Source: Caldicellulosiruptor danielii (GTDB taxonomy: Bacteria; Bacillota; Thermoanaerobacteria; Caldicellulosiruptorales; Caldicellulosiruptoraceae). From it: DNA of 64,000 nt. Where the stretch lies: contig NZ_CP139957.1 in assembly GCF_034343125.1 (NCBI RefSeq), forward strand, positions 2,724,001 through 2,788,000, in the 5' to 3' direction. Shown piece after piece: positions 1 through 64,000 of the stretch. The notes beneath the pieces are model-generated. The model saw nothing but the letters and a program-made list of their open reading frames with translations. It was not told the origin of the DNA and did no database searches. The position numbers and the translations under genes are program-made. Each line of letters opens with the position of its first letter. Position 1 is the stretch's first letter.

Positions 1-460
1 TTTTTTTCAATTTTTTGTAAAAAATCTTTTTCTCACTTTTCTTACTTCCTTCAAGATTTATCTGGGAAAGAATTGAAATTAGGTATTTGGATTTGTTTCC
101 TCCAGCTTCTTCCTCAACTATTTCTTTTCTGTCGGCTTTTGCTGAAATTTTGTCAGCAACACTTATCAAAAACTGACTGTACGATGTTGGTCTGTGGTGA
201 AATAATACAAGATTTGTTATATCTTTTAAACTCTCAGGCAAAAAATTTTCGACAAAAAACGCACTCCACTCTTGATGACGCGGGGAAGATTTGCCTTCCT
301 CCTTGTAAAACACATCATACTCTTTTGAAATATTCCTTTTGGCATCTTGGTTTTCTGTTCTCATATAAAATTTGCCAATATCATGTAAGATAGCCCCAAG
401 AAAGAGATTATAGTCAAAGTTTCTGTCTTCTTCTCTTTGATGAGCATAGTAAAAAATCAT
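1..460 (-). CDS. cas10: Cas10/Csm1-type protein, N-terminal HD part (cut by window edge)
   Basis: The reading frame opens with ATG at 460 behind an AGGTGGG ribosome site and runs without a stop to base 1, so only about 153 N-terminal residues are visible. Residues 22-30 read GAILHDIGK, the HD-nuclease signature (H26-D27) of type III-A Cas10 (Csm1). A second conserved stretch, LVLFHHRP, gives further metal-ligand histidines, followed by ADKISA as in Csm1 HD domains. In this family the HD domain cuts single-stranded DNA and the palm domains (not visible here) make cyclic oligoadenylate. The neighbouring CARF-HEPN genes at 815-4643 fit that signalling role. The type III-A assignment rests on the HD domain alone; the remaining genes would lie left of the window. 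Confidence 0.85.
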   Translation of the reverse strand, partial: MIFYYAHQREEDRNFDYNLFLGAILHDIGKFYMRTENQDAKRNISKEYDVFYKEEGKSSPRHQEWSAFFVENFLPESLKDITNLVLFHHRPTSYSQFLISVADKISAKADRKEIVEEEAGGNKSKYLISILSQINLEGSKKSEKKIFYKKLKK

Positions 461-528
461 CTTTCTTGCCCACCTTCTTTTTTGTTGTGAATTCGACAGA
501 TTCAGTTATAAAATTACACTTTATACCA

Positions 529-762
529 TTATACTACAAAACCTTTTTTAAGAAAAGATTTACTGGCAAAACTATTGCAGACAACCAACCAGTTTCCGTG
601 CATGAACATTGAACATATTATTGGCCATATGGAATAGATAATTCCTGTTATAAGTCCATCAGATAAAGCCCTTGAAAACTTTTCTGGAATAAATCCGTAC
701 CTGTAAACAAATTCCTGTGCTGCCTCAGGTGGAATAGAGACCTGAAATAAAAAAATAAGCAC
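529..762 (-). pseudogene. Rhomboid-protease remnant (first third only)
   Basis: A 77-residue frame whose middle resembles the start of Firmicutes rhomboid intramembrane proteases: a YGFIPEKF segment, then a membrane-like stretch and SMFMHGNWL, matching the SMFLHGGWLHL signature before the first catalytic helix. The frame then loses similarity and stops; the catalytic GxSG serine and the histidine are absent. It lies between Cas10 and the Csx1-family gene, so it is probably a leftover of chromosomal DNA truncated by island rearrangement. No function is expected. Confidence 0.6.
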
Positions 763-814
763 ATTTACATGATTATAAACTAAAATTCATATTTCTTATC
801 AAATTTTATTAATT

Positions 815-2122
815 CTAATTTCTCCTTTGTAACATTTTTTCAAACAAATTCATGGCCGAATTTAATAATAGTTTGAATTTTTCCACATTCTCCAAATATT
901 CCTGATTACCTCGCGGGGATGAACCGTGCACTGCAGCATTCCTTACATATTCCAGCTCTTCTACTGTATCTGCTTCGTCCTGTTCCTTGATTAGTTTGTT
1001 TAAATCTGGCTTTTTGTTTTTAACATTCTGTATCTCTGATTTTAGTTTAGCCCTTGCATCTTCACGTGAAATATAATTCATATTGTCTTTTATGTTATAC
1101 ACATCTGCAAAAAGTACAATCATTGCTTCATAAAGAAGGACCAATGCTTTGAGATACTGCCTTCTTTCATAGAAAAACTGCGACCTTTTGTACATCCTTT
1201 GAAAAAGTTTTTCCTGCCTGTTCATTTCAGAAAACTCTCCGTACAATATCTCTATTATTTCCTTTTCAAAAGCATAATTAGCTGATTTTTGTTTGTGTTC
1301 AAGTTCTTTTATTATCTCTTCAATTTCTCTTCGCGGCTGGCGGTTCATCTCAAGTTTGAAATAAGTCTTTTCTCTGTCGCCAAGACCTATTTGCTTAAGC
1401 AGCGGCACAAAATAACCTGAGTTTTGGAATGTCGCCATAGATTCTATTAATCTGACAAGCTTGTCAATGAAAGGTATCTCAATAACTGGAGATTGCCCAT
1501 TCTCAAGCCCTGAAAAATAACCTGCCATTTCATGTGCACCATAGAATATTCTTATGCTGTTTATTCTTCTCAAATATTTCAAAAGCATTATACCATATGA
1601 AAAAACTACAGGAATGTTCCTAAATGCATGCGTCATGTCAAAGATTACGTTGTAGTCACCATCTTTATCAAGCTCTTCTAAAAGTATATCAATACCTCTG
1701 CCAAGTTCAAGCGGCTTTATTTTGTAAAACTTCAGCTGTGGCACGTACTTTGTTAAAGTATTCTGCCACGCTGAAAGTGTATTGTCTTGAATACCTTTCT
1801 TTTCTTCTTCATATACTTTTAAGCACATCGCAGTTATATCTTCTGAGTTTTGTACATCACGAGGTAATATCTGGTAAAGCTCTGACCATGCTGACTGGTC
1901 AGTACCAATTAAAATAAACTTGTCAATTTGCATTTTCTCTACTTCCTTAAGATATTTATAAAGTGCAATCCCAAAAAAAGCTGTTTTTGAGGCTACGTAC
2001 TTTTTACTCTTGTCAGGATTAAAAACATACTCAGTTTGCTCATACCCCACTGTTTGGTCTTTTTTTAGCCGACCTTTGCCTATAACTGAAATTAGAATAT
2101 TTGCGGTTTTATTTTTACTCAT
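815..2122 (-). CDS. csx1: Csx1-family CARF-HEPN ribonuclease (TM1812-like)
   Basis: This 435-residue protein has two visible parts. The N-terminal 210 residues look like a CARF domain of the TM1812 group: a glycine-containing first strand (ISVIGKG), an FILIGTDQSAW motif, and the DMTHAFRNIP loop expected to bind cyclic oligoadenylate. The C-terminal part ends with RNAAVH (R394 to H399), the Rx4H catalytic motif of HEPN ribonucleases. The family is an RNA-degrading ancillary effector switched on by cyclic oligoadenylate from Cas10. The start is ATG at 2122 behind GGAGG, not the overlapping ATG four bases upstream, which reaches a stop at once. It is transcribed alone, away from the zinc-ribbon gene, and is the only intact Csx1-like gene in this stretch. 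Confidence 0.85.
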   Translation of the reverse strand: MSKNKTANILISVIGKGRLKKDQTVGYEQTEYVFNPDKSKKYVASKTAFFGIALYKYLKEVEKMQIDKFILIGTDQSAWSELYQILPRDVQNSEDITAMCLKVYEEEKKGIQDNTLSAWQNTLTKYVPQLKFYKIKPLELGRGIDILLEELDKDGDYNVIFDMTHAFRNIPVVFSYGIMLLKYLRRINSIRIFYGAHEMAGYFSGLENGQSPVIEIPFIDKLVRLIESMATFQNSGYFVPLLKQIGLGDREKTYFKLEMNRQPRREIEEIIKELEHKQKSANYAFEKEIIEILYGEFSEMNRQEKLFQRMYKRSQFFYERRQYLKALVLLYEAMIVLFADVYNIKDNMNYISREDARAKLKSEIQNVKNKKPDLNKLIKEQDEADTVEELEYVRNAAVHGSSPRGNQEYLENVEKFKLLLNSAMNLFEKMLQRRN

Positions 2123-2207
2123 TCATTAAAACCTCCTTTTTACTTTAAAATGTTCTTTTCGTAACTTCTATTCAGGTACCATCAATCTGTCTATTTCTTA
2201 TGAATAC

Positions 2208-2235
2208 ATTATATAACATCCTTGTAAAAATCCAA
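2208..2235 (-). promoter_or_regulatory. Promoter of the csx1-family gene
   Basis: On the minus strand TTGGAT (2235-2230), a 16-base spacer and TATAAT (2213-2208) form a good sigma-A promoter about 85 bases before the csx1 start at 2122. Confidence 0.6.
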
Positions 2236-2368
2236 AACTATCTAAAATAACCAATAACAAATCTTACAGAGAATCTGAAATTGGAACTGTTCTTTTGTTG
2301 ATTTAATATTCTGTATTTCTATCTGATTTAAAGCAAAACAACAATTTTTATCTACAATAACAAGGATA

Positions 2369-2397
2369 TTTACACTTTTGCTTAAAGTTTATATAAT
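2369..2397 (+). promoter_or_regulatory. Promoter of the small zinc-ribbon gene
   Basis: TTTACA (2369-2374), exactly 17 bases, then TATAAT (2392-2397). The ribosome site and start of the zinc-ribbon gene follow about 80 bases later, which supports that short gene being real. The rest of 2236-2480 is AT-rich with nothing else recognised. Confidence 0.65.
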
Positions 2398-2480
2398 AGA
2401 ACTAACTACTTGAACAGCTTTTTTCTTCGGGTATAGAAATGGATTTAGAAAAGAGGAGCATATTAGAAGAGGTGTAAAAA

Positions 2481-2675
2481 ATGCAAGAAAACAATTTGAT
2501 TTGCCCGAAATGTGGTTCTAAAAACGTTTTGGAAATTCTTTATGGATATCCTGATTATAAAGCCTTTGAAGAAGCAGAAAAAGGTAATATTATACTTGGT
2601 GGCTGTTGCATATCTGATAACAGTCCTGATTTTCATTGCAAAGATTGTAACTATGAATGGAAAAAAGAAAAATAG
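2481..2675 (+). CDS. Small zinc-ribbon protein, function unknown
   Basis: A 64-residue protein with CPKC at residues 8-11 and CKDC at 53-56, followed by an aromatic tail (NYEW), the layout of a single four-cysteine zinc ribbon. The middle (residues 20-50) is glycine-rich with an extra Cys pair (GGCC). A promoter lies at 2369-2397 and an AGAGGTG ribosome site directly before the ATG. It is convergent with the truncated Cas6-like gene and ends only 10 bases from it. Proteins of this kind are often annotated as zinc-ribbon domain proteins; nothing here shows a CRISPR role. Confidence 0.7.
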   Translation: MQENNLICPKCGSKNVLEILYGYPDYKAFEEAEKGNIILGGCCISDNSPDFHCKDCNYEWKKEK

Positions 2676-2685
2676 TATACTGTAT

Positions 2686-3291
2686 CTATTTTACACAAAA
2701 CATCTGACAAAACATTTCCAGAAGTTCTTTTGATGCAAAAATTTCGAATCTGCCAAAATATTCTACCCTGTTATCAATGACATGTTGCCTCTTCAAATTC
2801 TCGGTTATGATAAAGAAAAACCTCTGGTCTTCAGGATGTTTGCCGAATCTGCTGTAGTAAATGTCAAGAAGCTGTTTTCGAAGAGTTTCGGAAAAAAGTT
2901 CTGGCTGCTTTTCATATTCTATGCATATTCCATCTTTTTTTTGAGCATATGCACCGCTTATCAAAATTCCTTTCGATTTTGCTTCCATTTTTCTGTATGA
3001 AATATTCTTTAAGTATATTCCTTCAAATAAGCTGTTCAAAACTTCATAAATCTTCAATATGTTTTGCGTAATAAGCTCAACAAAAGGTGTTGCAAGGTAT
3101 ATTCTAAAATTTTCAAATACCCAAACACCATCTTCTACTTCTTTTTTGTTCTTTGTCCTCACATGTGTTATCGTGAACAGTTCTGTAGAGAGCAAATTTC
3201 TTATAACATGAAAAAGTTCATTATAATAAAAGGATGGTAGAAAAACCCCATCTTCCCTTGCATAAAAGTTAAAAACAAAATAATGCACCAT
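2686..3291 (-). CDS. Cas6-like RAMP protein lacking the C-terminal glycine-rich loop
   Basis: The 201 residues follow the Cas6 layout: an N-terminal ferredoxin-like strand (HYFVFNFYARED), a long helix, an FTITHV strand, an RIYLATPF segment, and a second half with KGILISGAY and an RFEIFASKELLEMF strand-helix pair. Intact Cas6 continues from that helix into a glycine-rich RNA-binding loop, seen in the intact protein at 31792 as GLGVKNALGFG. Here the frame stops right after the helix. It is therefore probably a truncated, inactive Cas6 from the decaying type III-A locus. The alternative is a divergent RAMP protein of another kind. The start is ATG 3291 with a modest AAGGG ribosome site. Confidence 0.55.
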   Translation of the reverse strand: MVHYFVFNFYAREDGVFLPSFYYNELFHVIRNLLSTELFTITHVRTKNKKEVEDGVWVFENFRIYLATPFVELITQNILKIYEVLNSLFEGIYLKNISYRKMEAKSKGILISGAYAQKKDGICIEYEKQPELFSETLRKQLLDIYYSRFGKHPEDQRFFFIITENLKRQHVIDNRVEYFGRFEIFASKELLEMFCQMFCVK

Positions 3292-3322
3292 TTTTTACAC
3301 AACCCTTATAGCTTTGTGCTGT

Positions 3323-4643
3323 TTATCTCTTTACACTCTTTCTTTTAGCCAGCAGTCTATCATGTTCTGTGGAAGTACTTGAATATATCTGGACATAAAC
3401 TTTTTCACCGTCATATCTTACTTCTGTAATATTACCTTCAAGCCCTGAATGAGCAAAAAAGTTTCTCTTATCAGGCTCATCTGAAATAGATTTTCCCGGG
3501 TCGGCAATTTTTCTCAACCCTGTCCATTGCTCTATTTTACCATGGTTTTTTTATTTTTTCGCTATCATTCGAAATTTCATTGCCAAGCATTGTATAGTTT
3601 ATTGGAATTCCAAATATTGTGTAAATCTGTGCAAAGGCCTGTCCAAGTTTTTCCAAATCAAACCTGGTCTGCTGGCAAAGCATTGTTATATTGTACTCTT
3701 CTAAAACCTTAACAATTCCCATGTAAAAACAAAGGCTTAAAATTGCATCCAAATATGCTTTTTTATTAAGTTTTGGTGAGCTTTTGAAGTCTTTTGAAAG
3801 TTGGTCTTTTGCATGATTTATTAGATTTTTAAGTTCATTTTTAATTTCATCTATTGAATGGTACGGATGGTAGTATAAATACAGCGGGACGTTGTTTTTG
3901 ATTGCTGGAAATAAAATAGTAAACATCTCTATTTTTTCTTTTAAAGCTTTTCTCTTCTTGCGTATCTGCTTTTTTTGCAAAACTTTGTTGTTACCATTCT
4001 TATCATCCTGCGGTTCTTGGTAAATTTTATGTAAAAAGAGAAGTTGTGGTCGCACGCTTCTTTTTTGTTTATCGGTGATGAGAAAAAGGCTGTATAGCTT
4101 TGCGGCTGAATATGCAGCTCATAACTTTCTGCAGTTCTTCCCGTGATTGGGTCTGAAAATGTAAGATAAATTCTGGGTTGTCTTTCTTCATGAATCCAGT
4201 GCATAAGCTTTGTTAAAACTGCAAAATGCCTTGATGCCTCAATCATTGCCGATATGTATATGTTGTGCCCGCTTGAGATGTCAAGATAAATCTCATCTAT
4301 ATCTTTTTCCTTTTTATCATCAATATACCTTTCCATCATGTCAAAAAGAATTTCAAGGACTATCAAGAAAACTTGCCACAAATTCAATTTTCTACAGTGG
4401 TCGAAGAGGTCTATTTTTACAAAATTTGCAGCTGTCACCCTCACATTTTGGCTCAAGCCAAATGTTGCATTTTTCGCAATAATAAGCATCATACTGATAG
4501 TCATATGAAGATTCAGACAAACAAAAAGGACATTTTTCTGAAACAGAGCCCATCTCAATCTGACTGACATCCACATCACTGCCTATCATTCTTTTCTGTT
4601 CTTCTAAAAATTTTTTAAACATCATTTCAACCTTTTTCTTCAT
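3323..4643 (-). pseudogene. csx1: Broken Csx1-family CARF-HEPN gene with N-terminal zinc-binding cysteines
   Basis: Four overlapping frames join into one gene. From 4643 the N-terminal 70 residues carry CPFC, CEKC and CKFC cysteine pairs. A frameshift near 4400 leads to a CARF-like segment (YLDISSGHNIYISAM). A second shift between 4055 and 3941 leads to a helical middle (LYLYYHPYHS). A third, in an A-rich run near 3545-3556, leads to a tail with RNFFAHSG, whose RNFFAH is the HEPN Rx4H motif. The layout matches the MJ1666-type Csx1 group. The third lesion is a homopolymer indel and could be a sequencing error; three in one gene suggest real inactivation. DUF1848 lies 68 bases upstream in the same direction. 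Confidence 0.75.
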
Positions 4644-4711
4644 TTCGTTATCTGCTTCTCTATCTAATACTAAAAAGGAATAAATGTTATACTTTTAAGT
4701 ATAACAGAGTT

Positions 4712-5809
4712 TCATTTGTGATAACAAGATGTTGTATAATTTTTAATATACTCCAATACCTTTTTCTCAAGCCAGCTGTCAAGTTTTTCGGACAAATTTT
4801 CATTGCTATCATCGAACCAAAGTTGTCCATACGATTCAGTGCTATTTAATTTCCCACCTTGAACAGCCTCTTTATCAAGCTTCCAAGAACTTTCTTTCCC
4901 CTTTATTCTTATCTCATCTTTTTCAATGTCAAGACAACTGCATAAAAGAGGTGAATTTACATCATATTTTTGTGCATTTTTAATAATAGAATCTTTTCCA
5001 TGATTTGCATAACAGTAGATGCAAAAATGTCTGCATGTGTTGAACATTCCTATATCAACACTCTGAACACAGCCACATTCCTTCCTTTGATTTTTATCTT
5101 TTTTGTATTTTATATCATTTCCAAATCCTTTTTCTCTTTTTAGTTCATTTATAAGATCTCCATCCACACATTGAGCCTTCTTCAGTCCCAGCTCTTCAAC
5201 TGGCAGCTTTTGCGCACATGTCTCAACACTTAAGTTGTATTTTTTCCCTATTTTACTTATTTCACTAAAGACATTGTAAAGCTCCTCTGCCGAAAGGCCT
5301 TTTGCATTTATTTTATTCAACTTATCCGCCAACTTGCTGTAAAATTCAACATAACTAATTATACACTTCTGGGTATAAGGCGAAAGTTTTTCACAAAGTT
5401 CTTCAAATTTTTCTTTATGGGAACTGAGAGGCATTTTATCATTTACAATAATCGGGTCATATCTCCAGATGACTCTCTTTTTCCCTATTATATTTGAAAG
5501 CTCTATAAAGGTTTGGATAACCTCATCCTTTGAAGGAATTCCCGGTTCTATATCCTTTCCATAAGGTGTGACTGTAAATAGAAAGTAATAGGTATACCCA
5601 TCCAAGTACCTTAGCTTGTTTAAGAAATTTTTGGGATTTTTTGTCCAGAAGACTATTGCATCAACATCTTCAGGCAAAAGCGATACCGCAAAAACTTGAG
5701 TGGGCCTCATTGGATTTCTATACATTGTAAATCCTTCCTTTATTCTGTTTATAAACCAATCTCCAAAAAATGCAGGAATATCTGTTCTTCTGCTTGCACT
5801 AATAATCAT
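4712..5809 (-). CDS. DUF1848 family protein, copy A
   Basis: The protein has 365 residues and starts MIISASRRTDIPAF, a highly typical DUF1848 N-terminus. The middle has VFWTKNP and VIWRYDPI segments, and the C-terminal third has a cysteine cluster: CGCVQS, then CRHFCIYCYAN. That cluster resembles the Fe-S/CxxxCxxC arrangement of spore-photoproduct-lyase-like radical enzymes, so a metal or Fe-S role is likely; the reaction is not known to me. A close paralogue lies at 41653-42744, also next to decaying genes. No clear ribosome site is seen. The first ATG is the natural start because the conserved N-terminal motif begins there. Confidence 0.85.
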   Translation of the reverse strand: MIISASRRTDIPAFFGDWFINRIKEGFTMYRNPMRPTQVFAVSLLPEDVDAIVFWTKNPKNFLNKLRYLDGYTYYFLFTVTPYGKDIEPGIPSKDEVIQTFIELSNIIGKKRVIWRYDPIIVNDKMPLSSHKEKFEELCEKLSPYTQKCIISYVEFYSKLADKLNKINAKGLSAEELYNVFSEISKIGKKYNLSVETCAQKLPVEELGLKKAQCVDGDLINELKREKGFGNDIKYKKDKNQRKECGCVQSVDIGMFNTCRHFCIYCYANHGKDSIIKNAQKYDVNSPLLCSCLDIEKDEIRIKGKESSWKLDKEAVQGGKLNSTESYGQLWFDDSNENLSEKLDSWLEKKVLEYIKNYTTSCYHK

Positions 5810-6059
5810 CTTACTATAAATTTCTGTCTTGGCTATAGGATATATTTTTATTATATTCTATGAACTACATCATACGCAAATCGGTCTGTTAACAACGTTA
5901 CTCTTTTACTTTTTTTTCACCGCATAATTACTCAGGTTAAAGCAAAATAATTTCATTTAAATTAATTATTTATTCTAAATTTACTGTTTTATGTTATATT
6001 TGTTTATACATTAATTGCAAATCAAGCTATGTACTTTGCAAACAAATTAAATTTCAGAT

Positions 6060-6240
6060 TTTGTATTTACCAATTGCTGTCGACCTGCAATCCCCCCAAA
6101 AACCCCCGGGGGTCGACTGCAAAAGGAAGTTTTTGGCATCCCTTGACTTTCAAAAGCTTTAGGGGTATAATAGAAATAACCTGCTGCAGCTTGAAAACTT
6201 AACCATTTGTTCCTTGTGAGATTTCTCAAGCCATCTACGG
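6060..6240 (+). promoter_or_regulatory. CRISPR leader, type L2 (copy a)
   Basis: This AT-rich stretch ends exactly at a CRISPR repeat. It opens with an imperfect GC-rich inverted repeat whose arms carry GTCGAC (6079-6084 and 6112-6117). A promoter follows: TTGACT (6143-6148), 17 bases, TATAAT (6166-6171). The last 25 bases (GTGAGATTTCTCAAGCC...ACGG) recur before the repeats at 33011 and 45715, defining a leader family distinct from L1. The stretch 5810-6060 upstream is AT-rich with nothing recognised. Confidence 0.65.
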
Positions 6241-6336
6241 GTTTGTAGCCTTCCCTTTGGGGATTGAAAGCATTGATGCTGGCCTCCCGGCTGCGCTCGG
6301 AACGAAGTTTGTAGCCTACCCTTTGGGGATTGAAAC
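6241..6336 (+). CRISPR. Two-repeat mini-array (one spacer)
   Basis: Repeats lie at 6241-6270 (ending GAAAG instead of GAAAC) and 6307-6336 (CCTACCC variant), with one 36-base GC-rich spacer between them. The same spacer and the same terminal repeat variant close the arrays ending at 20452 and 38404. This is therefore the leader-distal end unit of an array with every other spacer lost. Confidence 0.85.
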
Positions 6337-6344
6337 AAGTAGCT

Positions 6345-6375
6345 ACCACAGCTAAGGGCTGTGGTTTTTGTTTTT
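6345..6375 (+). terminator. Rho-independent terminator after the mini-array
   Basis: Stem ACCACAGC / GCTGTGGT with a 5-base loop, then a T-rich tail. It should end array transcription just before the rpn promoter. An extended -10 box, TGGTATAAT (6382-6390), follows directly. Confidence 0.85.
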
Positions 6376-6458
6376 TACAAGTGGTATAATAAAAGTGTAA
6401 AGCAAAAAATTTTAAGCTTTTTGTGTTATGAAAGTTTGCCAAAAAAGGAGAAATTCCA

Positions 6459-7388
6459 ATGCGCGATAGCCTTCCACCACAAGAACATGATTCAACTTTC
6501 AAGTTTTTGTTTGAACACCCTAAGGACATTCTTTTCCTTATCAAGGATGTGATAGGCTACAGCTGGGCAAAAGACATCCAAGAAGATTCAATTGAGCTTG
6601 CAGACAAAGAGTTTGTCGGTGAAGATTTTCTACAAAGAAGAGCAGATGTTGTAGCAAAAGCAAAACTAAAAGACAGGGAAGTGTACTTTTACATCATTAT
6701 TGAGAACCAATCAACTGTTGCAAAAGACATGCCAGAAAGACTTTTGCGATACATGATACTACTGTGGGCAAAGAAGATAAGAGAAGGGGTAGAAAAACTT
6801 CCAGCAATTATTCCCATAGTGACATACAATGGACTTGAAAAAGAATGGGATGTTGAACAGGAGATAATCAGTGAATTTGATATTTTCAAGAATGATATAT
6901 TCAGGTATGCACTTGTAAACATCTCAAAGTTAGATGCAAAAGCTTTATTGTGCGAAGAAGAAGATGTGCTAAGCCCTGTTGTATTTTACTTAGAGCAGGT
7001 AAGGGATGATACAGAAGAGCTTGCAAGAAGGTTAAAAGAAGTAGAACCGCAGCTGAGAAAATTTAGCAGCACCAACATAGAAAGATTTTTGATATGGGCA
7101 GGCAATGTAATTAGACCAAGGCTTACAAAAGAAGATAAAGAAGAGTTTGACAAGCTGATAGAGAGAGTAAAACAGGGGGGAGTGAGTAAGATGGGTGAGT
7201 TTGTATCAAATGTTTCAAGACTTCTTGATGAAGCACAAATGAGAAAATTCAACGAAGGCAAAATTGAAGGGAAAGAAGAGGTAGCAAGGAAACTGATAAA
7301 GAGAGGATTTAGCGATGAAGATATTGCAGAGCTTACAGAATTGGATATAGAAAGAATAAAAAAGCTGAGGAAAGAGTTGATTAATTAA
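6459..7388 (+). CDS. rpn: Rpn/YhgA-family PD-(D/E)XK nuclease, copy 1
   Basis: The 309-residue protein begins with an HDSTFKFLF segment typical of the Rpn (recombination-promoting nuclease, putative transposase) family. The nuclease core is visible as RRAD (D63) followed by IIIENQS (E82, Q84), the D...ExQ form of the PD-(D/E)XK motif. The tail carries GKIEGKEE and an AELTELD...LRKEL helix pair typical of this family. Family members promote RecA-independent recombination in E. coli. The start ATG has an AAGGAG ribosome site. The gene sits between a CRISPR end unit and the leader of the 44-repeat array; copies at 20575 and 38527 are nearly identical. Confidence 0.9.
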   Translation: MRDSLPPQEHDSTFKFLFEHPKDILFLIKDVIGYSWAKDIQEDSIELADKEFVGEDFLQRRADVVAKAKLKDREVYFYIIIENQSTVAKDMPERLLRYMILLWAKKIREGVEKLPAIIPIVTYNGLEKEWDVEQEIISEFDIFKNDIFRYALVNISKLDAKALLCEEEDVLSPVVFYLEQVRDDTEELARRLKEVEPQLRKFSSTNIERFLIWAGNVIRPRLTKEDKEEFDKLIERVKQGGVSKMGEFVSNVSRLLDEAQMRKFNEGKIEGKEEVARKLIKRGFSDEDIAELTELDIERIKKLRKELIN

Positions 7389-7437
7389 TGGCAAGAAAAT
7401 TTAACGAAGGAATTCAACAAGGAATCCAAATGAAGAG

Positions 7438-7468
7438 GCAGGGTTAAAAAAGCCCTGCTTGTTGTTTT
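7438..7468 (+). terminator. Terminator of rpn copy 1
   Basis: GCAGGG (7438-7443) pairs with CCCTGC (7453-7458) and is followed by TTGTTGTTTT. Between the rpn stop and this stem is a short in-frame-looking relic encoding FNEGIQQGIQ, which resembles the QQG-rich tails of other rpn genes. From 7469 to 7780 I see only AT-rich sequence, nearly identical to that after the copy at 38527. Confidence 0.7.
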
Positions 7469-7782
7469 AAAACAAAAGAGCCTGCATTTTAAACAAAATG
7501 AGAAGTTAATTTAGTGTTTTATCCCTAAAGCCTAATCCACACTTGTTGCAGATATTATCTGTAAGAAAAAAATTTCTTGAGGGAAGTGGTGTTTTGTAAG
7601 CTAATTGTTTCATTTTGCCTTAAAGTCATATTATTTTGACCAAAGGCGCAGAAATTTTAAGTTTTGATTAGTCTGCATTTTCAGTTTTGTGATATGTGAG
7701 CTTACCTGATGTTCTGGCAGCAAGATACACAAAAGAATTTTGCTTTTGAGAATTTATGCAATGAAATTGTATAAAGTCTACA

Positions 7783-8030
7783 ATTTGACCAAAAGTCATA
7801 TCTGTCGACTTGCGGTAGCAAAATTTTGAGGTTTGATTTGTATACGATTTCATATTTGCGGTGAGTGGGATTGCATGGTTTTCTGGCAGCAGCTGGATAG
7901 ACGGAAGGGTTTAAGAGGCTTTAATCCTTTGATTTTTCTGGACTCTTTTGAGTTTTCCACAGATGTTTTAAAATAAAAACATTGACATGGGTGTATAAAG
8001 TTGATATAATAAAACTAAGCTTTCGGACGT
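7783..8030 (+). promoter_or_regulatory. CRISPR leader, type L1 (copy a)
   Basis: About 250 bases run straight into the first repeat. Conserved blocks shared with the other L1 copies are TTTGACCAAAAGTCATA, then CTGTCGACT, then AAAATTTTGAGGTTTGATTT, and a GGATAGACGGAA block. The promoter is TTGACA (7982-7987), 17 bases, TATAAT (8005-8010), placing transcription start about 14 bases before the first repeat at 8031. Confidence 0.8.
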
Positions 8031-10936
8031 GTTTGTAGCCTTCCCTTTGGGGATTGAAACAATTCTTAAGAGCAAGCAAAAATACGAGAGTAAAAGAGGT
8101 TTGTAGCCTTCCCTTTGGGGATTGAAACGTGATTATTGGGAAATCAAACATAATCCGATGGAGCGTTTGTAGCCTTCCCTTTGGGGATTGAAACGCGTAT
8201 CCGATGTCGACATAGCTATTGATTCCGACTTGTTTGTAGCCTTCCCTTTGGGGATTGAAACACAATTTGCTCTTTTCTAAACCCTTTGAAATATCGCAAA
8301 GTTTGTAGCCTTCCCTTTGGGGATTGAAACCAGCAGTCTTTTTGATAACTCAATAACGTTTATATCTTCGTTTGTAGCCTTCCCTTTGGGGATTGAAACC
8401 TTACAGTGAAATTCTTAAAATATCTAAGTTTTTCAGTTTGTAGCCTTCCCTTTGGGGATTGAAACGATCAAAAATTTAGAAAATATATCCTTTTTCGACC
8501 AAGTTTGTAGCCTTCCCTTTGGGGATTGAAACAATCCCATACTTCCCTTTCTCTGTATTCAAGTTTTGGTTTGTAGCCTTCCCTTTGGGGATTGAAACAA
8601 AAGAACCGCTTTGCTATAACTTGCACCTGCTTCAAGTTTGTAGCCTTCCCTTTGGGGATTGAAACCCCTTATTGTCTGTATCGGTATATTAACCTTTCTG
8701 AGTTTGTAGCCTTCCCTTTGGGGATTGAAACTTCTTGTTGTGCGAAAAGTAAAGATAAGAAACGAACGTTTGTAGCCTTCCCTTTGGGGATTGAAACAAT
8801 AATAAATTATCTTATTTATATAAAAACTAATATGTTTGTAGCCTTCCCTTTGGGGATTGAAACTTGTGCATTGTGCTAAACCTGGTTAGTAAAAATTTTG
8901 TGAAAAAGTTTGTAGCCTTCCCTTTGGGGATTGAAACCCTGTTTTTTAACTGCGGCACTGCTTTTAAGATAAATTGTTTGTAGCCTTCCCTTTGGGGATT
9001 GAAACCTCTGAGATGTCAAATGGGTTTATATAGTTTTCACTGTGTTTGTAGCCTTCCCTTTGGGGATTGAAACTGCTGCAGGATTAGGTGTTGTTGCAAT
9101 TGCAACTGGGTTTGTAGCCTTCCCTTTGGGGATTGAAACGATATTGAGAAGGACTCATGTCAACAGCTGAACAAAGTTTGTAGCCTTCCCTTTGGGGATT
9201 GAAACTCTTTTAAAAACTCTAAAGCCTTTTTGTCGCCTAACAAGTTTGTAGCCTTCCCTTTGGGGATTGAAACTTTCTCTTGCTGCTGAGTATCATTATC
9301 CGCTGTTTGTTGTTTGTAGCCTTCCCTTTGGGGATTGAAACTGATTAAACCTTCATTATGTAGGTCGATTAACCATTGTTTGTAGCCTTCCCTTTGGGGA
9401 TTGAAACCCTACCTTCCCTATTGTCTTTTTTATGCCTTCCACGGTTTGTAGCCTTCCCTTTGGGGATTGAAACATTGTTCTTTAATACCTGCTTTTTATG
9501 GCAGGTCTTGTTTGTAGCCTTCCCTTTGGGGATTGAAACGTAACTATTACGCTTAACACGTCTTTAGCCATACCCGTTTGTAGCCTTCCCTTTGGGGATT
9601 GAAACCTTTGCGAACTAACTATAATGTCGTAACCAAATTTAGTTTGTAGCCTTCCCTTTGGGGATTGAAACAAAAAAATTCTGATAACCTCTGCTACACT
9701 TTTAATAGTTTGTAGCCTTCCCTTTGGGGATTGAAACCTTTAACCGCGAAATAAGTCTTACCAGCCCCACGCTTGTTTGTAGCCTTCCCTTTGGGGATTG
9801 AAACTATATAAGCTTTATCTGTCAACACCTTGCACTTCAACTGTTTGTAGCCTTCCCTTTGGGGATTGAAACTTGCTTCTTTATATTTTTTGTATCTTTC
9901 TAAGTCTTTTGTTTGTAGCCTTCCCTTTGGGGATTGAAACCTCATTTGCTTTGTAAAATCATAATTCAACCTTATAGGTTTGTAGCCTTCCCTTTGGGGA
10001 TTGAAACGTTGTCAATCTCGGCGACATAGTGATTCCACGAGGAAGTTTGTAGCCTTCCCTTTGGGGATTGAAACGTGAAAACGAGATGATTTGCATAACA
10101 GGCTGGCGTGAGTTTGTAGCCTTCCCTTTGGGGATTGAAACGGTGGCTTGGGCTCTGCATCAAACAACTTAACAATGTGTTTGTAGCCTTCCCTTTGGGG
10201 ATTGAAACCCCATGGAGTCAATAGTTTCTATAATCCTGAGAGATGTTTGTAGCCTTCCCTTTGGGGATTGAAACATTACACGCTCATCCAATGCTTTGTT
10301 AAACATATCAGCGTTTGTAGCCTTCCCTTTGGGGATTGAAACCAAGATGGTTTGCTTGATAAAGACAAGCTTAAAGACGTTTGTAGCCTTCCCTTTGGGG
10401 ATTGAAACAAAAAGCCGGCTATTGCCGGCTTTTTGCTTAATGTGTTTGTAGCCTTCCCTTTGGGGATTGAAACAGATATTCCTAAAGCTGAGTATATAAC
10501 TGAAGAGTCGTTTGTAGCCTTCCCTTTGGGGATTGAAACCCCCTGCAAACTGTAATTTCTTCGTCTACAACCTCTGTTTGTAGCCTTCCCTTTGGGGATT
10601 GAAACTTGTTATAGAACCTAACCTCTCTTATTTGTTCACCCAAGTTTGTAGCCTTCCCTTTGGGGATTGAAACCTGTTCTATCTGTCCATGGTGCGTTCT
10701 CTTTTGCATGTTTGTAGCCTTCCCTTTGGGGATTGAAACTTGTAATGCTTAAGTGTGTGGAAATTTTCCACTCAAGTTTGTAGCCTTCCCTTTGGGGATT
10801 GAAACATAAGTTGCAGATAGACATTTGCAAAATTGTAAGCGTTTGTAGCCTTCCCTTTGGGGATTGAAACCTTGTCCTGCCCTTCCTCAACCAGATATGT
10901 GCCTGGTTTTTAGCCTCCCCCTTTGGGGATTGAAAT
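8031..10936 (+). CRISPR. CRISPR array 1, about 44 repeats
   Basis: I count 43 repeats of 30 bases (GTTTGTAGCC...GATTGAAAC), identical by eye, starting at 8031, 8099, 8165 and so on to 10841, with 35-39 base spacers. A 44th, degenerate repeat lies at 10906-10936 (GTTTTTAGCC...GATTGAAAT). The ATTGAAAC end gives the usual 8-base crRNA 5' handle, so transcription is on the plus strand from the L1 leader. The type I-B cas operon begins 146 bases after the last repeat. One spacer (10409-10443) forms a perfect terminator-like hairpin. Confidence 0.97.
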
Positions 10937-11015
10937 TGCTTCTCTTCTTGTAATTTGCCAATCGCCTTTGCTACCCTCTCCTTAAACTTCGCATAAAATT
11001 TGACCTTTCTTAAAG

Positions 11016-11068
11016 CTTTCAAACAGATAAAATTAAAATTGTAAAGTTTAAAATTGGCTGTTTGAAAG
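11016..11068 (+). promoter_or_regulatory. Perfect 11-bp inverted repeat before cas4
   Basis: CTTTCAAACAG (11016-11026) and CTGTTTGAAAG (11058-11068) are exact complements separated by 31 AT-rich bases. The right arm overlaps the GAAAGAAGG ribosome site of cas4 (start 11082). It could be a dimeric repressor operator or an RNA hairpin hiding the ribosome site. A -35-like TTGACC lies at 11000-11005, but I see no well-spaced -10. Confidence 0.5.
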
Positions 11069-11081
11069 AAGGCAGAAGCAA

Positions 11082-11585
11082 GTGGAAAACTTTTTTGATG
11101 TCAAAGGTTCGATTGTACAGGCATACATCGTTTGCAAAAGACAGGCATGGCTTTTGTCACGAAACATAGGACCATCACCAGATAACCCCTTTTTGGAGAT
11201 AGGCAAGTTAATATCGCAGGAGTATTACAAGCATGACAAAAAAGAGGTATACTTTGACGGTGTGGTCTTAGACCTAATCCGCCACGAAAATGAGGTTTTG
11301 CTGGTTGGGGAAATTAAAAAGTCTTCAAGGTCAAAAAACGCTGCAATGACACAGCTCAAATTTTACCTCTACAAGCTTTTTAAAAACAACATAAATGCCC
11401 GTGGAAAGCTTTTAATACCAGAAGAGAAGAAGACTTTTGATGTTGTGCTTTCGTTTGACGACATCAGAGATATTGAAAGCCTCATTGAAGAGATTTTGGA
11501 ATTTCTTTCAAGATCTTCACCACCTGAGCCACAAAAAATAAAAGCTTGTTCAAAATGCTCATATAAGGAGTTTTGCTGGGCATGA
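11082..11585 (+). CDS. cas4: Cas4 exonuclease/adaptation protein (type I-B)
   Basis: The protein has 167 residues. The RecB-like nuclease core shows VGEIKKSS (E and K of the D-ExK motif) followed by QLKFYLY. Four cysteines for the Fe-S cluster are at C18 (CKRQAWL), C156, C159 and C165 (CSKCSYKEFC). Cas4 trims and orients new spacers with Cas1-Cas2. The start is GTG 11082 behind GAAAGAAGG. The stop overlaps the cas1 start as ATGA, so the two are translationally coupled. It is the first gene of the plus-strand cas operon. Confidence 0.95.
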   Translation: MENFFDVKGSIVQAYIVCKRQAWLLSRNIGPSPDNPFLEIGKLISQEYYKHDKKEVYFDGVVLDLIRHENEVLLVGEIKKSSRSKNAAMTQLKFYLYKLFKNNINARGKLLIPEEKKTFDVVLSFDDIRDIESLIEEILEFLSRSSPPEPQKIKACSKCSYKEFCWA

Positions 11586-12577
11586 AAAAACCTGTTTACA
11601 TCTTTTCAGATGGCGTTTTGAAAAGAAAAAATAATACCCTGTTTTTTGAAAGTGAAGGTGTGCAGAAGTTCATACCTGTTGAAAATACATCTGAGATTTA
11701 CATCTTCGGTGAGGTTGATTTGAACAAAAGGTTCTTGGAATTTTTGACCCAAAGTGAAATAATACTGCATTTTTTCAATAGGTACGGCTACTACGTTGGA
11801 AGCTTTTACCCCCGTGAGTATCTGAACTCTGGGTATATGATATTAAAACAAGCTGAACACTATCTTGATTTGCAAAAAAGACTTACTTTAGCAAAAGCAT
11901 TTGTAAAAGGTGCTTACAAAAACATGAAACAGGTTTTAAAATACTACCAAAGCCGTGGAATTGACTCTCTTGACCGCTACATCCAGCAAATGGACAATCA
12001 ATTTGAAAGCATCTCTGGCATTGACAGCATCGCAACTCTAATGGCAATTGAAGGAAATATCAGACAAACATACTATAGTAGCTTTGACCTTATCATAGAT
12101 GATGATAATTTCAAGTTTGAAAAGAGAACAAAACGACCACCCAGAAATGCTATCAATACTCTCATCAGCTTTGGAAACTCTATGATGTATACCATTGTCC
12201 TTTCAGAAATATACAGAACTCATCTTGACCCGCGGATTGGATACTTGCACTCAACTAACTTCAGAAGATTTACACTCAACTTGGATGTTGCTGAGATATT
12301 CAAACCTATAATCATCGACAGGCTTATCTTTTCGATAATATCAAAGAACATGCTAAAGCCTGAACATTTTGAAGAGGATTTCGAAGGAATGCTTTTAAAG
12401 GATGAGGCAAAAAAGATGTTTATAAATGAACTTGAACAAAGGCTGTCAACCACAATAACTGTTAAAAATATTGGCAATCATGTTTCATACAGGCAGCTTA
12501 TAAGAATTGAACTTTACAAGATTGAAAAGCATCTTATGGGCGAAAAAGAATATGACCCTTATGTAACTCAATGGTAA
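11582..12577 (+). CDS. cas1: Cas1 spacer-acquisition endonuclease
   Basis: Taking the ATG that overlaps the cas4 stop gives 331 residues, normal for Cas1; a TTG 9 bases upstream is possible but less likely. Expected metal-site residues are present: E157 in AIEGNIRQTYY, H223 in YLHSTNFRRF, and D235/E238 in NLDVAEIFKP. Cas1 is the integrase of the Cas1-Cas2 complex that inserts spacers at the leader end. It is the only cas1 in the window, so it presumably serves all arrays, including those beside the type III operon. Confidence 0.96.
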   Translation: MKKPVYIFSDGVLKRKNNTLFFESEGVQKFIPVENTSEIYIFGEVDLNKRFLEFLTQSEIILHFFNRYGYYVGSFYPREYLNSGYMILKQAEHYLDLQKRLTLAKAFVKGAYKNMKQVLKYYQSRGIDSLDRYIQQMDNQFESISGIDSIATLMAIEGNIRQTYYSSFDLIIDDDNFKFEKRTKRPPRNAINTLISFGNSMMYTIVLSEIYRTHLDPRIGYLHSTNFRRFTLNLDVAEIFKPIIIDRLIFSIISKNMLKPEHFEEDFEGMLLKDEAKKMFINELEQRLSTTITVKNIGNHVSYRQLIRIELYKIEKHLMGEKEYDPYVTQW

Positions 12578-12593
12578 CTGAGGTGAAGAGGAT

Positions 12594-12857
12594 TTGTACA
12601 CAATTCTTGTGTACGATGTCAACGAAAAGCGTGTTGCAAAAGCATTAAAGGTGTGCCGAAAATATCTCAACTGGGTGCAAAACTCTGTGTTTGAAGGCGA
12701 AATTTCAGAGGCAAAACTCAAAAAACTAAAGCTTGAACTGAGTCAAAAGCTGAATCTTGAAGAAGACTCTGTGATAATCTACAACTTTCAAACTAAGTTC
12801 TATTCAAGCCGCGAAATTCTTGGCGTAGAGAAAAACAATTTAGATAGGTTTATCTAA
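12594..12857 (+). CDS. cas2: Cas2
   Basis: The 87 residues begin MYTILVYDVNEKRVAKAL, the standard Cas2 ferredoxin-fold start with the conserved Asp after VY. An NWVQNSVFEGE segment follows, and a DSVIIYNF strand lies near the C-terminus. The start is TTG 12594, placed by GGTGAAGAGG just upstream, since no ATG or GTG precedes the conserved first strand. It forms the scaffold dimer of the Cas1-Cas2 integration complex. Confidence 0.95.
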   Translation: MYTILVYDVNEKRVAKALKVCRKYLNWVQNSVFEGEISEAKLKKLKLELSQKLNLEEDSVIIYNFQTKFYSSREILGVEKNNLDRFI

Positions 12858-12935
12858 GAAATCAAGGTATATGGTTGAATTTCTAATTTGATTGTGATAA
12901 GCTAAATTTTAGTAAAATCAAAGAGGTGCCAAAAA

Positions 12936-14861
12936 ATGATTGAAGCTGTTGCTGAGCTGGGAAAATTCCTTGTTGAGGGAAAGTCAAAGACATCATCCAA
13001 AACTTGTGATGGTGACTTTTCAAACAACATTTCATCTTTTTTAACACCTGTGGAAAGCGACAAGGTGCTTTTAATTTGCCTTGAACAAAAACAGTCGGGG
13101 TTTGAATACTGTGGTGTTGAACCTCAAAATCCCCTTGAATCAAGAGCCCAGTTTTATCTCTTTAGTCAGGGGGCAAAGGGTGGTGGCACAAACTTTTCAC
13201 CTGCGTGCATCTTGACCAAGCCCAAAACAAAAAGAGATATGACACAAGATGAGGTAAAACAAGCCATAAGAGAAAATGTTGAAAATGTGTTTGAGAAAAA
13301 AGTGGAAAACTGGTTTTCAAACAAAGCACTGCCCCTTGCAAAAAAGCTTTCAAAGCAGGGTGATATATCAGATAAAGATGCACTTTTTATTCAAAGTATA
13401 TCTCAGGCTGTTGAGAATAACAGAGAAAAGATAATCAACCATGTCTCTGACCACATCTTTTCAGAATTTGAAAAGCTAAAAAGCAGTGTTCTTTTGACAT
13501 TTTTGATTGACGGCAAATACATTGGTGAATACGAAATATTCAAAAGGTTTTTACTGGAACTTATAAAAGAAAAGGCTGAAAAGTCAAGCTCACAAGACAA
13601 GACTTGCTGCATATGCAAACAAAAAAGAGAAAATGTATCTGGCACAGTCAATGTTTTCAAATTCTATACAATCGACAAGCCCGGGTTTATAAAAGGTGGA
13701 TTTTCGTCTGAGAATGCATGGAAGAACTTCCCTGTATGCTCAAGCTGTCAGATACACCTCAGCGAAGGCAGAAAATTTTTGGAACAAAATCTTCAGTTTA
13801 AGTTTTACAACTTTAAATACCTTCTCATACCCAAGCTTTTATTTAGCACAAGTGCTGCATATTCAGAGGTGCTTAATATTTTGCAAAATACTCAAAAGGA
13901 GATTCGCCTTGGTGAAAAAACCTTAGATAAGATTACCGATGATGAAAACGAAATCTTAGAGACCTTGAGCACATTCAACGATTCAATCTCTGTTACATTC
14001 CTGTTCATGGTCCCACAAATGGGCGCTGAGAGAATTGTCTTGATGATTGAAGATGTTTTCCCATCACACCTAAAAAATATATTTGATGCAAAAAGGCACA
14101 CAGAAAAGAAATTTCGCAAACTCTTTGACAACCCTGACATTGTCTTTACCTTTCAGCAGATTAAACACTTTTTCTCAAAGAGCAACAGGCTCAGAAAAAA
14201 GTCTGACCTTGACAGCTATTTTTTAGAGATAACTGAGAGCATCTTCAAGAAAAAACCCATAGACTTTCAATTTTTACTAACTCATTTTTGCCGAAGACTG
14301 CAAGACAGCATTGCAAACAACGACTTTTTTGACTTTTACAATTCCTGCAGCTATGCAATGCAGATTTTGGAGTTTTTAAACAGCCTTAAAATTTTAAAGC
14401 TAAAAGGAGATGAGTGTGGTATGTCTGTTGAAACGCCGTTTGATGAAATTCTAAATGAGTTCCCTGTTGCGTCAAAAAACCCTGCTGTAAAAGGAATTAT
14501 CCTTGTTGGTGCGCTTTGTGACATGCTTTTGAGAATTCAGTCGGCAGGTCTTAAAAAAGCTCCCGGAAGAATGCCGCCGTTTGCCAAAAATCTGAAAGGA
14601 CTTAGGTTAAAACAAGCTGATATCATCTCGCTTCTGCCAAAGATTGAAAACAAACTTATGGAATACTCAGCATTTGGCAAGGCAAAGAAACTTGTGGCTG
14701 CTACAGCTTCAGAGCTTTTGCTAAAAGCGCCGGCTGACTGGAAATTATCTTCCGATGAGGTAAGTTTCTACTTTGCCTGCGGTATGAATCTTGGTCAAAA
14801 AATCAGGGACCTTGCAAAGAAACTGACAAATGACCTTGATGAGACTGAAGCTGAAGAGTAA
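12936..14861 (+). CDS. cas8b: Cas8b large subunit of type I-B Cascade (TM1802-like)
   Basis: The 641 residues match the TM1802/Csh1 layout: an AELGKFLVEG start, a region with QSGFEYCGVE, a zinc-finger-like part with CCIC near residue 223 and CSSC near 268, and a helical C-terminal half (GRMPPFAKNLKG). Cas8b is the large Cascade subunit that recognises the PAM and recruits Cas3. It follows cas2 after 78 bases with an AGAGGTG ribosome site and precedes cas7 by 49 bases. Cas8b sequences diverge strongly, so the call relies on length, the zinc motif and operon position. Confidence 0.88.
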   Translation: MIEAVAELGKFLVEGKSKTSSKTCDGDFSNNISSFLTPVESDKVLLICLEQKQSGFEYCGVEPQNPLESRAQFYLFSQGAKGGGTNFSPACILTKPKTKRDMTQDEVKQAIRENVENVFEKKVENWFSNKALPLAKKLSKQGDISDKDALFIQSISQAVENNREKIINHVSDHIFSEFEKLKSSVLLTFLIDGKYIGEYEIFKRFLLELIKEKAEKSSSQDKTCCICKQKRENVSGTVNVFKFYTIDKPGFIKGGFSSENAWKNFPVCSSCQIHLSEGRKFLEQNLQFKFYNFKYLLIPKLLFSTSAAYSEVLNILQNTQKEIRLGEKTLDKITDDENEILETLSTFNDSISVTFLFMVPQMGAERIVLMIEDVFPSHLKNIFDAKRHTEKKFRKLFDNPDIVFTFQQIKHFFSKSNRLRKKSDLDSYFLEITESIFKKKPIDFQFLLTHFCRRLQDSIANNDFFDFYNSCSYAMQILEFLNSLKILKLKGDECGMSVETPFDEILNEFPVASKNPAVKGIILVGALCDMLLRIQSAGLKKAPGRMPPFAKNLKGLRLKQADIISLLPKIENKLMEYSAFGKAKKLVAATASELLLKAPADWKLSSDEVSFYFACGMNLGQKIRDLAKKLTNDLDETEAEE

Positions 14862-14910
14862 AATGCCTTGCGTTTTAAAAAATTCAAACAATCAAAAGGG
14901 GGAATTTTTG

Positions 14911-15894
14911 ATGGAAAATTTAAACAATAACATTATCAAAAACAGATCTGAGATTTTGTTCTTGTACGATGTGACAGATGCAAACCCAAATGGTGACCCA
15001 CTTGATGAGAACAAGCCACGAATTGACCCTGAGACAGATACATGCATAGTGACAGATGTGCGCTTAAAAAGAACATGCAGAGATTACTGGGCAGAGTATA
15101 AAAACTTGCCGGTGTTCATCTTAAGAGAAATTACCGATGATGGGAAGCTTATGACAAAGTCTGAAAAATTCTCAAAGTACAATCTCAACAAAGACAAGCT
15201 GAAAGACTTCATTGACATAAGACTTTTCGGTGGCACAACCACTTTAAAGAGCAAGGACGAAAAGAGAAAAACCAAGACAGATGAGGATTCGACAGAAGAG
15301 ACAGGTGCAATCACCTTTACAGGTCCTGTTCAGTTCAAGTTCGGAAGGTCTTTGCATAAAGTTGAGTACATGCTTGTCAAAGGCACAACAGTTATGCCCT
15401 CTGGTGAGGGCAAAGACCAAGGAACATTTACAGAATGCTATATTCTACCATACGCACTGATTGCTTTTTATGGAGTTGTAAACGAAAACGCAGCTTTATG
15501 CCAAGATCTTCCTGTAACAGAAGAGGATGTTCAGCTTCTTTTAGAGGCTCTTTGGTGCGGAACAAAAAATTTGATTTCACGCTCAAAGTTTGGTCAGATG
15601 CCAAGGCTTCTTGTAAGGGTTGAATATAATCAGAGTGGTTTTTACATTGGTGAACTTGACAAGCTTGTGAAACTTATATCCCAAAAGTCAGATTTTGCTA
15701 TACGCTCACCTGAAGATTTCCAGCTTGATATAACAAGGCTTGTTGAAAAGATTTCAAAGTATCAGGATAAGATTCAAAAGGTAGAAATTGCTTTCGATGA
15801 CTCTATAAGCTTTATACACGGTGGAAATTTTGTTGGTTTACAAGATGCTCTTTCTTTCTTGGGTGATAGGGTTAAACTCCTTCAGTTTGAGTGA
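14911..15894 (+). CDS. cas7: Cas7 backbone subunit of type I-B Cascade (Csh2)
   Basis: With the ATG at 14911 behind AAAGGGGGAA the protein has 327 residues. An upstream in-frame start at 14830 would overlap cas8b and lacks support. The sequence opens with FLYDVTDANPNGDPLDEN, the hallmark of Csh2/Cas7b, and continues with VTDVRLKRTCRDYW and a GAITFTGPVQFKFGRS strand pair. Several copies coat the crRNA spacer in Cascade. The gene is central in the cas operon. Confidence 0.95.
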   Translation: MENLNNNIIKNRSEILFLYDVTDANPNGDPLDENKPRIDPETDTCIVTDVRLKRTCRDYWAEYKNLPVFILREITDDGKLMTKSEKFSKYNLNKDKLKDFIDIRLFGGTTTLKSKDEKRKTKTDEDSTEETGAITFTGPVQFKFGRSLHKVEYMLVKGTTVMPSGEGKDQGTFTECYILPYALIAFYGVVNENAALCQDLPVTEEDVQLLLEALWCGTKNLISRSKFGQMPRLLVRVEYNQSGFYIGELDKLVKLISQKSDFAIRSPEDFQLDITRLVEKISKYQDKIQKVEIAFDDSISFIHGGNFVGLQDALSFLGDRVKLLQFE

Positions 15895-15916
15895 TTAAAT
15901 TTCAAGGTGATGTAAT

Positions 15917-16645
15917 ATGAAAGTAGTTGTATTTGATATTAAAGCTGACTTTGGTTTTTTTGGAAAGTTCTACTCAACATCCTCGCCAATAACATACCCC
16001 TTCCCGCCATTCCCAACCATTCAGGGAATGGTGGGAGCTATCTTGGGACTTGACAAAAAAGAGTATCTTGAGGTTTTAGAGTATGGTAAGTTTCGTGCAG
16101 GGATTAGAATTTTAAATCCCGTGAAAAAAATCAGAATGGGAATAAACCATATCGATACAAAAGAAGGAAGATGGCAGCCTATAAAAACCAAAAATCGCCA
16201 GCCACGAACACAGATGAGGTTTGAGCTTTTAAAAGACCCTTGCTTTAGAATATATGCAACACATGTATCAGAAGACATTTTTTTAAAACTTGTAGACTTT
16301 TTGCAACAGCACAAAAGTTATTTCACCCTTTCAATGGGTCTTTCTGAATTTCTTGCTGATTTTGAATTTGTTGGTGTATTTGAAGCTTTTGAAAAGCACA
16401 TGCCTGATGATTATGTAAGCCTTTGTACACCCATTCCTGTAGAATACTTATCAGAAATGGATGCACCACTTAAGATTGAAGAAGGAAAAAGTTACTATAA
16501 AGAGAGAATGCCACTTTACATGAAAAGTACAAGAGAAGTTGTGAAGTATGAAGATTTTATCTTTGAACCAACCGGAAAAGATATTTTAGCAAGACCATCA
16601 AGTTATGTGGAGGTTCAAAATGGAGAGAACATTGTACTTTTCTGA
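15917..16645 (+). CDS. cas5: Cas5 subunit of type I-B Cascade
   Basis: The 242 residues begin with a Cas5 RAMP strand (VVVFDIKADFGFF), then SSPITYPFPPFPTIQGMVGAILG, the typical Cas5 start-helix motif. The C-terminus has a PSSYVEV strand. Cas5 caps the crRNA 5' handle in Cascade. Translation starts at ATG 15917 behind AAGGTGAT. The 3' end overlaps cas3 by 26 bases, indicating coupled translation. Confidence 0.93.
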   Translation: MKVVVFDIKADFGFFGKFYSTSSPITYPFPPFPTIQGMVGAILGLDKKEYLEVLEYGKFRAGIRILNPVKKIRMGINHIDTKEGRWQPIKTKNRQPRTQMRFELLKDPCFRIYATHVSEDIFLKLVDFLQQHKSYFTLSMGLSEFLADFEFVGVFEAFEKHMPDDYVSLCTPIPVEYLSEMDAPLKIEEGKSYYKERMPLYMKSTREVVKYEDFIFEPTGKDILARPSSYVEVQNGENIVLF

Positions 16646-19082
16646 AAAACCGTCGGGGCTTTTTTCTCACCCCGGCAAAGACGGCGGTATTGAAGGTGCA
16701 AAGCCGTTAGAAGTCCATCTTGTAAACAGTAGCATCTTAGCTGAGACTTTTGCATCAGAGAAAAATTTGCCTCTCTGTTCAACAAAATATCTTACACAGA
16801 TTGCAAAAATCACAGCCTTGCTGCACGACATCGGCAAGGCAACTTCTTTTTTTCAAACTTATCTTTTTGATAAGAAAAAAACAAAAAGCAGACTATCGCG
16901 TCACTCCCTTATCTCTGCTATTTGTGTGTGGGGGACACTGAATAGGCTTGTTGAAGAAAAGAAAATCCAAGAGGATAAAGCTTTTGAAGGCTTTACTGCG
17001 ATTTTAGCGTTTTTTGCTGCTTTAAAACATCATGGTGATTTAGAATCAGTATCAGATATGATATTTCTTAGTGATGACGACATAGAACTTTGCTATGAGC
17101 AGATTGAGAATATTGACAAAGAGAAGTTTAACACTCTTGTTTCTAACATCTCTACTTTTTGTCCTGAAATTGGTTTCTTGACGGCAGATACCTTAAGAGA
17201 ATTTGTAGACCATGCAAAAAACTCAACAAACTCTTTTAAAAAAGCTTTCAGAAAGCTTTTTGATACTGAGATGAAATTCTTTTTCATGTTAAATCTGCTA
17301 TATTCTATACTACTTGATGCAGACAAAACAGAGGCAATTTTTGGCACTTTGGTTGATATTCCTGAACTAAATCTTTCTCACACTGATGTTGACAGCTTTA
17401 GAAAAAGTGTTTTCAAACCTGAAAACTTTGAAAATTCAATAAAAGCTTTGAGAGACAGCGCTTTTGAAGAAGCAATAAATTGTGAGATTGACGAAAATAG
17501 ACGCATCTACACCCTTTGTCTTCCAACAGGACTTGGAAAAACCATTATCTCTTTTGCTTTTGCACTAAAGCTCAGAGAACTTGTTAAGGAGAGATTTGGC
17601 ACCAAGTTTAGAATAATTTACTCACTTCCTTTTTTATCTATCATTGAGCAAAATTATAACGTCATCTCACAGATTTTGAGCTTTTGCGGCTTTGAGATAA
17701 CCTCAGACATCATTTTAAAGCACCATCATTTAAGTGATATTGCCTATAAAACCAAAAACAGTATTAAAAGCAGTCAAGAGGAATTTTTCGACTTAGATGT
17801 TGCAAAACTTCTGATAGAAGGCTGGAATTCAAATATAATCGTTACAACATTTGTCCAGTTTTTGGAGAGTATTCTGACAAATAAAAACTCTAATATGAGA
17901 AAATTCCACAGAATTGCAAATTCAATAATAATTCTTGATGAGGTGCAGGCTATAAACTCAGAGTATTGGTTTTTGTGCAAGAATCTTTTTGAAAAGATGT
18001 GTAATTATCTCAACTGTTATATAATTCTTTCAACCGCTACAATGCCTTTCATTGTTGAAAGAAAAACTGCCATTGAGATTGTAAAGCCAGAGAAGTATTT
18101 TGACAAACTGTGTCGAACAGAGTTGTATTTTGACAATAGTTTTTCAAAGGTAAAACTTGAAGAGCTTGTAGAAAAATTTGAGTTCGAAAAAGGTAAGACT
18201 TACCTCTTTGTTTTGAACACGGTAAAAAGTACAAAAAAATTGTATGAACTCATAACCCAAAGATTTCCTGATTTGCAGGATAAAACTACAATTCTGACAA
18301 CTCATATAATTCCTAAAGAGAGATTGAGAAGAATTGAGCAAATCAAAAATAAGAACTACAAAATTGTTGTATCAACTCAGCTTGTTGAGGCAGGGGTTGA
18401 TGTTGACTTTGACCATGTTATAAGAGACATTGCTCCGCTTGACTCAATCATCCAGGCAGCAGGGAGAGCAAACAGAGAAGGCAAAAAAGAAAAGAGTAAA
18501 GTGACAGTTGTTGAACTTGTATCTGAAAAAGAAAAGCTTTTTGCAACAGAGGTTTACGACAGCACACTAATTGATGCAACCAAAAAGATTTTAAGTCAAT
18601 TTCAAAAGGTTGATGAAAGTAAGTTTGCAGATCTAATCTCTGAGTATTACAAAGAACTTGCAAGACGTGGCGTTATTGAAACAAGCAACGACGATAAGGG
18701 AACATCACAAAAATTTCTTGAGGCAATCTACAAGCTCCTTTACACCTCATCCAACTCTGAAACAGCTGCAATTGGAAGTTTTAAACTTATTGAAGATGAG
18801 CCTTACAAAGTAGATGTGTTTGTTGAGGCAGATGAGGAAGCAAAAATTATCTGGCAGAAATTTGTAGAAATTTGCCAGATTAAAGAACCTTTTGAAGGAA
18901 AAAAGAGGTTTTTGGAAATTCGCAAATGTTTTTACGACTACGTTATCTCTGTGCCAAAGACAGATAACATTCCAGTAAATTTTGAAGACATAATACTCTA
19001 TGTGCCAAACAGCCAGCTAAGTAGTTTTTATGATACAAAAACAGGATTTAAAACAGAGGGAGAAACTCATTTGATTTTCTAA
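16620..19082 (+). CDS. cas3: Cas3 HD nuclease-helicase
   Basis: I chose ATG 16620 because GGAGG sits at 16609-16613, giving 820 residues. The HD nuclease part shows LLHDIGKA (H69-D70). The helicase part shows PTGLGKT (Walker A, about residue 302), ILDEVQ (D440-E441), STATMP and QAAGRANREG (motif VI). Cas3 is recruited by Cascade and degrades target DNA. It is the last gene of the operon; its stop overlaps the stop of the truncated CARF gene on the other strand by 4 bases, suggesting the operon end is a rearrangement junction. No terminator is seen after it. Confidence 0.95.
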   Translation: MERTLYFSEKPSGLFSHPGKDGGIEGAKPLEVHLVNSSILAETFASEKNLPLCSTKYLTQIAKITALLHDIGKATSFFQTYLFDKKKTKSRLSRHSLISAICVWGTLNRLVEEKKIQEDKAFEGFTAILAFFAALKHHGDLESVSDMIFLSDDDIELCYEQIENIDKEKFNTLVSNISTFCPEIGFLTADTLREFVDHAKNSTNSFKKAFRKLFDTEMKFFFMLNLLYSILLDADKTEAIFGTLVDIPELNLSHTDVDSFRKSVFKPENFENSIKALRDSAFEEAINCEIDENRRIYTLCLPTGLGKTIISFAFALKLRELVKERFGTKFRIIYSLPFLSIIEQNYNVISQILSFCGFEITSDIILKHHHLSDIAYKTKNSIKSSQEEFFDLDVAKLLIEGWNSNIIVTTFVQFLESILTNKNSNMRKFHRIANSIIILDEVQAINSEYWFLCKNLFEKMCNYLNCYIILSTATMPFIVERKTAIEIVKPEKYFDKLCRTELYFDNSFSKVKLEELVEKFEFEKGKTYLFVLNTVKSTKKLYELITQRFPDLQDKTTILTTHIIPKERLRRIEQIKNKNYKIVVSTQLVEAGVDVDFDHVIRDIAPLDSIIQAAGRANREGKKEKSKVTVVELVSEKEKLFATEVYDSTLIDATKKILSQFQKVDESKFADLISEYYKELARRGVIETSNDDKGTSQKFLEAIYKLLYTSSNSETAAIGSFKLIEDEPYKVDVFVEADEEAKIIWQKFVEICQIKEPFEGKKRFLEIRKCFYDYVISVPKTDNIPVNFEDIILYVPNSQLSSFYDTKTGFKTEGETHLIF

Positions 19083-19662
19083 AATGTTAAAAATGCATTT
19101 ATACCTATACTAAGATCCAGAAGGTCTATAAATGGGGTCAAGTTCAATATAGGCTTTTTTACTTCTTTGGTTTCAAAAATACTATAATAAATTCCTAAAA
19201 TTTCGATATTCTTTACGGTTTTTAAAAAGTTAAGCATAACAATTTCAAGCATAGGCAAATATCGATATCCATGAGTTATATCAAACAAAATCTGGTCTGA
19301 TTCATCTATATGGCTGGTCACTATGTCGAATATCTGCCATATTTCAGAGTCATTAAAGCCTCGTGGTATTGTTACAGCTTCAATATCAAATTTGATAATT
19401 CCTTTTTCCTTCAGCATTTCAATCTCTTTTTTAATCTTGTATCCGAATTTTTGCCACTATCATCCCAGTTTTTAGCTCTTGCTTCATCAGTAACAAAAAT
19501 GTAACCTTTAGAGTCTTCTTCCCACGACTTACAAAGTTTTTCTAATAGTACTACCTGAGTATATCTACTTTTTTCTTCCTCAATACCAAAAGGCGTTTCT
19601 ATAATATATTCAGCAGGTTTACATTCATTTGCACCTAAAAAACTCAAAAACTTTTTTCCCAT
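19079..19662 (-). pseudogene. Truncated and frameshifted CARF protein (TM1812-like, effector domain missing)
   Basis: Two frames join at a single-base indel in an A run near 19437. The first half (start ATG 19662 behind GGGGAGGTG) has KKFLSFLG and GYIFVTDEARAKNW. The second has LFDITHGYRYLPM and TPFIDLLDLS, the CARF pattern also found in the csx1 gene at 815-2122 (DMTHAFRNIP, PFIDKL). The frame stops right after the CARF domain, so no HEPN part remains. The stop coincides with the end of cas3 on the other strand. It is most likely a remnant cut when the type I-B operon took its place. Confidence 0.7.
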
Positions 19663-19909
19663 TTTAAAAACTTTGCACCTCCCCATTAATTTATGGAATT
19701 GCATTCAATCACTTAATTCTTGGCTATTTTACTTAGATATTCTTTGCAAACATATAAAATTTAAAGAATTTGGATTATTGCTATAAATATTATACACTAA
19801 TAATTTGTCAAAAACATCAAAAACTTATAAATTGTTTGCAAAACAAAACTTTGTATTCTGAATCTATAATTTGCTTATTTATTTACAAAACTCTGTATTA
19901 TAATTTATT

Positions 19910-20156
19910 TTGACCAAAAGTCATATCTGTCGACCTAAGGTAATAAAATCTTGAGGTTTGATTTGTATACGGTCTCAAGGTTGAGGTGTGTAGGATTGCA
20001 TGGTATTCTGGTAGCAGCTGGATAGACGGAAAGGTTGATAGGGTTTTAGTGGTTGATTTTTCTGGCTTTATTTGAGTTTTCCATAAATGTTTTGAAATAA
20101 AAACATTGACATGGGTGTATAAAGTTGATACAATAAAATCAAGCTTTCAAACGTGT
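19910..20156 (+). promoter_or_regulatory. CRISPR leader, type L1 (copy b)
   Basis: It shares the TTTTGACCAAAAGTCATA, TGTCGACCT and GGATAGACGGAAAGG blocks with the other L1 leaders. The promoter is TTGACA (20106-20111), 17 bases, and a weakened -10, TACAAT (20129-20134). The stretch 19663-19909 upstream is AT-rich and shows nothing I recognise. Confidence 0.75.
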
Positions 20157-20452
20157 GTTTGTAGCCTCCCCTTTGGGGATTGAAACTATTGTAGTTTATA
20201 AAGCTCTGCGGGGTTGAAAATAGTTAGTAGCCTTCCCTTTGGGGATTGAAACATCAATTTTGCCGGTTCAACGACTGCGAAATCTACTGTTAGTAGCCTT
20301 CCCTTTGGGGATTGAAACGCGCAAATGAAGTCTTTTAAAAATTCTGAAACCTTCTTGTTAGTAGCCTTCCCTTTGGGGATTGAAAGCATTGATGCTGGCC
20401 TCCCGGCTGCGCTCGGAACGAAGTTTGTAGCCTACCCTTTGGGGATTGAAAC
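20157..20452 (+). CRISPR. CRISPR array 2, five repeats
   Basis: Repeats begin at 20157 (GTTTG, CCTCCCC variant), 20223, 20289, 20357 (all GTTAG; the last ends GAAAG) and 20423 (CCTACCC variant). The last spacer (20387-20422) is the same GC-rich one as at 6271 and 38339. The GTTAG repeats match only the leader-distal part of array 4 (34571-38404), so the two share an ancestral array end. Confidence 0.95.
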
Positions 20453-20460
20453 AAGTAGCT

Positions 20461-20491
20461 ACCACAGCTAAGGGCTGTGGTTTTTGTTTTT
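20461..20491 (+). terminator. Terminator after CRISPR array 2
   Basis: Same ACCACAGC / GCTGTGGT stem and T tail as at 6345-6375, at the same distance from the terminal repeat. Confidence 0.85.
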
Positions 20492-20574
20492 TACAAGTGG
20501 TATAATAAAAGTGTAAAGCAAAAAATTTTAAGCTTTTTGTGTTATGAAAGTTTGCCAAAAAAGGAGAAATTCCA

Positions 20575-21516
20575 ATGCGCGATAGCCTTCCACCACAAGA
20601 ACATGATTCAACTTTCAAGTTTTTGTTTGAACACCCTAAGGATATTCTTTTCCTTATCAAGGATGTGATTGGCTACAGCTGGGCAAAAGACATCCAAGAA
20701 GATTCAATTGAGCTTGCAGACAAAGAGTTTGTCGGTGAAGATTTTCTACAAAGAAGAGCAGATGTTGTAGCAAAAGCAAAACTAAAAGACAGGGAAGTGT
20801 ACTTTTACATTATCATTGAGAACCAGTCAACTGTTGCAAAAGACATGCCAGAAAGACTTCTGCGATACATGATACTACTGTGGGCAAAGAAGATAAGAGA
20901 AGGGGTAGAAAAACTTCCAGCAATTATTCCCATAGTGACATACAATGGGCTTGAAAAAGAATGGGATGTTGAACAGGAGATAATCAGTGAATTTGATATT
21001 TTCAAGAATGATATATTCAGGTATGCACTTGTAAACATCTCAAAGTTAGATGCAAAAGCTTTCTTGTGTGAAGAAGATGATGTGTTGAGCCCAGTAGTGT
21101 TTTACTTGGAGCAGGTAAGGGATGATACAGAAGAGCTTGCAAGAAGGTTAAAAGAAGTAGAACCGCAGCTGAGAAAATTTAGCAGCACCAACATAGAAAG
21201 ATTTTTGATATGGGCAGGCAATGTAATTAGACCAAGGCTTACAAAGGAAGACAAAGAGGAGTTTGACAAGCTGATAGAGAGAGTAAAACAGGGGGGAGTG
21301 AGTAAGATGGGTGAGTTTGTATCAAATGTTTCAAGACTTCTTGATGAAGTCCAAATGAAAAGATTCAATGAAGGGAAAGTCGAAGGCAAAATTGAAGGGA
21401 AAGAAGAGGTAGCAAGGAAACTGATAAAGAGAGGATTTAGCGATGAAGATATTGCAGAGCTTACAGAATTGGATATAGAAAGAATAAAAAAGCTGAGGAA
21501 AGAGTTGATTAATTAA
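20575..21516 (+). CDS. rpn: Rpn/YhgA-family PD-(D/E)XK nuclease, copy 2
   Basis: The 313 residues are almost identical to copy 1, with the same D63, E82 and Q84 nuclease residues, ribosome site and extended -10 promoter (TGGTATAAT). It differs by one extra four-residue GKVE unit in the tail and a few substitutions (FLCEEDD for LLCEEED). Upstream identity begins in the array-end repeat at 20357; downstream identity ends near the stop codon, unlike copies 1 and 4. It separates array 2 from the leader of array 3. Confidence 0.9.
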   Translation: MRDSLPPQEHDSTFKFLFEHPKDILFLIKDVIGYSWAKDIQEDSIELADKEFVGEDFLQRRADVVAKAKLKDREVYFYIIIENQSTVAKDMPERLLRYMILLWAKKIREGVEKLPAIIPIVTYNGLEKEWDVEQEIISEFDIFKNDIFRYALVNISKLDAKAFLCEEDDVLSPVVFYLEQVRDDTEELARRLKEVEPQLRKFSSTNIERFLIWAGNVIRPRLTKEDKEEFDKLIERVKQGGVSKMGEFVSNVSRLLDEVQMKRFNEGKVEGKIEGKEEVARKLIKRGFSDEDIAELTELDIERIKKLRKELIN

Positions 21517-21560
21517 TTGCAAAAGATTGAAGCGAATGAGTTTAAAAAAGTTCAAATAAA

Positions 21561-21596
21561 CAGGCGGGGCTAAAAGCTCTGCCTGTTTGTTTTTTA
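21561..21596 (+). terminator. Terminator of rpn copy 2
   Basis: CAGGCGGGGCT pairs with AGCTCTGCCTG across an AAA loop and is followed by TTTGTTTTTT. The sequence from 21597 to 21858 is AT-rich with nothing recognised. Confidence 0.75.
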
Positions 21597-21858
21597 AACA
21601 AAATGAAAGTTGATTTATTTTTTAACCTTAAAACTAAATCCAAGCCTGCTTTAGATATTATTTTTTAAGAAAATTTTTTTGAGTGAACTTATTATTTTGT
21701 AAGCTAAACTTTTTACTTTACCCTAAAAGGCATATTATTGTGAACAAAGGCTTAGAAATTTTAAGTCTTGAGTAATTTGCATTTTTAATTTGTGTGATAC
21801 AATAGCTTATAATATGCTTTTTGAGAAAATATACAATGAAGATGTAAAAAGTTTACGA

Positions 21859-22104
21859 TTTGACCAAAAGTCATTTCCGTCGATGTCAGATAGCAAAATT
21901 TTTTGTTTTGATTTGTATTCGGTTTCATATAGCAGTTGCATAGCTTTGTTAGCTTTCCTGGTAGCCACTGGATAGACGGAAAGCTTTGATTGGCTTCTAT
22001 CCCTTGATATTTCTTGCCTCTTTAAAGTTTTCCACAAATGTATCAATAAAAAAACATTGACATGCTTGTATAAACTTGATATAATAAAATTAAGCATTCT
22101 AACG
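21859..22104 (+). promoter_or_regulatory. CRISPR leader, type L1 (copy c, diverged)
   Basis: The L1 blocks are present with more substitutions (CCGTCGATG in place of CTGTCGACC, GGATAGACGGAAAG kept). The promoter is intact: TTGACA (22057-22062), 17 bases, TATAAT (22080-22085). Confidence 0.75.
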
Positions 22105-23129
22105 ATTTGTAGCCTGCCCTTTGGGGATTGAAACTTGCTAACGTTGCTACCTCTCTTGTAAGTGTTCTTGATTTGTAGCCTGCCCTTTGGGGATTGAAAC
22201 AGCTGCCCATCCCATGTCACATACCCTGGTGGTTGTTTTGTAGCCTGCCCTTTGGGGATTGAAACAACTTTTTGTCTTTCTGTTATAAAGCGCCAGCAAA
22301 CCTTTGTAGCCTGCCCTTTGGGGATTGAAACTTCAACATGAGCGTTTAGATTTTAGACACCCTATGGGCGATTTGTAGCCTGCCCTTTGGGGATTGAAAC
22401 GGTAGTTGATTTAGAACTAAAAGTATCAAATCCTTCTTTGTAGCCTGCCCTTTGGGGATTGAAACACATCTTGAATTTCTCTCAATTTTGTAATCAACAT
22501 CTTTGTAGCCTGCCCTTTGGGGATTGAAACAAATTATGGCAGCTATACAAACAGCTAATACAACTATATTTGTAGCCTGCCCTTTGGGGATTGAAACATT
22601 TAATTGTAAAGGCTGTAATTGACTTTGAACCAGTTTTGTAGCCTGCCCTTTGGGGATTGAAACTTAGTAGTGTCGTCTTTTCTTTCTTTTTTGATTGTAA
22701 TTTGTAGCCTGCCCTTTGGGGATTGAAACTTCTCTCCACGTGAAAATTCATACATTAATTCACATTATTTGTAGCCTGCCCTTTGGGGATTGAAACATGA
22801 ATGTGCCTATTTCGTCCTCATTTACCTTCCTATTTGTAGCCTGCCCTTTGGGGATTGAAACCCGTTAGAGTGCTTGAAGAACCCGGGAACTCCTTCAAAT
22901 TTGTAGCCTGCCCTTTGGGGATTGAAACGGGTATGTTGCAAGCAGGAAATCTCTGTACTCCCGCCAGATTTGTAGCCTGCCCTTTGGGGATTGAAATTTC
23001 TTTCTTCCGTGCTCAGTATAGAAACAATTTTTTGTTTGTAGCCTGCCCTTTGGGGATTGAAACCTCTCAAGCCTGTCCAACTGCACTGCTGTCCACATTG
23101 GTTTGTAGCCTGCCCTTTGGGGATTGATA
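22105..23129 (+). CRISPR. CRISPR array 3, about 16 repeats, CCTGCCC variant with variable first base
   Basis: Repeats start at 22105, 22171, 22236, 22302 and so on to 23034 and 23101. All read CCTGCCC where array 1 reads CCTTCCC. The first base of the repeat is A, T, C or G in different copies, so the true unit is 29 bases beginning TTTGTAGCC. The last copy (23101-23129) is degenerate (GATTGATAA) and the repeat at about 22968 ends GAAAT. It is read on the plus strand from the L1c leader. Confidence 0.96.
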
Positions 23130-23130
23130 A

Positions 23131-23187
23131 AAAAAGCCACAGGCACTATTGAGTTTGTATTTTGATTGCCTGTGGCTTTAATTTTTT
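23131..23187 (+). terminator. Bidirectional terminator between array 3 and the type III operon
   Basis: A perfect 13-bp stem, AAAGCCACAGGCA (23133-23145) and TGCCTGTGGCTTT (23167-23179), is flanked by an A run and a T run. It can stop both the plus-strand array transcript and the minus-strand operon ending at 23212. Confidence 0.85.
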
Positions 23188-23211
23188 AGTCTTTACTTAC
23201 ACCAGTTTGAC

Positions 23212-24417
23212 TTAATTTTCTAATTCAATCAATTTATTTTTGTCCAAATCTATTACAGTTTCACCTCTTTTTATCTTATTGCAATCATCCTCATATTTGT
23301 CATGCTTGAGCCAAATCTTGTATACATATAAAATTCTGCTATTATAATCAAAATCATAAGCGCATCTAAATATAAGCTTATTACCGTTTGAAGACCCCTT
23401 ATAAATATATGGTTTATTTATTCCCCAATTTTCATTGTGCATTAGCTCTCCTCTTAAACCTTGATAATTCTTATAATCCTCAAAAAACAAACTTGCTTTC
23501 TTTATGAGTTCCATCAGCTGGTTCATAATAAATTTTTTATTCTGCTCATCTTTGTTAATTAAACTATTTACATCTTCACTTACCTTTATTGTTGTGCTAA
23601 TGTAATCCTTAAAAATAAATTGCGCAAAAGCATTTGCGCTGACAATCTCTTGCCCGTCAATCTCTACTTTTTCAAAGAAATAGGGCATTGTCTCTACAAC
23701 TTCTGTCTCATCTGCAGACAGGCTTTGATAATTTACCTCTCCTTCCTTGAGCAAATTCTTTATGAGGTCTTTGTTTTTTGCTATTAAGTCAAAGTTTATT
23801 TCAATTGGAATAGGTGGTATCACAAGCAGTTTTTGGTCTTTTTCGTACATGTATCCTGATGGATAACCAAAAAGAGCACCTGCAACATAACCCATATAAG
23901 TCATGTATTTATATCCGCCGATTGGTGCAAAAAATGTTGTCTCTTTTGTGCCTTTCAAAAGTTCATTTGCAACGACTTGCATGAAATATCCTAAGGATCT
24001 TTGCAATTTTATTTCATTTGACACATCCACATCTCCTACTTTTACTAAAAAAACTGTGGAGTCTTTAAAAATAAGCTCTATCACTTTTTTATTTATCAGT
24101 GCAGCCATAATGCCATCTGGTGTATCAGAATGTATAATTGAAACACTAATTTTTCCATCCAACAATCCTTTTTCCTTGAGGCCTTTTAGCATTGAAAATT
24201 CAGCACTGACTTGCTGAGGTTTTTCTTCAACCAATCTAACTATCACTTCATCAGTTAGCCCTTTTTCTTTACATATCTGTTCCAAAACTCTCTCTAAATT
24301 TTTGTCAGTATATAAACTTTTGTTTTTATTGAATTTAGCAAAATATTCATAAAAAACATTGCTTGAGTTAAATACCGAAATTCCTCCTGTCATAACAATG
24401 TTAGAATACTTTGGCAT
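23212..24417 (-). CDS. CARF-domain ancillary protein (APE2256-like) with RelE-like C-terminus
   Basis: With ATG 24417 (AAAGGAAAG upstream) the protein has 401 residues. The N-terminal half carries an MTGGIS start, and the segment FFAPIGGYKYMTYMGYVAGA followed by GYMYE and VIPPIPIE is the glycine-rich signature of APE2256-type CARF domains. The last 80 residues (ELMHNENWG, LIFRCAYDFDYNSRILYVYKIWLKHDKY) resemble the core and final strands of RelE/ParE ribonuclease toxins. It would then be an RNase triggered by cyclic oligoadenylate. It is the last gene of the type III operon. The RelE call is from pattern only. Confidence 0.7.
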   Translation of the reverse strand: MPKYSNIVMTGGISVFNSSNVFYEYFAKFNKNKSLYTDKNLERVLEQICKEKGLTDEVIVRLVEEKPQQVSAEFSMLKGLKEKGLLDGKISVSIIHSDTPDGIMAALINKKVIELIFKDSTVFLVKVGDVDVSNEIKLQRSLGYFMQVVANELLKGTKETTFFAPIGGYKYMTYMGYVAGALFGYPSGYMYEKDQKLLVIPPIPIEINFDLIAKNKDLIKNLLKEGEVNYQSLSADETEVVETMPYFFEKVEIDGQEIVSANAFAQFIFKDYISTTIKVSEDVNSLINKDEQNKKFIMNQLMELIKKASLFFEDYKNYQGLRGELMHNENWGINKPYIYKGSSNGNKLIFRCAYDFDYNSRILYVYKIWLKHDKYEDDCNKIKRGETVIDLDKNKLIELEN

Positions 24418-24436
24418 CAAAAACACTTTCCTTTCT

Positions 24437-24802
24437 TTATCTTTGTGTTTTTACAATCCTCTTTGTCCATGCAAACACAAAAAATAAACCATCAATATCC
24501 AACTTAGAAAAATCTGCATTTTCTAAAATAAAATTACCATTTTCTTCCTTTAATCTTAAATAACTTTCTACAAACTCTTTAAACCCTCTTTTTTTGGCAT
24601 TTCCGCCTCCTAAAACATTAGGATTTTTTGCACATATCCACAAAAGCTCTAAAAATCTTTTTAGCTGTTCCTCTTTCGAATTTTTCTCCATTTTCGCTGT
24701 AATAATAAAACTCACTATATCACTTATAAAACTTGAATTAGAAGAAACAATTTTTGTTTTAATCTTCTTTGTTATCTCCAGTAGTTCTTTTTTATCCTTC
24801 AT
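24437..24802 (-). CDS. Small helical protein of the type III operon, unknown
   Basis: The protein has 121 residues, is rich in Lys, Glu and Leu and is predicted mostly helical, with no cysteines beyond one in LLWICAKNP. I do not recognise the family. It lies 28 bases after a RAMP gene and 19 bases before the CARF-RelE gene, with a GAGGTG ribosome site, so it is clearly in the operon. Size and helicity would fit a second small subunit (Cas11-like), an ancillary subtype III-D protein, or an antitoxin-like partner for the RelE-like domain next door; none of these is shown. Confidence 0.6.
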   Translation of the reverse strand: MKDKKELLEITKKIKTKIVSSNSSFISDIVSFIITAKMEKNSKEEQLKRFLELLWICAKNPNVLGGGNAKKRGFKEFVESYLRLKEENGNFILENADFSKLDIDGLFFVFAWTKRIVKTQR

Positions 24803-24830
24803 TTTATATCAGCACCTCAGCAATTCTTTT

Positions 24831-25739
24831 TCATTTTTCAATTCGCCAAACTTCTTTTATTCTTTTTATGTTTTCTTTTACTTTATAATCTGCCTCATCT
24901 TCAAAATCTTTTGCAAGTTTAATTAATTCTTCTGGTTCACACTCTTTTACATATTGCGAAAATTTATTTACCCCTTTTACAGCGCTGATGCGAATGCTAC
25001 CCAGACAATGATTTTTCCCATACCCTATCTTCAAATCAAAGCCACTAAGACCAAGTGAAAAACACAAAAGTTTTATCTGCTCTTGACTCAAATCTGATCT
25101 AAACCAAATTTCTCCTTCAAATTTCACGCCGGGTTTTATAGCCTCAATCCAAATACCATTGTCTGGTGATGCGCTTTTACACTTGCCGTGGTTATAAATC
25201 TTATAACCTTTAAACTTGCCATTTTCATCTTTGTAATCATCACATTCATGGGGATGTGGTCTAAAAGATGGCGGAATGCAAATAAGCTCGGTTATTTGAG
25301 AAAAATCTCCTTCTCCTACAACGGCAAAATCGTGAAAGATAAGCTTGCTTTTGTACCCCGGCGCACCAAACATATCACAAACTATACATCTTCTGCCTTT
25401 ATCCTCGTGCCACTTTTTAACAGGCATCTTTTCCTTTGTTTGCTTGTCAGCTGCAACTCCCATACAGCTATACGACACCATCTCTGCAACAGTTCTTATA
25501 CATCCTTTTAAGGAACTGCCAGGAATAATGTACCTGTCATTTGATTTGATAAATGTCCTGTAAATCACACCATCTTTTTCTGAATACATTCCAGACCAAA
25601 TGTGAAGATAGCTCAAGGTTTCTATCTGCAAACGCATTTTTTTATAATTTAAAAACTCAGCCGAAAGTTTTGCTGTAGAAGAATTGTTATAGTTATCTTT
25701 TGACTCTAAAAAAGAAATAAAGCTATAGGATTTGCTCAT
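24831..25739 (-). CDS. Csm3-like RAMP (Cas7 group) of the type III effector
   Basis: The protein has 302 residues. The RAMP signature YIIPGSSLKGCIRTV marks the first helix after a KDGVIYRT segment whose Asp may be the target-RNA-cleaving residue seen in Csm3. A zinc-like CIVCDMFGAPG follows, and the C-terminal glycine-rich part reads SLGLSGFDLKIGYGKNHCLG. The first residues overlap the end of the next upstream RAMP gene by 17 bases, indicating coupling. It forms part of the crRNA-binding backbone of a type III-D-like complex. Confidence 0.85.
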   Translation of the reverse strand: MSKSYSFISFLESKDNYNNSSTAKLSAEFLNYKKMRLQIETLSYLHIWSGMYSEKDGVIYRTFIKSNDRYIIPGSSLKGCIRTVAEMVSYSCMGVAADKQTKEKMPVKKWHEDKGRRCIVCDMFGAPGYKSKLIFHDFAVVGEGDFSQITELICIPPSFRPHPHECDDYKDENGKFKGYKIYNHGKCKSASPDNGIWIEAIKPGVKFEGEIWFRSDLSQEQIKLLCFSLGLSGFDLKIGYGKNHCLGSIRISAVKGVNKFSQYVKECEPEELIKLAKDFEDEADYKVKENIKRIKEVWRIEK

Positions 25740-26631
25740 TTTCCAACTCCACCTTTTCCCACTGGTTTTTATCCAAAAAATTTATTGATTGGAGTTTCTT
25801 TTCAATCTCTTTATGCTCAAAAACTTTTTCGGCAAAAAGTGGATTTTGGGTATATCCATCTTTGGCTTTATCTTTCATCTCTCCATAGTATCTTATTTTA
25901 ATCTTTACATTCTGAACTTTCATTCTGCCAAAGCCTTTTGAAGAATACCCTCCAAACGTCAAAATTCCTTCATCAATGGCTTCAAAAATTTCAAGCAGAA
26001 GTTTTAACTGCCAGTTGAAAAAGCTAACAAGTGTTATCTTGCCTTCAAACACTCCCCAGTCAACATACTCAAAAGTGTTAAGACCTTTTTCTTTCGCCGC
26101 ACCTGAGATTCTGTCAATAGGCGTAGAGCTTCTGGACGATATCTTAAAACCTTCCTTTGCCTTTGCATCGTCAAATATCATTCTGCTTTTGAGTCTTTGT
26201 GAACCAAAAACCTTGCACGCAGGACAGCTCAGATAATAATTCCTTTTACCACTTGAAAAGCTTTTTAATTTTTCAAGTTCTTTGTCAAACTCATTTGATT
26301 CCCAATTTTTATTATTATCAGATTTTAGTTTTTTCTCAAATTCTTTTATTTTTTTCAAACACTTATTACTCTCTTGACGGGTATCCAAGATATTGCATGC
26401 CTCATCTCCCAACAACTTTTCGAAAAACGATCTGAAAACACCTTTCATTGAAGTACCGGGAATTATGGGAATCCTCTTTTCATCAAGATAACATGAGATA
26501 TACGTTCCATCAAAAGCTGTTGGGTCAAGAAGACTTGTATTCTGTTTTATATAAAGAGGACTTTGCGTAACAAGTTCAAAGTTAACTATTGCTTGATTTA
26601 AAAGTTTTTTGAACACTTTTTTTCCCTCCAT
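25723..26631 (-). CDS. Csm3-like RAMP (Cas7 group) of the type III effector
   Basis: The protein has 302 residues. The motif PIIPGTSMKGVFRSFFEKL follows a LLDPTAFDGTY segment with candidate catalytic Asp residues. CPACKVFGSQ and RSSTPIDRISGAA are typical of Csm3-type proteins, and the C-terminal GGYSSKGFGRMKV is the glycine-rich RAMP loop. A lysine-rich insertion lies near residue 110. Translation starts near GGAGGG in the 5' region. It probably occupies one backbone position along the crRNA. Confidence 0.87.
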   Translation of the reverse strand: MEGKKVFKKLLNQAIVNFELVTQSPLYIKQNTSLLDPTAFDGTYISCYLDEKRIPIIPGTSMKGVFRSFFEKLLGDEACNILDTRQESNKCLKKIKEFEKKLKSDNNKNWESNEFDKELEKLKSFSSGKRNYYLSCPACKVFGSQRLKSRMIFDDAKAKEGFKISSRSSTPIDRISGAAKEKGLNTFEYVDWGVFEGKITLVSFFNWQLKLLLEIFEAIDEGILTFGGYSSKGFGRMKVQNVKIKIRYYGEMKDKAKDGYTQNPLFAEKVFEHKEIEKKLQSINFLDKNQWEKVELENEQIL

Positions 26632-26656
26632 TTTCTATACTTTGCATCGTCGAAGA

Positions 26657-27439
26657 TTATTCAAACTGCTTCTTAAAATCTGACCACGAAAGTGATTTTA
26701 TTCCATTGAGTCCTTTTTCTAAATAATCCTTTATATTGTCTTTTGTAATTCTGTAAATATCAACTTTTTCTGTTAGCATTATTCTTCCAAGTCCGCGGGA
26801 GGTTTTTCCTCCAATTTTCAATTCTCCACTTTTCAAAACCTCTACTATTGGAATCAGAAAAGACTTTACATACTCATCTTCAAGATTTTCAAAAACCATA
26901 TAAAGGTCAAACTGGGCACCTGGCTCTATAACCTCAAAATCATACTTTACTCTATTTGCTGCCGTGCCGGTATCTCTATCAATCCCAACACCATCTCTTA
27001 CTCCAAGTTTATAAAGTTTTTTGCCGTTTTCTTCTCTTACCCTAAGGTCAGAAATATATATTTTTGAAGCTGTCTCTTGTGAACCAAAAACTTTGCAAAT
27101 ATCACAAAGAAGAGAGTAGACTTTTTTTGCATATTCATCCGGCTTTTTTGAATATTCGTCTTTTATATTTTTTATCTCGTTTTCTTTTTTCTTACAACAA
27201 GACTCTATAGTAACCCAGCAGTGTTCTTTGGGATATACCTGCTCGATAAAACTTCTTAAAACACCCTTTAAAGAACTACCAGGAATATAAGGTTCGTTAG
27301 TTGAAGCATACCTCACAATTCTATTGTCTACTTCTAACGGATTAAAGCTTGACCCTCCTGCTCCTATATGAATAGGATTTAAATTTGTAATTACACCTTT
27401 TATAATATACCTGTTTTCAAACTTATCAAACAGCAACAA
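26657..27439 (-). CDS. Csm3-like RAMP (Cas7 group) of the type III effector
   Basis: The protein has 260 residues. It starts with a short strand, then NPIHIGAGG, LEVDNRIVRY with a candidate catalytic Asp, and PYIPGSSLKGVLRSF. CDICKVFGSQ and RDGVGIDRDTGTA follow, and the glycine-rich loop is GGKTSRGLGRIML. It is closest by eye to canonical Csm3. It lies 25 bases upstream of the next RAMP gene and 46 bases after the Csm2-like gene, with AGGGAGGTATTACC as ribosome site. Confidence 0.9.
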   Translation of the reverse strand: MLLFDKFENRYIIKGVITNLNPIHIGAGGSSFNPLEVDNRIVRYASTNEPYIPGSSLKGVLRSFIEQVYPKEHCWVTIESCCKKKENEIKNIKDEYSKKPDEYAKKVYSLLCDICKVFGSQETASKIYISDLRVREENGKKLYKLGVRDGVGIDRDTGTAANRVKYDFEVIEPGAQFDLYMVFENLEDEYVKSFLIPIVEVLKSGELKIGGKTSRGLGRIMLTEKVDIYRITKDNIKDYLEKGLNGIKSLSWSDFKKQFE

Positions 27440-27485
27440 TGGTAATACCTCCCTAAATTAGTAATCGTTAAGGTATCCAATTTAC

Positions 27486-27968
27486 CTATCTTTTCCCTGC
27501 TCTTTTTTGATAATTTTGATCCTTGGTGTGAGAATTTTGTCCGTTGTTTTGCCCCTGTTCCTTATTATTTCCTTTTGAATCTTCAAGCCCATAAACTTTC
27601 CAGTAGATATAACCAAGAAATCTTGCAGAAAGTTCAATAACTTCTTTTTCACTGTCAAATGTTGGATCTTCCTTATACTTTTCATCAATTTTTTTCTTTA
27701 ACTCCTCTAATTTTTTTATAATAAACTCAGCAAAAGTCCCACAATCACCAAATGATTCATCCCAACCCGTGTTTCTCCTTGCGCCTTTATATTCCAAAAA
27801 CAATTTTACTTCATCAAAACAGCTTGCCTGCAAAATTGCTGTTGCAGTTGTGCGAATATTAGTTTTGCCAAGTTCCTCGTTTTTCTTCCAAAATTTAATA
27901 TTATTTCCAATCTCCTCAGCCCATTGGGTCAACATTTTAATTATTTCTTTTCTTGCTTCTTCTTTCAT
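27486..27968 (-). CDS. Csm2-like small subunit (Cas11 group)
   Basis: With the ATG at 27968 (7 bases after the csx10-like stop, GGTGAAG ahead) the protein has 160 residues. The first 125 are helical and the last 30 are Gln/Asn/Lys-rich and probably disordered. ELGKTNIRTT resembles the Csm2 L-x-T-x-x-R start of its helical bundle, and ARFLGYIYWKVYG resembles its C-terminal helix. Size, helicity and operon place fit the small subunit that lines the target RNA in type III complexes. No other small-subunit gene is obvious, so this is the best candidate. Confidence 0.65.
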   Translation of the reverse strand: MKEEARKEIIKMLTQWAEEIGNNIKFWKKNEELGKTNIRTTATAILQASCFDEVKLFLEYKGARRNTGWDESFGDCGTFAEFIIKKLEELKKKIDEKYKEDPTFDSEKEVIELSARFLGYIYWKVYGLEDSKGNNKEQGQNNGQNSHTKDQNYQKRAGKR

Positions 27969-27975
27969 TACTTCT

Positions 27976-29121
27976 TCACCCCTCAATTGTTTGGAATTCA
28001 TAAAATTCAAACCAACCATATCCATCTTCAACTTTTTGACCAAAACCTTTGAATTCAAGAAGCTTTTCCACAGCCTCATCAATGCTCTTTTGTGTCTTTA
28101 GTACCAATACCGTTCCAGCCTGAGCAGAGTACATAATTTGTTTTGGAGAAAAATCATTTTTCGATGTGTCAATTCCTCTGAAAAGATTTATCTGGGAAAA
28201 AATTTTATATATATCAAACTCTTGAGGAATACCAATTGCGTCTTTGATTATTTCCAAGTATTCTTGGGTTGGAATATAGCCCGTTGGTAAATTGTCCACC
28301 TTGAACAAAATATCAGATACAAAATAAAGAGCTATAAAGTTAGAATCAGCATCCTTGACAATTTCTTTGTATTTGCTCGAAAACCTTTTTGCTTTTTCTT
28401 TAGGATCAACTTTATTTTCTTCCTCTTTTCTTTCGCCTAAAGACAAGCATGCCATTCCAAAACCGCTTGACGTGTATTTTCCTATTCTTAATTGATCTAT
28501 CTTTTTAAGATCCTCTTCAGAAATTCCTTCTATAACGCCTTCAAACACAATTCCATCTGGGCAAGTTTTTATAATTGGTGCAAGAGTAAACAAACTTCCT
28601 TTGAGTGCTGTTTTTGTAAAATGGTTTATTGCAGTCTTCCCCATATACATTCGTTCAATTCCGGAATATGGTTTGCCATCCAATACAAGCCCTGCGTATT
28701 TTTCAACTCTGTTATTGCCCTCAGGGCACTTTAAACACTTTGCTTCCTTATCTTCTCTGCCGTAGAGTAGCTCAGAATAAAAACCATGTTCTTCATTGTT
28801 TTTGCAAATCATATCACAAAGTGGATTTGGCTTTGTCCCTTTGGGATAGAAAAAAGATATTTTTATTTCTTTAAAGTTTTTACAAAGGTTTATAAACTCA
28901 CACCTCTGGCACTCTTCTTTGTTTTTAAATTCAACCCAAAAGCGTTTCTCAGAACTCTCATCATAAATATCACGTTGTATCTTGCAGTTTAGCACAATGA
29001 ATTTTGCCAATGCTGCTCTGACTACGCTGCCGGGAATGTAATTGATGCTCTCTATAAAATTGGTTGCAGACTTTCTGCCACCCACCAGCACAGGACTTTT
29101 GAAATTGAGATAAACCTTCAC
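27976..29121 (-). CDS. csx10: Csx10-like RAMP (Cas5 group, type III-D)
   Basis: The protein has 381 residues. The N-terminal YIPGSVVRAALAKFI is the Csx10/Cas5-type variant of the RAMP helix motif (an R-A-x-A after PGS). Cysteine pairs CQRCEF, CDMIC and CLKCPEG suggest structural zinc. GKYTSSGFGMACL and GFGQKVEDGYGWFEF are glycine-rich loops of two RAMP domains. Csx10 holds the crRNA 5' end in type III-D complexes. It starts with GTG overlapping the stop of the upstream Csm3-like gene, so translation is coupled. Confidence 0.78.
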   Translation of the reverse strand: MKVYLNFKSPVLVGGRKSATNFIESINYIPGSVVRAALAKFIVLNCKIQRDIYDESSEKRFWVEFKNKEECQRCEFINLCKNFKEIKISFFYPKGTKPNPLCDMICKNNEEHGFYSELLYGREDKEAKCLKCPEGNNRVEKYAGLVLDGKPYSGIERMYMGKTAINHFTKTALKGSLFTLAPIIKTCPDGIVFEGVIEGISEEDLKKIDQLRIGKYTSSGFGMACLSLGERKEEENKVDPKEKAKRFSSKYKEIVKDADSNFIALYFVSDILFKVDNLPTGYIPTQEYLEIIKDAIGIPQEFDIYKIFSQINLFRGIDTSKNDFSPKQIMYSAQAGTVLVLKTQKSIDEAVEKLLEFKGFGQKVEDGYGWFEFYEFQTIEG

Positions 29122-29660
29122 CTGCCTTCAACCTCCTCAATAAAAACTTCAACATGTCCCAATCCCCTGCTCTTGCTACCCCCTATCATTTCAATGAACT
29201 TTACTGCCTGTTCAAATTTTTCTTTAACATTCTGTTTTTCAAGATCTGATGGAAGATATAAGTTGATTTTTCCACAAAATGTAGTATTCTCAACAGTCTT
29301 GTGAGAAAATAAGCTATTTAGACGTATTGCTCTTCTGAATCTATCTATTGCTGTTTGTGTTCTAATACTGAAATAATACTCTTTAGAGGGTTTTAGGTCT
29401 TCAAAAAATACAAGTGAACTTCTGTTGTTCTGCGAACCAAATAGCATACATGCTTCACAGTTGCAATTAAAAATTTTGTGTTGACAGTGATGTAAATAAA
29501 CATAGTTACTCCTGACAATTCCTTTCAAGGTTGTTGCAGGAATTATCGGCTTGCCGTCAATTCCTATTATCATCGACCTTATTATCGAGTTAGTTTCGCC
29601 GCTGGATATTATCAAAGGTGATTTTAAATAGATTTCTACTCTGTAAGTAATTTTTTTCAT
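29118..29660 (-). CDS. Short Csm3-like RAMP
   Basis: The protein has 180 residues, shorter than the other backbone RAMPs. PIIPATTLKGIVRSNY is the helix motif and GGSKSRGLGHVEV the glycine-rich loop; CNCEACMLFGSQ gives the zinc-like cysteines and RTQTAIDRF the conserved strand. Where the other Csm3-like proteins have an Asp before the helix motif, this one reads GETNSIIRS, so it may lack RNA-cleaving activity and serve as an end-of-backbone subunit. It starts 20 bases after the cas10 stop. Confidence 0.82.
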   Translation of the reverse strand: MKKITYRVEIYLKSPLIISSGETNSIIRSMIIGIDGKPIIPATTLKGIVRSNYVYLHHCQHKIFNCNCEACMLFGSQNNRSSLVFFEDLKPSKEYYFSIRTQTAIDRFRRAIRLNSLFSHKTVENTTFCGKINLYLPSDLEKQNVKEKFEQAVKFIEMIGGSKSRGLGHVEVFIEEVEGR

Positions 29661-29680
29661 ATCTTTTACTCACCTCATCC

Positions 29681-31678
29681 TCAGACAAACTCACTGAGTT
29701 TTGCTATCTCGTCCCATGGTGATATTAACTGCTCTTCTTCGTCGTCTTTCTTTTTGACAAAGCCACCTATAAATTTTGTATCCTCATCAAGCATTTCTTG
29801 AATTGCTTCCTCTACAGCGTCAATATTTTCTTCTCTTGCTTTTTGGAATATATAGAAAAGTTCAAACTCTTCTGGCAACAGAGTCTCAGCTGCTTCTTTG
29901 AAGAGGTATATTTTAGCTCTTGCAAGGTTCTCTCTAATAGTTTTAAATGCCTTAAGAACTTTTTCTACTCTTTTCACATCGCATGGGAAAATCTCTTTAC
30001 TTCCTTTCTTGCCCAAAATAGATGAACCTGTTAAAACCTCAACGTCTACACTGCCCATCTCCAATTTTTTCTTTTTCACATATTTTTTTGCACTCTTCAA
30101 CAGCCCAACTGTGATGTCATATGCCGCAGACATTGGCATAGTGCTTTTTGTTATCAATATTCCAACAGAAAGAGTAATTGTATTGTTAAATGCTGTGTCA
30201 AACTTTTCTATTATCTGCTTTGCAACCTCCAGTGCCCATTGTGCAGGAACAGCTATTAAAATATCTTCTCCGCTCAAAATGATTATCTCAAACTTTAACA
30301 AAGGCTTTCCTTTCGCTTTTTCAGATGTTTTCTCTTTATCATCTTTTTCCATTGCATCTTTTAGCGCTTCGTAAACAGCACAAACTGTTATTTTATCCAA
30401 TCTTCTGCTCAAAAACATCAGCTCAAAAACATTTCTGATGTTCATAATGACATTTCCCAAATTATTCCCATCACCGTAAATAAGGGCAATATAATCACCT
30501 ATATCTGATATACTTTTGGGCAATTCAAATTCATCTATATTCTTTCCAATAAACTTACAATATTCCTCATGGTAGAATGAACGCATACCTTTACCCTTCT
30601 TAAATTTCCAATGACAAACATCACACACATAGTATTCTTCATCAAAAACCTCAACTTTTTCCTTAGGATCTCTCAACCAGCAGGTTTGGCACAGCTTTAC
30701 ATTCCGAGGAATAACATTGGTGTGAGTTTCTTTTTGAGGTAGTGCGAGCTGAAGCACTGGCAGCTTAACAATATGCCTTGTTGTGAGCTTTTGAGCTATT
30801 TTAGTGGACAGGCGACTATAATCAAATAAAAACTCGCCAAGTTCTGCCTCCAAAAACTCAAATGCAAATTTTCCACCGGGGAGAAGCTGTGAGTACTCCT
30901 TTTCAATCTCCTCGCAAATTTCCTGACCCTTGCCTTTTGGAACAACAATAAGTGAGTTCCCACCACTACCATAAATCAAACATTCGGGTATCAGACCAGC
31001 TTTGTTCAATACCTCTCTTGTCCTCTCAATATTTGCTTCTTTTATAAGCTCGGTTGCACCTCGCATCTGTGCTAACTTATCCGCCTCAGTAATATACTCT
31101 TTTATTTTCGATATTCCACCTTTGACTACCTCTATCTTTATTTCTAATACCTTTATTATTTTTTCTTGATACTTAAATTTTTCTTTTATTTGGTTATAAT
31201 CTTGCTTTGAAAGGTGGCTATCTTTCTGCGTTTCTTTTAGAACTTCAACAATAATCTGCTTGACAATATCGTCTGAGTCAGGATTTAAAAATTTGAGATA
31301 AGAGTTTTTTCTGCTAAATGAAATGGTGCTTTTCTCAATGTTGTTCTCTTCAATAGCCTTGAGAAAATCTACCAAAACATAGATTTTTGCCGCATCAATA
31401 AGCGCCGGCAAATAAGCAATTTCTCTTTCAGTTAGGTCTTTTGAAAACACAAATCTTTTGTCAAAAATTTCTGCTTCTTCTTTCGACATATTCTTCTGTG
31501 CCAATTCTTCTAACGGTTGATTTTCTTCCATTCCTTCTACCAGTTGCTTTATTTTTAAAAGTTCTTCAGGTGATATGTAATTTCCATCTGCAGGATAGAG
31601 CTGGTCTAAATATTTTTTAGATTTTCTCTCATCATCTGAATAGAGTTGCTTTGAATTTTCTCGCGACACAATTTCCAC
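29681..31678 (-). CDS. cas10: Cas10 large subunit, HD-less, type III-D-like, altered GGDD
   Basis: The protein has 665 residues. No HD motif is seen in the first 200 residues, as in type III-D. CQTCWL and CDVCHW form a zinc finger. The first palm domain shows YGDGNNLG (from G402). The second palm shows SGED (S469-D472) where cyclase-active Cas10 has GGDD. Acidic residues are kept, so cyclic oligoadenylate synthesis may persist. Starts are GTG 31678 or GTG 31669; the second has the better-placed AGAGGTGG. It heads the RAMP operon, 113 bases after cas6. Confidence 0.88.
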   Translation of the reverse strand: MEIVSRENSKQLYSDDERKSKKYLDQLYPADGNYISPEELLKIKQLVEGMEENQPLEELAQKNMSKEEAEIFDKRFVFSKDLTEREIAYLPALIDAAKIYVLVDFLKAIEENNIEKSTISFSRKNSYLKFLNPDSDDIVKQIIVEVLKETQKDSHLSKQDYNQIKEKFKYQEKIIKVLEIKIEVVKGGISKIKEYITEADKLAQMRGATELIKEANIERTREVLNKAGLIPECLIYGSGGNSLIVVPKGKGQEICEEIEKEYSQLLPGGKFAFEFLEAELGEFLFDYSRLSTKIAQKLTTRHIVKLPVLQLALPQKETHTNVIPRNVKLCQTCWLRDPKEKVEVFDEEYYVCDVCHWKFKKGKGMRSFYHEEYCKFIGKNIDEFELPKSISDIGDYIALIYGDGNNLGNVIMNIRNVFELMFLSRRLDKITVCAVYEALKDAMEKDDKEKTSEKAKGKPLLKFEIIILSGEDILIAVPAQWALEVAKQIIEKFDTAFNNTITLSVGILITKSTMPMSAAYDITVGLLKSAKKYVKKKKLEMGSVDVEVLTGSSILGKKGSKEIFPCDVKRVEKVLKAFKTIRENLARAKIYLFKEAAETLLPEEFELFYIFQKAREENIDAVEEAIQEMLDEDTKFIGGFVKKKDDEEEQLISPWDEIAKLSEFV

Positions 31679-31791
31679 CTCTTTCCTTTTAAGGTGAGCT
31701 GAAAACTCTTTTTTAAATGAATTTTAATGTCGAATTTTGTCGAAGTTTGTCAATAAAGATTTTATTTAGAAATGTTTAGTAGTATTATATT

Positions 31792-32547
31792 TCATTTTTC
31801 ATAAGATATCAATACTCTCTCGGCAGGTGGAGGGATGACTTCTATACATCCAAAACCAAGAGCATTTTTGACGCCCAGCCCACAGTTATATGCAATTTCA
31901 ATTATTTCTGGTATAGATTTTATTTTCAACAAAAGGTCATAGCCGATGTAGAGTTCATTTTTTATGTGCAATATTTTTCTTTTTATCTTCTCATTATTTA
32001 CAATCTGGATTTCTATCTTTTCTGGCAAGACACTTATATTTCTGAATGCTTTTGCTTTTGATATTAGGTTCTTCTTTATACCTTCAACAAAATATGCAGC
32101 AAATTCCGAACAGTTATGTTCAATTCCTCGAATTTCTTTTATAATGATAGGTGAAAGTGTCCTGCAAACAATCTGCTTTCTTTGTGGCTGATCTAACACT
32201 GAAATTGACCTTAATTCAAAAATAGCTTCGCCCATCTTCAAACATTTTTCTTTTAGAATTCCTTTTAAAAAGTAATAAGCAAAATTATCATCTATTGTAG
32301 AAACTATCAAGTAGCTATTACCCGGCAAAACTCTTATTTCTTTATTTGCAAAGCTATACTTTTCAAAAAACAATCGTGAAAAAGTCCAGGGTTTGTATAT
32401 TTTTCTGTTCAAAAGATACGCACCATTTTCAATGTATCGTAGATACTCAGAATCAAGAAGCATATTTATTGAACGTGCAAGTTCCATACAGTAATCTACT
32501 TTTATTCTCGCTTCTTTTTCATTTGTGAGTTTTAACTTAAACCTCAT
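31792..32547 (-). CDS. cas6: Cas6 crRNA-processing endoribonuclease
   Basis: The protein has 251 residues when started at ATG 32547, which has a better ribosome-site distance (AGGAG) than the ATG 9 bases upstream. Features are a RAMP first strand (RFKLKL), the TLSPIII segment between the two ferredoxin domains, and the C-terminal CGLGVKNALGFG glycine-rich loop that grips the repeat RNA. Cas6 cuts within repeats to leave the ATTGAAAC handle. It is the only intact Cas6 in the window; the type I-B operon lacks one, so this enzyme likely serves both systems. Confidence 0.92.
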   Translation of the reverse strand: MRFKLKLTNEKEARIKVDYCMELARSINMLLDSEYLRYIENGAYLLNRKIYKPWTFSRLFFEKYSFANKEIRVLPGNSYLIVSTIDDNFAYYFLKGILKEKCLKMGEAIFELRSISVLDQPQRKQIVCRTLSPIIIKEIRGIEHNCSEFAAYFVEGIKKNLISKAKAFRNISVLPEKIEIQIVNNEKIKRKILHIKNELYIGYDLLLKIKSIPEIIEIAYNCGLGVKNALGFGCIEVIPPPAERVLISYEK

Positions 32548-32884
32548 TTTTTTCATTCTCCTAATCTCTTAAGTTAAAATTGAAGCAAAAACTCTAAGAA
32601 GATGAAAAGGAATAGCAAACCACAGTTTTATTAAAGCATAAAAGCATAAACTTTTAAAGACTGGTATCGCTGATCCTCAAAGTGATATTTCCTTTCCTGA
32701 ACACTTTACTGTTTTCTGCTTTCTTGCACTGAAAATGCCCAAGCATTGTATATTTATAAGCCCAAAAATGATGTATTCTTATTTTAAGCAAATTTGGTTA
32801 CATTGATCTTGGGTGGCACAATTTTCAGTGTTAATTTATACGCACCTTCAAGCGTGATGTATATTAGCTGATTTGATTATCTTG

Positions 32885-33010
32885 TAGCAGCTGGAAATTT
32901 TTTGTCCTCTATTGATTTTTTTTGACTTTGAGGCTTAAAATTGAATTAAACTAATTGCTTTTACATACTCTTTCTCATATTCCATGTGAGATTCCCCAAG
33001 CCCTCCACGG
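32885..33010 (+). promoter_or_regulatory. CRISPR leader, type L2 (copy b, decayed)
   Basis: It shares the CTGGAAATTTT block, TTGACTTTGAGGCTT and the final CATGTGAGATTCCCCAAGCC...ACGG stretch with L2 copy c. TTGACT is at 32922-32927, but 17 bases on the -10 reads ATTAAA, so the promoter is probably weak or dead. The stretch 32548-32884 is AT-rich and shows no gene. Confidence 0.6.
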
Positions 33011-33106
33011 GTTTGTAGCCTACCCTTTGGAGATTGAAACAGGTTTTCTTCTGCTTTTTCCATGGGGACCGCCCAAGTTTGTAACTTTCAATTTGGAGAC
33101 TGAAAT
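33011..33106 (+). CRISPR. Degenerate two-repeat mini-array
   Basis: Repeat-like units lie at 33011-33040 (CCTACCC, GGAGATTGAAAC) and 33077-33106 (strongly changed, GTAACTTTCA), with a 36-base spacer. Position and spacing match the L2 mini-arrays at 6241 and 45715. Confidence 0.75.
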
Positions 33107-33145
33107 TCTGTTCACAACTTCTTTTTACTAAGTAAGAAAATATGT

Positions 33146-33174
33146 TTGATATTTTTCCTTTCATCTGCTATAAT
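33146..33174 (+). promoter_or_regulatory. Promoter of rpn copy 3
   Basis: TTGATA (33146-33151), 17 bases, TATAAT (33169-33174), 31 bases before the start codon. Confidence 0.65.
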
Positions 33175-33204
33175 GTTCTTAAGAATACTCTTCAGGTGAA
33201 ATCA

Positions 33205-34174
33205 ATGAACGAAAAGCCATTTGCTCACAACATAAACGACCTTGAGTACAAATACATATTCTCCAACAAAAGCATCTTCATTAGGCTTTTGAAAAGACTT
33301 GATGAGATTGGAATATTCAGAAACCTTACAGAAGACCAGCTTGAAAAAATTGATAAAAGCTATGTACTGCCTGACTTTTCTCAACAAGAAAGCGATTTGC
33401 TTTACAAAGTAAACCTTAAAGAAAAAGAAATTATCTTTTACATCTTGTTTGAACACCAGTCTTCTGTTGACCATTCAATGCCCTTGAGGTTTTTGTTTTA
33501 CATCACAGATATATACAGAGACTATATTAAGGATTTTGACAAAGCGCAGATAAAAAGAAAAGGCTTTAAGCTTCCTGCAGTTGTGCCAATAGTATTTTAC
33601 GATGGAGAGGACAGTTGGACAGCAGCAAGAACGCTGAGAGAAAAGATTTTAGGATTTGATGAGTTTGGAAAAGTATGTAATTGACTTTGAGTATATACTG
33701 GTTGACTTGAATGAAGCAGAGAGTATTTTTCAGATAAAAGACATACTCAGCCTGATACTGAGGCTAAACAGAATAAAAAGGTTTGAAGAGTTGGAAAAGT
33801 TATTTTTAGAGCTTGAAGAATATTTGCAGGGTGCTGAAGAGAAGGAGATAGAGGTTTTGAAGGTATGTTTGCCTGCTGCGCTCAGGGAGCTTGACAGGAA
33901 AGAGATTGAGGCAGCAAGGCAGGTGATAGAAGAGATCAGAGGGGGTGTTAGGACAATGCCACTTTTTCAGAATTTGAGAAAGATAAGAGAAGAGCTTATT
34001 TTTGAGGGGCTTCAGCAGGGTATTCAGCAAGGACTTCAGCAAGGATTTGAACAGGGGAAGATAGAGACAGCAGAGAAGATGATTTTGAAAGGGTACAATG
34101 ACGAAGAGATAGCAGATATAACAGGTCTTTCACTTGAGAAGATACAAGAGATACGTGCAAGGCTGAGAAATTAA
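33205..34174 (+). pseudogene. rpn: Rpn-family nuclease, diverged copy 3, one frameshift
   Basis: From ATG 33205 (CAGGTGA upstream) the first frame ends near 33684 with FGKVCN; the second frame continues with EKYVIDFEYILVDL to 34174. Joined by a one-base shift near 33665 they give about 322 residues, normal for the family. The nuclease core reads YKVNLKEKEIIFYILFEHQSS (E and Q of ExQ kept) after a QQESD segment. The tail has Q-rich GLQQGIQQGLQQG repeats and TGLSLEKIQEIR. This copy is far from the other four in sequence but has the same place between a mini-array and an L1 leader. Confidence 0.8.
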
Positions 34175-34196
34175 AAAAAGGCTTTTGAAAAAGAAA

Positions 34197-34236
34197 GGGA
34201 GCCGACTTTTTTGAAGAGGTTGGCTTCCTTTTTTGT
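34197..34236 (+). terminator. Terminator of rpn copy 3
   Basis: GGGAGCCGAC (34197-34206) pairs with GTTGGCTTCC (34219-34228), followed by TTTTTTG. Confidence 0.8.
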
Positions 34237-34324
34237 TTTGCTGCTGCAGGTCAAAAGCGAACAAGAATAAACTGAACATAAATTTTTGAGAATTTATGCA
34301 ATGATGCTGTATATAGCTTGCAAT

Positions 34325-34570
34325 TTGACCAAAAGTCATATCTGTCGACCTCCGGTAGCAAAATTTTGAGGTTTGATTTGTATTCGGTTTCTGGCTTGAG
34401 GTGAGTGGGATTGAACAGGCTTCTGGCAGTACCTGGATAGACGGAAAGGGTTGATAGGTTTTTATAGCTTGATTTTTCTGGCTTTATTTGAGTTTTCCAC
34501 AGATGTTTTGAAATAAAAACATTGACATGGGTGTATAAAGTTGATATAATAAAATCAAGCTTTTGAACGT
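34325..34570 (+). promoter_or_regulatory. CRISPR leader, type L1 (copy d)
   Basis: All L1 blocks are present (TTTGACCAAAAGTCATA, CTGTCGACC, GGATAGACGGAAAGG). The promoter is TTGACA (34522-34527), 17 bases, TATAAT (34545-34550). The first repeat starts at 34571. Confidence 0.8.
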
Positions 34571-37500
34571 GTTTGTAGCCTTCCCTTTGGGGATTGAAAC
34601 TCCTAACAGTATGAAGAATCCTTATACCCAATAGGCGTTTGTAGCCTTCCCTTTGGGGATTGAAACATTGTTAGTTTGACATTAATCCTATTGGCTTTTA
34701 TTTCGTTTGTAGCCTTCCCTTTGGGGATTGAAACAACATAACGACAAAGGAAGGATTCTTGACTACATCGATGGTTTGTAGCCTTCCCTTTGGGGATTGA
34801 AACGTAATCCTGCGTGCCTTCACATTCGTGAATACCTCTCCGGTTTGTAGCCTTCCCTTTGGGGATTGAAACACATAAATTTTAAGTTTGCTGTTTCACC
34901 GTTTCTGTGTTTGTAGCCTTCCCTTTGGGGATTGAAACCCAACTTTACTCGTTCCATTTGTTCTTGCACATATTGTGTTTGTAGCCTTCCCTTTGGGGAT
35001 TGAAACTAAATTTCTTTGCTTCTGGTAATTCTGAACTTAAAATCGTTTGTAGCCTTCCCTTTGGGGATTGAAACACATGCTTGTATAACTGCTGGACCTA
35101 TCTTTCCATCCTGTTTGTAGCCTTCCCTTTGGGGATTGAAACCCTTAAATTGAACATCAAACTCCAACTTGGTCATCCCTGTTTGTAGCCTTCCCTTTGG
35201 GGATTGAAACTTATTAACCCAACCATAAATATTACCAAAAACAAACGTTTGTAGCCTTCCCTTTGGGGATTGAAACAAAAGTAATGTCTTGTATTAAAAA
35301 AGAATTAATGCAGTTTGTAGCCTTCCCTTTGGGGATTGAAACGCCAATTTTTGCACCATTGGGGATAGGGCATCCCCAAGTTTGTAGCCTTCCCTTTGGG
35401 GATTGAAACAAGCCTAACTTATACGTCGTCCACTCATCGACAGGTAGGTTTGTAGCCTTCCCTTTGGGGATTGAAACATTTTTGTATAATGTGCATTTTA
35501 CAGTATAATCAAAAGTTTGTAGCCTTCCCTTTGGGGATTGAAACATACAATTCATATTCAGCTCCGTATTTTGTCATAAGAAGTTTGTAGCCTTCCCTTT
35601 GGGGATTGAAACCCTTTTATGCTTTCTCCTTTCTCTCTAAACTAACTTGTTTGTAGCCTTCCCTTTGGGGATTGAAACGCAACAGGAGTTATTGCTGGTG
35701 CTATTGCAACTGCTGTTTGTAGCCTTCCCTTTGGGGATTGAAACTGATAAGTTAGACAGAGATGTTTCAGAAATGAAGAAGTTTGTAGCCTTCCCTTTGG
35801 GGATTGAAACTCTATAACATAGCCCATTCCCATTTCATTCATAGAATTGTTTGTAGCCTTCCCTTTGGGGATTGAAACTCGTAACCCATACCATACTAAT
35901 ATCGCAGATAACCAAAGTTTGTAGCCTTCCCTTTGGGGATTGAAACGGTATACTCAAGTCAGGTGGAGTTATCCTATCCCCAGGTTTGTAGCCTTCCCTT
36001 TGGGGATTGAAACATTTCAGTCTCTGACATAGCTTCTGATGTTGTTACTGTTTGTAGCCTTCCCTTTGGGGATTGAAACAAATATTTTATTTTGCAACAA
36101 AAAAAAAGAGCAAGGGTTTGTAGCCTTCCCTTTGGGGATTGAAACTGTTTTTAACAAAACATTAAAAACCCTAAATGCTATAGGTTTGTAGCCTTCCCTT
36201 TGGGGATTGAAACATTTTCTCCTCACCTGTTTCCAAAGATTTGAGCCTGCTTGTTTGTAGCCTTCCCTTTGGGGATTGAAACTGAACAAGGGCAGTATCT
36301 TTAATTTCATCAAATAAATAGTTTGTAGCCTTCCCTTTGGGGATTGAAACGGTTCTGCATTATTGAAGTTTTGACGGGCCAGCTGCAAGTTTGTAGCCTT
36401 CCCTTTGGGGATTGAAACTGCAAGATTTTTTCTTCGTTCTGGTAACTTGTTAAGATGGTTTGTAGCCTTCCCTTTGGGGATTGAAACATATATTTTGCTA
36501 TTCTTAACAACCATCGTAACCCAGTTTGTAGCCTTCCCTTTGGGGATTGAAACATGCTTTTATCTTCTGAATCAATGTTGGAGAATTGTTTGTTTGTAGC
36601 CTTCCCTTTGGGGATTGAAACCCATTACTTGCTTTTTGTGCAGATAAAATACCATGTGTTTGTAGCCTTCCCTTTGGGGATTGAAACTTTACACAGATTT
36701 TCCCGGAAAGAATTTGGTTCCCAAGTTTGTAGCCTTCCCTTTGGGGATTGAAACTAATTAAACCATACGCTTTCTGTTCTCTGTTGATATGTTTGTAGCC
36801 TTCCCTTTGGGGATTGAAACTTTAATATTTGCAGCAAGTATTTTTCAAACGTCATATGTTTGTAGCCTTCCCTTTGGGGATTGAAACCTTTTGCTTTTTC
36901 CCATGCATTGCAAGCATAATAAAATGTTTGTAGCCTTCCCTTTGGGGATTGAAACACCGCTATTTGTATTACAATATTCTATGAATTCTATGTTTGTAGC
37001 CTTCCCTTTGGGGATTGAAACATACATTCTCTCTTCTTCTGTAACATCTCTGCGTTTGTAGCCTTCCCTTTGGGGATTGAAACCCATTATGCTGCCTGTC
37101 CATGTGTAGCAAACCACCCGTTTGTAGCCTTCCCTTTGGGGATTGAAACTACACTCCATCCCGCCATGTCATATAAGTAAATTCTGGTTTGTAGCCTTCC
37201 CTTTGGGGATTGAAACGTATGATGTTTAGGTATTGCCGGCAAAATAGTTCACGTTTGTAGCCTTCCCTTTGGGGATTGAAACCCTGCAAGTGCAACGTCA
37301 CCCAGTGCAAGAACCCATGTTTGTAGCCTTCCCTTTGGGGATTGAAACTTAAGTCTCCTCGTTTTAGCCCTCTGAATAAAATATGTTTGTAGCCTTCCCT
37401 TTGGGGATTGAAACACCAGATTCACTATACAAAGGAGCAATTGACATACAGTTAGTAGCCTTCCCTTTGGGGATTGAAACGTATTATTAAACACATTGTT

Positions 37501-38404
37501 ATTTCCTGTCTTTGTTAGTAGCCTTCCCTTTGGGGATTGAAACTCCTGTTACAACACCATGGTTAACAGCAGCTGCATCGGTTAGTAGCCTTCCCTTTGG
37601 GGATTGAAACGGAAAATAATTATCGAAGCCAATGGCGATTACAAAGTTAGTAGCCTTCCCTTTGGGGATTGAAACTTGCATATGCGCTGTCTGGAATCTT
37701 ATTATTTGTCAGTTAGTAGCCTTCCCTTTGGGGATTGAAACTAGCTTCCCCAACTCAGTTGTTGTGATTCTTTCAAGGTTAGTAGCCTTCCCTTTGGGGA
37801 TTGAAACACTTCCTCTTGCAGGTTAGGAAATTTGATAGCATCCTCGTTAGTAGCCTTCCCTTTGGGGATTGAAACTAGTTTTTGTAAAACCTATATACTG
37901 TCTCAGCTAAGTTAGTAGCCTTCCCTTTGGGGATTGAAACTAGTTTTTGTAAAACCTATATACTGTCTCAGCTAAGTTAGTAGCCTTCCCTTTGGGGATT
38001 GAAACATAAAATAAACATTTACATATAAGGTATTAAATTCTGGTTAGTAGCCTTCCCTTTGGGGATTGAAACACAAACAGCAACAAGAGTGGATTATTAA
38101 CAATCACAGTTAGTAGCCTTCCCTTTGGGGATTGAAACAGATAGTGCGTAAAATCAAAAAATATAAAAATCTGCTTGTTAGTAGCCTTCCCTTTGGGGAT
38201 TGAAACGCATATGATGCTGCCGTTAAAAAAGCTCCTGTTATAGTTAGTAGCCTTCCCTTTGGGGATTGAAACCCTCATAATTCATTACATATTCTATAAC
38301 ATAATCTTGTTAGTAGCCTTCCCTTTGGGGATTGAAAGCATTGATGCTGGCCTCCCGGCTGCGCTCGGAACGAAGTTTGTAGCCTACCCTTTGGGGATTG
38401 AAAC
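34571..38404 (+). CRISPR. CRISPR array 4, about 58 repeats, with a repeat-type switch
   Basis: I count 43 GTTTG-type repeats from 34571 to 37385, then 14 GTTAG-type repeats from 37451 to 38309, then a CCTACCC terminal repeat at 38375. The switch is sharp. Two neighbouring spacers (37876-37910 and 37941-37975) are identical, so one repeat-spacer unit was duplicated. The last repeat pair and its GC-rich spacer match the ends of array 2 and of the 6241 mini-array. It is transcribed on the plus strand from leader L1d. Confidence 0.97.
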
Positions 38405-38412
38405 AAGTAGCT

Positions 38413-38443
38413 ACCACAGCTAAGGGCTGTGGTTTTTGTTTTT
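38413..38443 (+). terminator. Terminator after CRISPR array 4
   Basis: Same ACCACAGC / GCTGTGGT hairpin with T tail as after array 2 and the first mini-array. Confidence 0.85.
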
Positions 38444-38526
38444 TACAAGTGGTATAATAAAAGTGTAAAGCAAAAAATTTTAAGCTTTTTGTGTTATGAA
38501 AGTTTGCCAAAAAAGGAGAAATTCCA

Positions 38527-39480
38527 ATGCGCGATAGCCTTCCACCACAAGAACATGATTCAACTTTCAAGTTTTTGTTTGAACACCCTAAGGATATTCT
38601 TTTCCTTATCAAGGATGTGATTGGCTACAGCTGGGCAAAAGACATCCAAGAAGATTCAATTGAGCTTGCAGACAAAGAGTTTGTCGGTGAAGATTTTCTA
38701 CAAAGAAGAGCAGATGTTGTAGCAAAAGCAAAACTAAAAGACAGGGAAGTGTACTTTTACATTATCATTGAGAACCAGTCAACTGTTGCAAAAGACATGC
38801 CAGAAAGACTTCTGCGATACATGATACTACTGTGGGCAAAGAAGATAAGAGAAGGGGTAGAAAAACTTCCAGCAATTATTCCCATAGTGACATACAATGG
38901 GCTTGAAAAAGAATGGGATGTTGAACAGGAGATAATCAGTGAATTTGATATTTTCAAGAATGATATATTCAGGTATGCACTTGTAAACATCTCAAAGTTA
39001 GATGCAAAAGCTTTCTTGTGTGAAGAAGATGATGTGTTGAGCCCAGTAGTGTTTTACTTGGAGCAGGTAAGGGATGATACAGAAGAGCTTGCAAGAAGGT
39101 TAAAAGAAGTAGAACCGCAGCTGAGAAGATTTAGCAGCACCAACATAGAAAGATTTTTGATATGGGCAGGCAATGTAATTAGACCAAGGCTTACAAAGGA
39201 AGACAAAGAGGAGTTTGACAAGCTGATAGAGAGAGTAAAACAGGGGGGAGTGAGTAAGATGGGTGAGTTTGTATCAAATGTTTCAAGACTTCTTGATGAA
39301 GCACAAATGAAAAAATTCAATGAAGGCAAAATTGTAGGAAAAATTGAGGGCAAAATTGAAGGGAAAGAAGAGGTAGCAAGGAAACTGATAAAGAGAGGAT
39401 TTAGCGATGAAGATATTGCAGAGCTTACAGAATTGGATATAGAAAGAATAAAAAAGCTGAGGAAAGAATTGATTAATTAA
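38527..39480 (+). CDS. rpn: Rpn/YhgA-family PD-(D/E)XK nuclease, copy 4
   Basis: The 317 residues match copies 1 and 2 with D63, E82 and Q84 in place. The tail holds GKIVGKIEGKIEGKEE, two four-residue units more than copy 1. The DNA identity to copy 1 covers the upstream array-end unit, terminator and promoter, and continues past the stop through the whole L1 leader to the first repeat of the following array, about 1.8 kb in all. The ribosome site is AAGGAG. Confidence 0.9.
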   Translation: MRDSLPPQEHDSTFKFLFEHPKDILFLIKDVIGYSWAKDIQEDSIELADKEFVGEDFLQRRADVVAKAKLKDREVYFYIIIENQSTVAKDMPERLLRYMILLWAKKIREGVEKLPAIIPIVTYNGLEKEWDVEQEIISEFDIFKNDIFRYALVNISKLDAKAFLCEEDDVLSPVVFYLEQVRDDTEELARRLKEVEPQLRRFSSTNIERFLIWAGNVIRPRLTKEDKEEFDKLIERVKQGGVSKMGEFVSNVSRLLDEAQMKKFNEGKIVGKIEGKIEGKEEVARKLIKRGFSDEDIAELTELDIERIKKLRKELIN

Positions 39481-39529
39481 TGGCAAGAAAATTTAACGAA
39501 GGAATTCAACAAGGAATCCAAATGAAGAG

Positions 39530-39560
39530 GCAGGGTTAAAAGCCCTGCTTGTTGTTTTAA
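39530..39560 (+). terminator. Terminator of rpn copy 4
   Basis: GCAGGG (39530-39535) pairs with CCCTGC (39543-39548), then TTGTTGTTTT. The loop is two A shorter than in the copy-1 terminator. The stretch 39561-39870 is the same AT-rich sequence as 7469-7780, with no gene. Confidence 0.7.
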
Positions 39561-39870
39561 AACAAAAGAGCCTGCATTTTAAACAAAATGAGAAGTTAAT
39601 TTAGTGTTTTATCCCTAAAGCCTAATCCACACTTGTTGCAGATATTATCTGTAAGAAAAAAATTTCTTGAGGGAAGTGGTGTTTTGTAAGCTAATTGTTT
39701 CATTTTGCCCTAAAGTCATATTATTTTGACCAAAGGCGCAGAAATTTTAAGTTTTGATTAGTCTGCATTTTCAGTTTTGTGATATGTGAGCTTACCTGAT
39801 GTTCTGGCAGCAAGATACACAAAAGAATTTTGCTTTTGAGAATTTATGCAATGAAATTGTATAAAGTCTA

Positions 39871-40120
39871 CAATTTAACCAAAAGTCATATCTGTCGACC
39901 TGCGGTAGCAAAATTTTGAGGTTTGATTTGTATACGATTTCATATTTGCGGCGAGTGGGATTGCATGGTTTTCTGGCAGCAGCAGGATAGACGGAAGAGT
40001 TTAAGAGGCTTTAATCCTTTGATTTTTCTGGACTCTTTTGAGTTTTCCACAGATGTTTTGAAATAAAAACATTGACATGGGTGTATAAAGTTGATATAAT
40101 AAAACTAAGCTTTCGGACGT
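39871..40120 (+). promoter_or_regulatory. CRISPR leader, type L1 (copy e)
   Basis: Nearly identical to L1a. The promoter is TTGACA (40072-40077), 17 bases, TATAAT (40095-40100). Confidence 0.8.
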
Positions 40121-40784
40121 GTTTGTAGCCTGCCCTTTGGGGATTGAAACAGCTATTTAAATAGTTCAATAGTTGTTGCTCAGCAGAGTTTGTAGCCTGC
40201 CCTTTGGGGATTGAAACAATAGTTTTGCTATACAACTTTTACACCTCCTGCAGTTTGTAGCCTGCCCTTTGGGGATTGAAACCCTAATACATCGTTAAAA
40301 GCCTCTCTGTCAATTTTTGTTTGTAGCCTGCCCTTTGGGGATTGAAACCCTTCGGGGTTAATTATAAATCAAAACTTAGAAGGAGTTTGTAGCCTGCCCT
40401 TTGGGGATTGAAACAGGAAAGGATGGAGAATAAAGATAGTGTGATTGAGGTAGTTTGTAGCCTGCCCTTTGGGGATTGAAAACAACGTATTGGCTTTGAC
40501 GTCACAAAAGCTTCTCTCTTGTTTGTAGCCTTCCCTTTGGGGATTGAAACTTATTCCAGATACTAATGTTAAAATCTGTGCTATGTCTGTTTGTATCCTT
40601 CCCTTTAACGATTGTAATACAAGATTCATTCCTTGCTATGATTTCCTCCAGGGTTTGTAGCCTGCTCTTTGGGAACTGAGATGGAAGAGGTTGTAACCTT
40701 CTTGTTGTGAATTGAAACAGTATCAAAATTTGTGCTTTGTTGCCAAGGCAGTAGTTTTTGCCCTTCCCCGTTGGCGGTTAAAAT
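40121..40784 (+). CRISPR. CRISPR array 5, seven good repeats fading into degenerate ones
   Basis: Repeats at 40121, 40188, 40253, 40319, 40385 and 40453 are of the CCTGCCC type (the last has one extra A); 40521 is of the CCTTCCC type. Units near 40589, 40653, 40689 and 40754 are increasingly mutated (CCTTTAACGATTG, TTTGGGAACTGAG, GTGAATTGAAAC, TTGGCGGTTAAA). Leader-distal decay is usual, but rarely so graded. Confidence 0.93.
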
Positions 40785-41650
40785 GCAAGCGTATTTTCAA
40801 CTTTATCTTGCGGTATATTCCTGTGCTGATCATAAGAGTGGCACATCCCTAATTTAACTTCTTGGATATAATTTTTATAACCTGTGCCAGAGATAATATT
40901 CTTTCTCTTTAGATTCGCATAAAAATTGACCTTTCAAAAAATGATGAATATGCATTAAAATTTTTTCTCTGCGCTTTGCAGCAGTAAAATAAGGGGGAAA
41001 TATAAACTTGCAGCGAAATTCATTTCTTGAAAAGTTTTCAACATAAGATACCGCCAGTATGTACTCCAAGAAGAAGGATTAAATTTGTGGTGGGATTTCA
41101 GAATGCCAACTGAGGACGATTATTTTACACTATTTGAGTTATTCAGCGTTCTTAAGCGTTCTCGAATTGTCTTTAAATCTCTGATGGCTGCAAAAAGATA
41201 CTTTAAAATAATTTTTACTAAAGGCATATACTTGGCAATTAGTTTTCAATCCTATTAGTTACAGAAAACCCGGAAATTCCTGTTGGAATAAACCAACCGA
41301 CTGACTGACGGACGGAAATAATTGTATATAACAGCATAGAGCGGTATGTTGAAGAGTTTGGTTCACTTGTTGTTATTAGTGGAGTGGACATGAATAAAAT
41401 AAGACCAATAGTTGAAAATTTTGGAATCAACTGGAGAAAAAATATCTAAAATTAAGAAAAAATAGATTCAAAAATTTATAAATGAAATAAAAGATGAGAA
41501 TTTAGAAGAAAAGATGGGAAATATTTGTTGATGCTTAAAATCGATAAACTTGTTATTTTCTATTTATTCTATTTTGCATATAATCTTAAAATTTTTGTAA
41601 TATCATAAAACAAAAAAGCTGCAAACAAAAGATGCAACAAAATTTTTGTA
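40785..41650. other. Gene-poor decay region after array 5
   Basis: No intact gene is seen. At about 40913-40935 the string TTCGCATAAA followed by TTGACCTTTC repeats the sequence found just upstream of cas4 (10989-11009), so this may once have adjoined a cas operon. At 41331-41449 on the plus strand a fragment reads SIERYVEEFG...GVDMNKIRPIVENFG before a stop; its parent family is not recognised. Confidence 0.5.
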
Positions 41651-41652
41651 TT

Positions 41653-42744
41653 TTAAGCTCTTTGGATAATTTCTTTGATGTATTCTATAATCCTTTTCTC
41701 AATCCAGCCTTCAGAATTTTCTTCTCTTGAACAGCCTTCATCAAAGCTGCAAAAGCTGAGCTGCCCGGATTTGAAATTGTCTTCGTTTATGTCCCTGACA
41801 GCCTCTTTCTCAAGCTTTTTTGAGCTTTTAACTTTCTTTGTTCTTATCTCATCTTTTTCAAGGTCAAGAAAACTGCACAGAAGTGGAGAGTTTATATCAT
41901 ACTTCTGTATATTTTTGATAACTGAACTTCTGCTGAAATTTGCATAGCAGTAGGTACAAAAGTGTTTGCATGTGTTATAAATCCCAAGGTCTATGCTCTG
42001 AACACATCCGCACGCTTTTCTTTGATTGTTGTCTTTCATGTACTCTATGTTATCATCAAAACCTTTATCTTTTCTAAGTTCCTTTATAAACTCGCCATCA
42101 ATACAGTGGGCTTTTTTCAGCCCCAGCTGTTCAACTGGTACATCTTCTGCACAGGTCTCAATGCTGAGGTTATATTTTTTCCCAATACTGCCTATCGCAG
42201 CAAAAAGATTGTAAAGTTCTTCTGCCGAAAGATTCTTAGCATTTATTTTGTTCAGCTCGCCTTCTGCCTTGCTGTAAAAATCAACATAGCTTACTATGCA
42301 CTTTTGAGTGTAAGGTGAAAGCCTTTCGCAAAGTTCTTCAAATTTTTCTTTATGGTAGCCAAACGACATTCTGTTGGTAACAATTATAGGGTCATAACGC
42401 CAGATTACTCTTTTTTTGCCAATCATGCTTGAAAGTTCTTGAAAAGTTTGTATAACTTCATCTTTTGATGGGATATTTGGTTCTATATCTTGGCCATAAG
42501 GTGTAACTGTAAATTGAAAGTAGTAAACATACTCTTCAAAATATCTCAGCTTATCAATAAATTTTCTGGGATTTTTTGTCCAGAAGACTATCGCATCAAC
42601 ATCCTCGGGCAAAAGCGACACTGCAAAAACCTGAGTTGGTCTCATTGGATTTCTATACATTGCAAATCCTTCTTTTATTCTGTTTATAAACCAATCACCA
42701 TAAAGTGCTGGAATATCTGTTCTTCTGCTCGCACTTATAATCAT
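41653..42744 (-). CDS. DUF1848 family protein, copy B
   Basis: I start at the ATG opening MIISASRRTDIPALYGDW (42744), giving 363 residues; a longer in-frame start at 42786 adds a non-conserved extension. It is a close paralogue of the gene at 4712-5809 with the same VFWTKNP and VIWRYDPI segments and the cysteine cluster CGCVQS then CKHFCTYCYAN. Family function is unknown to me, although the cysteines suggest Fe-S or metal binding. Upstream by 19 bases lies a broken methyltransferase-like gene in the same direction. Confidence 0.85.
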   Translation of the reverse strand: MIISASRRTDIPALYGDWFINRIKEGFAMYRNPMRPTQVFAVSLLPEDVDAIVFWTKNPRKFIDKLRYFEEYVYYFQFTVTPYGQDIEPNIPSKDEVIQTFQELSSMIGKKRVIWRYDPIIVTNRMSFGYHKEKFEELCERLSPYTQKCIVSYVDFYSKAEGELNKINAKNLSAEELYNLFAAIGSIGKKYNLSIETCAEDVPVEQLGLKKAHCIDGEFIKELRKDKGFDDNIEYMKDNNQRKACGCVQSIDLGIYNTCKHFCTYCYANFSRSSVIKNIQKYDINSPLLCSFLDLEKDEIRTKKVKSSKKLEKEAVRDINEDNFKSGQLSFCSFDEGCSREENSEGWIEKRIIEYIKEIIQRA

Positions 42745-42763
42745 CTTACTATCAACTCCCGTT

Positions 42764-43644
42764 TTAAAATAAAGGTATATTCTCATTTTTAATCAGCACA
42801 AACTGCGCACTTCGATACTCAGTCCGCATCTCAAAATGGCCCAGTAAATCTTCTGGTACATTTTCTATGTCAACACTGCACTTGGAATAAGCTCCACCAA
42901 ACTTAAGGCTCGAGTCATCTTTGTAAGGAAAATAATATTTGAATACTTTTTCATTGTGGTTATACCAAAATTTTTGAGCCAAATATACTCAAGGATATCC
43001 CTATACCTTTAACTTCATCAGGATGTCTCATAGCATAACTTTGTGTAACGTTCGTATCGTTGAAAATTATCATAGTAGATTTGGGCAATATCTCAAAGGC
43101 TCTTTCAACAAACTTCTCTGCAAATTACTTTACATAATCAACATGATAGTATTTTACAATATCTGAAATAACATACTGAAATGTAATTATATTAGGCTTT
43201 TCATTCTTTATAATCTCTTCTATTTTTTGGTATTCATTGAGTACATCTAAGTATGTTATTTTCACCTTTGAAAAATTGTGCTTCTTCCCATGTTGTACGA
43301 TAAAATCATGAATATCCTTCCAAAGAGTGCTCTTTTCAAGACCGTGATACTCAATTCTTTTATCAGGCTTGTACATCCTGAAAAAAGCTTCAAATGCAAA
43401 AAGGTCTGTGCAAGGTCCGCAGCCAACTGAAAGAATTCTGGGATTATCCGAAATTCTGTGACTAATTTGCTGAAGAAGTACAAAAAGCTCCCCTGCATAC
43501 TTGAGTGAGTATCTTCCGCAGTAATAGTATATCATATTCTTGCAGTCATAATCACGAACATTGCCATTGTTCTTCCTTCTGAAGTGAACCTTTGAAAGAC
43601 ATTTTTCACAGGTGCTTTTTCTTCTTTTCCTCCGCCATCCTCAT
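42764..43644 (-). pseudogene. Heavily lesioned methyltransferase-like gene
   Basis: Pieces in several frames join: a start at 43644 or 43638 (MAEEKKKK), a frameshift near 43600 into CEKCLSKVHFRRKNNG, then ILSVGCGPCTDLFAFEAF, a typical SAM-binding glycine loop of class I methyltransferases, and ITYLDVLNEY. An in-frame TAA lies at 43122-43124, after which MIIFNDTNV continues, and a further frameshift near 42990 leads to the C-terminal part (HFEMRTEYRSAQFVLIKN). A nonsense codon plus at least two frameshifts point to genuine decay. The substrate cannot be told. Confidence 0.65.
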
Positions 43645-43901
43645 CACGTCATATACAAGCAGGCACATTCTTTTCCACTCCCTTTTGAAAGCCACTGCTT
43701 GATAGACAAAAATAATTTTAAAAGCTGCTTCTTAAAATTTTGAGCTTAAAAAATCTGTGAAGTTTGCAGAAAAGATAGAATTATAATTGCTTTTGCTCGT
43801 TATGTACGGATAATGATAATATTAGTAAACAAATAGTGTTATTTGGTAGTTGCAAACAACAGATGTAAATATATGCAATAAATGTGCATAAAATCAACAC
43901 T

Positions 43902-44148
43902 ATGACCAAAAGTCAAATCTGTCGACCTCCGGTAGTAAAATTTTGAGGTTTGATTTGTGTTCGGTTTCAATATTGAGGTGATTGAGCTTGTTTTATGCTC
44001 TGGCAGCTGCTGGACAGACGGAAATGTATGAATGGCTTTTGCTTCTTGATTTTTCTGGCTTGATGCAAGTTTTTCACAGGTGTTTTGATATAAAAACATT
44101 TACAGCTTTGCATAAAGTTGATATAATAAAATCAAACATTTGAACGGG
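43902..44148 (+). promoter_or_regulatory. CRISPR leader, type L1 (copy f)
   Basis: TATGACCAAAAGTCAAATCTG, TCGACCTCC and a changed GGACAGACGGAAAT block identify an L1 leader. The promoter is TTTACA (44099-44104), 17 bases, TATAAT (44122-44127). The stretch 43650-43900 is AT-rich with nothing recognised. Confidence 0.7.
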
Positions 44149-44178
44149 GTTTGTGGCTTCCCCTTTGGTGATTGAAAG
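44149..44178 (+). CRISPR. Single degenerate CRISPR repeat
   Basis: A 30-base unit (GTTTGTGGCTTCCCC...GATTGAAAG) stands exactly where an array should begin after the L1f leader. No second repeat follows; rpn copy 5 begins 86 bases later. It looks like an array collapsed to one repeat. Confidence 0.8.
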
Positions 44179-44263
44179 TATCACATCCATGTAAGACATA
44201 TCTTCAAATCTGTGGTATAATTAAAGTGTAAGAAAAAATAATCAATATTGGAGTGAAAGTATC

Positions 44264-45229
44264 TTGAACTCTGATATTCCACCAATGCAGCACGATACCA
44301 CTTTTAAACTTCTTCTCAAAGACAAAAAAGAGCTTTTGCTTCTTATCAAGGATATACTCAAGTACAAATGGGCAGATAGCATAGAAGAAGATTCTATAGA
44401 ATTTGATGACAGCGAATTTGTAACGCAGCATCTATCACAGCTGAGGGCTGACATTGTTGCCAAAGCAAAATTAAAAGACACAGAAGTGTTCTTTTACATC
44501 TTAATTGAGAACCAGTCAACAGTAAGAAGAGATATGGCACAAAAGATACTAAAATATATGGTAAGCCTTTGGTGGAAAGAGCTTAGCAAAGGTGCAGAAA
44601 ACCTTCCGCCTGTGATACCAATAGTTGTTTACAACGGGATAAATGAGAAATGGAATATTTCAACAGACCTTATGGAAGCGTTTGAGACATTCAAGGATGA
44701 TGTGTTCAGATACAGAGTGGTAGATGTCTTTGAGATAGATGTAAAGCACATATTAGAGCAAGAGAGAGATTTGCTAATGCCGATAGTATTTTATTTAGAG
44801 CAGGTAAGAGAAGACAGGGATGAGCTTATAAGAAGGTTATTTGCGGTTGAGAAGAACTTAGAGAAGCTGAGCAGCGAGAACATAGAAAGGTTTTTGAGGT
44901 GGGCATATTATATTATAAGGCCAAGGCTGACAGAAGAAGGCAGAGAAGAGTATGATAGACTTTCTGAGAGAGTGGAAAGAGGGGGTGGCAAGAATATGGG
45001 TGATTTTGTATCAAATGTAGCAAGGCTTCTTGATGAGGCAAAGACAAAAGATTTTAACCTTGGCCTGCAGCAAGGCTTACAGCAAGGACTCAAGCAAGGT
45101 ATGCGTGAAAGTCAAATTAAGATAGCCAAGAAGATGATACTAAAAGGAGCAAAAGATGAGGAGATAGCGGAGATTACAGAGCTTGACATTGAAGAGATAA
45201 AAAAGCTAAGAAAAGAGCTTTTGAACTGA
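44264..45229 (+). CDS. rpn: Rpn/YhgA-family PD-(D/E)XK nuclease, copy 5
   Basis: The 321 residues are homologous to copies 1, 2 and 4 but diverged throughout. The nuclease core is RADIVAKAKL followed by FYILIENQST (D, E, Q kept). The tail has GLQQGLQQGLKQG repeats and AEITELDIEEIKKLRKELL. The start is TTG 44264 behind TTGGAGTGA; no better start exists before the conserved HDTTFKLLL. It shares the GTGGTATAAT extended -10 with the other copies. It lies between a collapsed L1 array and an L2 leader. Confidence 0.88.
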   Translation: MNSDIPPMQHDTTFKLLLKDKKELLLLIKDILKYKWADSIEEDSIEFDDSEFVTQHLSQLRADIVAKAKLKDTEVFFYILIENQSTVRRDMAQKILKYMVSLWWKELSKGAENLPPVIPIVVYNGINEKWNISTDLMEAFETFKDDVFRYRVVDVFEIDVKHILEQERDLLMPIVFYLEQVREDRDELIRRLFAVEKNLEKLSSENIERFLRWAYYIIRPRLTEEGREEYDRLSERVERGGGKNMGDFVSNVARLLDEAKTKDFNLGLQQGLQQGLKQGMRESQIKIAKKMILKGAKDEEIAEITELDIEEIKKLRKELLN

Positions 45230-45242
45230 GTAAAAAGCTTTG

Positions 45243-45282
45243 CCACAAGCGTATTTAAAAGACTGCTTGTGGTTTTATTTTT
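45243..45282 (+). terminator. Terminator of rpn copy 5
   Basis: CCACAAGC (45243-45250) pairs with GCTTGTGG (45265-45272), then TTTTATTTTT. The stretch 45283-45544 shows nothing recognisable. Confidence 0.8.
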
Positions 45283-45544
45283 CTATTTAACTTCTCATAA
45301 GGTTATTTTCAATTCAGAAAATTTTAACTGTTGAAGTTACAACAATAAGCAAGTAAAACAAGTGGATTTGAAGAAATTTTAAGTAGACGATTACTTGCAG
45401 AAATGCTGAGTTTCCATAAATGGGATTTGGATATTAGATTTAGGGCCATATTTACAGGTTATTTGTTACTTTATTTCCTTGGATAATATTGCCTATATGG
45501 GTTGTATATTAATTATTGGCTGATATTATTATATTTTTCCTTGG

Positions 45545-45714
45545 CAATTGCTGTCGACCTATGATGTGGGGCAAAACCCCTGGGGGTCCACAGCAACTGG
45601 AAATTTTCATGACCTATTGACTTTTTTGATTTGGAGGCTTATAATGGAATTAAACTACTTGCTTTTACATCTTCTTTCTCATATTCCATGTGAAATTTCT
45701 CAAGCCCTCCATGG
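45545..45714 (+). promoter_or_regulatory. CRISPR leader, type L2 (copy c)
   Basis: It opens with an imperfect inverted repeat, TTGCTGTCGACC ... GGGTCCACAGCAA. The promoter is TTGACT (45617-45622), 17 bases, TATAAT (45640-45645). The final CATGTGAAATTTCTCAAGCC block matches copies a and b. Confidence 0.65.
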
Positions 45715-45811
45715 GTTTTTAGCCTACCCTTTGGGGATTGAAACTCAAGAAATTTCTCATCTTCTCTGGAACATCAAAAGCGTTTGTACCCTCTCCTTTG
45801 GGGATTGAAAC
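45715..45811 (+). CRISPR. Two-repeat mini-array
   Basis: Repeats lie at 45715-45744 (GTTTTTAGCCTACCC variant) and 45782-45811 (GTTTGTACCCTCTCC variant), with a 37-base spacer between them. Both differ from the main repeat in the 5' half but keep GGGGATTGAAAC. Confidence 0.85.
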
Positions 45812-45846
45812 TGAATAACAGTGTTGCACCTGAAAGGAGAAACGAG

Positions 45847-45972
45847 ATGAGAGAAACAATGAGTGGATGGTTGGACGAGGCAATGCGAACGGTTAAGAAT
45901 GGTGATGAACTGTTATGGATGCCTGAACAAATTTTTTATGATAGTGTGGCGGTAGCAATGAAAAAGATATAG
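45847..45972 (+). CDS. Small ORF of unknown function
   Basis: The product has 41 residues (MRETMSGWLDEAMRTV...AVAMKKI). A good AAGGAG ribosome site lies 7 bases before the ATG, which is why I keep it. I do not recognise it. It follows the L2c mini-array by 35 bases and precedes a second, broken small ORF by 6 bases, so both may be remains of one mobile or accessory unit. Confidence 0.35.
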   Translation: MRETMSGWLDEAMRTVKNGDELLWMPEQIFYDSVAVAMKKI

Positions 45973-45978
45973 GTGAGA

Positions 45979-46180
45979 TGATGTTTTATATGTTATGGTC
46001 ACTGGTTAAGAACCCAGAAAGCAGAGAAAAGATATACAAAATGCTTGAAGATGTTTTTTTAATGATATGGTAACTGAGGAAATATTGAGAGAAAGTGAAA
46101 AGGTTTTAGAAGAAATAAAAAAATGGGAGAAATTGAAGTGTATGATTACATACAAAAACATGCGGTTGGAATTTAGAAGT
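45979..46180 (+). pseudogene. Broken small ORF, unknown
   Basis: ATG 45979 opens MMFYMLWSLVKNPESREK; a one-base shift in a T run near 46058 joins it to MVTEEILRESEKVLEEIKKWEKL, giving about 67 residues, mostly helical. The AGGTGAG before the start suggests it was translated with the preceding 41-residue ORF. Family unknown. Confidence 0.3.
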
Positions 46181-46372
46181 TAACCACCCAGCCAGCAAGG
46201 CTGAGGTGGTATTTTTATGCCTGAAAGAAGTTGCTGGTTAAATGGCTGAAAAAGTATCAATCAGACCCTGCGCAAAGTCAAGGAAAGTAATTATGACATT
46301 GAGCAGTGGTATACGGTTTGTTTTATACAATTTAATAAATGCTGTAATTAGACAATAAAACTTTGTTGTTTG

Positions 46373-47724
46373 TTGTAAAATTAAATGCAACAGGGGTAAT
46401 AGATATTGAAGCCATAGCTTCAAACTGTGTATGATATTAGTTGAAAAGACAAAACCATACACAGGAGGTTTGAAGCTATGGCTTATGATAATCATAGCAC
46501 AAAGAGAAGAAAATTTAAACACTTAAGTGAAGTAGAGAGAGGAATTATACAGAAGCTGTTAGAATTAGGGTATGGTATAAGAAGGATAGCCAGAGAATTA
46601 GGCAGAAGTGCAAGTACAATTTCACGTGAAGTGAAAAGAGGCACAACCACTCAAATGAAAACTGATCTGAGCACATTTGAAAAATACTTTGCTCAAACAG
46701 GTCAAGCTGTGTATGAAAAAAACAGAGCAAAATGTGGTAGAAAGAGTAAGCTTTTAGGGGTTGAAAACTTTTTAAAGTTTGCAGAAGAAAAGATACTGAA
46801 AGATAAATGGTCGCCCGATGCAGTAGTTGGATATTGTAGGCAGGAACTTGGATTTAGCAAAGATGAAATGGTTTGTACAAAGACGCTATACAATTGGATA
46901 GAAGGAGGATTGTTAAGAGTAAAGAACATAGATTTGCCAGTTAAAGTTAGATTAAAGCCAAGAAAAATAAAGTATAGAGTAGCAAAAATCAAATCCAGAG
47001 GCAAAAGTATAGAAGAGAGACCTGAAGTTGCAAACAACAGAGAAGAATTTGGGCATTGGGAAATAGATACTTTGATTGGCAAGCGTTCTTCGGATAATGT
47101 ACTTGTTACTTTGACAGAGAGAAAAACTCGATTTGGAATGATATTTGTTATACCGGGCAGGGAAAGTTCTTATGTCAAAGACTTGTTTATAAAGCTTCAA
47201 AAAATATTGGGAGATAAATTTAACAAAGTTTTCAAAAGTGTGACAAGTGACAATGGTAGTGAATTTAGCGAGCTGGGGAAGGTTTTAAATGAATTAGGTT
47301 CTGAAGGATATTATACACATCCGTATTCAGCGTATGAGAGGGGAACAAATGAGCGCATGAATGGATTGATAAGGCGTTTTTTACCTAAGGGTAAAGAAAT
47401 AAGAGAGATATCGAAAGAAGCAATAAAGAGGATACAAGAGTGGTACAACAGGCTTCCCAGGAGGATATTCAACTACAAGAGCAGTATAGAAAGGTTTTTA
47501 GTGGAGATGAAGGAAATATGCGAAACAGAGGTAATAGAGAAGTTTTTAGTAGAGGTATAAGAAGTGCTATATAGACAGAGGAAAATATAGTACAAAATGG
47601 CAGCCGCCAGCTTTCCTACAGAAAAGCTGGCATATATTGGCAACTAATATCATACACAGTTGTTGCTTTAATCAAGTTATAATTTCCAGTTTCATCAAAA
47701 AAAGTGTTGCATTTAATATTGCAA
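46373..47724 (+). mobile_element. IS30-family insertion sequence with long direct repeats
   Basis: Terminal inverted repeats of 20 bases lie at 46373-46392 and 47705-47724 (TTGTAAAATTAAATGCAACA against its near-complement). The sequence TTAGACAATAAAACTTTGT occurs at 46348-46366 and 47726-47744, close outside each end, as a long target duplication. A second, perfect 21-bp inverted pair lies inside (46423-46443 and 47641-47661), flanking the transposase gene. The total is 1352 bases. Long duplications are rare but are known for some IS30 relatives such as IS1630. Confidence 0.8.
46478..47560 (+). CDS. IS30-family DDE transposase
   Basis: The protein has 360 residues. The N-terminal helix-turn-helix reads GIRRIARELGRSASTISREVKRG, the IS30 signature. 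The catalytic DDE core shows GHWEIDTLIG (first Asp), VTSDNGSEF (second Asp) and ERGTNERMNGLIRRFLPKG (Glu). A GGAGG ribosome site lies before ATG 46478. The frame is intact, so the element may be active. Confidence 0.96.
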   Translation: MAYDNHSTKRRKFKHLSEVERGIIQKLLELGYGIRRIARELGRSASTISREVKRGTTTQMKTDLSTFEKYFAQTGQAVYEKNRAKCGRKSKLLGVENFLKFAEEKILKDKWSPDAVVGYCRQELGFSKDEMVCTKTLYNWIEGGLLRVKNIDLPVKVRLKPRKIKYRVAKIKSRGKSIEERPEVANNREEFGHWEIDTLIGKRSSDNVLVTLTERKTRFGMIFVIPGRESSYVKDLFIKLQKILGDKFNKVFKSVTSDNGSEFSELGKVLNELGSEGYYTHPYSAYERGTNERMNGLIRRFLPKGKEIREISKEAIKRIQEWYNRLPRRIFNYKSSIERFLVEMKEICETEVIEKFLVEV

Positions 47725-47879
47725 TTTAGACAATAAAACTTTGTCATTTTTTCAGTTTTATTTTCCTTTTTAAAATGATATAATTTTTTTAGAAAACCAT
47801 ACTTAGCTTTTTAATTTTTTTGTGCTCTATAATGAAATCGCTTTCCTATCTAAAATATTAAAAGCTAAGGTGATTGAGT

Positions 47880-49769
47880 ATGTCATTGAAACTGCCTTAC
47901 TTAATAAGTGACAATATGGTACTTCAAAGGAACAAAAGTGTAAAAATTTGGGGCTGGGCTGAGCCAGGTGAAACGGTAACAGTAAATTTCCTGGGCAAAT
48001 CATACATGGCAAGAGCTACTGATGAAGGAAGATGGGAAGTTACTTTGCCTCCTTTGAATGCTGGGGGTCCCTATTTTATGGAGATTAAATGCGCACATCT
48101 TACTATTGCCATAAAAGATATTCTCATTGGAGATGTGTGGATCTGCTCTGGACAGTCCAACATGGTATTGCCAATGGAAAGGGTTATTGACTTATATTCT
48201 GAAGAGCTTGAAGACTGCAACATCCCATTTATCAGGCAGTTTACAGTTCCCGACAGATATTACTTTAAAGGTCCACTGGAAGAATTAGAAGGTGGATGCT
48301 GGGAAGCTCTTAGCAAAGAGACTTTACTTAAATTTTCAGCTGTGGGATATTTTTTTGCAAAAGCACTCTACAAAAAATACAACGTCCCAATTGGACTGAT
48401 TAAGGCATGTGTTGGTGGAACTCCAATAGAAGCGTGGATGAGTCGCGAGACAGTAGACCAATTTCTTGAAAACCCTGAAGAACTTGAAAAACTCAAAGAC
48501 GACAGCTATATAGAATCTGTCAAAAAAGAACAAGAGGCAAAAATAAAGGCGTGGTTTGACCATTTGGAATCTTCTGACATTGGACTTAAAAACCAGCCTC
48601 TGCCATTCTTTGATGAAAACTGTAGCCCATCTGATTGGAAAATAGTAAATATCCCAGCCACATGGAAGGAAATGGGGCTTAACTCAACAATAGGTGTTGT
48701 GTGGTTCAGAAAAGAAGTAGACATACCTTCGTGCATGGCAGGAAAACCAGCTAAATTATATCTTGGAACAATAGTTGACAGCGACTTTACATATGTCAAC
48801 GGAAAACTGATTGGTTCAACTTCATATCGATATCCACCAAGAAAGTATAATATACCTGCAGGTCTTCTAAAAGAAGGAAAAAATACAATTGTTGTGAGGG
48901 TTATAAGCAACGATGGAAATGGTGAGTTTGTAAAAGGAAAAGAATATAAGCTATTTACAGAAGATTGTATGCAAGACCTCAAAGGTGAATGGCTGTGCAA
49001 GGTCGGAGCCCACGCAAAAGAACCTCTGCCACCACAAACTTTTTGGCAGTACAAGCCTACAGGTCTGTTCAACGGAATGATTGCACCGCTTCTAAACTAC
49101 AGTATAAAAGGTGTAATATGGTATCAAGGAGAATCCAATACAGACAGGCCTGAAGGCTACTGCAAAAAGTTCTGTGCCCTTGTGGAAGACTTGAGAAAAA
49201 AATGGGGTGACGACCAGCTTCCTTTCTTGTATGTGCAGCTTGCAAATTTTATGGAAGCAAAGCCGCAGCCTTGTGACAGCAACTGGGCAAGATTGAGAGA
49301 AGAGCAAAGAAGAGCGCTTTTGTTCCTCGACAATGTAGGAATGGCAGTTGCAATTGACGTTGGTGAGTGGAACGACCTTCACCCATCAAATAAAAAAGAT
49401 GTTGGCGAGAGGCTTGCTCTTCTTGCACGAAAGATTGCATATGGCGAAAAAGATTTAGTAGCATCAGGGCCTCTTTACAAATCAATGAAAATTGAAGGAA
49501 ACAAGGCAGTTTTAGAGTTTTCAGAAGTGGGCAGTGGCCTTGTTGCAAAAGGAGGTGGCATGCTAAAACACTTTGCAATAGCTGGAAAAGACAAAAAGTT
49601 TGTATGGGCAAATGCAGTCATAGAAGGTGACAAGGTAGTTGTCTGGCACCACAGTATTCAAAACCCTGTTTATGTAAGATATGCCTGGGCTGACAATCCA
49701 GAAGGTGCAAACCTTTACAATAAAGAGGGGCTTCCTGCCTCACCTTTTACAACTGAAGATGAGATTTAA
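47880..49769 (+). CDS. SASA-family (sialate O-acetylesterase-like) carbohydrate esterase
   Basis: The protein has 629 residues from ATG 47880 (AAGGTG ahead). WICSGQSNM carries the SGNH nucleophile (S93 of GQSN) and WNDLHPSNK the acid/base pair (D499, H501). VGGTPIEAWMSR and IKGVIWYQGESN are further family blocks. An inserted beta-sandwich (residues about 240-350, VWFRKEVDIPS ... VRVISND) resembles a carbohydrate-binding jelly roll. No signal peptide is seen, so it works in the cytoplasm, probably removing acetyl groups from imported xylo-oligosaccharides. It heads the xylan cluster. Confidence 0.9.
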   Translation: MSLKLPYLISDNMVLQRNKSVKIWGWAEPGETVTVNFLGKSYMARATDEGRWEVTLPPLNAGGPYFMEIKCAHLTIAIKDILIGDVWICSGQSNMVLPMERVIDLYSEELEDCNIPFIRQFTVPDRYYFKGPLEELEGGCWEALSKETLLKFSAVGYFFAKALYKKYNVPIGLIKACVGGTPIEAWMSRETVDQFLENPEELEKLKDDSYIESVKKEQEAKIKAWFDHLESSDIGLKNQPLPFFDENCSPSDWKIVNIPATWKEMGLNSTIGVVWFRKEVDIPSCMAGKPAKLYLGTIVDSDFTYVNGKLIGSTSYRYPPRKYNIPAGLLKEGKNTIVVRVISNDGNGEFVKGKEYKLFTEDCMQDLKGEWLCKVGAHAKEPLPPQTFWQYKPTGLFNGMIAPLLNYSIKGVIWYQGESNTDRPEGYCKKFCALVEDLRKKWGDDQLPFLYVQLANFMEAKPQPCDSNWARLREEQRRALLFLDNVGMAVAIDVGEWNDLHPSNKKDVGERLALLARKIAYGEKDLVASGPLYKSMKIEGNKAVLEFSEVGSGLVAKGGGMLKHFAIAGKDKKFVWANAVIEGDKVVVWHHSIQNPVYVRYAWADNPEGANLYNKEGLPASPFTTEDEI

Positions 49770-49797
49770 AATATTTTGTTTAATGGAGGGATTATAA

Positions 49798-50595
49798 ATG
49801 AATATATGCTATTTATTCCCAGGTGGCAGATCGAAGGCACTTACATTGAGCTATGACGATGGTCAGATTTATGACAGAAAGCTTGTCAGCATTTTCAATG
49901 AATACGGCATCAAAGCAACTTTCTTTTTAAACTCAGCAAATCTTGGAAAGGATATTTTTGTTCTGCCTGATGAAGTGCCTCAGCTTTATAAAGGACATGA
50001 AGTTGGAATACACACAAAAACCCATCCATTTTTAGACTCAATACCTCTTGAAAGTGTAATTGAAGAGGTTATTGAAGACAGAAAGTGCCTTGAGACACTT
50101 GTTGGATATCCAATTAAAGGGATGTCATATCCATATGGAGTTTACAATGAAGAAATTGTTAAGATTTTGCCATCGCTTGGCATTGAATATTCAAGGACAG
50201 TAAATTCCACTTACAGTTTTAACATTCCAACAAATTTTCTTGTGTGGAATCCAACCTGCCATCATAAACAAGATCTGCTTGAGATTACAAAGAGGTTTTT
50301 AGAAACAGAAAATAAAAATCATCTACAACTTATGTATGTATGGGGCCACAGTTTCGAGTTTGAACGAGAAAACAACTGGAAGCTAATTGAAGAGTTCTGC
50401 AAAATGGCTTCAAAAACAACTTCTGTTTGGTTTGCAACAAATATTGAAGTTGTAAGATATATCAAAGCCTTGAGATTGCTCGAATTTTCTGCAAAAAGAG
50501 ATATTGTTTACAATCCTTTGGCTATTTCTGTATGGCTTTCTGTAAATGGCCGTACTGTGGAAGTAAAAGGAGGTGAAATTGTTGAAATTAAGTAG
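49798..50595 (+). CDS. Polysaccharide deacetylase (CE4/NodB-like)
   Basis: The protein has 265 residues. The metal and catalytic motif SYDDG is at residues 18-22 and the zinc ligands H72 and H76 are in GIHTKTHP. SYPYGVYNE is the third NodB block and WGHSFEF the fourth. No signal peptide, so cytoplasmic. It follows the esterase by 28 bases with a GGAGGG site and precedes the xylanase, so it likely acts on acetylated oligosaccharides alongside them. Confidence 0.9.
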   Translation: MNICYLFPGGRSKALTLSYDDGQIYDRKLVSIFNEYGIKATFFLNSANLGKDIFVLPDEVPQLYKGHEVGIHTKTHPFLDSIPLESVIEEVIEDRKCLETLVGYPIKGMSYPYGVYNEEIVKILPSLGIEYSRTVNSTYSFNIPTNFLVWNPTCHHKQDLLEITKRFLETENKNHLQLMYVWGHSFEFERENNWKLIEEFCKMASKTTSVWFATNIEVVRYIKALRLLEFSAKRDIVYNPLAISVWLSVNGRTVEVKGGEIVEIK

Positions 50596-50653
50596 CTGGT
50601 AATACGATTAAACTTGAGTTTTGTGAATATTTTGTTTTTAGGAGGTTTCGAAG

Positions 50654-51880
50654 ATGGATAGATACAAACACCGAAAAAGCCAGGTGCTATTGAAAATTAC
50701 CACAGCTGATGGCAAACCATTGAAGAATGTTGAAATAACAGTCAGACAGACAAAACACAAGTTTTTATTTGGATGTGCAGAATTTTCGATTGTCCCTTTT
50801 GCAAACGGCGAGTTTTCAGGTGACCTGAGAGAAAAAGCTGAAATGGCTTTTGAGAAATTTGTAGATCTTTTTAACTTTGCCACTCTTCCTTTTTACTGGG
50901 GCAGGTTTGAACCTGTCAGGGGCAAACCAGATACACAGCGGCTTAAAAAAGCAGCTGAGTGGTTAAAAAATCGCAACTTTGTTCTCAAAGGTCATCCACT
51001 TTGCTGGCACACAGTTAGTGCTGACTGGCTTTTAGAACTTACCAATGACCAAATTTTAGAAGCTCAGCTTATGAGGATAAAGCGTGAGGTGAGCAATTTT
51101 GCAGGTCTTATTGATATGTGGGATGTCATCAATGAGGTTGTTATAATGCCAAACTTCAACAAATACGACAATGGAATCACCAGAATTTGTAGGCAATACG
51201 GCAGAATAGGTCTTGTCAAAATGGTATTTGATGCAGCAAGAGAAGCAAACCCGAAAAGCATTCTGTTAATCAACGATTATGTTGTATCAGAGGCCTATGA
51301 AATACTGATTGAGGCACTGCTTGATGCAGGTGTGAAGATTGACGCAATAGGAATACAGTCGCACATGCATCAGGGTTTCTGGGGAGTGGAGAAAACACAG
51401 GAAGTGCTTGAAAGGTTTTCACGTTTTGGCTTGCCTCTTCACTTTACAGAAGTTACATTAATCTCTGGAAAACTCATGCCGCCGTACATTAAAGACCTGA
51501 ATGATTACAAAGTAGATAGCTGGCCATCAACTCCTGAGGGCGAAGAAAGGCAGGCAATGGAAGCAAAACTTTTCTACAAAATGCTGTTTGCACACCCACT
51601 TGTTGAGGCTATCACATGGTGGAATTTCATTGACACTTTTGCTTGGCTTGGCGCACCAGCCGGATTTATTACAAAAGATGGAAAGGTAAAACCAATTTAT
51701 CACGCGCTTTATAACCTTATTAAAAAAGAATGGTGGACAGGCACGCAGCAGCTTGTCACAGACCAAAACGGTGCTTTAGATGTGTCTGGTTTTATGGGAG
51801 AATATGAAATTAGCTACAAAGACAAAAAAGCTAATTTTGTTCTGGATAAACCTAATGAGGTTGTAGTAATAACGTTATAA
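50654..51880 (+). CDS. Intracellular GH10 endo-beta-1,4-xylanase
   Basis: The protein has 408 residues. The first 60 form a small beta domain (VLLKITTADGKPLKNVEITVR), then the GH10 barrel with GHPLCWHTV, the acid/base E161 in DVINEV and the nucleophile E266 in LHFTEVTL, and a WWNFIDTFAWLG C-terminal block. No signal peptide, so it probably degrades imported xylo-oligosaccharides. The start ATG 50654 follows AGGAGG. It is the third gene of the plus-strand xylan cluster. The stretch 51881-52102 is AT-rich with a TATAAT near 52064 that may drive the next gene. Confidence 0.95.
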   Translation: MDRYKHRKSQVLLKITTADGKPLKNVEITVRQTKHKFLFGCAEFSIVPFANGEFSGDLREKAEMAFEKFVDLFNFATLPFYWGRFEPVRGKPDTQRLKKAAEWLKNRNFVLKGHPLCWHTVSADWLLELTNDQILEAQLMRIKREVSNFAGLIDMWDVINEVVIMPNFNKYDNGITRICRQYGRIGLVKMVFDAAREANPKSILLINDYVVSEAYEILIEALLDAGVKIDAIGIQSHMHQGFWGVEKTQEVLERFSRFGLPLHFTEVTLISGKLMPPYIKDLNDYKVDSWPSTPEGEERQAMEAKLFYKMLFAHPLVEAITWWNFIDTFAWLGAPAGFITKDGKVKPIYHALYNLIKKEWWTGTQQLVTDQNGALDVSGFMGEYEISYKDKKANFVLDKPNEVVVITL

Positions 51881-52102
51881 AAGAAATTTTTTGAAGTTAT
51901 AATATGATAAGGGGATTGTTGTCTTTCAATTTCTTGGAACCAGTTCCTTCTTTTTTGTCACAGTTTGACTTGTTGCCCACCTTTTATTTCTACAATCTTG
52001 TCATCTACAGTACTGCTTAAAGTCATGTTTTTCTGTCCAAAATTTTTGGATGATGGTATAAATATAATAGAGAACAAACTGGTCAGGGGGAGATAATCTA
52101 CA

Positions 52103-53571
52103 ATGACAAAAAAATATTTGCAGTATTGTTAACTTTGGCCTTCATACTTATGTTATGGCAGAATAATACCAGTGCTTACATTCTAAAAAGAGACACGAGG
52201 ACCGTTAATTCAGAAGATGCAGGTTTAATACCAATTGACGAGGTAGTAAAAAGAGGTTGGATGGTATTGGCAAACGGAGTATTTCAAATGGATGGATATG
52301 TTACAAAAGGCGGAATAGCAGTTATTCTCTCAAGAGTAGTCGGACTTGACAAAAAACTAAAAAATCCTGCCAAACCAACGTTTACTGATGTTCCAAAAAC
52401 ACACCCTTACTACAGATATATTGAAACCATGAAGGACTGTTTGCCTTATGAAGAAACCGAAAAAGGGCTTATGCTGTACCCGGACAAACCCATCACAGTC
52501 CAAGAAGCAGTTTATGCAACAATTAAAGCTACAAGATTTCACCCGGAGTTATGGAACATCAAACGAAATAAGGCTACACTTCATACACTGGAAGTTGTTA
52601 CAAACAGCCAGAGAAACGACTTTGACTTGATTTCAGACAAGTATTTCCCGTTCATGTATATTGGCATAATATATCATCTGCTTGACACCATATCATGGGG
52701 TACACGCGAAAAACAACCAGATGGTACAGTAAAATATGTATATACTTACAGATGCAATCCTCATTTTTACATTGAAAGAGCAGCTCTTGCTAATATGCTG
52801 TATATTATAACATTACCTGAGGTCAAATCCATCGATGATGTGTATGAACTTTCTATCCAGAGCATGAAAAACGCTCAAAACACTTTTGCTTTTAACTATA
52901 ATCAGACTGTACTGTCAGATATAACGGTAATCAAGTATATTGAAACAGTATTCTTCTATCATTCACCAATGCTGGGATATTACTTTGAAGAAGCTATTCC
53001 AGTAACTTGGAAAGGACCATATATGGTGAAACGGACAACTGACCTGACGCAGAATGAAATAAAGAAAATATACACTACTGCTCAGGAAATTATCATAAAA
53101 ATCATAAAACCTGGAATGAATGATGTGGAGAAATTAAAGGCTATTCATGATTACCTGTTAAAAAATGTAAAGGTAGAGAACTACAATAGCGATAGTAGAG
53201 TTTTAAACGCTTATGGTCCTCTTGTACTTGGTAAATCAGATCCGAGAGGCTTTGCTTGGGCATTTCAAATCCTTGCTCAGATGGCTGGAATACCTACAAT
53301 AACTGTACGAGGTGGACTGGGTTACATGGACTGGTATTGGAACAAGGTATACATTAATGGAGAAATCAAAAACATCGATGTTGCAGTAGACAAAAATATT
53401 TTTGATGGTATACCAGAGTTCTACCAGGAAGGCGAACAATACAAATTCTTTCTTGTTTCTGATGATATGCTAGAAGCAAACGACCACACTTGGGATAAAA
53501 AATCACTTTCAGAGAACGAGAAATATCTATTCAGGCATATGATGTTTTGCCAGCCAGTAGAATTGAAATAA
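52103..53571 (+). pseudogene. Secreted SLH plus transglutaminase-like protein, frameshift in the signal peptide
   Basis: The coding frame from 52126 on is open for 481 residues, but the best start, ATG 52103 behind GGGGGAG, is out of frame by one base in a run of seven A. With one more A the N-terminus becomes MTKKIFAVLLTLAFILML, a clear signal peptide. Residues 30-170 contain SLH-like blocks (GYVTKGGIAVILSRVVG, FTDVPKTHPYYRYI). The C-terminal third is a transglutaminase-like fold (DVEKLKAIHDYLL, GFAWAFQILAQMAGIP), but the usual catalytic Cys position reads Pro and the His is missing, so it is probably non-catalytic. It likely binds the cell surface. Confidence 0.75.
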
Positions 53572-53610
53572 AAAACCCTTCAGGTAAAAGGTGATTCACA
53601 TTGCTACATT

Positions 53611-53642
53611 AAAACACGTCCTTATATAGGACGTGTTTTTTT
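53611..53642 (+). terminator. Rho-independent terminator
   Basis: AAAACACGTCCT / AGGACGTGTTTT hairpin with a TATAT loop and a T run, after the SLH/transglutaminase gene. Confidence 0.92.
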
Positions 53643-53786
53643 ATCAAACTGTTCATTTGTATATTTATATTAATGCAACAACAGAAAGTTGTAAATACCT
53701 ACATAAACTTGAAAATGCGATATGGAAACATCTTTATCAAATTTTTGTCGTACTTAGCTTAGCTTCTGTTAATTTCATCATCTTTC

Positions 53787-53850
53787 TTGACAATTCTTTA
53801 TTTACTTGCTATATTTTTAGTAAACCATTTTAAATTAAAAGTTTACATTA
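53787..53850 (+). promoter_or_regulatory. bioY promoter and likely BirA operator
   Basis: TTGACA (53787-53792), 17 bases, TATATT (53810-53815). Just downstream, TTAGTAAACC and GTTTACATTA form the two half-sites of a BirA-type (biotin repressor) operator, 14 bases apart, ending at the AGGAGG ribosome site. Biotin-dependent repression is therefore expected. Confidence 0.65.
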
Positions 53851-53864
53851 AGGAGGCAAAAAAC

Positions 53865-54420
53865 GTGGAAAATACAAAAAGCACATACACAACAAAAATG
53901 CTTGTTCTCTCTGCTCTTTTTACGGCAATAGTTGCTGCATGTAGCCAAATTTCTATTCCGATAGGGCCTGTGCCGTTTACTCTGCAGGTTTTGGCAATTT
54001 TTTTGGCAAGTTTAATTTTGCCGCCCAAAGTTTGCGTTTTTAAGTCTTCTTGTGTATGACCTTTTGGGTGCTGTAGGTGTACCAGTATTTGCCGGCTTTA
54101 CGGGTGGACTTTCTAAATTTGTAGGACCTACCGGTGGTTATTTGATGGCATTTCCAATAGCAGCGTTTGTTACAAGCTATATAAATGCAAAAAAGCCAAT
54201 AAAAAATGAGGCAGCAAACGCCTCAGTAGCACTCATTTTGGGGCTTGCAATCATCTACGTTTTTGGATTTTTGTATCTGTCGTGGGCTGCAAACATGACA
54301 CTCAAAAAAGCTTTTGCTGCAGGTGTTTTACCATTTATAATCCCGGACATCATAAAACTTGCAATTGCATATTTGATTGTCCGTGCAGTAAAAAGTCGCA
54401 AAGTGCTGAGTATCGCATAG
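53865..54420 (+). pseudogene. bioY: BioY biotin transporter S component, one-base frameshift
   Basis: GTG 53865 after AGGAGG opens TTKMLVLSALFTAIVAACSQISIPIGPVPFTLQ, the characteristic BioY start. The frame breaks near 54028, where one extra A in CCCAAAG turns LPPKFAFLSLLVYDLLGAVGVP into a stop. The other frame continues with GFTGGLSKFVGPTGGYLMAFP (the BioY signature) and ends at 54420. Joined length is about 185 residues with six hydrophobic segments, normal for BioY. The end overlaps the recD2 end on the other strand by 71 bases. The indel could be a sequencing error. Confidence 0.85.
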
Positions 54421-56575
54421 CCTCTTTTTGGTTTGCTATCATATACTCTAAGGCGCTTTTTTTGCCCACCAGCACAACAAGTTCTTTTGCCCGTGTGACG
54501 GCAGTGTAAAGAAGGTTTCTTGTCATCAAAATGGGGTAGGTCTCAACAACCGGCATTACTATGCATTTAAACTCTGACCCTTGCGATTTGTGAACAGTCA
54601 TAGCATATGCAAGCTCTAAGTCGTCAAGCAGAGAAAAGTCATAGTACACAAGCTTTTCATCGTCAAACAGAATCTCTAAAACACCTTGTGCCCTGTCGAT
54701 ATCTTTGACAACTCCAATGTCACCGTTGAATATCCCTGTTGAGACCCTGCCCTTTTCTTCTCCTTGCACAACCTCATATTCCAGCGAATAGTTGTTTTTC
54801 ACCTGCATAACCTTGTCTCCTACCCTGAACAGATTTTCTTTGTAAGCATACTCCTTTTTAGATGGATGAGGTGGGTTGAGATACTTTTGCAATACCCTGT
54901 TTAGATTGTACATCCCGACAATTCCTTTTTTAGAAGGACACAAAACTTGAATGTCTGTCATCGGGTTGCACGAAAGATAGTTTGGAAGTTTTTTTACCAC
55001 AAGTTCAACCACAGTTTTCAAAATCTCTTCCTGAGAGTTTTTCTGGATAAAATAAAAATCGCTCTCTTTTTGAAGATGCGGAAACTCACCTCTGTTTATC
55101 CTGTGAGCATTGATAACTATAAAACTGCTTTCGCTCTGGCGATACACCTCTGTCAAAGTTGTGCACGGCACAATTTGGCTTTTTATAAGGTCTTTTAAAA
55201 CATTTCCTGCACCAACAGATGGAAGCTGGTCTTTGTCTCCGACAAGCACAATTCTTGTTGTGGGTTTTGTTGCAGCAAGAAGATAGTTCATAAGGAAACT
55301 GTCCACCATGCTCATCTCATCAACCACGATGACCTCGCATTTTAAGGGATTGCCCGGTCCTCTTTGGAAAATAACATGTGTGTCTAAAACTGTCATTTCC
55401 AAAAGCCTATGAATGGTCTTTGCTTCTCTTTCGCAGGCTGATTGCATCCTCTTTGCAGCTCTTCCTGTTGGTGCGCAAAGAAAAACCTTTTTACCTTCAC
55501 CTTCGAAAATCTGAATGATGCACTTTATGATTGTGGTCTTCCCTGTGCCAGGACCGCCTGTTATTATGCTAACACCTTGAGTCAGTGCCATTTTGATAGC
55601 TTTCTTCTGATTTGGCGAAAATGTAATCCCATTTTTTTCTTCAAACAGCGAAATTTTTTCTTCTATATCAGCAATGTCATCATATTCTTTTAGCATTGAC
55701 AGGATCTTATCTGCTATATACCTCTCGCATTCATAGTAGCCATACAAAAACACCATCATTTGTGATTCGACTTCATCTTTCACAATTCTTCTTTCTTCCT
55801 CTAAAGCTTCAAGCGCTTCTTCAATTTTTTCTACTGGAAGGTCAAGTGTTTTGATACAAAGCTGTTTGAGCTTGTTTTCTGGCAGGCAGGTGTGCCCTTC
55901 ACTATTTGCTGCCAGTGTCAAAAGATTTAGAATCTTGGCAGAAATTCTTCTTCTGTCATCTGGCATAATTCCCATGTCAAGTGCAAGCCTGTCCACCTTT
56001 TTAAAGTCAAGTTCCGGGAACACATCTAAAAGAAAATATGGATTTTCCTGCAAAAGTGACAGAGCAGAAAATCCATGGAGTTTAAATAGCCTCATAGCGT
56101 GGTTCTGTGAAAGCCCGTACTGTGAAAAGATTGACATGATATCTTTTAGGAATTTCTGAAACGCAAACATGTTTCTTATCCGCTCAACCTTTTCAGGTGT
56201 CATGCCACGAATAGTCAAAAGTTTTTCTGGCTCTTCCTGCAGGACCCTTGCGGTGTCATCTCCAAAGGTATCAACAATCTTCTTTGCAGTCTTCTGTCCG
56301 ATACCTTTAATCACACCTGACGCAAGGTACAAGTATATCTCATCTTTTGTCTGTGGCAAAAGTTTCTCAAGGTAGCTTACTTTCAGCTGCTGACCGTAAA
56401 CAGGATGGACATAAAACTCTCCGTACACGCTTACCTTTTCACCAATAGCAATGTCTGGGACTATCCCTACTGCAGTGAACACTTCATCATCGCAGATTAT
56501 CTCAAATACTGTATAGTTGTTTTCCAAATTCCTGTAGATTATGTCGCTTACCATGCCTTGAATGTTCTGCTGCAT
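54350..56575 (-). CDS. recD2: RecD2-type DNA helicase
   Basis: The protein has 741 residues. The N-terminal part has an OB-like region and helix-hairpin-helix segments (GVIKGIGQKTAKKIV, LLTIRGMTPEKVERI) typical of RecD2. Walker A GGPGTGKT is at about residues 340-347, then VIVDEMSMVD (Walker B), LVGDKDQLPSVGAG, and the C-terminal VHKSQGSEF motif. RecD2 is a 5'-3' DNA helicase found in bacteria without RecBC. It is transcribed alone from about 56600. Its last codons overlap bioY on the other strand. Confidence 0.95.
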   Translation of the reverse strand: MQQNIQGMVSDIIYRNLENNYTVFEIICDDEVFTAVGIVPDIAIGEKVSVYGEFYVHPVYGQQLKVSYLEKLLPQTKDEIYLYLASGVIKGIGQKTAKKIVDTFGDDTARVLQEEPEKLLTIRGMTPEKVERIRNMFAFQKFLKDIMSIFSQYGLSQNHAMRLFKLHGFSALSLLQENPYFLLDVFPELDFKKVDRLALDMGIMPDDRRRISAKILNLLTLAANSEGHTCLPENKLKQLCIKTLDLPVEKIEEALEALEEERRIVKDEVESQMMVFLYGYYECERYIADKILSMLKEYDDIADIEEKISLFEEKNGITFSPNQKKAIKMALTQGVSIITGGPGTGKTTIIKCIIQIFEGEGKKVFLCAPTGRAAKRMQSACEREAKTIHRLLEMTVLDTHVIFQRGPGNPLKCEVIVVDEMSMVDSFLMNYLLAATKPTTRIVLVGDKDQLPSVGAGNVLKDLIKSQIVPCTTLTEVYRQSESSFIVINAHRINRGEFPHLQKESDFYFIQKNSQEEILKTVVELVVKKLPNYLSCNPMTDIQVLCPSKKGIVGMYNLNRVLQKYLNPPHPSKKEYAYKENLFRVGDKVMQVKNNYSLEYEVVQGEEKGRVSTGIFNGDIGVVKDIDRAQGVLEILFDDEKLVYYDFSLLDDLELAYAMTVHKSQGSEFKCIVMPVVETYPILMTRNLLYTAVTRAKELVVLVGKKSALEYMIANQKEAMRYSALCDFLLHGQSNMQLQVL

Positions 56576-56626
56576 ATTTTTACTTCTTCTCCTTCAAAAA
56601 TTACAATTTTACTGCTACCTTATATA

Positions 56627-57178
56627 TTACTCCAAAGAAAACACATTCTCAAGTTCACACTCTTCTTTTATTTTAAGGGCACCCTGCGACCAGATACTTT
56701 GAAGATAGTCTGTTATGACAGAAGCAAGAGTTATCCTCTTCTTAAAGTACTTCGCAGAACCAAGACAGTTGAGAACTGCGCCACAGCGCAAAAGCATCTC
56801 AAAGTGGTCGTCTTTGTCGTCAATTCTGAATATCTGGCTCATATTGACATAACCAAAGATAGGGTCTGTTTTTACAACTGCTTTTCTTGTCTTTACAGGA
56901 ATGAAGGTGGCATCCGGAAGAACAATGGGAAGAAGATTTTTCTGGCCAATTCGCTGGGAGATAAGTTTTTTGATTGCCTGGCAGTCTATTGCATAAAGTG
57001 AATATAGTTTTTTGGAAAAGCTTCGAATTGACATTGGCACAATCTTTTTTTCGCCGCTTAAAAAAAGAATCAAAACACTGTCACCATTTTCTGTGTAGTG
57101 TGGCACAAAATATATGATATCCTTTGGAATGCTATTCATAAGAAATATCACCTTCCTGAAAAAGGCTTTATTTTCCAT
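56627..57178 (-). CDS. Uncharacterised protein, weakly ComK-like
   Basis: The protein has 183 residues and no signal peptide. The central block IKKLISQRIGQKNLLPIVLP then ATFIPVKTRK has the spacing of the ComK competence-factor core (a Ser/Gly pair, then K-x-P-I-x-I, then an FxPxxx strand), but I cannot confirm the relation. The rest is not recognised. It lies 51 bases upstream of recD2, same strand, and 45 bases after the yvrJ-like gene. Confidence 0.5.
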   Translation of the reverse strand: MENKAFFRKVIFLMNSIPKDIIYFVPHYTENGDSVLILFLSGEKKIVPMSIRSFSKKLYSLYAIDCQAIKKLISQRIGQKNLLPIVLPDATFIPVKTRKAVVKTDPIFGYVNMSQIFRIDDKDDHFEMLLRCGAVLNCLGSAKYFKKRITLASVITDYLQSIWSQGALKIKEECELENVFSLE

Positions 57179-57223
57179 ATTTTTAAAAGTATATTTTTAT
57201 TATACCGAACATTCTTTTGCATG

Positions 57224-57373
57224 TCAATTGTTTTTCATTTGCAAAATCTTCTCGGAAAGCTTGTCGATGCTCTCTGTAAGCTTGTCTATTTTGCTTTCAA
57301 ATCTTGTGAGAAGGTAAATGCAAAGCACAATTGGAAAGCCTATATTGGCTATGTTGGCAATTAAATCCTGCAT
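57224..57373 (-). CDS. yvrJ: YvrJ-family small membrane protein
   Basis: The product has 49 residues, beginning MQDLIANIANIGFPIVLCIY, one membrane helix, then a charged amphipathic tail (SKIDKLTESIDKLSEK). This is the YvrJ pattern. CAAGGAGGTGA stands 6 bases before the ATG. In other Firmicutes YvrJ commonly follows DUF1659 and DUF2922 genes, as here. Function unknown. Confidence 0.85.
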   Translation of the reverse strand: MQDLIANIANIGFPIVLCIYLLTRFESKIDKLTESIDKLSEKILQMKNN

Positions 57374-57423
57374 ATTTTTCACCTCCTTGTTTGAATTTGT
57401 TATGTACCTTTAAAAGTTTTTTT

Positions 57424-57467
57424 AAAAACATGCCGACCTGACAAAACTCAAAAAAGTCAGGTCGGCA
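57424..57467 (-). terminator. Terminator between DUF2922 and yvrJ genes
   Basis: TGCCGACCTGAC (57431-57442) pairs perfectly with GTCAGGTCGGCA (57456-57467). Read on the minus strand, the stem is followed by TGTTTTTAAA. Confidence 0.8.
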
Positions 57468-57486
57468 CAATCTTTTGAATGGAATT

Positions 57487-57699
57487 TTATTGCCCGATTA
57501 AAGTAGTCACCTCTCTGTCCACAATTCTTGCTGATACCTTTTCAACAATCGGGCTTGATGTTACAAATATGTTCTTTTGCACAATCAAGTTCATCACACT
57601 GTCAACCTCGGCAGAGGTCAAGTTTGCTTTTGGGTCGGGGATGGAAAGTCTGAATGTCTTTCCATTTTGAAGTCTGAATGTCAAAACAAGTGTGAGCAT
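57487..57699 (-). CDS. DUF2922 family protein
   Basis: With ATG 57699 (GAAAGGAGGTGA ahead) the protein has 70 residues: LTLVLTFRLQNGKTFRLSIPDP ... LTSAEVDSVMNLIVQKNIF, a standard DUF2922 sequence. It is a small beta-rich protein of unknown role, co-transcribed with the DUF1659 gene 58 bases upstream. Confidence 0.85.
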   Translation of the reverse strand: MLTLVLTFRLQNGKTFRLSIPDPKANLTSAEVDSVMNLIVQKNIFVTSSPIVEKVSARIVDREVTTLIGQ

Positions 57700-57757
57700 T
57701 ATTTCTTTCACCTCCTTTCTTTTGCTTTTAAAATCCTTCAAATTGCCATGGCATCAA

Positions 57758-57970
57758 TTAGTATAAAAGCTCAAAGTTGTTGCTTCTTATAATTGTGTAC
57801 AGCGGCTTTGACTGAAGGCTTGCAATTGCCTGGCCAACCTGATACACATCCATATCTTGGGCTTCTGGCTTGATGTCAAAAGAGAGTGTCTTGAGCCTTA
57901 TTCTGCCAGTGGATGTCGTGCCGTTTTCAAGTTTGAGCTGAAGCTCTCCCGCAAGTGGTTTTGCTGCCAT
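57758..57970 (-). CDS. DUF1659 family protein
   Basis: The protein has 70 residues from ATG 57970, chosen over a GTG 6 bases upstream because AGGAGGTGA is better spaced. LKLENGTTSTGRIRLKTLSF ... DVYQVGQAIASLQS is typical of DUF1659. Function unknown; always small and paired with DUF2922. The stretch 57977-58150 is AT-rich; a promoter is not obvious. Confidence 0.85.
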   Translation of the reverse strand: MAAKPLAGELQLKLENGTTSTGRIRLKTLSFDIKPEAQDMDVYQVGQAIASLQSKPLYTIIRSNNFELLY

Positions 57971-58178
57971 CTTCACCTCACCTCCTTTCTGCCTCTATTT
58001 TAAACCCTTGACAGTGTCATTTTCAAAATCTATTCGAACGTTTGTTTGATAAATCTAATCGATATTTTGAGCTAAATCTCAATCAGATCATTTCAAATCT
58101 CGCTTGAGCGTGAATAAATCTCAAAAAAATTTAAAATAATATCATCTTGAGGTTTTGTTTGCGGAGGTGCTTTGCAAA

Positions 58179-58637
58179 GTGAATATCAAAGATAAGAAAG
58201 CTACGGAATACCAGGCACTTGTGAGGGCAAACGAGCCAAAGACAAACTCTTTCAAAAACTGCATCCTGGCATTCTTGGCTGGCGGGGCTATTTGCAGCGT
58301 GGGTCAAGCGTTTTTGAACCTCTATAGCAGCTTCTTTCCAAAAGATGAGGCACAGGTTCTTACATCTATCACAATGATATTTCTTGGGGCTTTTCTGACA
58401 GGCCTTGGTGTGTATGATAAAATTGGGGCTTTTGCAGGGGCAGGCTCAATAGTTCCCATCACAGGTTTTGCGAATTCTATTGTCTCGCCTGCAATTGAGT
58501 ACAAAAAAGAGGGGTTTGTGTTTGGCGTTGGAAGCAAGATGTTTTTGATTGCAGGACCTGTTCTTGTTTATGGAATTTCCACATCCATACTGGTAGGGCT
58601 TTTTTACTACCTTGTTGAAGTATTTCCTGGGATATGA
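58179..58637 (+). CDS. spoVAC: SpoVAC (dipicolinate-channel membrane protein)
   Basis: With GTG 58179 (GCGGAGGTG nine bases ahead) the protein has 152 residues. AFLAGGAICSVGQAFLNLY, FLGAFLTGLGVYDKIGAFAGAGSIVPITGFANS and a hydrophobic end are typical SpoVAC membrane segments. In spore formers it belongs to the channel for Ca-dipicolinate. Known Caldicellulosiruptor species are non-sporulating, so its present role is unclear. First gene of spoVAC-spoVAD-spoVAE. Confidence 0.93.
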   Translation: MNIKDKKATEYQALVRANEPKTNSFKNCILAFLAGGAICSVGQAFLNLYSSFFPKDEAQVLTSITMIFLGAFLTGLGVYDKIGAFAGAGSIVPITGFANSIVSPAIEYKKEGFVFGVGSKMFLIAGPVLVYGISTSILVGLFYYLVEVFPGI

Positions 58638-58656
58638 AAGTGAGGTCATTTGTACA

Positions 58657-59671
58657 ATGAAAATTGGAAGGGCAACATACAGATTTGAATCAAATGTGGC
58701 TATATCCGACTGCTTTACAGTTGTTGGGAAAAAAGAGGGGCAAGGGCCTCTTTCGGTATATTTCGACATGGTTATTGAAGATGAGTATGCAGGACAAAAG
58801 TCCTGGGAGCTTGCAGAGGGAAAGCTTTTGAATATTGCAATAACAAAGCTTGTACAAAGAACCGGGGAAAACCCAGATAACATAGACCTGATTTTGAGTG
58901 GTGACCTTTTGAACCAGCTGTCAAGCTCACACTTTGCTGCAAGGGATTTGGACATTCCGTTTGTGGGGTTGTACGGTGCATGTTCTACCTTTGCTCTGTC
59001 TGTTGGGCTTGCCTCAATATTTGTTGACGGGCGGCTTTGCAAAAAATGTTATTGCTGCAACATCATCTCACTTTTGTTCTGCCGAAAAGCAGTTCAGATA
59101 CCCTTTAGAGCTTGGTTGCCAGAGACCTCCAACATCCCAGTGGACTGTAACTGGAGCTGCTGCCTTTTTGATAAGGCAAGAAGATAGCCTTAATATCCCA
59201 AAAGTAACACACTTTACAGTTGGCAGGATACTTGATTTTGGAATAAAAGACCCTAACAACATGGGAGCTGCCATGGCACCAGCTGCGTTTGACACTATTA
59301 TAAGACACTTTTCTGACACAAAAAGAAGTTTTGAATACTACGACATGATAATCACAGGCGATTTGGGTTATGTCGGAAGAAAGCTTCTTGAAGAGCTTTT
59401 TAAAAAGGAAGGGATAAGCTTTTGCACTGACCTTTTTGACTGTGGAATTTTGATGTTCGACCCAAAAACTCAAAATACAGGTGCTGGTGCAAGCGGGTGT
59501 GCAGCCTCTGCCTGCGTGTTTGGCGGGTATCTTCACAAGCTTTTGCGTGAGCGCACATTTGAGAGGATTTTAATTGTACCAACAGGTGCTTTGATGTCTC
59601 AATCTACAGTTCAGCTTGGTGAGAGCATTCCTGTGATTGCTCATGCACTTGCTATTGAGATGATACAATAA
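58657..59671 (+). pseudogene. spoVAD: SpoVAD, one-base frameshift
   Basis: ATG 58657 starts 19 bases after spoVAC. The first frame gives FVGLYGACSTFALSVGLAS and ends in nonsense residues near 59187. The second gives VIAATSSHFCSAEKQFRYPLE, WTVTGAAAFLI and GAGASGCAASA to 59671, all standard SpoVAD (thiolase-like, DPA binding). They meet near 59030 where GGGCGGC should read GGCGGC: one extra G. Joined length is about 338 residues, normal. It is either a sequencing error or decay of an unneeded spore gene. Confidence 0.88.
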
Positions 59672-59716
59672 ATTGCCTTATTTTGAGATTATTATAAAAA
59701 AGGAGCGATGGAAAAG

Positions 59717-60070
59717 ATGGACTTTCTGAAAGCTTTTTTAGTTGGCGGGCTTATTTGTGTCATTGGACAAATTCTCATTGACAGGACAAAGCTCACATCT
59801 GCAAGGGTTCTTGTTTTGTTCGTGACGCTCGGGGCAATTTTGCAAGGTCTTGGGATATATCAAAAGCTTGTTGAGTTTGCCGGAGCGGGGGCAACTGTGC
59901 CTTTGCCCGGTTTTGGATATTCTCTGGCAAAAGGTGCAATTGAAGAGGTAAATAAAATTGGACTTGTCGGAGCGTTCACAGGGGGGGTGTCAAGAACAGC
60001 TGGTGGTATTGCTGCAGCTGTGTTTTTCGGGTATGTAATCTCGCTGATTTTTAATCCAAAAAGTAAGTAG
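59717..60070 (+). CDS. spoVAE: SpoVAE (SpoVAEb-type)
   Basis: I prefer ATG 59717 (117 residues) because the AGGAG at 59701-59705 is only 2 bases from the alternative ATG 59708. MDFLKAFLVGGLICVIGQILID and YQKLVEFAGAGATVPLPGFG are typical, with four hydrophobic segments. Member of the SpoVA channel; third gene of the operon. Confidence 0.92.
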   Translation: MDFLKAFLVGGLICVIGQILIDRTKLTSARVLVLFVTLGAILQGLGIYQKLVEFAGAGATVPLPGFGYSLAKGAIEEVNKIGLVGAFTGGVSRTAGGIAAAVFFGYVISLIFNPKSK

Positions 60071-60134
60071 AATAATGTGCCAAGATGAAAAAAGCAATGC
60101 AAAAATAAGGTTTATCATCCCATTATGAAAACAA

Positions 60135-60166
60135 AAAAGCCGCAGCCGTAAACAGCTGCAGCTTTT
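60135..60166. terminator. Bidirectional terminator
   Basis: AAAAGCCGCAGC / GCTGCAGCTTTT hairpin between the convergent spoVAE and the 60175-61002 gene, with A and T runs on each side. Confidence 0.75.
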
Positions 60167-60174
60167 GAAGTCTT

Positions 60175-61002
60175 TTATTTTTCATCAAAGTCGTCAAACA
60201 GGTCAGAGATGTCAAACTTTTCTTCGTCCTCTTCCTCAAAAAAGGTGTCAATCTCATTTTTCACTTCATATTCTATGTTGTAGTATTCACACATAAAATC
60301 TGCAACAGCAATGTTCAGGTCAAGCTCGCCAATCTGCTCTGATATTGAAAATGGGTCAAGCCTTTTCCATATGGTCTTGATATCTTTTTCCTTTTCAAGA
60401 TGTTCAATAAAAATTTCAAGTCCAGCTTTGTCTGTGGCAAGAACAACTGTCTGCCCGGCTTTGACAGGCGACTTTTTGCTCGGCTTTGCAAGAAATACCT
60501 TCAGTAAAAACTCTACCGCCATCCTATCTGCGTGGGTTATAAATCTCTTTCTACAGCTTTTGCACTCTAAGTACGCAACATCTGCAAAGTTTATAAGCCC
60601 AAGCTTTGCAAGATACCCTTCGTCCTGCCACTTGAGTTCAAGCTCATCTTTCCCACACTCAGGACAAATGCTCGGCTGCACAGTGGCTTTCACAAGGTTG
60701 TAGTGGAATTGATGGTCAGTCTCTTCCCCTGTAAACTTAGCATCTGATAGTTTTTGAAGCCAGCACAAATTGGCATCGCAAGTTTCTTCTTTTTTGCATT
60801 TTTTGTGAGGGCACAGACCAAAGTAAAGGGGACAGAATTTGAAGTACAGAAAATCTCTTATCCCGCCAAAGCTTATATATTCATCTTTCATAAGCTCTCT
60901 TATTGCCGCATTTTCTGAAAGCCTCTTTTCAACAAAGTCAAGAATTGTCTGACCTTCATCGTGTTTTACAAAATTTTTGTTTTTATAATCTTTATTTTTC
61001 AT
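60175..61002 (-). CDS. Zinc-ribbon protein of unknown function
   Basis: With ATG 61002 (AGAGGCTGG ahead) the protein has 275 residues; an in-frame GTG at 61074 is possible. Cysteines: FCPLYFGLCPHKKC and CDANLCW near residue 60, then CPECGKDE and CKSCRKRF, a zinc ribbon, near 120-150. The last 25 residues are very acidic (EEEDEEKFDISDLFDDFDE). Family not recognised. It is the last gene of a three-gene minus-strand operon. Confidence 0.6.
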   Translation of the reverse strand: MKNKDYKNKNFVKHDEGQTILDFVEKRLSENAAIRELMKDEYISFGGIRDFLYFKFCPLYFGLCPHKKCKKEETCDANLCWLQKLSDAKFTGEETDHQFHYNLVKATVQPSICPECGKDELELKWQDEGYLAKLGLINFADVAYLECKSCRKRFITHADRMAVEFLLKVFLAKPSKKSPVKAGQTVVLATDKAGLEIFIEHLEKEKDIKTIWKRLDPFSISEQIGELDLNIAVADFMCEYYNIEYEVKNEIDTFFEEEDEEKFDISDLFDDFDEK

Positions 61003-61083
61003 AACAATACCAGCCTCTTTTTCAAAAAATAAGCTTTCATAATATTTATACCACTTTACAAAAGCTTTGAACACTGTTTTTTT

Positions 61084-61587
61084 TCACTTAAAAATAATAT
61101 CAATAGCTTTTTTTAAAAACCCGACATCCTTTTCTGCCATGCTTTTGAGCGGTTGGATGCCAAGAAGATAATCTCGCAAAAGTCTTGCAGTCTCGTCTTT
61201 TTCCTCTTCAATTGGTGAATACAAAACTTCTATATTCCGTGCTGTCAAAGTGGTGCCAATTTTGCTTTTCAAAAACACATTACATTTTATTCTGCACTCC
61301 AAAAACTCTTTCTGTGAAAGCAAAATCAGCTCGCTTAAAGCATCTGTGACATCTATTGAAGAGTATGCATAGTTTACTTTAAACTCTTTTATTTCTATTA
61401 TTATATCATCTGCTATGTCTTTTTGTACATTCAAATTCATGGATTTTAAAGTTTGAACTATTCTGTCAATGAATATCTCAAATACAGGTGACATCTGCGA
61501 AAATATGCCAACATCAACCTCTTCAAATATACACTTGAACTTGTCAAGCACTTGCTGAGAATAGAATGTAACTGTTACCTTCTTAAT
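61084..61587 (-). CDS. Unknown protein with apparent ATT start
   Basis: The frame is clearly coding (IDVTDALSELILLSQKEF, ETARLLRDYLLGIQPL). The only normal start is GTG 61551, which lacks a ribosome site. Twelve codons upstream an ATT (61587) sits 7 bases after AGGAGAGG and would give KKVTVTFYSQQVLDKFK as N-terminus, 167 residues in all. A stop precedes it immediately. Family unknown. It is the middle gene of the operon; the gene upstream shows the same ATT pattern. Confidence 0.55.
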   Translation of the reverse strand: MKKVTVTFYSQQVLDKFKCIFEEVDVGIFSQMSPVFEIFIDRIVQTLKSMNLNVQKDIADDIIIEIKEFKVNYAYSSIDVTDALSELILLSQKEFLECRIKCNVFLKSKIGTTLTARNIEVLYSPIEEEKDETARLLRDYLLGIQPLKSMAEKDVGFLKKAIDIIFK

Positions 61588-61621
61588 TTTCTATCCTCTC
61601 CTTTTGGGGTTTCAAATTTCT

Positions 61622-62299
61622 CTATTTCTTGTTCAGATTCTCCTGAACAGACAAAAGCTGTGAGAAATATATTATCTGGTTCTGGAAAAAGTCTTTTAAA
61701 ATCTCTCTCAGGGGTGCAACAATGTATTTTTTACTAACCGGACTTGCATAAAGGTCGTAATAATCAGGTCCTTTGAATACAATCTCAAACTCCTTGAAAT
61801 TCTTTTTGAACTCTCTTTTTAGCTCATCAATGCTTCTTGCATAGACAATGTTCATTGCGACATTCTCTTCATTTTCTAGAAGTTTTCTGTATGCATCACA
61901 TATGTCAAATGGTACATAATCTGACATTGGTAAGTTTACATAAAGATCTTCAAAGTGCTGGTAAAGAGCGCATGGAATTATCATTTTTTCTTTATACTTT
62001 GCAACAATACCATAGTAGCCCTCGCCAAGCCATACTATTGGAATCATATCGGTTGTGATCAGAGAAAATACTTCTAAATTGTTGTTTGCTGCCCAAATTT
62101 TCAGTGAATTTAGCATGCAAAGTATGTCTGTAGCATATACAACGTGCAAAAACTCCTTGTAAAACGAACTTGCAACTTCGAAGCTTTTGAGCTGATTTTG
62201 CGAAGGCAGAGGCACTTTGATCTTTTCTAAAAGCTCGTGTGTGTATATCCATTTGTTTTCCTGAATCACGGTGTTTAAAAATTCTGAAAATGTTAAAAT
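61622..62299 (-). CDS. Unknown protein with apparent ATT start
   Basis: The usual start GTG 62269 has no ribosome site, whereas ATT 62299 lies 8 bases after AAGGAGG and is in frame (LTFSEFLNTVIQENKW), giving 225 residues. TAA lies two codons before it. The body (VFSLITTDMIPIVWLGEGYYG, LYQHFEDLYVNLPMSD, FKGPDYYDLYASPVSKKYIVAPL) is soluble and unrecognised. It is the first gene of a three-gene operon ending in the zinc-ribbon protein. Confidence 0.55.
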   Translation of the reverse strand: MLTFSEFLNTVIQENKWIYTHELLEKIKVPLPSQNQLKSFEVASSFYKEFLHVVYATDILCMLNSLKIWAANNNLEVFSLITTDMIPIVWLGEGYYGIVAKYKEKMIIPCALYQHFEDLYVNLPMSDYVPFDICDAYRKLLENEENVAMNIVYARSIDELKREFKKNFKEFEIVFKGPDYYDLYASPVSKKYIVAPLREILKDFFQNQIIYFSQLLSVQENLNKK

Positions 62300-62512
62300 G
62301 TTTTAAACCTCCTTGAGCTTCTTTCTAATTATTATTTGAATTTTATTTTAACTCAACTTATTCAAAGTTACAAATGCTAAAATGTAAATTTTATTCAATT
62401 TTAACTCTTGCAAAATTATACTTTTTTCTACTAAAATTTATATTGTATTAGTATATATTCTTGAACCTTTTCTTTGTTACAAATCAAAAAAACAATATGG
62501 AGGGGTGGTTGT

Positions 62513-62773
62513 ATGGAAGTTTTAAAAGTTGCTGCTACATCAATGCCTCAGAAGGTTGCAAATGCTCTGGCTGCAATTGTTAAAGAACAAGGTGAAGCAG
62601 AACTTCAGGCTGTTGGCGCATCTGCCGTAAACCAGGCTGTAAAAGCTATCGCTATTGCTCGTGGAAAAGTTGCTCCAAACGGGATTGATCTTTATGTAAT
62701 CCCTGCATTTGCAGATATCGTTATCGACGGGGAAAAGAAAACAGCTATCAAGTTTATTGTAAAGTCAAGATAA
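62513..62773 (+). CDS. spoVS: SpoVS (Alba-like regulator)
   Basis: The 86 residues MEVLKVAATSMPQKVANALAA ... AVNQAVKAIAIARG are the complete SpoVS family sequence, very conserved. The GGAGGGGTGG ribosome site fixes ATG 62513. SpoVS affects cell division and stage V in spore formers and is kept in many non-sporulating Firmicutes as a likely nucleic-acid-binding protein. The stretch 62300-62512 is AT-rich with no other gene. Confidence 0.96.
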   Translation: MEVLKVAATSMPQKVANALAAIVKEQGEAELQAVGASAVNQAVKAIAIARGKVAPNGIDLYVIPAFADIVIDGEKKTAIKFIVKSR

Positions 62774-62786
62774 AATAAAAAAATAG

Positions 62787-62836
62787 CAAATGGGCTGCTA
62801 AATCCTCTTTTTTGAAATGGCAGCCCATTTGTTTTG
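62787..62836 (+). terminator. Terminator of spoVS
   Basis: CAAATGGGCTGC (62787-62798) pairs with GCAGCCCATTTG (62820-62831), then TTTTG. It also lies just before the stop of the minus-strand gene at 62845, so may serve both. Confidence 0.85.
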
Positions 62837-62844
62837 CAAATTTT

Positions 62845-63231
62845 TTAAAAATCTATTTCAATTTTACCTTCGCTGTTAACCTCAAACCTTTTTATTTTCA
62901 CTCCCTTTATACTTCTTTCCAGCAGTTTTTGAAGGTCTATTTCAAGCCTGTCTTTAAAAAGTTGTATACCCTCAATATTCTCATTTTTCAATTTCCCAAG
63001 CAAAAATCCATATACAATGAGGTTTTTAGAAGGGTCAAACAATATTGAGAGTTTATTTTCTGCTGTTGTTATTGTAAGCTTTAAAGATATCTCGGGCAAA
63101 AACGCCGCAGGTTTTACCCCTACTATCACCTCATTTTTGTCTACCTCAACCTTTGTAATAATATCCGGTATCTTGACATTTTTAAGAAGAATATCCATCA
63201 GTTCTTTTACTTCAAGTGCAACAAACCCCAC
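62845..63231 (-). CDS. Uncharacterised protein
   Basis: The protein has 128 residues from GTG 63231 behind GAGGGGAG. Alternating beta-strand pattern (VIVGVKPAAFLPEISLKLTI, VKIKRFEVNSEGKIEID) with one helix; no cysteines, signal peptide or membrane segment. No family recognised. It is convergent with spoVS, and 156 bases separate it from the EAL gene's stop. Confidence 0.6.
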   Translation of the reverse strand: MGFVALEVKELMDILLKNVKIPDIITKVEVDKNEVIVGVKPAAFLPEISLKLTITTAENKLSILFDPSKNLIVYGFLLGKLKNENIEGIQLFKDRLEIDLQKLLERSIKGVKIKRFEVNSEGKIEIDF

Positions 63232-63387
63232 AGAAAAACTCCCCTCTTTTCAGGTAGCTTTTGTGTTTTGCAAAAAGAGTCCTTATATAATTTTTATATA
63301 CCCACAATGGGTTTTGATTAAAGTCAAATTTTTTGCGAAAATTGAAAATAAAAAAGAAACTGCATTCTGGCAGCCTCTATAAATCTT

Positions 63388-64000
63388 TTAAACAATTATT
63401 TTTCTTGCTATCAAAAGCTTTTCAATCTCAGTTTTAGGCAGAGGCTTTGAAAATAGATACCCTTGCGCAAAGTCGCATCCAACTTCCTTTAAAATCTCAA
63501 GCTCCTTTTTTGTTTCAACACCCTCTGCTACAACTTTGAGGTCAAGCTTGTGAGCCATCAAGATTATACCCTCAACAATTGCCCTGTTCTCTTTTGAATT
63601 CTCAAGCTCTGTGATAAAACTTCTGTCTATCTTCACACCGCCAATTGGAAGTCTTTTTAAATAAATCAGCGACGAATACCCCGTACCAAAATCGTCAATT
63701 AAAAACTTTATTCCCATCTGACATAAAAAACTTAAAATCCTTAGTGATACATCAAAGTTTTCAACAGCGCCTGTCTCTGTTATTTCAAACGAAATTTTTG
63801 TCGGGTCGATGCTATATCGTTCAATGAGCTTTTGGACCATGTTCTCAAAAAACTTGGTTTTGAACTGCCGTGCAGATAAGTTTATCGCCAAGTGCAGATA
63901 GTCAATGCCCTTTTTCTCCCACTCTTTCATATCTAAAAAAGCCTTTTCTATCACCATCTCACCAATTTTTACTATAAACCCGCTCTCTTCTGCAACAGGA
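63388..64000 (-). CDS. EAL-domain cyclic-di-GMP phosphodiesterase, C-terminal part (cut by window edge)
   Basis: The frame is open to the right edge (PVAEESGFI...), so the N-terminus and the EAL tripeptide itself are outside. Visible conserved blocks: LAINLSARQF (metal-binding N), FEITETG, DDFGTGYSSLIYLKRLP, KIDRSFI, VAEGVET and CDFAQGYLFSKPLP, so all later catalytic residues are present and the enzyme is probably active in cleaving c-di-GMP. Confidence 0.92.
   Translation of the reverse strand, partial: PVAEESGFIVKIGEMVIEKAFLDMKEWEKKGIDYLHLAINLSARQFKTKFFENMVQKLIERYSIDPTKISFEITETGAVENFDVSLRILSFLCQMGIKFLIDDFGTGYSSLIYLKRLPIGGVKIDRSFITELENSKENRAIVEGIILMAHKLDLKVVAEGVETKKELEILKEVGCDFAQGYLFSKPLPKTEIEKLLIARKIIV

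What the first reader, a model, noticed from the sequence alone, without database searches (positions are those of the whole stretch)
10409..10443. A spacer that is a perfect terminator hairpin
The spacer contains AAAAAGCCGGC-TATT-GCCGGCTTTTT, an ideal rho-independent terminator, with the T run on the transcribed side. It probably derives from a phage or plasmid terminator, and it could stop array transcription, silencing the last eight repeats (10444-10936), including those nearest cas4.
Basis: partly seen in the sequence, partly recalled or inferred. Interest (0 to 1): 0.55.

Follow-up and report, generated by a model that had tools for sequence, protein, structure and literature searches.

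The report
CRISPR spacer carrying a terminator hairpin
One memory entry in a heat-loving bacterium's CRISPR immune array is itself a stop signal for transcription, which probably weakens the few old entries behind it; such entries recur in other arrays, so this is a minor curiosity rather than a new system.

Summary
Spacer 36 (10409-10443) of a 43-spacer array is AAAAAGCCGGC-TATT-GCCGGCTTTTT plus a 9-nt tail. The hairpin is not chance: fold z-score -5.2; terminator score d = 32.5, while none of 49,710 shuffled spacers reached 30. It scores like native gene-end terminators: 15 of the 33 ORF-end hits with d>=10 score as high or higher. Array transcription along + is well supported: a perfect TTGACA-17-TATAAT in the leader, 11 or 12 of 12 matches in 47 of 50 genus arrays. 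So the U-run is on the transcribed side. The hairpin is nearly symmetric. Most likely it partly attenuates the last 7 spacers and makes its own crRNA a dud. Silencing is untested: the hairpin is only about -6 kcal/mol at 75 C and downstream repeats show no decay. The phage/plasmid origin is unproven: no protospacer was found. Terminator-like spacers recur: 9 sense and 8 antisense (d>=10) among 4,971 spacers, about 18-fold above shuffles, with no sign that sense orientation is purged. Ordinary, but a clean natural test of array processivity.

The parts
10409..10443 (+). Spacer 36 of the array, containing the terminator-like hairpin
10409..10434 (+). Near-symmetric hairpin AAAAAGCCGGC-TATT-GCCGGCTTTTT: GC core stem 10414-10419/10424-10429, U-tract 10430-10434; terminator-like on both strands
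   Evidence: d 32.5 sense, 37.3 antisense; -17.5 kcal/mol at 37 C, -6.1 at 75 C
7982..8010 (+). Leader promoter TTGACA-17-TATAAT driving the array
   Evidence: 12 of 12; at least 11 of 12 in 47 of 50 genus arrays
8031..10870 (+). 43 exact repeats GTTTGTAGCCTTCCCTTTGGGGATTGAAAC with 42 spacers
10444..10936 (+). Trailing eight repeats and seven spacers that termination would under-express; the last repeat (about 10906-10936) is degenerate
11082..19082 (+). Co-directional cas operon cas4-cas1-cas2-cas8b(TM1802)-cas7-cas5-cas3; no terminator-like hairpin found between the array end and cas4
   Evidence: no sense terminator with E<=-5 in 10871-11110

Best explanation
The element is an ordinary acquired spacer whose protospacer spanned a small, near-symmetric intrinsic terminator. 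Transcribed from the leader, the nascent RNA forms a GCCGGC/GCCGGC hairpin followed by UUUUU and releases a fraction of RNA polymerases at about 10434. That lowers, but need not abolish, crRNAs from spacers 37-43, and yields a truncated, self-folded and probably useless crRNA from spacer 36 itself. It is tolerated because what lies behind it is old and of low value. Shown: hairpin, U-tract, orientation, leader promoter, terminator score at native level. Inferred: termination in vivo, its efficiency, the effect on crRNAs, and the origin in a mobile element.
For: Hairpin and U-tract; d = 32.5, above every one of 49,710 shuffled spacers, while native ORF ends reach d>=10 in 33 of 596 and ORF middles in 0 of 596. 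Direction of transcription by promoter conservation and by the degenerate trailing repeat. No sigma-70-like site (>=9 of 12) on + between 10434 and cas4 to restart transcription. The hairpin persists when the flanking repeats are included in the fold. Terminator-like spacers exceed shuffles about 18-fold (17 observed at d>=10 against about 0.9 per shuffled set), as expected if real terminators are captured now and then.
Against: No protospacer found, so origin is unproven. U-tract of only 5. Repeats behind it are all intact but the last, so no relaxed selection is visible. Sense terminators are not depleted in other arrays (9 sense, 8 anti), which fits tolerance but also fits read-through. The standard scanner did not list it. 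The d formula and its weights are recalled from memory.
Confidence: 0.6

Rival explanations
1. The hairpin is present but polymerase reads through it in vivo (short U-tract, high temperature, or a processivity or antitermination factor acting on array transcripts), so the last spacers are expressed normally.
For: No repeat decay downstream. No purging of sense-oriented terminator spacers: 9 sense, 8 anti at d>=10; exact 95% interval for the sense fraction 0.28-0.77. Array L233 carries two strong sense hits at spacers 38 and 62 of 85 with nearly intact repeats behind both. Hairpin energy only about -6 kcal/mol at 75 C.
Against: Gene-end terminators of the genus have similar predicted energies at 75 C (median -6.05) and presumably work. 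Only 20 nt separate the -10 box from the first repeat here and in 31 of 47 genus arrays, leaving little room for a boxA-like site in the leader RNA.
Confidence: 0.25
2. The terminator spacer now serves as the array's functional 3' end, insulating the co-directional cas operon from the strong leader promoter.
For: cas4 starts about 145 bases after the last repeat with no terminator-like hairpin between; the strong leader promoter points at it.
Against: Only 6 of 48 complete genus arrays have a terminator-like hairpin within 300 nt of their end, so its lack is normal. The spacer is unique to this genome among 13 of the family and 37 of the class, so no conserved role.
Confidence: 0.08
3. A palindrome with no terminator origin: a spacer from a coding or other palindromic site that merely resembles a terminator.
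For: No protospacer found to show its context.
Against: 0 of 596 ORF middles reach d>=0 and shuffled spacers never reach 30; stem plus flanking A and T tracts is the typical layout of bidirectional terminators.
Confidence: 0.07

Closest known systems
Intrinsic (Rho-independent) transcription terminators, bidirectional A-tract/T-tract type
   Same: GC-rich stem, 4-nt loop, U-tract, matching A-tract; score in the native range
   Different: Lies inside a CRISPR spacer, not after a gene; activity not measured
Polarity of crRNA abundance along arrays (Pyrobaculum, PMC3396285, passages read; Sulfolobales, PMC10883916, passages read)
   Same: Leader-distal crRNAs are less abundant; premature termination is one proposed cause in both
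   Different: There gradual or of unknown cause; here a discrete, predicted stop at one spacer
Cbp1/Cren7 control of long Sulfolobales arrays (PMC10883916, passages) and Nus/boxA antitermination of enterobacterial arrays (Stringer 2020, not held; known here from the statement in PMC10883916 and from recall)
   Same: Array processivity against stops carried in array DNA
   Different: Archaeal DNA-binding protein, or protection against Rho; neither shown here
RNA secondary structure lowering crRNA yield and activity in Cas12a arrays (PMC6610086, passages)
   Same: A hairpin in the array transcript harms crRNA production or function
   Different: Cas12a repeat misfolding, not termination; other system type

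Membership tests
Intrinsic transcription terminator | Stable GC-rich hairpin with short loop | tested here: met
   GCCGGC stem, TATT loop, -12.3 kcal/mol core, -17.5 with A/U pairs
Intrinsic transcription terminator | U-tract directly after the stem on the transcribed strand | tested here: met
   TTTTT then GCTT; shorter than the best terminators
Intrinsic transcription terminator | Sits downstream of a promoter in the right orientation | tested here: met
   Perfect leader promoter 7982-8010 on +, pattern conserved in 47 of 50 arrays; promoter activity itself not measured
Intrinsic transcription terminator | Releases RNA polymerase in vitro or in vivo | not testable with these tools
   Needs RNA-seq or an in vitro assay
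Type I-B CRISPR array spacer | Lies between consensus repeats, length as other spacers | tested here: met
   35 nt between exact repeats at 10379-10408 and 10444-10473
Type I-B CRISPR array spacer | Linked I-B cas genes | tested here: met
   cas4, cas1, cas2, Cas_TM1802 (filed as Cas8b by recall), cas7, cas5, cas3 by Pfam; no cas6 among the nine proteins scanned
Type I-B CRISPR array spacer | Matches a mobile element (protospacer) | tested here: inconclusive
   No full match in any collection searched; the whole array found none in phages either, so power is low

The most novel reading that the evidence does not exclude
CRISPR arrays of these clostridia are transcribed by a terminator-resistant polymerase (an unknown processivity system acting on repeats or leader), which is why strong sense-oriented terminators can sit in mid-array without being purged and without decay behind them.
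Probability: 0.07. Interest if true: 0.75.

Novelty: new member of a known kind. Interest (0 to 1): 0.27.

Why it matters
A spacer that stops transcription would silence all older memories behind it, so acquisition carries a hidden cost that falls with distance from the leader. The survey gives a first number in this repeat family: about 0.2% of spacers are sense terminators near native strength (9 of 4,971 at d>=10), with no detectable purge. That makes 'do arrays resist intrinsic terminators?' directly testable by RNA-seq in named strains. Thermoanaerobacter wiegelii Rt8.B1 is a good one: its array (loci L049/L233) has two such spacers.

Tried and rejected
Protospacer searches: own genome and 12 family genomes at up to 3 mismatches, 37 class genomes, viral contigs with 28-, 20- and 23-mers, genome contigs with a 25-mer, phages and plasmids by blastn. 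Only partial hits, mostly on the palindrome, were found. The best was a 26-of-26 match to a Pseudoalteromonas replicon, taken as convergence because it covers just the palindrome. The whole array against phages gave nothing, so the negative has little power.

Self-targeting was rejected: no other copy in the own genome.

A leader-distal position bias of sense terminators was looked for and not established: mean relative position 0.63 sense (n=6), 0.40 anti (n=11), 0.52 all spacers; p = 0.35 against all, 0.16 against anti (E<=-8, complete arrays only). A sense depletion was looked for with two callers; sense/anti 13/22 at E<=-6 (p=0.18), 10/16 at -8, 10/11 at -10; 17/12 at d>=0, 9/8 at d>=10. 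No significant bias; the looser first caller leans to antisense and the second does not. An earlier, smaller run of the first caller (124 spacers) gave 7 sense and 12 anti at E<=-8 and is contained.

Antitermination site in the leader: only 20 nt lie between the -10 box and the first repeat, so it was not pursued. Shared spacers of this array with the other arrays held: none found.

Full report
What is there. The window lies in a 2,822,094-base single-contig genome. I take it as a Caldicellulosiruptor by recall of repeat and genome sizes; no call names it. Positions 8031-10870 hold 43 exact copies of GTTTGTAGCCTTCCCTTTGGGGATTGAAAC, followed by one more spacer and a degenerate repeat at about 10906-10936. 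Spacer 36 (10409-10443) is AAAAAGCCGGC TATT GCCGGCTTTTT GCTTAATGT.

Is it more than chance. The strand folds at -18.2 kcal/mol, z = -5.2, 0 of 200 shuffles as good. With a terminator score combining U-tract and hairpin energy per nucleotide (formula recalled from d'Aubenton Carafa and colleagues, not from a call), the spacer reaches d = 32.5 in the sense and 37.3 in the antisense direction. Controls with the same code: 0 of 596 ORF middles reach d>=0; 33 of 596 ORF ends reach d>=10, of which 15 score as high as or higher than this spacer. Of 49,710 shuffled spacers none reached 30 (maximum 25.5). So it is a terminator-like element of middling native strength. Predicted energy falls from -17.5 to -6.1 kcal/mol between 37 and 75 C, close to the median of gene-end terminators at 75 C (-6.05). 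Compared segment for segment at 37 C with my first caller it is weaker than most of these: -13.9 against quartiles of -18.9 to -15.3. The built-in scanner did not report it, apparently because it absorbs the T run into the stem.

Which strand is transcribed. The leader carries a perfect TTGACA-17-TATAAT at 7982-8010 on +. The best promoter in the last 120 nt before the first repeat matches 11 or 12 of 12 positions in 47 of 50 genus arrays, while the antisense side of the trailer never exceeds 10 of 12. Trailing repeats are degenerate in many arrays. The U-run therefore lies on the transcribed side, and eight repeats and seven spacers lie behind it, next to cas4. The genes behind are cas4, cas1, cas2, TM1802-type cas8, cas7, cas5 and cas3, all on +. 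No sense terminator lies between the array end and cas4 (E<=-5), but that is usual: only 6 of 48 complete genus arrays have one within 300 nt.

Origin. No protospacer was found. The partial hits in phages and plasmids are centred on the palindrome, as expected of convergent terminators; a few run some bases into the tail at 83-90% identity and weak E-values. The entire array had no phage match, so this silence says little. The claim of a phage or plasmid terminator remains an inference from how spacers arise.

How unusual is it. I collected arrays sharing the TTGAAAC repeat end. That gave 192 arrays, 5,366 spacers, 4,971 after dropping exact duplicates, spacers under 25 nt and those with N. 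Not every genome with a match was fetched, so the sample is not even. At d>=10 there are 9 sense and 8 antisense hits, this spacer counting once on each side; at d>=0, 17 and 12; shuffles give about 0.9 per set for both directions together at d>=10. With a first, different caller the counts were 10 sense and 16 antisense at E<=-8. Captured terminators are thus about 18 times more frequent than in shuffles and show no significant strand bias. The exact interval for the sense fraction, 0.28-0.77, excludes a sense depletion stronger than about 2.6-fold. Sense hits also occur early, e.g. spacer 3 of 17 in L250.

Does anything behind it decay. Repeats behind the hairpin are as intact as those before it (0 mismatches in 36 before and in 6 after, plus the last exact repeat). 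In the other eight sense cases no consistent rise is seen. This argues against long-standing total silencing, or shows that decay is too slow to see.

How it most likely works. In the nascent transcript the hairpin forms and some polymerases stop at about 10434. crRNAs 37-43 fall in level. crRNA 36 would be cut short, and its guide is folded on itself, so it should be poor in interference even when read through. In a Cas12a array, structure in the transcript lowered crRNA yield and activity (PMC6610086, passages). The near-symmetric hairpin should also stop antisense transcription entering from the cas side. Termination and its consequences are inferred, not shown.

Known background. Decline of crRNA abundance along arrays is described in Pyrobaculum, with stochastic termination among the proposed causes (PMC3396285, passages). 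Premature termination as a way to favour young spacers is discussed for Sulfolobales (PMC10883916, passages), and polymerase termination at palindromic repeats is assumed in a model of array length (PMC5749868, passages). I found no paper on intrinsic terminators carried by spacers in searches of the held library; I read passages of six papers and only listings of the rest, and most subscription papers are not held, so this is no proof of absence.

Verdict. Observation confirmed, interpretation partly supported. It is an ordinary spacer with an unusual content, of a kind that recurs at about 0.2% per strand in this repeat family. It would gain interest only if RNA data showed that polymerase ignores it.

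Noticed in passing
window 9484-9508: A second, weaker terminator-like hairpin in the same array (ACCTGC...GCAGGT, -10.7 kcal/mol), whose T-rich tail is partly supplied by the next repeat.
   Followed up: partly
window 11016-11068: Imperfect 25-nt inverted repeat with a 3-nt gap, about 13 bases before cas4; possibly an operator or a structured 5' leader of the cas operon.
   Followed up: no
window 6242-6336, 20157-20452, 22302-23063, 33011, 45715: Single or very short runs of the same CRISPR repeat scattered outside the long arrays.
   Followed up: no
window 6459-7388 and 20575-21516: Two YhgA-like Transposase_31/PD-(D/E)XK genes bracket the array and cas operon.
   Followed up: no
genome G000 at 2731720, 2763810 and 2715031: Three array leaders in this genome are 98-100% identical over 280-343 bases, which suggests recent duplication or homogenisation of leaders.
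   Followed up: no
L233 (G016, same array as L049, Thermoanaerobacter wiegelii Rt8.B1): An 85-spacer array with two strong sense-oriented terminator-like spacers, numbers 38 and 62: a good named strain for an RNA test.
   Followed up: partly
L250 (G010), spacer 3 of 17: A strong sense terminator-like spacer (-18.0 kcal/mol) near the leader of a genus relative; it would silence nearly the whole array if active.
   Followed up: partly

What the first reader, a model, noticed from the sequence alone, without database searches (positions are those of the whole stretch)
23212..24417. CARF protein with a RelE-like C-terminus
The APE2256-like CARF signature is followed by a C-terminal segment with the strand pattern of RelE/ParE toxins (FRCAYDFDYNSRILYVYKIW). 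CARF-RelE fusions have been noted in genome surveys, but few are characterised; a ribosome-dependent mRNase under cyclic oligoadenylate control would be a distinct defence output.
Basis: inference. Interest (0 to 1): 0.6.

Follow-up and report, generated by a model that had tools for sequence, protein, structure and literature searches.

The report
CARF–RelE CRISPR effector, Cami1 kind
A CRISPR alarm-controlled enzyme that most likely stops protein synthesis in an infected cell by cutting messenger RNA on the ribosome; it is a new example of an already described effector kind (Cami1), so it is sound but not new in principle.

Summary
The gene is real: a 401-codon minus-strand ORF, 23212-24417, is the last gene of a type III-D CRISPR operon and is under purifying selection against its intact congeneric ortholog (dN/dS 0.15). 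It matches the PADLOC CARF7–CARF_RelE model over its full length (E 1.5e-150). An AlphaFold2 model (pLDDT 89) shows CARF, winged helix and a separate beta-alpha-alpha-beta-beta-beta-alpha C-terminal domain. The best PDB match of the whole model is Cami1 (E 4e-15). For the C-terminal domain alone (pLDDT 92.5) the 28 best PDB matches are all RelE-superfamily toxins or Cami1, each individually weak (E 0.02-0.6). CARF ligand residues S14/E73/K170 and a C-terminal H/K/R/H/Y set are conserved. What remains is a testable oddity: the neighbouring Cas10 has SGED instead of GGDD, and a canonical III-A Cas10 lies about 30 kb away. Activity, activator and ribosome dependence were not tested.

The parts
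23212..24417 (-). CARF-wHTH-RelE effector gene, 401 aa (Cami1-like, CARF7-RelE group)
   Evidence: ORF; PADLOC PDLC01935 E 1.5e-150 over 6-403 of the 404-aa GTG form; AF2 model and Foldseek top hit Cami1; dN/dS 0.148 against the 75-76% identical ortholog
23800..24417 (-). CARF sensor domain, residues 1-206; conserved S14, E73, G167-G168-Y-K170
   Evidence: PF09651/TIGR02619; S14/E73/K170 invariant in 16 aligned sequences including Synechocystis Sll7062; S and K align with residues mutated in the Sis0811 ring-nuclease entries
23605..23799 (-). linker and winged-helix region, residues about 207-271
   Evidence: AF2 secondary structure; Foldseek alignment over about 280 columns with the CARF-wHTH ring nucleases SSO1393 and Sis0811
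23212..23604 (-). RelE-like domain, residues 272-401; conserved H327, K340, R351, W369, H372, Y375, E376
   Evidence: own AF2 model pLDDT 92.5, pTM 0.87; 28 best PDB matches are RelE-superfamily toxins and Cami1; conservation
24437..32556 (-). type III-D operon upstream: Csm2-like small subunit, four Csm3/Cas7-like RAMPs, Csx10/Cas5, Cas10, Cas6, one unidentified ORF; ends 19 bp before the CARF-RelE start
   Evidence: PADLOC and NCBIfam matches, ORF map
29681..31678 (-). Cas10 of the III-D complex: no HD motif; palm motif YGDGNN kept, GGDD replaced by SGED
   Evidence: PF22335; alignment with four homologs that have GGDD
22106..23131 (+). CRISPR array of 16 repeats downstream of the CARF-RelE stop codon
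   Evidence: repeat count, sequence

Best explanation
The gene encodes a Cami1-type ancillary effector of type III CRISPR defence. A dimer binds a cyclic oligoadenylate, most likely cA4, between its CARF domains. Binding is passed through the winged helix and activates the C-terminal RelE-like domains, which act in the A site of translating ribosomes and cut mRNA, halting translation and growth of the infected cell. The CARF domain probably also cleaves the messenger slowly, so the response limits itself. Shown here: gene, operon position, domain architecture, predicted folds, conserved residues, purifying selection. Inferred from homologs: dimer, cA4, ribosome-dependent cleavage, self-limitation.
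For: Full-length match to CARF7-CARF_RelE. Nearest solved relatives by sequence are Cami1 8phb/8phj, and by fold Cami1 over up to 432 columns. The C-terminal domain matches only RelE-superfamily toxins and Cami1 in its best 28 hits. Alignment A2 matches a second CARF-RelE group through the C-terminal domain (hhalign E 3.9e-22). The ring-nuclease/cOA residues named for Sll7062 (S12, E70, K167) are conserved as S14, E73, K170. Type III association: III-D operon in the window, a Cas10 with GGDD in nine of 13 homolog loci from other genomes and near the gene in two of three congeneric relatives. No antitoxin gene beside it. dN/dS about 0.15 overall and 0.11 in the RelE part, although dS there is near saturation. 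Cami1 is described as cA4-activated with A-site mRNA cleavage and as having ring-nuclease activity.
Against: Individual Foldseek E-values for the C-terminal domain are weak (0.017 at best) and no sequence profile of stand-alone RelE detects it. The relation to Cami1 in the C-terminal domain is by fold only, about 15% identity. The relative Sll7062 showed ring-nuclease but no RNase activity in vitro on total RNA without ribosomes. The gene is broken in two congeneric genomes. The adjacent Cas10 has an unlisted cyclase motif.
Confidence: 0.85

Rival explanations
1. The protein is now mainly a ring nuclease: the CARF domain destroys cyclic oligoadenylates made by the several type III systems of the cell, and the RelE-like domain is weak or inactive.
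For: CARF-wHTH matches ring nucleases SSO1393/Sis0811; S, E and K conserved; Sll7062, same architecture and same operon place, is a ring nuclease without detected RNase activity on RNA alone.
Against: The RelE-like domain is under purifying selection and keeps H327, K340, R351, H372 and Y375 across bacteria. The genome already has a Csx20 beside its III-A locus, a family confirmed as a ring nuclease. Cami1 shows that both activities can coexist.
Confidence: 0.08
2. The effector works for another locus: the III-D Cas10 beside it cannot make the messenger (SGED), and the signal comes in trans from the III-A Cas10. (Concerns the signal source only; compatible with the best explanation.)
For: Four Cas10 homologs have GGDD where this one has SGED; SGED is absent from the variant list of PMC11229360; an intact III-A locus with an HD and GGDD Cas10 lies at the left edge of the window; in sibling genomes G005 and G001 the CARF-RelE gene lies near III-A genes, not III-D.
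Against: The single changes GGED and SGDD are both listed among motifs of loci with effectors, so SGED may well be active; the palm-1 GDGNN motif is kept; the 19-bp spacing puts the effector in the III-D operon.
Confidence: 0.25
3. The C-terminal part is a HEPN ribonuclease as in Csm6, signalled by R-x4-H in GLRGELMH.
For: R-G-E-L-M-H has the HEPN spacing; some Csm6 profiles match the CARF part.
Against: The R of that motif occurs in only 2 of 16 homologs (K in the closest one), and the domain is a mixed alpha/beta fold, not the all-helical HEPN; no HEPN protein is among the best C-domain matches.
Confidence: 0.01
4. CARF plus a plain winged helix: a Csa3-like transcription regulator (the refutation named by the first reader).
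For: A winged-helix region is present, and Csa3 appears among the structure hits (2wte, rank 15).
Against: A separate 130-residue domain follows the winged helix and is predicted to fold as RelE.
Confidence: 0.02

Closest known systems
Cami1 (CRISPR-associated mRNA interferase 1; PDB 8phb, 8phj; Mogila et al. 2023, doi 10.1126/science.adj2107)
   Same: CARF, winged helix and RelE in this order, 406 versus 401 residues; best sequence and fold hit; GG(F/Y)K and TxGxS CARF motifs; HDxY near the end of both (DHDEY in Cami1, KHDKY here)
   Different: about 15% identity overall, so a remote member; sequence similarity reaches significance only in CARF-wHTH; stalk and ribosome contacts could not be compared
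Synechocystis Sll7062 (SyCsm6), CARF7-RelE (PMC9676260)
   Same: same architecture class, last gene of a III-D operon, a csx2/TIGR02221 gene nearby, S/E/K ring-nuclease residues
   Different: 17% identity; best PADLOC model is PDLC01934, the window protein's is PDLC01935
CARF-wHTH ring nucleases SSO1393 / Sis0811
   Same: CARF and winged helix, conserved S and K
   Different: no RelE domain
RelE/HigB/YoeB toxins
   Same: fold of the C-terminal domain; charged residue set at similar places in the topology (inference)
   Different: here fused to a sensor, no antitoxin gene; not detectable by sequence

Membership tests
Cami1 / CARF7-RelE effectors | APE2256-type CARF domain | tested here: met
   PF09651 43.5 bits (cut-off 24.8), TIGR02619 38.0 bits (cut-off 37.45)
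Cami1 / CARF7-RelE effectors | winged helix between CARF and effector domain | tested here: met
   AF2 model and alignment with CARF-wHTH ring nucleases and Cami1
Cami1 / CARF7-RelE effectors | C-terminal RelE-family fold | tested here: met
   model; one search hits all RelE superfamily in the first 28, single E-values weak; CARF_RelE profile
Cami1 / CARF7-RelE effectors | type III CRISPR locus with a cyclase Cas10 | tested here: inconclusive
   type III locus met; the neighbouring Cas10 motif is SGED, of unknown activity, while a GGDD Cas10 is elsewhere in the genome
Cami1 / CARF7-RelE effectors | activation by cA4 | not testable with these tools
   needs biochemistry
Cami1 / CARF7-RelE effectors | ribosome-dependent mRNA cleavage at the A site, capture by the ribosomal stalk | not testable with these tools
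   needs biochemistry or cryo-EM
Cami1 / CARF7-RelE effectors | ring-nuclease residues S/E/K in CARF | tested here: met
   S14, E73, K170 invariant in 16 aligned sequences including Sll7062
Csm6/Csx1 (CARF-HEPN) | C-terminal HEPN domain with conserved R-x4-6-H | tested here: not met
   R in 2 of 16 homologs; alpha/beta fold
stand-alone RelBE toxin-antitoxin | adjacent antitoxin gene | tested here: not met
   neighbours are a cas gene and a CRISPR array

The most novel reading that the evidence does not exclude
The III-D complex beside this gene has neither an HD nuclease nor a working cyclase, and its CARF-RelE effector is switched on in trans by cA4 from the III-A Cas10 in the same genome, a case of signalling between CRISPR loci; or the altered palm motif (SGED) makes a different messenger to which this remote Cami1 group is tuned.
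Probability: 0.25. Interest if true: 0.5.

Novelty: new member of a known kind. Interest (0 to 1): 0.22.

Why it matters
It extends the Cami1 kind to a remote branch (about 15% identity). The effector beside a Cas10 with a doubly changed cyclase motif, in a genome with a canonical III-A Cas10, is a convenient place to test signalling between type III loci, which has been proposed from statistics (PMC11229360). It does not by itself establish a new defence output.

Tried and rejected
Pfam and PDB sequence searches with the C-terminal domain alone gave no RelE hit, so the fold rests on structure prediction and on the CARF_RelE profile. HEPN was considered because of R-x4-H in GLRGELMH and rejected (not conserved, wrong fold). 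Plain winged helix rejected. A first scan of genome contigs with the single protein found nothing; the alignment query found 14 loci. tblastn against phages found nothing and against plasmids only two remote cyanobacterial hits, used as context. Cami1 could not be aligned by sequence through its RelE domain because the HMMER matches end after the winged helix. The Science 2023 paper itself is not held; its content is taken from papers that cite it and from general knowledge (CARF-wHTH-RelE architecture).

Full report
Observation. The minus-strand ORF 23212-24417 (ATG; 401 aa; a GTG start at 24426 would give 404) is intact. The start codon lies 19 bp from the stop of a Csm2-like gene, and an array of 16 CRISPR repeats lies downstream of the stop codon at 22106-23131. 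The ORF carries the APE2256 CARF domain above curated cut-offs (PF09651, TIGR02619).

Domain test. PADLOC's CARF7–CARF_RelE model matches the whole protein with E 1.5e-150. I gathered 15 homologs (27-76% identity), predicted the structure (mean pLDDT 89, pTM 0.75), and compared it with the PDB. The four best hits are the chains of Cami1 (E 4e-15 to 4e-13, up to 432 columns), followed by the ring nucleases SSO1393 and Sis0811 over CARF and winged helix. A separate prediction of residues 272-401 gave pLDDT 92.5 and pTM 0.87 with order beta-alpha-alpha-beta-beta-beta-alpha. The 28 best PDB matches of that domain are RelE, HigB, YoeB and similar toxins (one is a PfiAT toxin-antitoxin complex) or Cami1 chains, among them RelE on the ribosome with target TM 0.61-0.62. 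None of these E-values is below 0.01, and sequence searches alone do not find RelE; the consistency of the list and the full-length profile make the case.

Residues (ATG numbering). In the CARF domain S14, E73 and K170 are invariant in 16 aligned sequences that include Synechocystis Sll7062, and correspond to S12, E70 and K167 described there for ring-nuclease activity and ligand binding (PMC9676260). S and K also align with the residues mutated in the Sis0811 entries (S12, K169). In the C-terminal domain H327, K340, R351, W369, H372, Y375 and E376 are conserved in at least 14 of 16 homologs. The second CARF-RelE group keeps H, K, R, Y, H, Y in the same order, and hhalign aligns the two groups with E 3.9e-22 down to this region. 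The assignment of these residues to catalysis is inference from RelE topology.

Selection and distribution. Against the 75-76% identical ortholog of a congeneric genome dN/dS is 0.148 overall (CARF 0.14, winged helix 0.17, RelE 0.11; dS in the last is near saturation). Among the 12 genomes of the genus examined, two carry an intact gene, two carry broken copies (one with a damaged 5' part, one with stops and a frameshift), and eight lack it. Close relatives by the family model are few in the phylum: 24 of 398 genomes match at E 1e-3, four below 1e-70.

Locus. Upstream are III-D genes (Csm2-like, Csm3/Cas7-like, Csx10, Cas10, Cas6). A Cas10 with GGDD is nearby in nine of the 13 homolog loci newly read from other genomes, and a III-A Cas10 with GGDD lies within about 10-12 kb in two of three congeneric relatives, where the immediate neighbours differ from those in the window. 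So the effector looks like a plug-in rather than a fixed III-D part (inference). The window's own III-D Cas10 keeps the palm-1 motif YGDGNN but has SGED in place of GGDD and no HD motif, while its four closest homologs found have GGDD. A survey lists GGED and SGDD, but not SGED, among motifs of loci with effectors (PMC11229360). The same genome has a III-A locus (Cas10 with HD and GGDD, Csx1, Csx20) reaching into the left edge of the window and another Cas10 with AGDE. Which of them triggers this effector cannot be told from sequence.

Mechanism. [quoted passage not shown] credited with ring-nuclease activity in PMC12409355), the protein most likely senses cA4 made on target recognition and stops translation, with slow self-limitation. 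Domain architecture, fold and residue conservation are supported here; activator, ribosome dependence and cleavage are inferred.

Novelty. CARF-RelE proteins are a named, profiled and characterised group: Cami1 in 135 of 1113 type III loci, and Sll7062, also the last gene of a III-D operon. This is a remote new member of a known kind, not a new defence output. The remaining point of interest is the mismatch with the neighbouring Cas10.

Noticed in passing
29681-31678 (-): III-D Cas10 with SGED in place of GGDD and no HD motif, while its closest homologs have GGDD; cyclase activity uncertain.
   Followed up: partly
19079-19704 (-): A TIGR02221/CARF2 CARF-HEPN (Csx1-like) gene in two pieces in different frames, with the HEPN part missing; a decayed second effector near the same arrays.
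   Followed up: partly
L004/L010 and L005/L008 (congeneric genomes G001, G008): Orthologs of the CARF-RelE gene are broken (damaged 5' part; stops plus frameshift), suggesting repeated loss of the effector in the genus.
   Followed up: partly
L053:7418-8818, L054:7320-8711, L055:10442-11842: In the relatives the CARF-RelE gene sits beside an ATPase-like gene (the L053 copy matches PADLOC candidate PDC-S27), absent at this place in the window.
   Followed up: no
27486-28082 (-): Unidentified ORF inside the III-D operon, overlapping the Csx10 gene in its long form; no Pfam or NCBIfam family above cut-off.
   Followed up: no
20575-21516 (+): YhgA-like (Transposase_31) gene between two CRISPR arrays; a similar-looking gene lies near the CARF-RelE gene in three relatives.
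   Followed up: no
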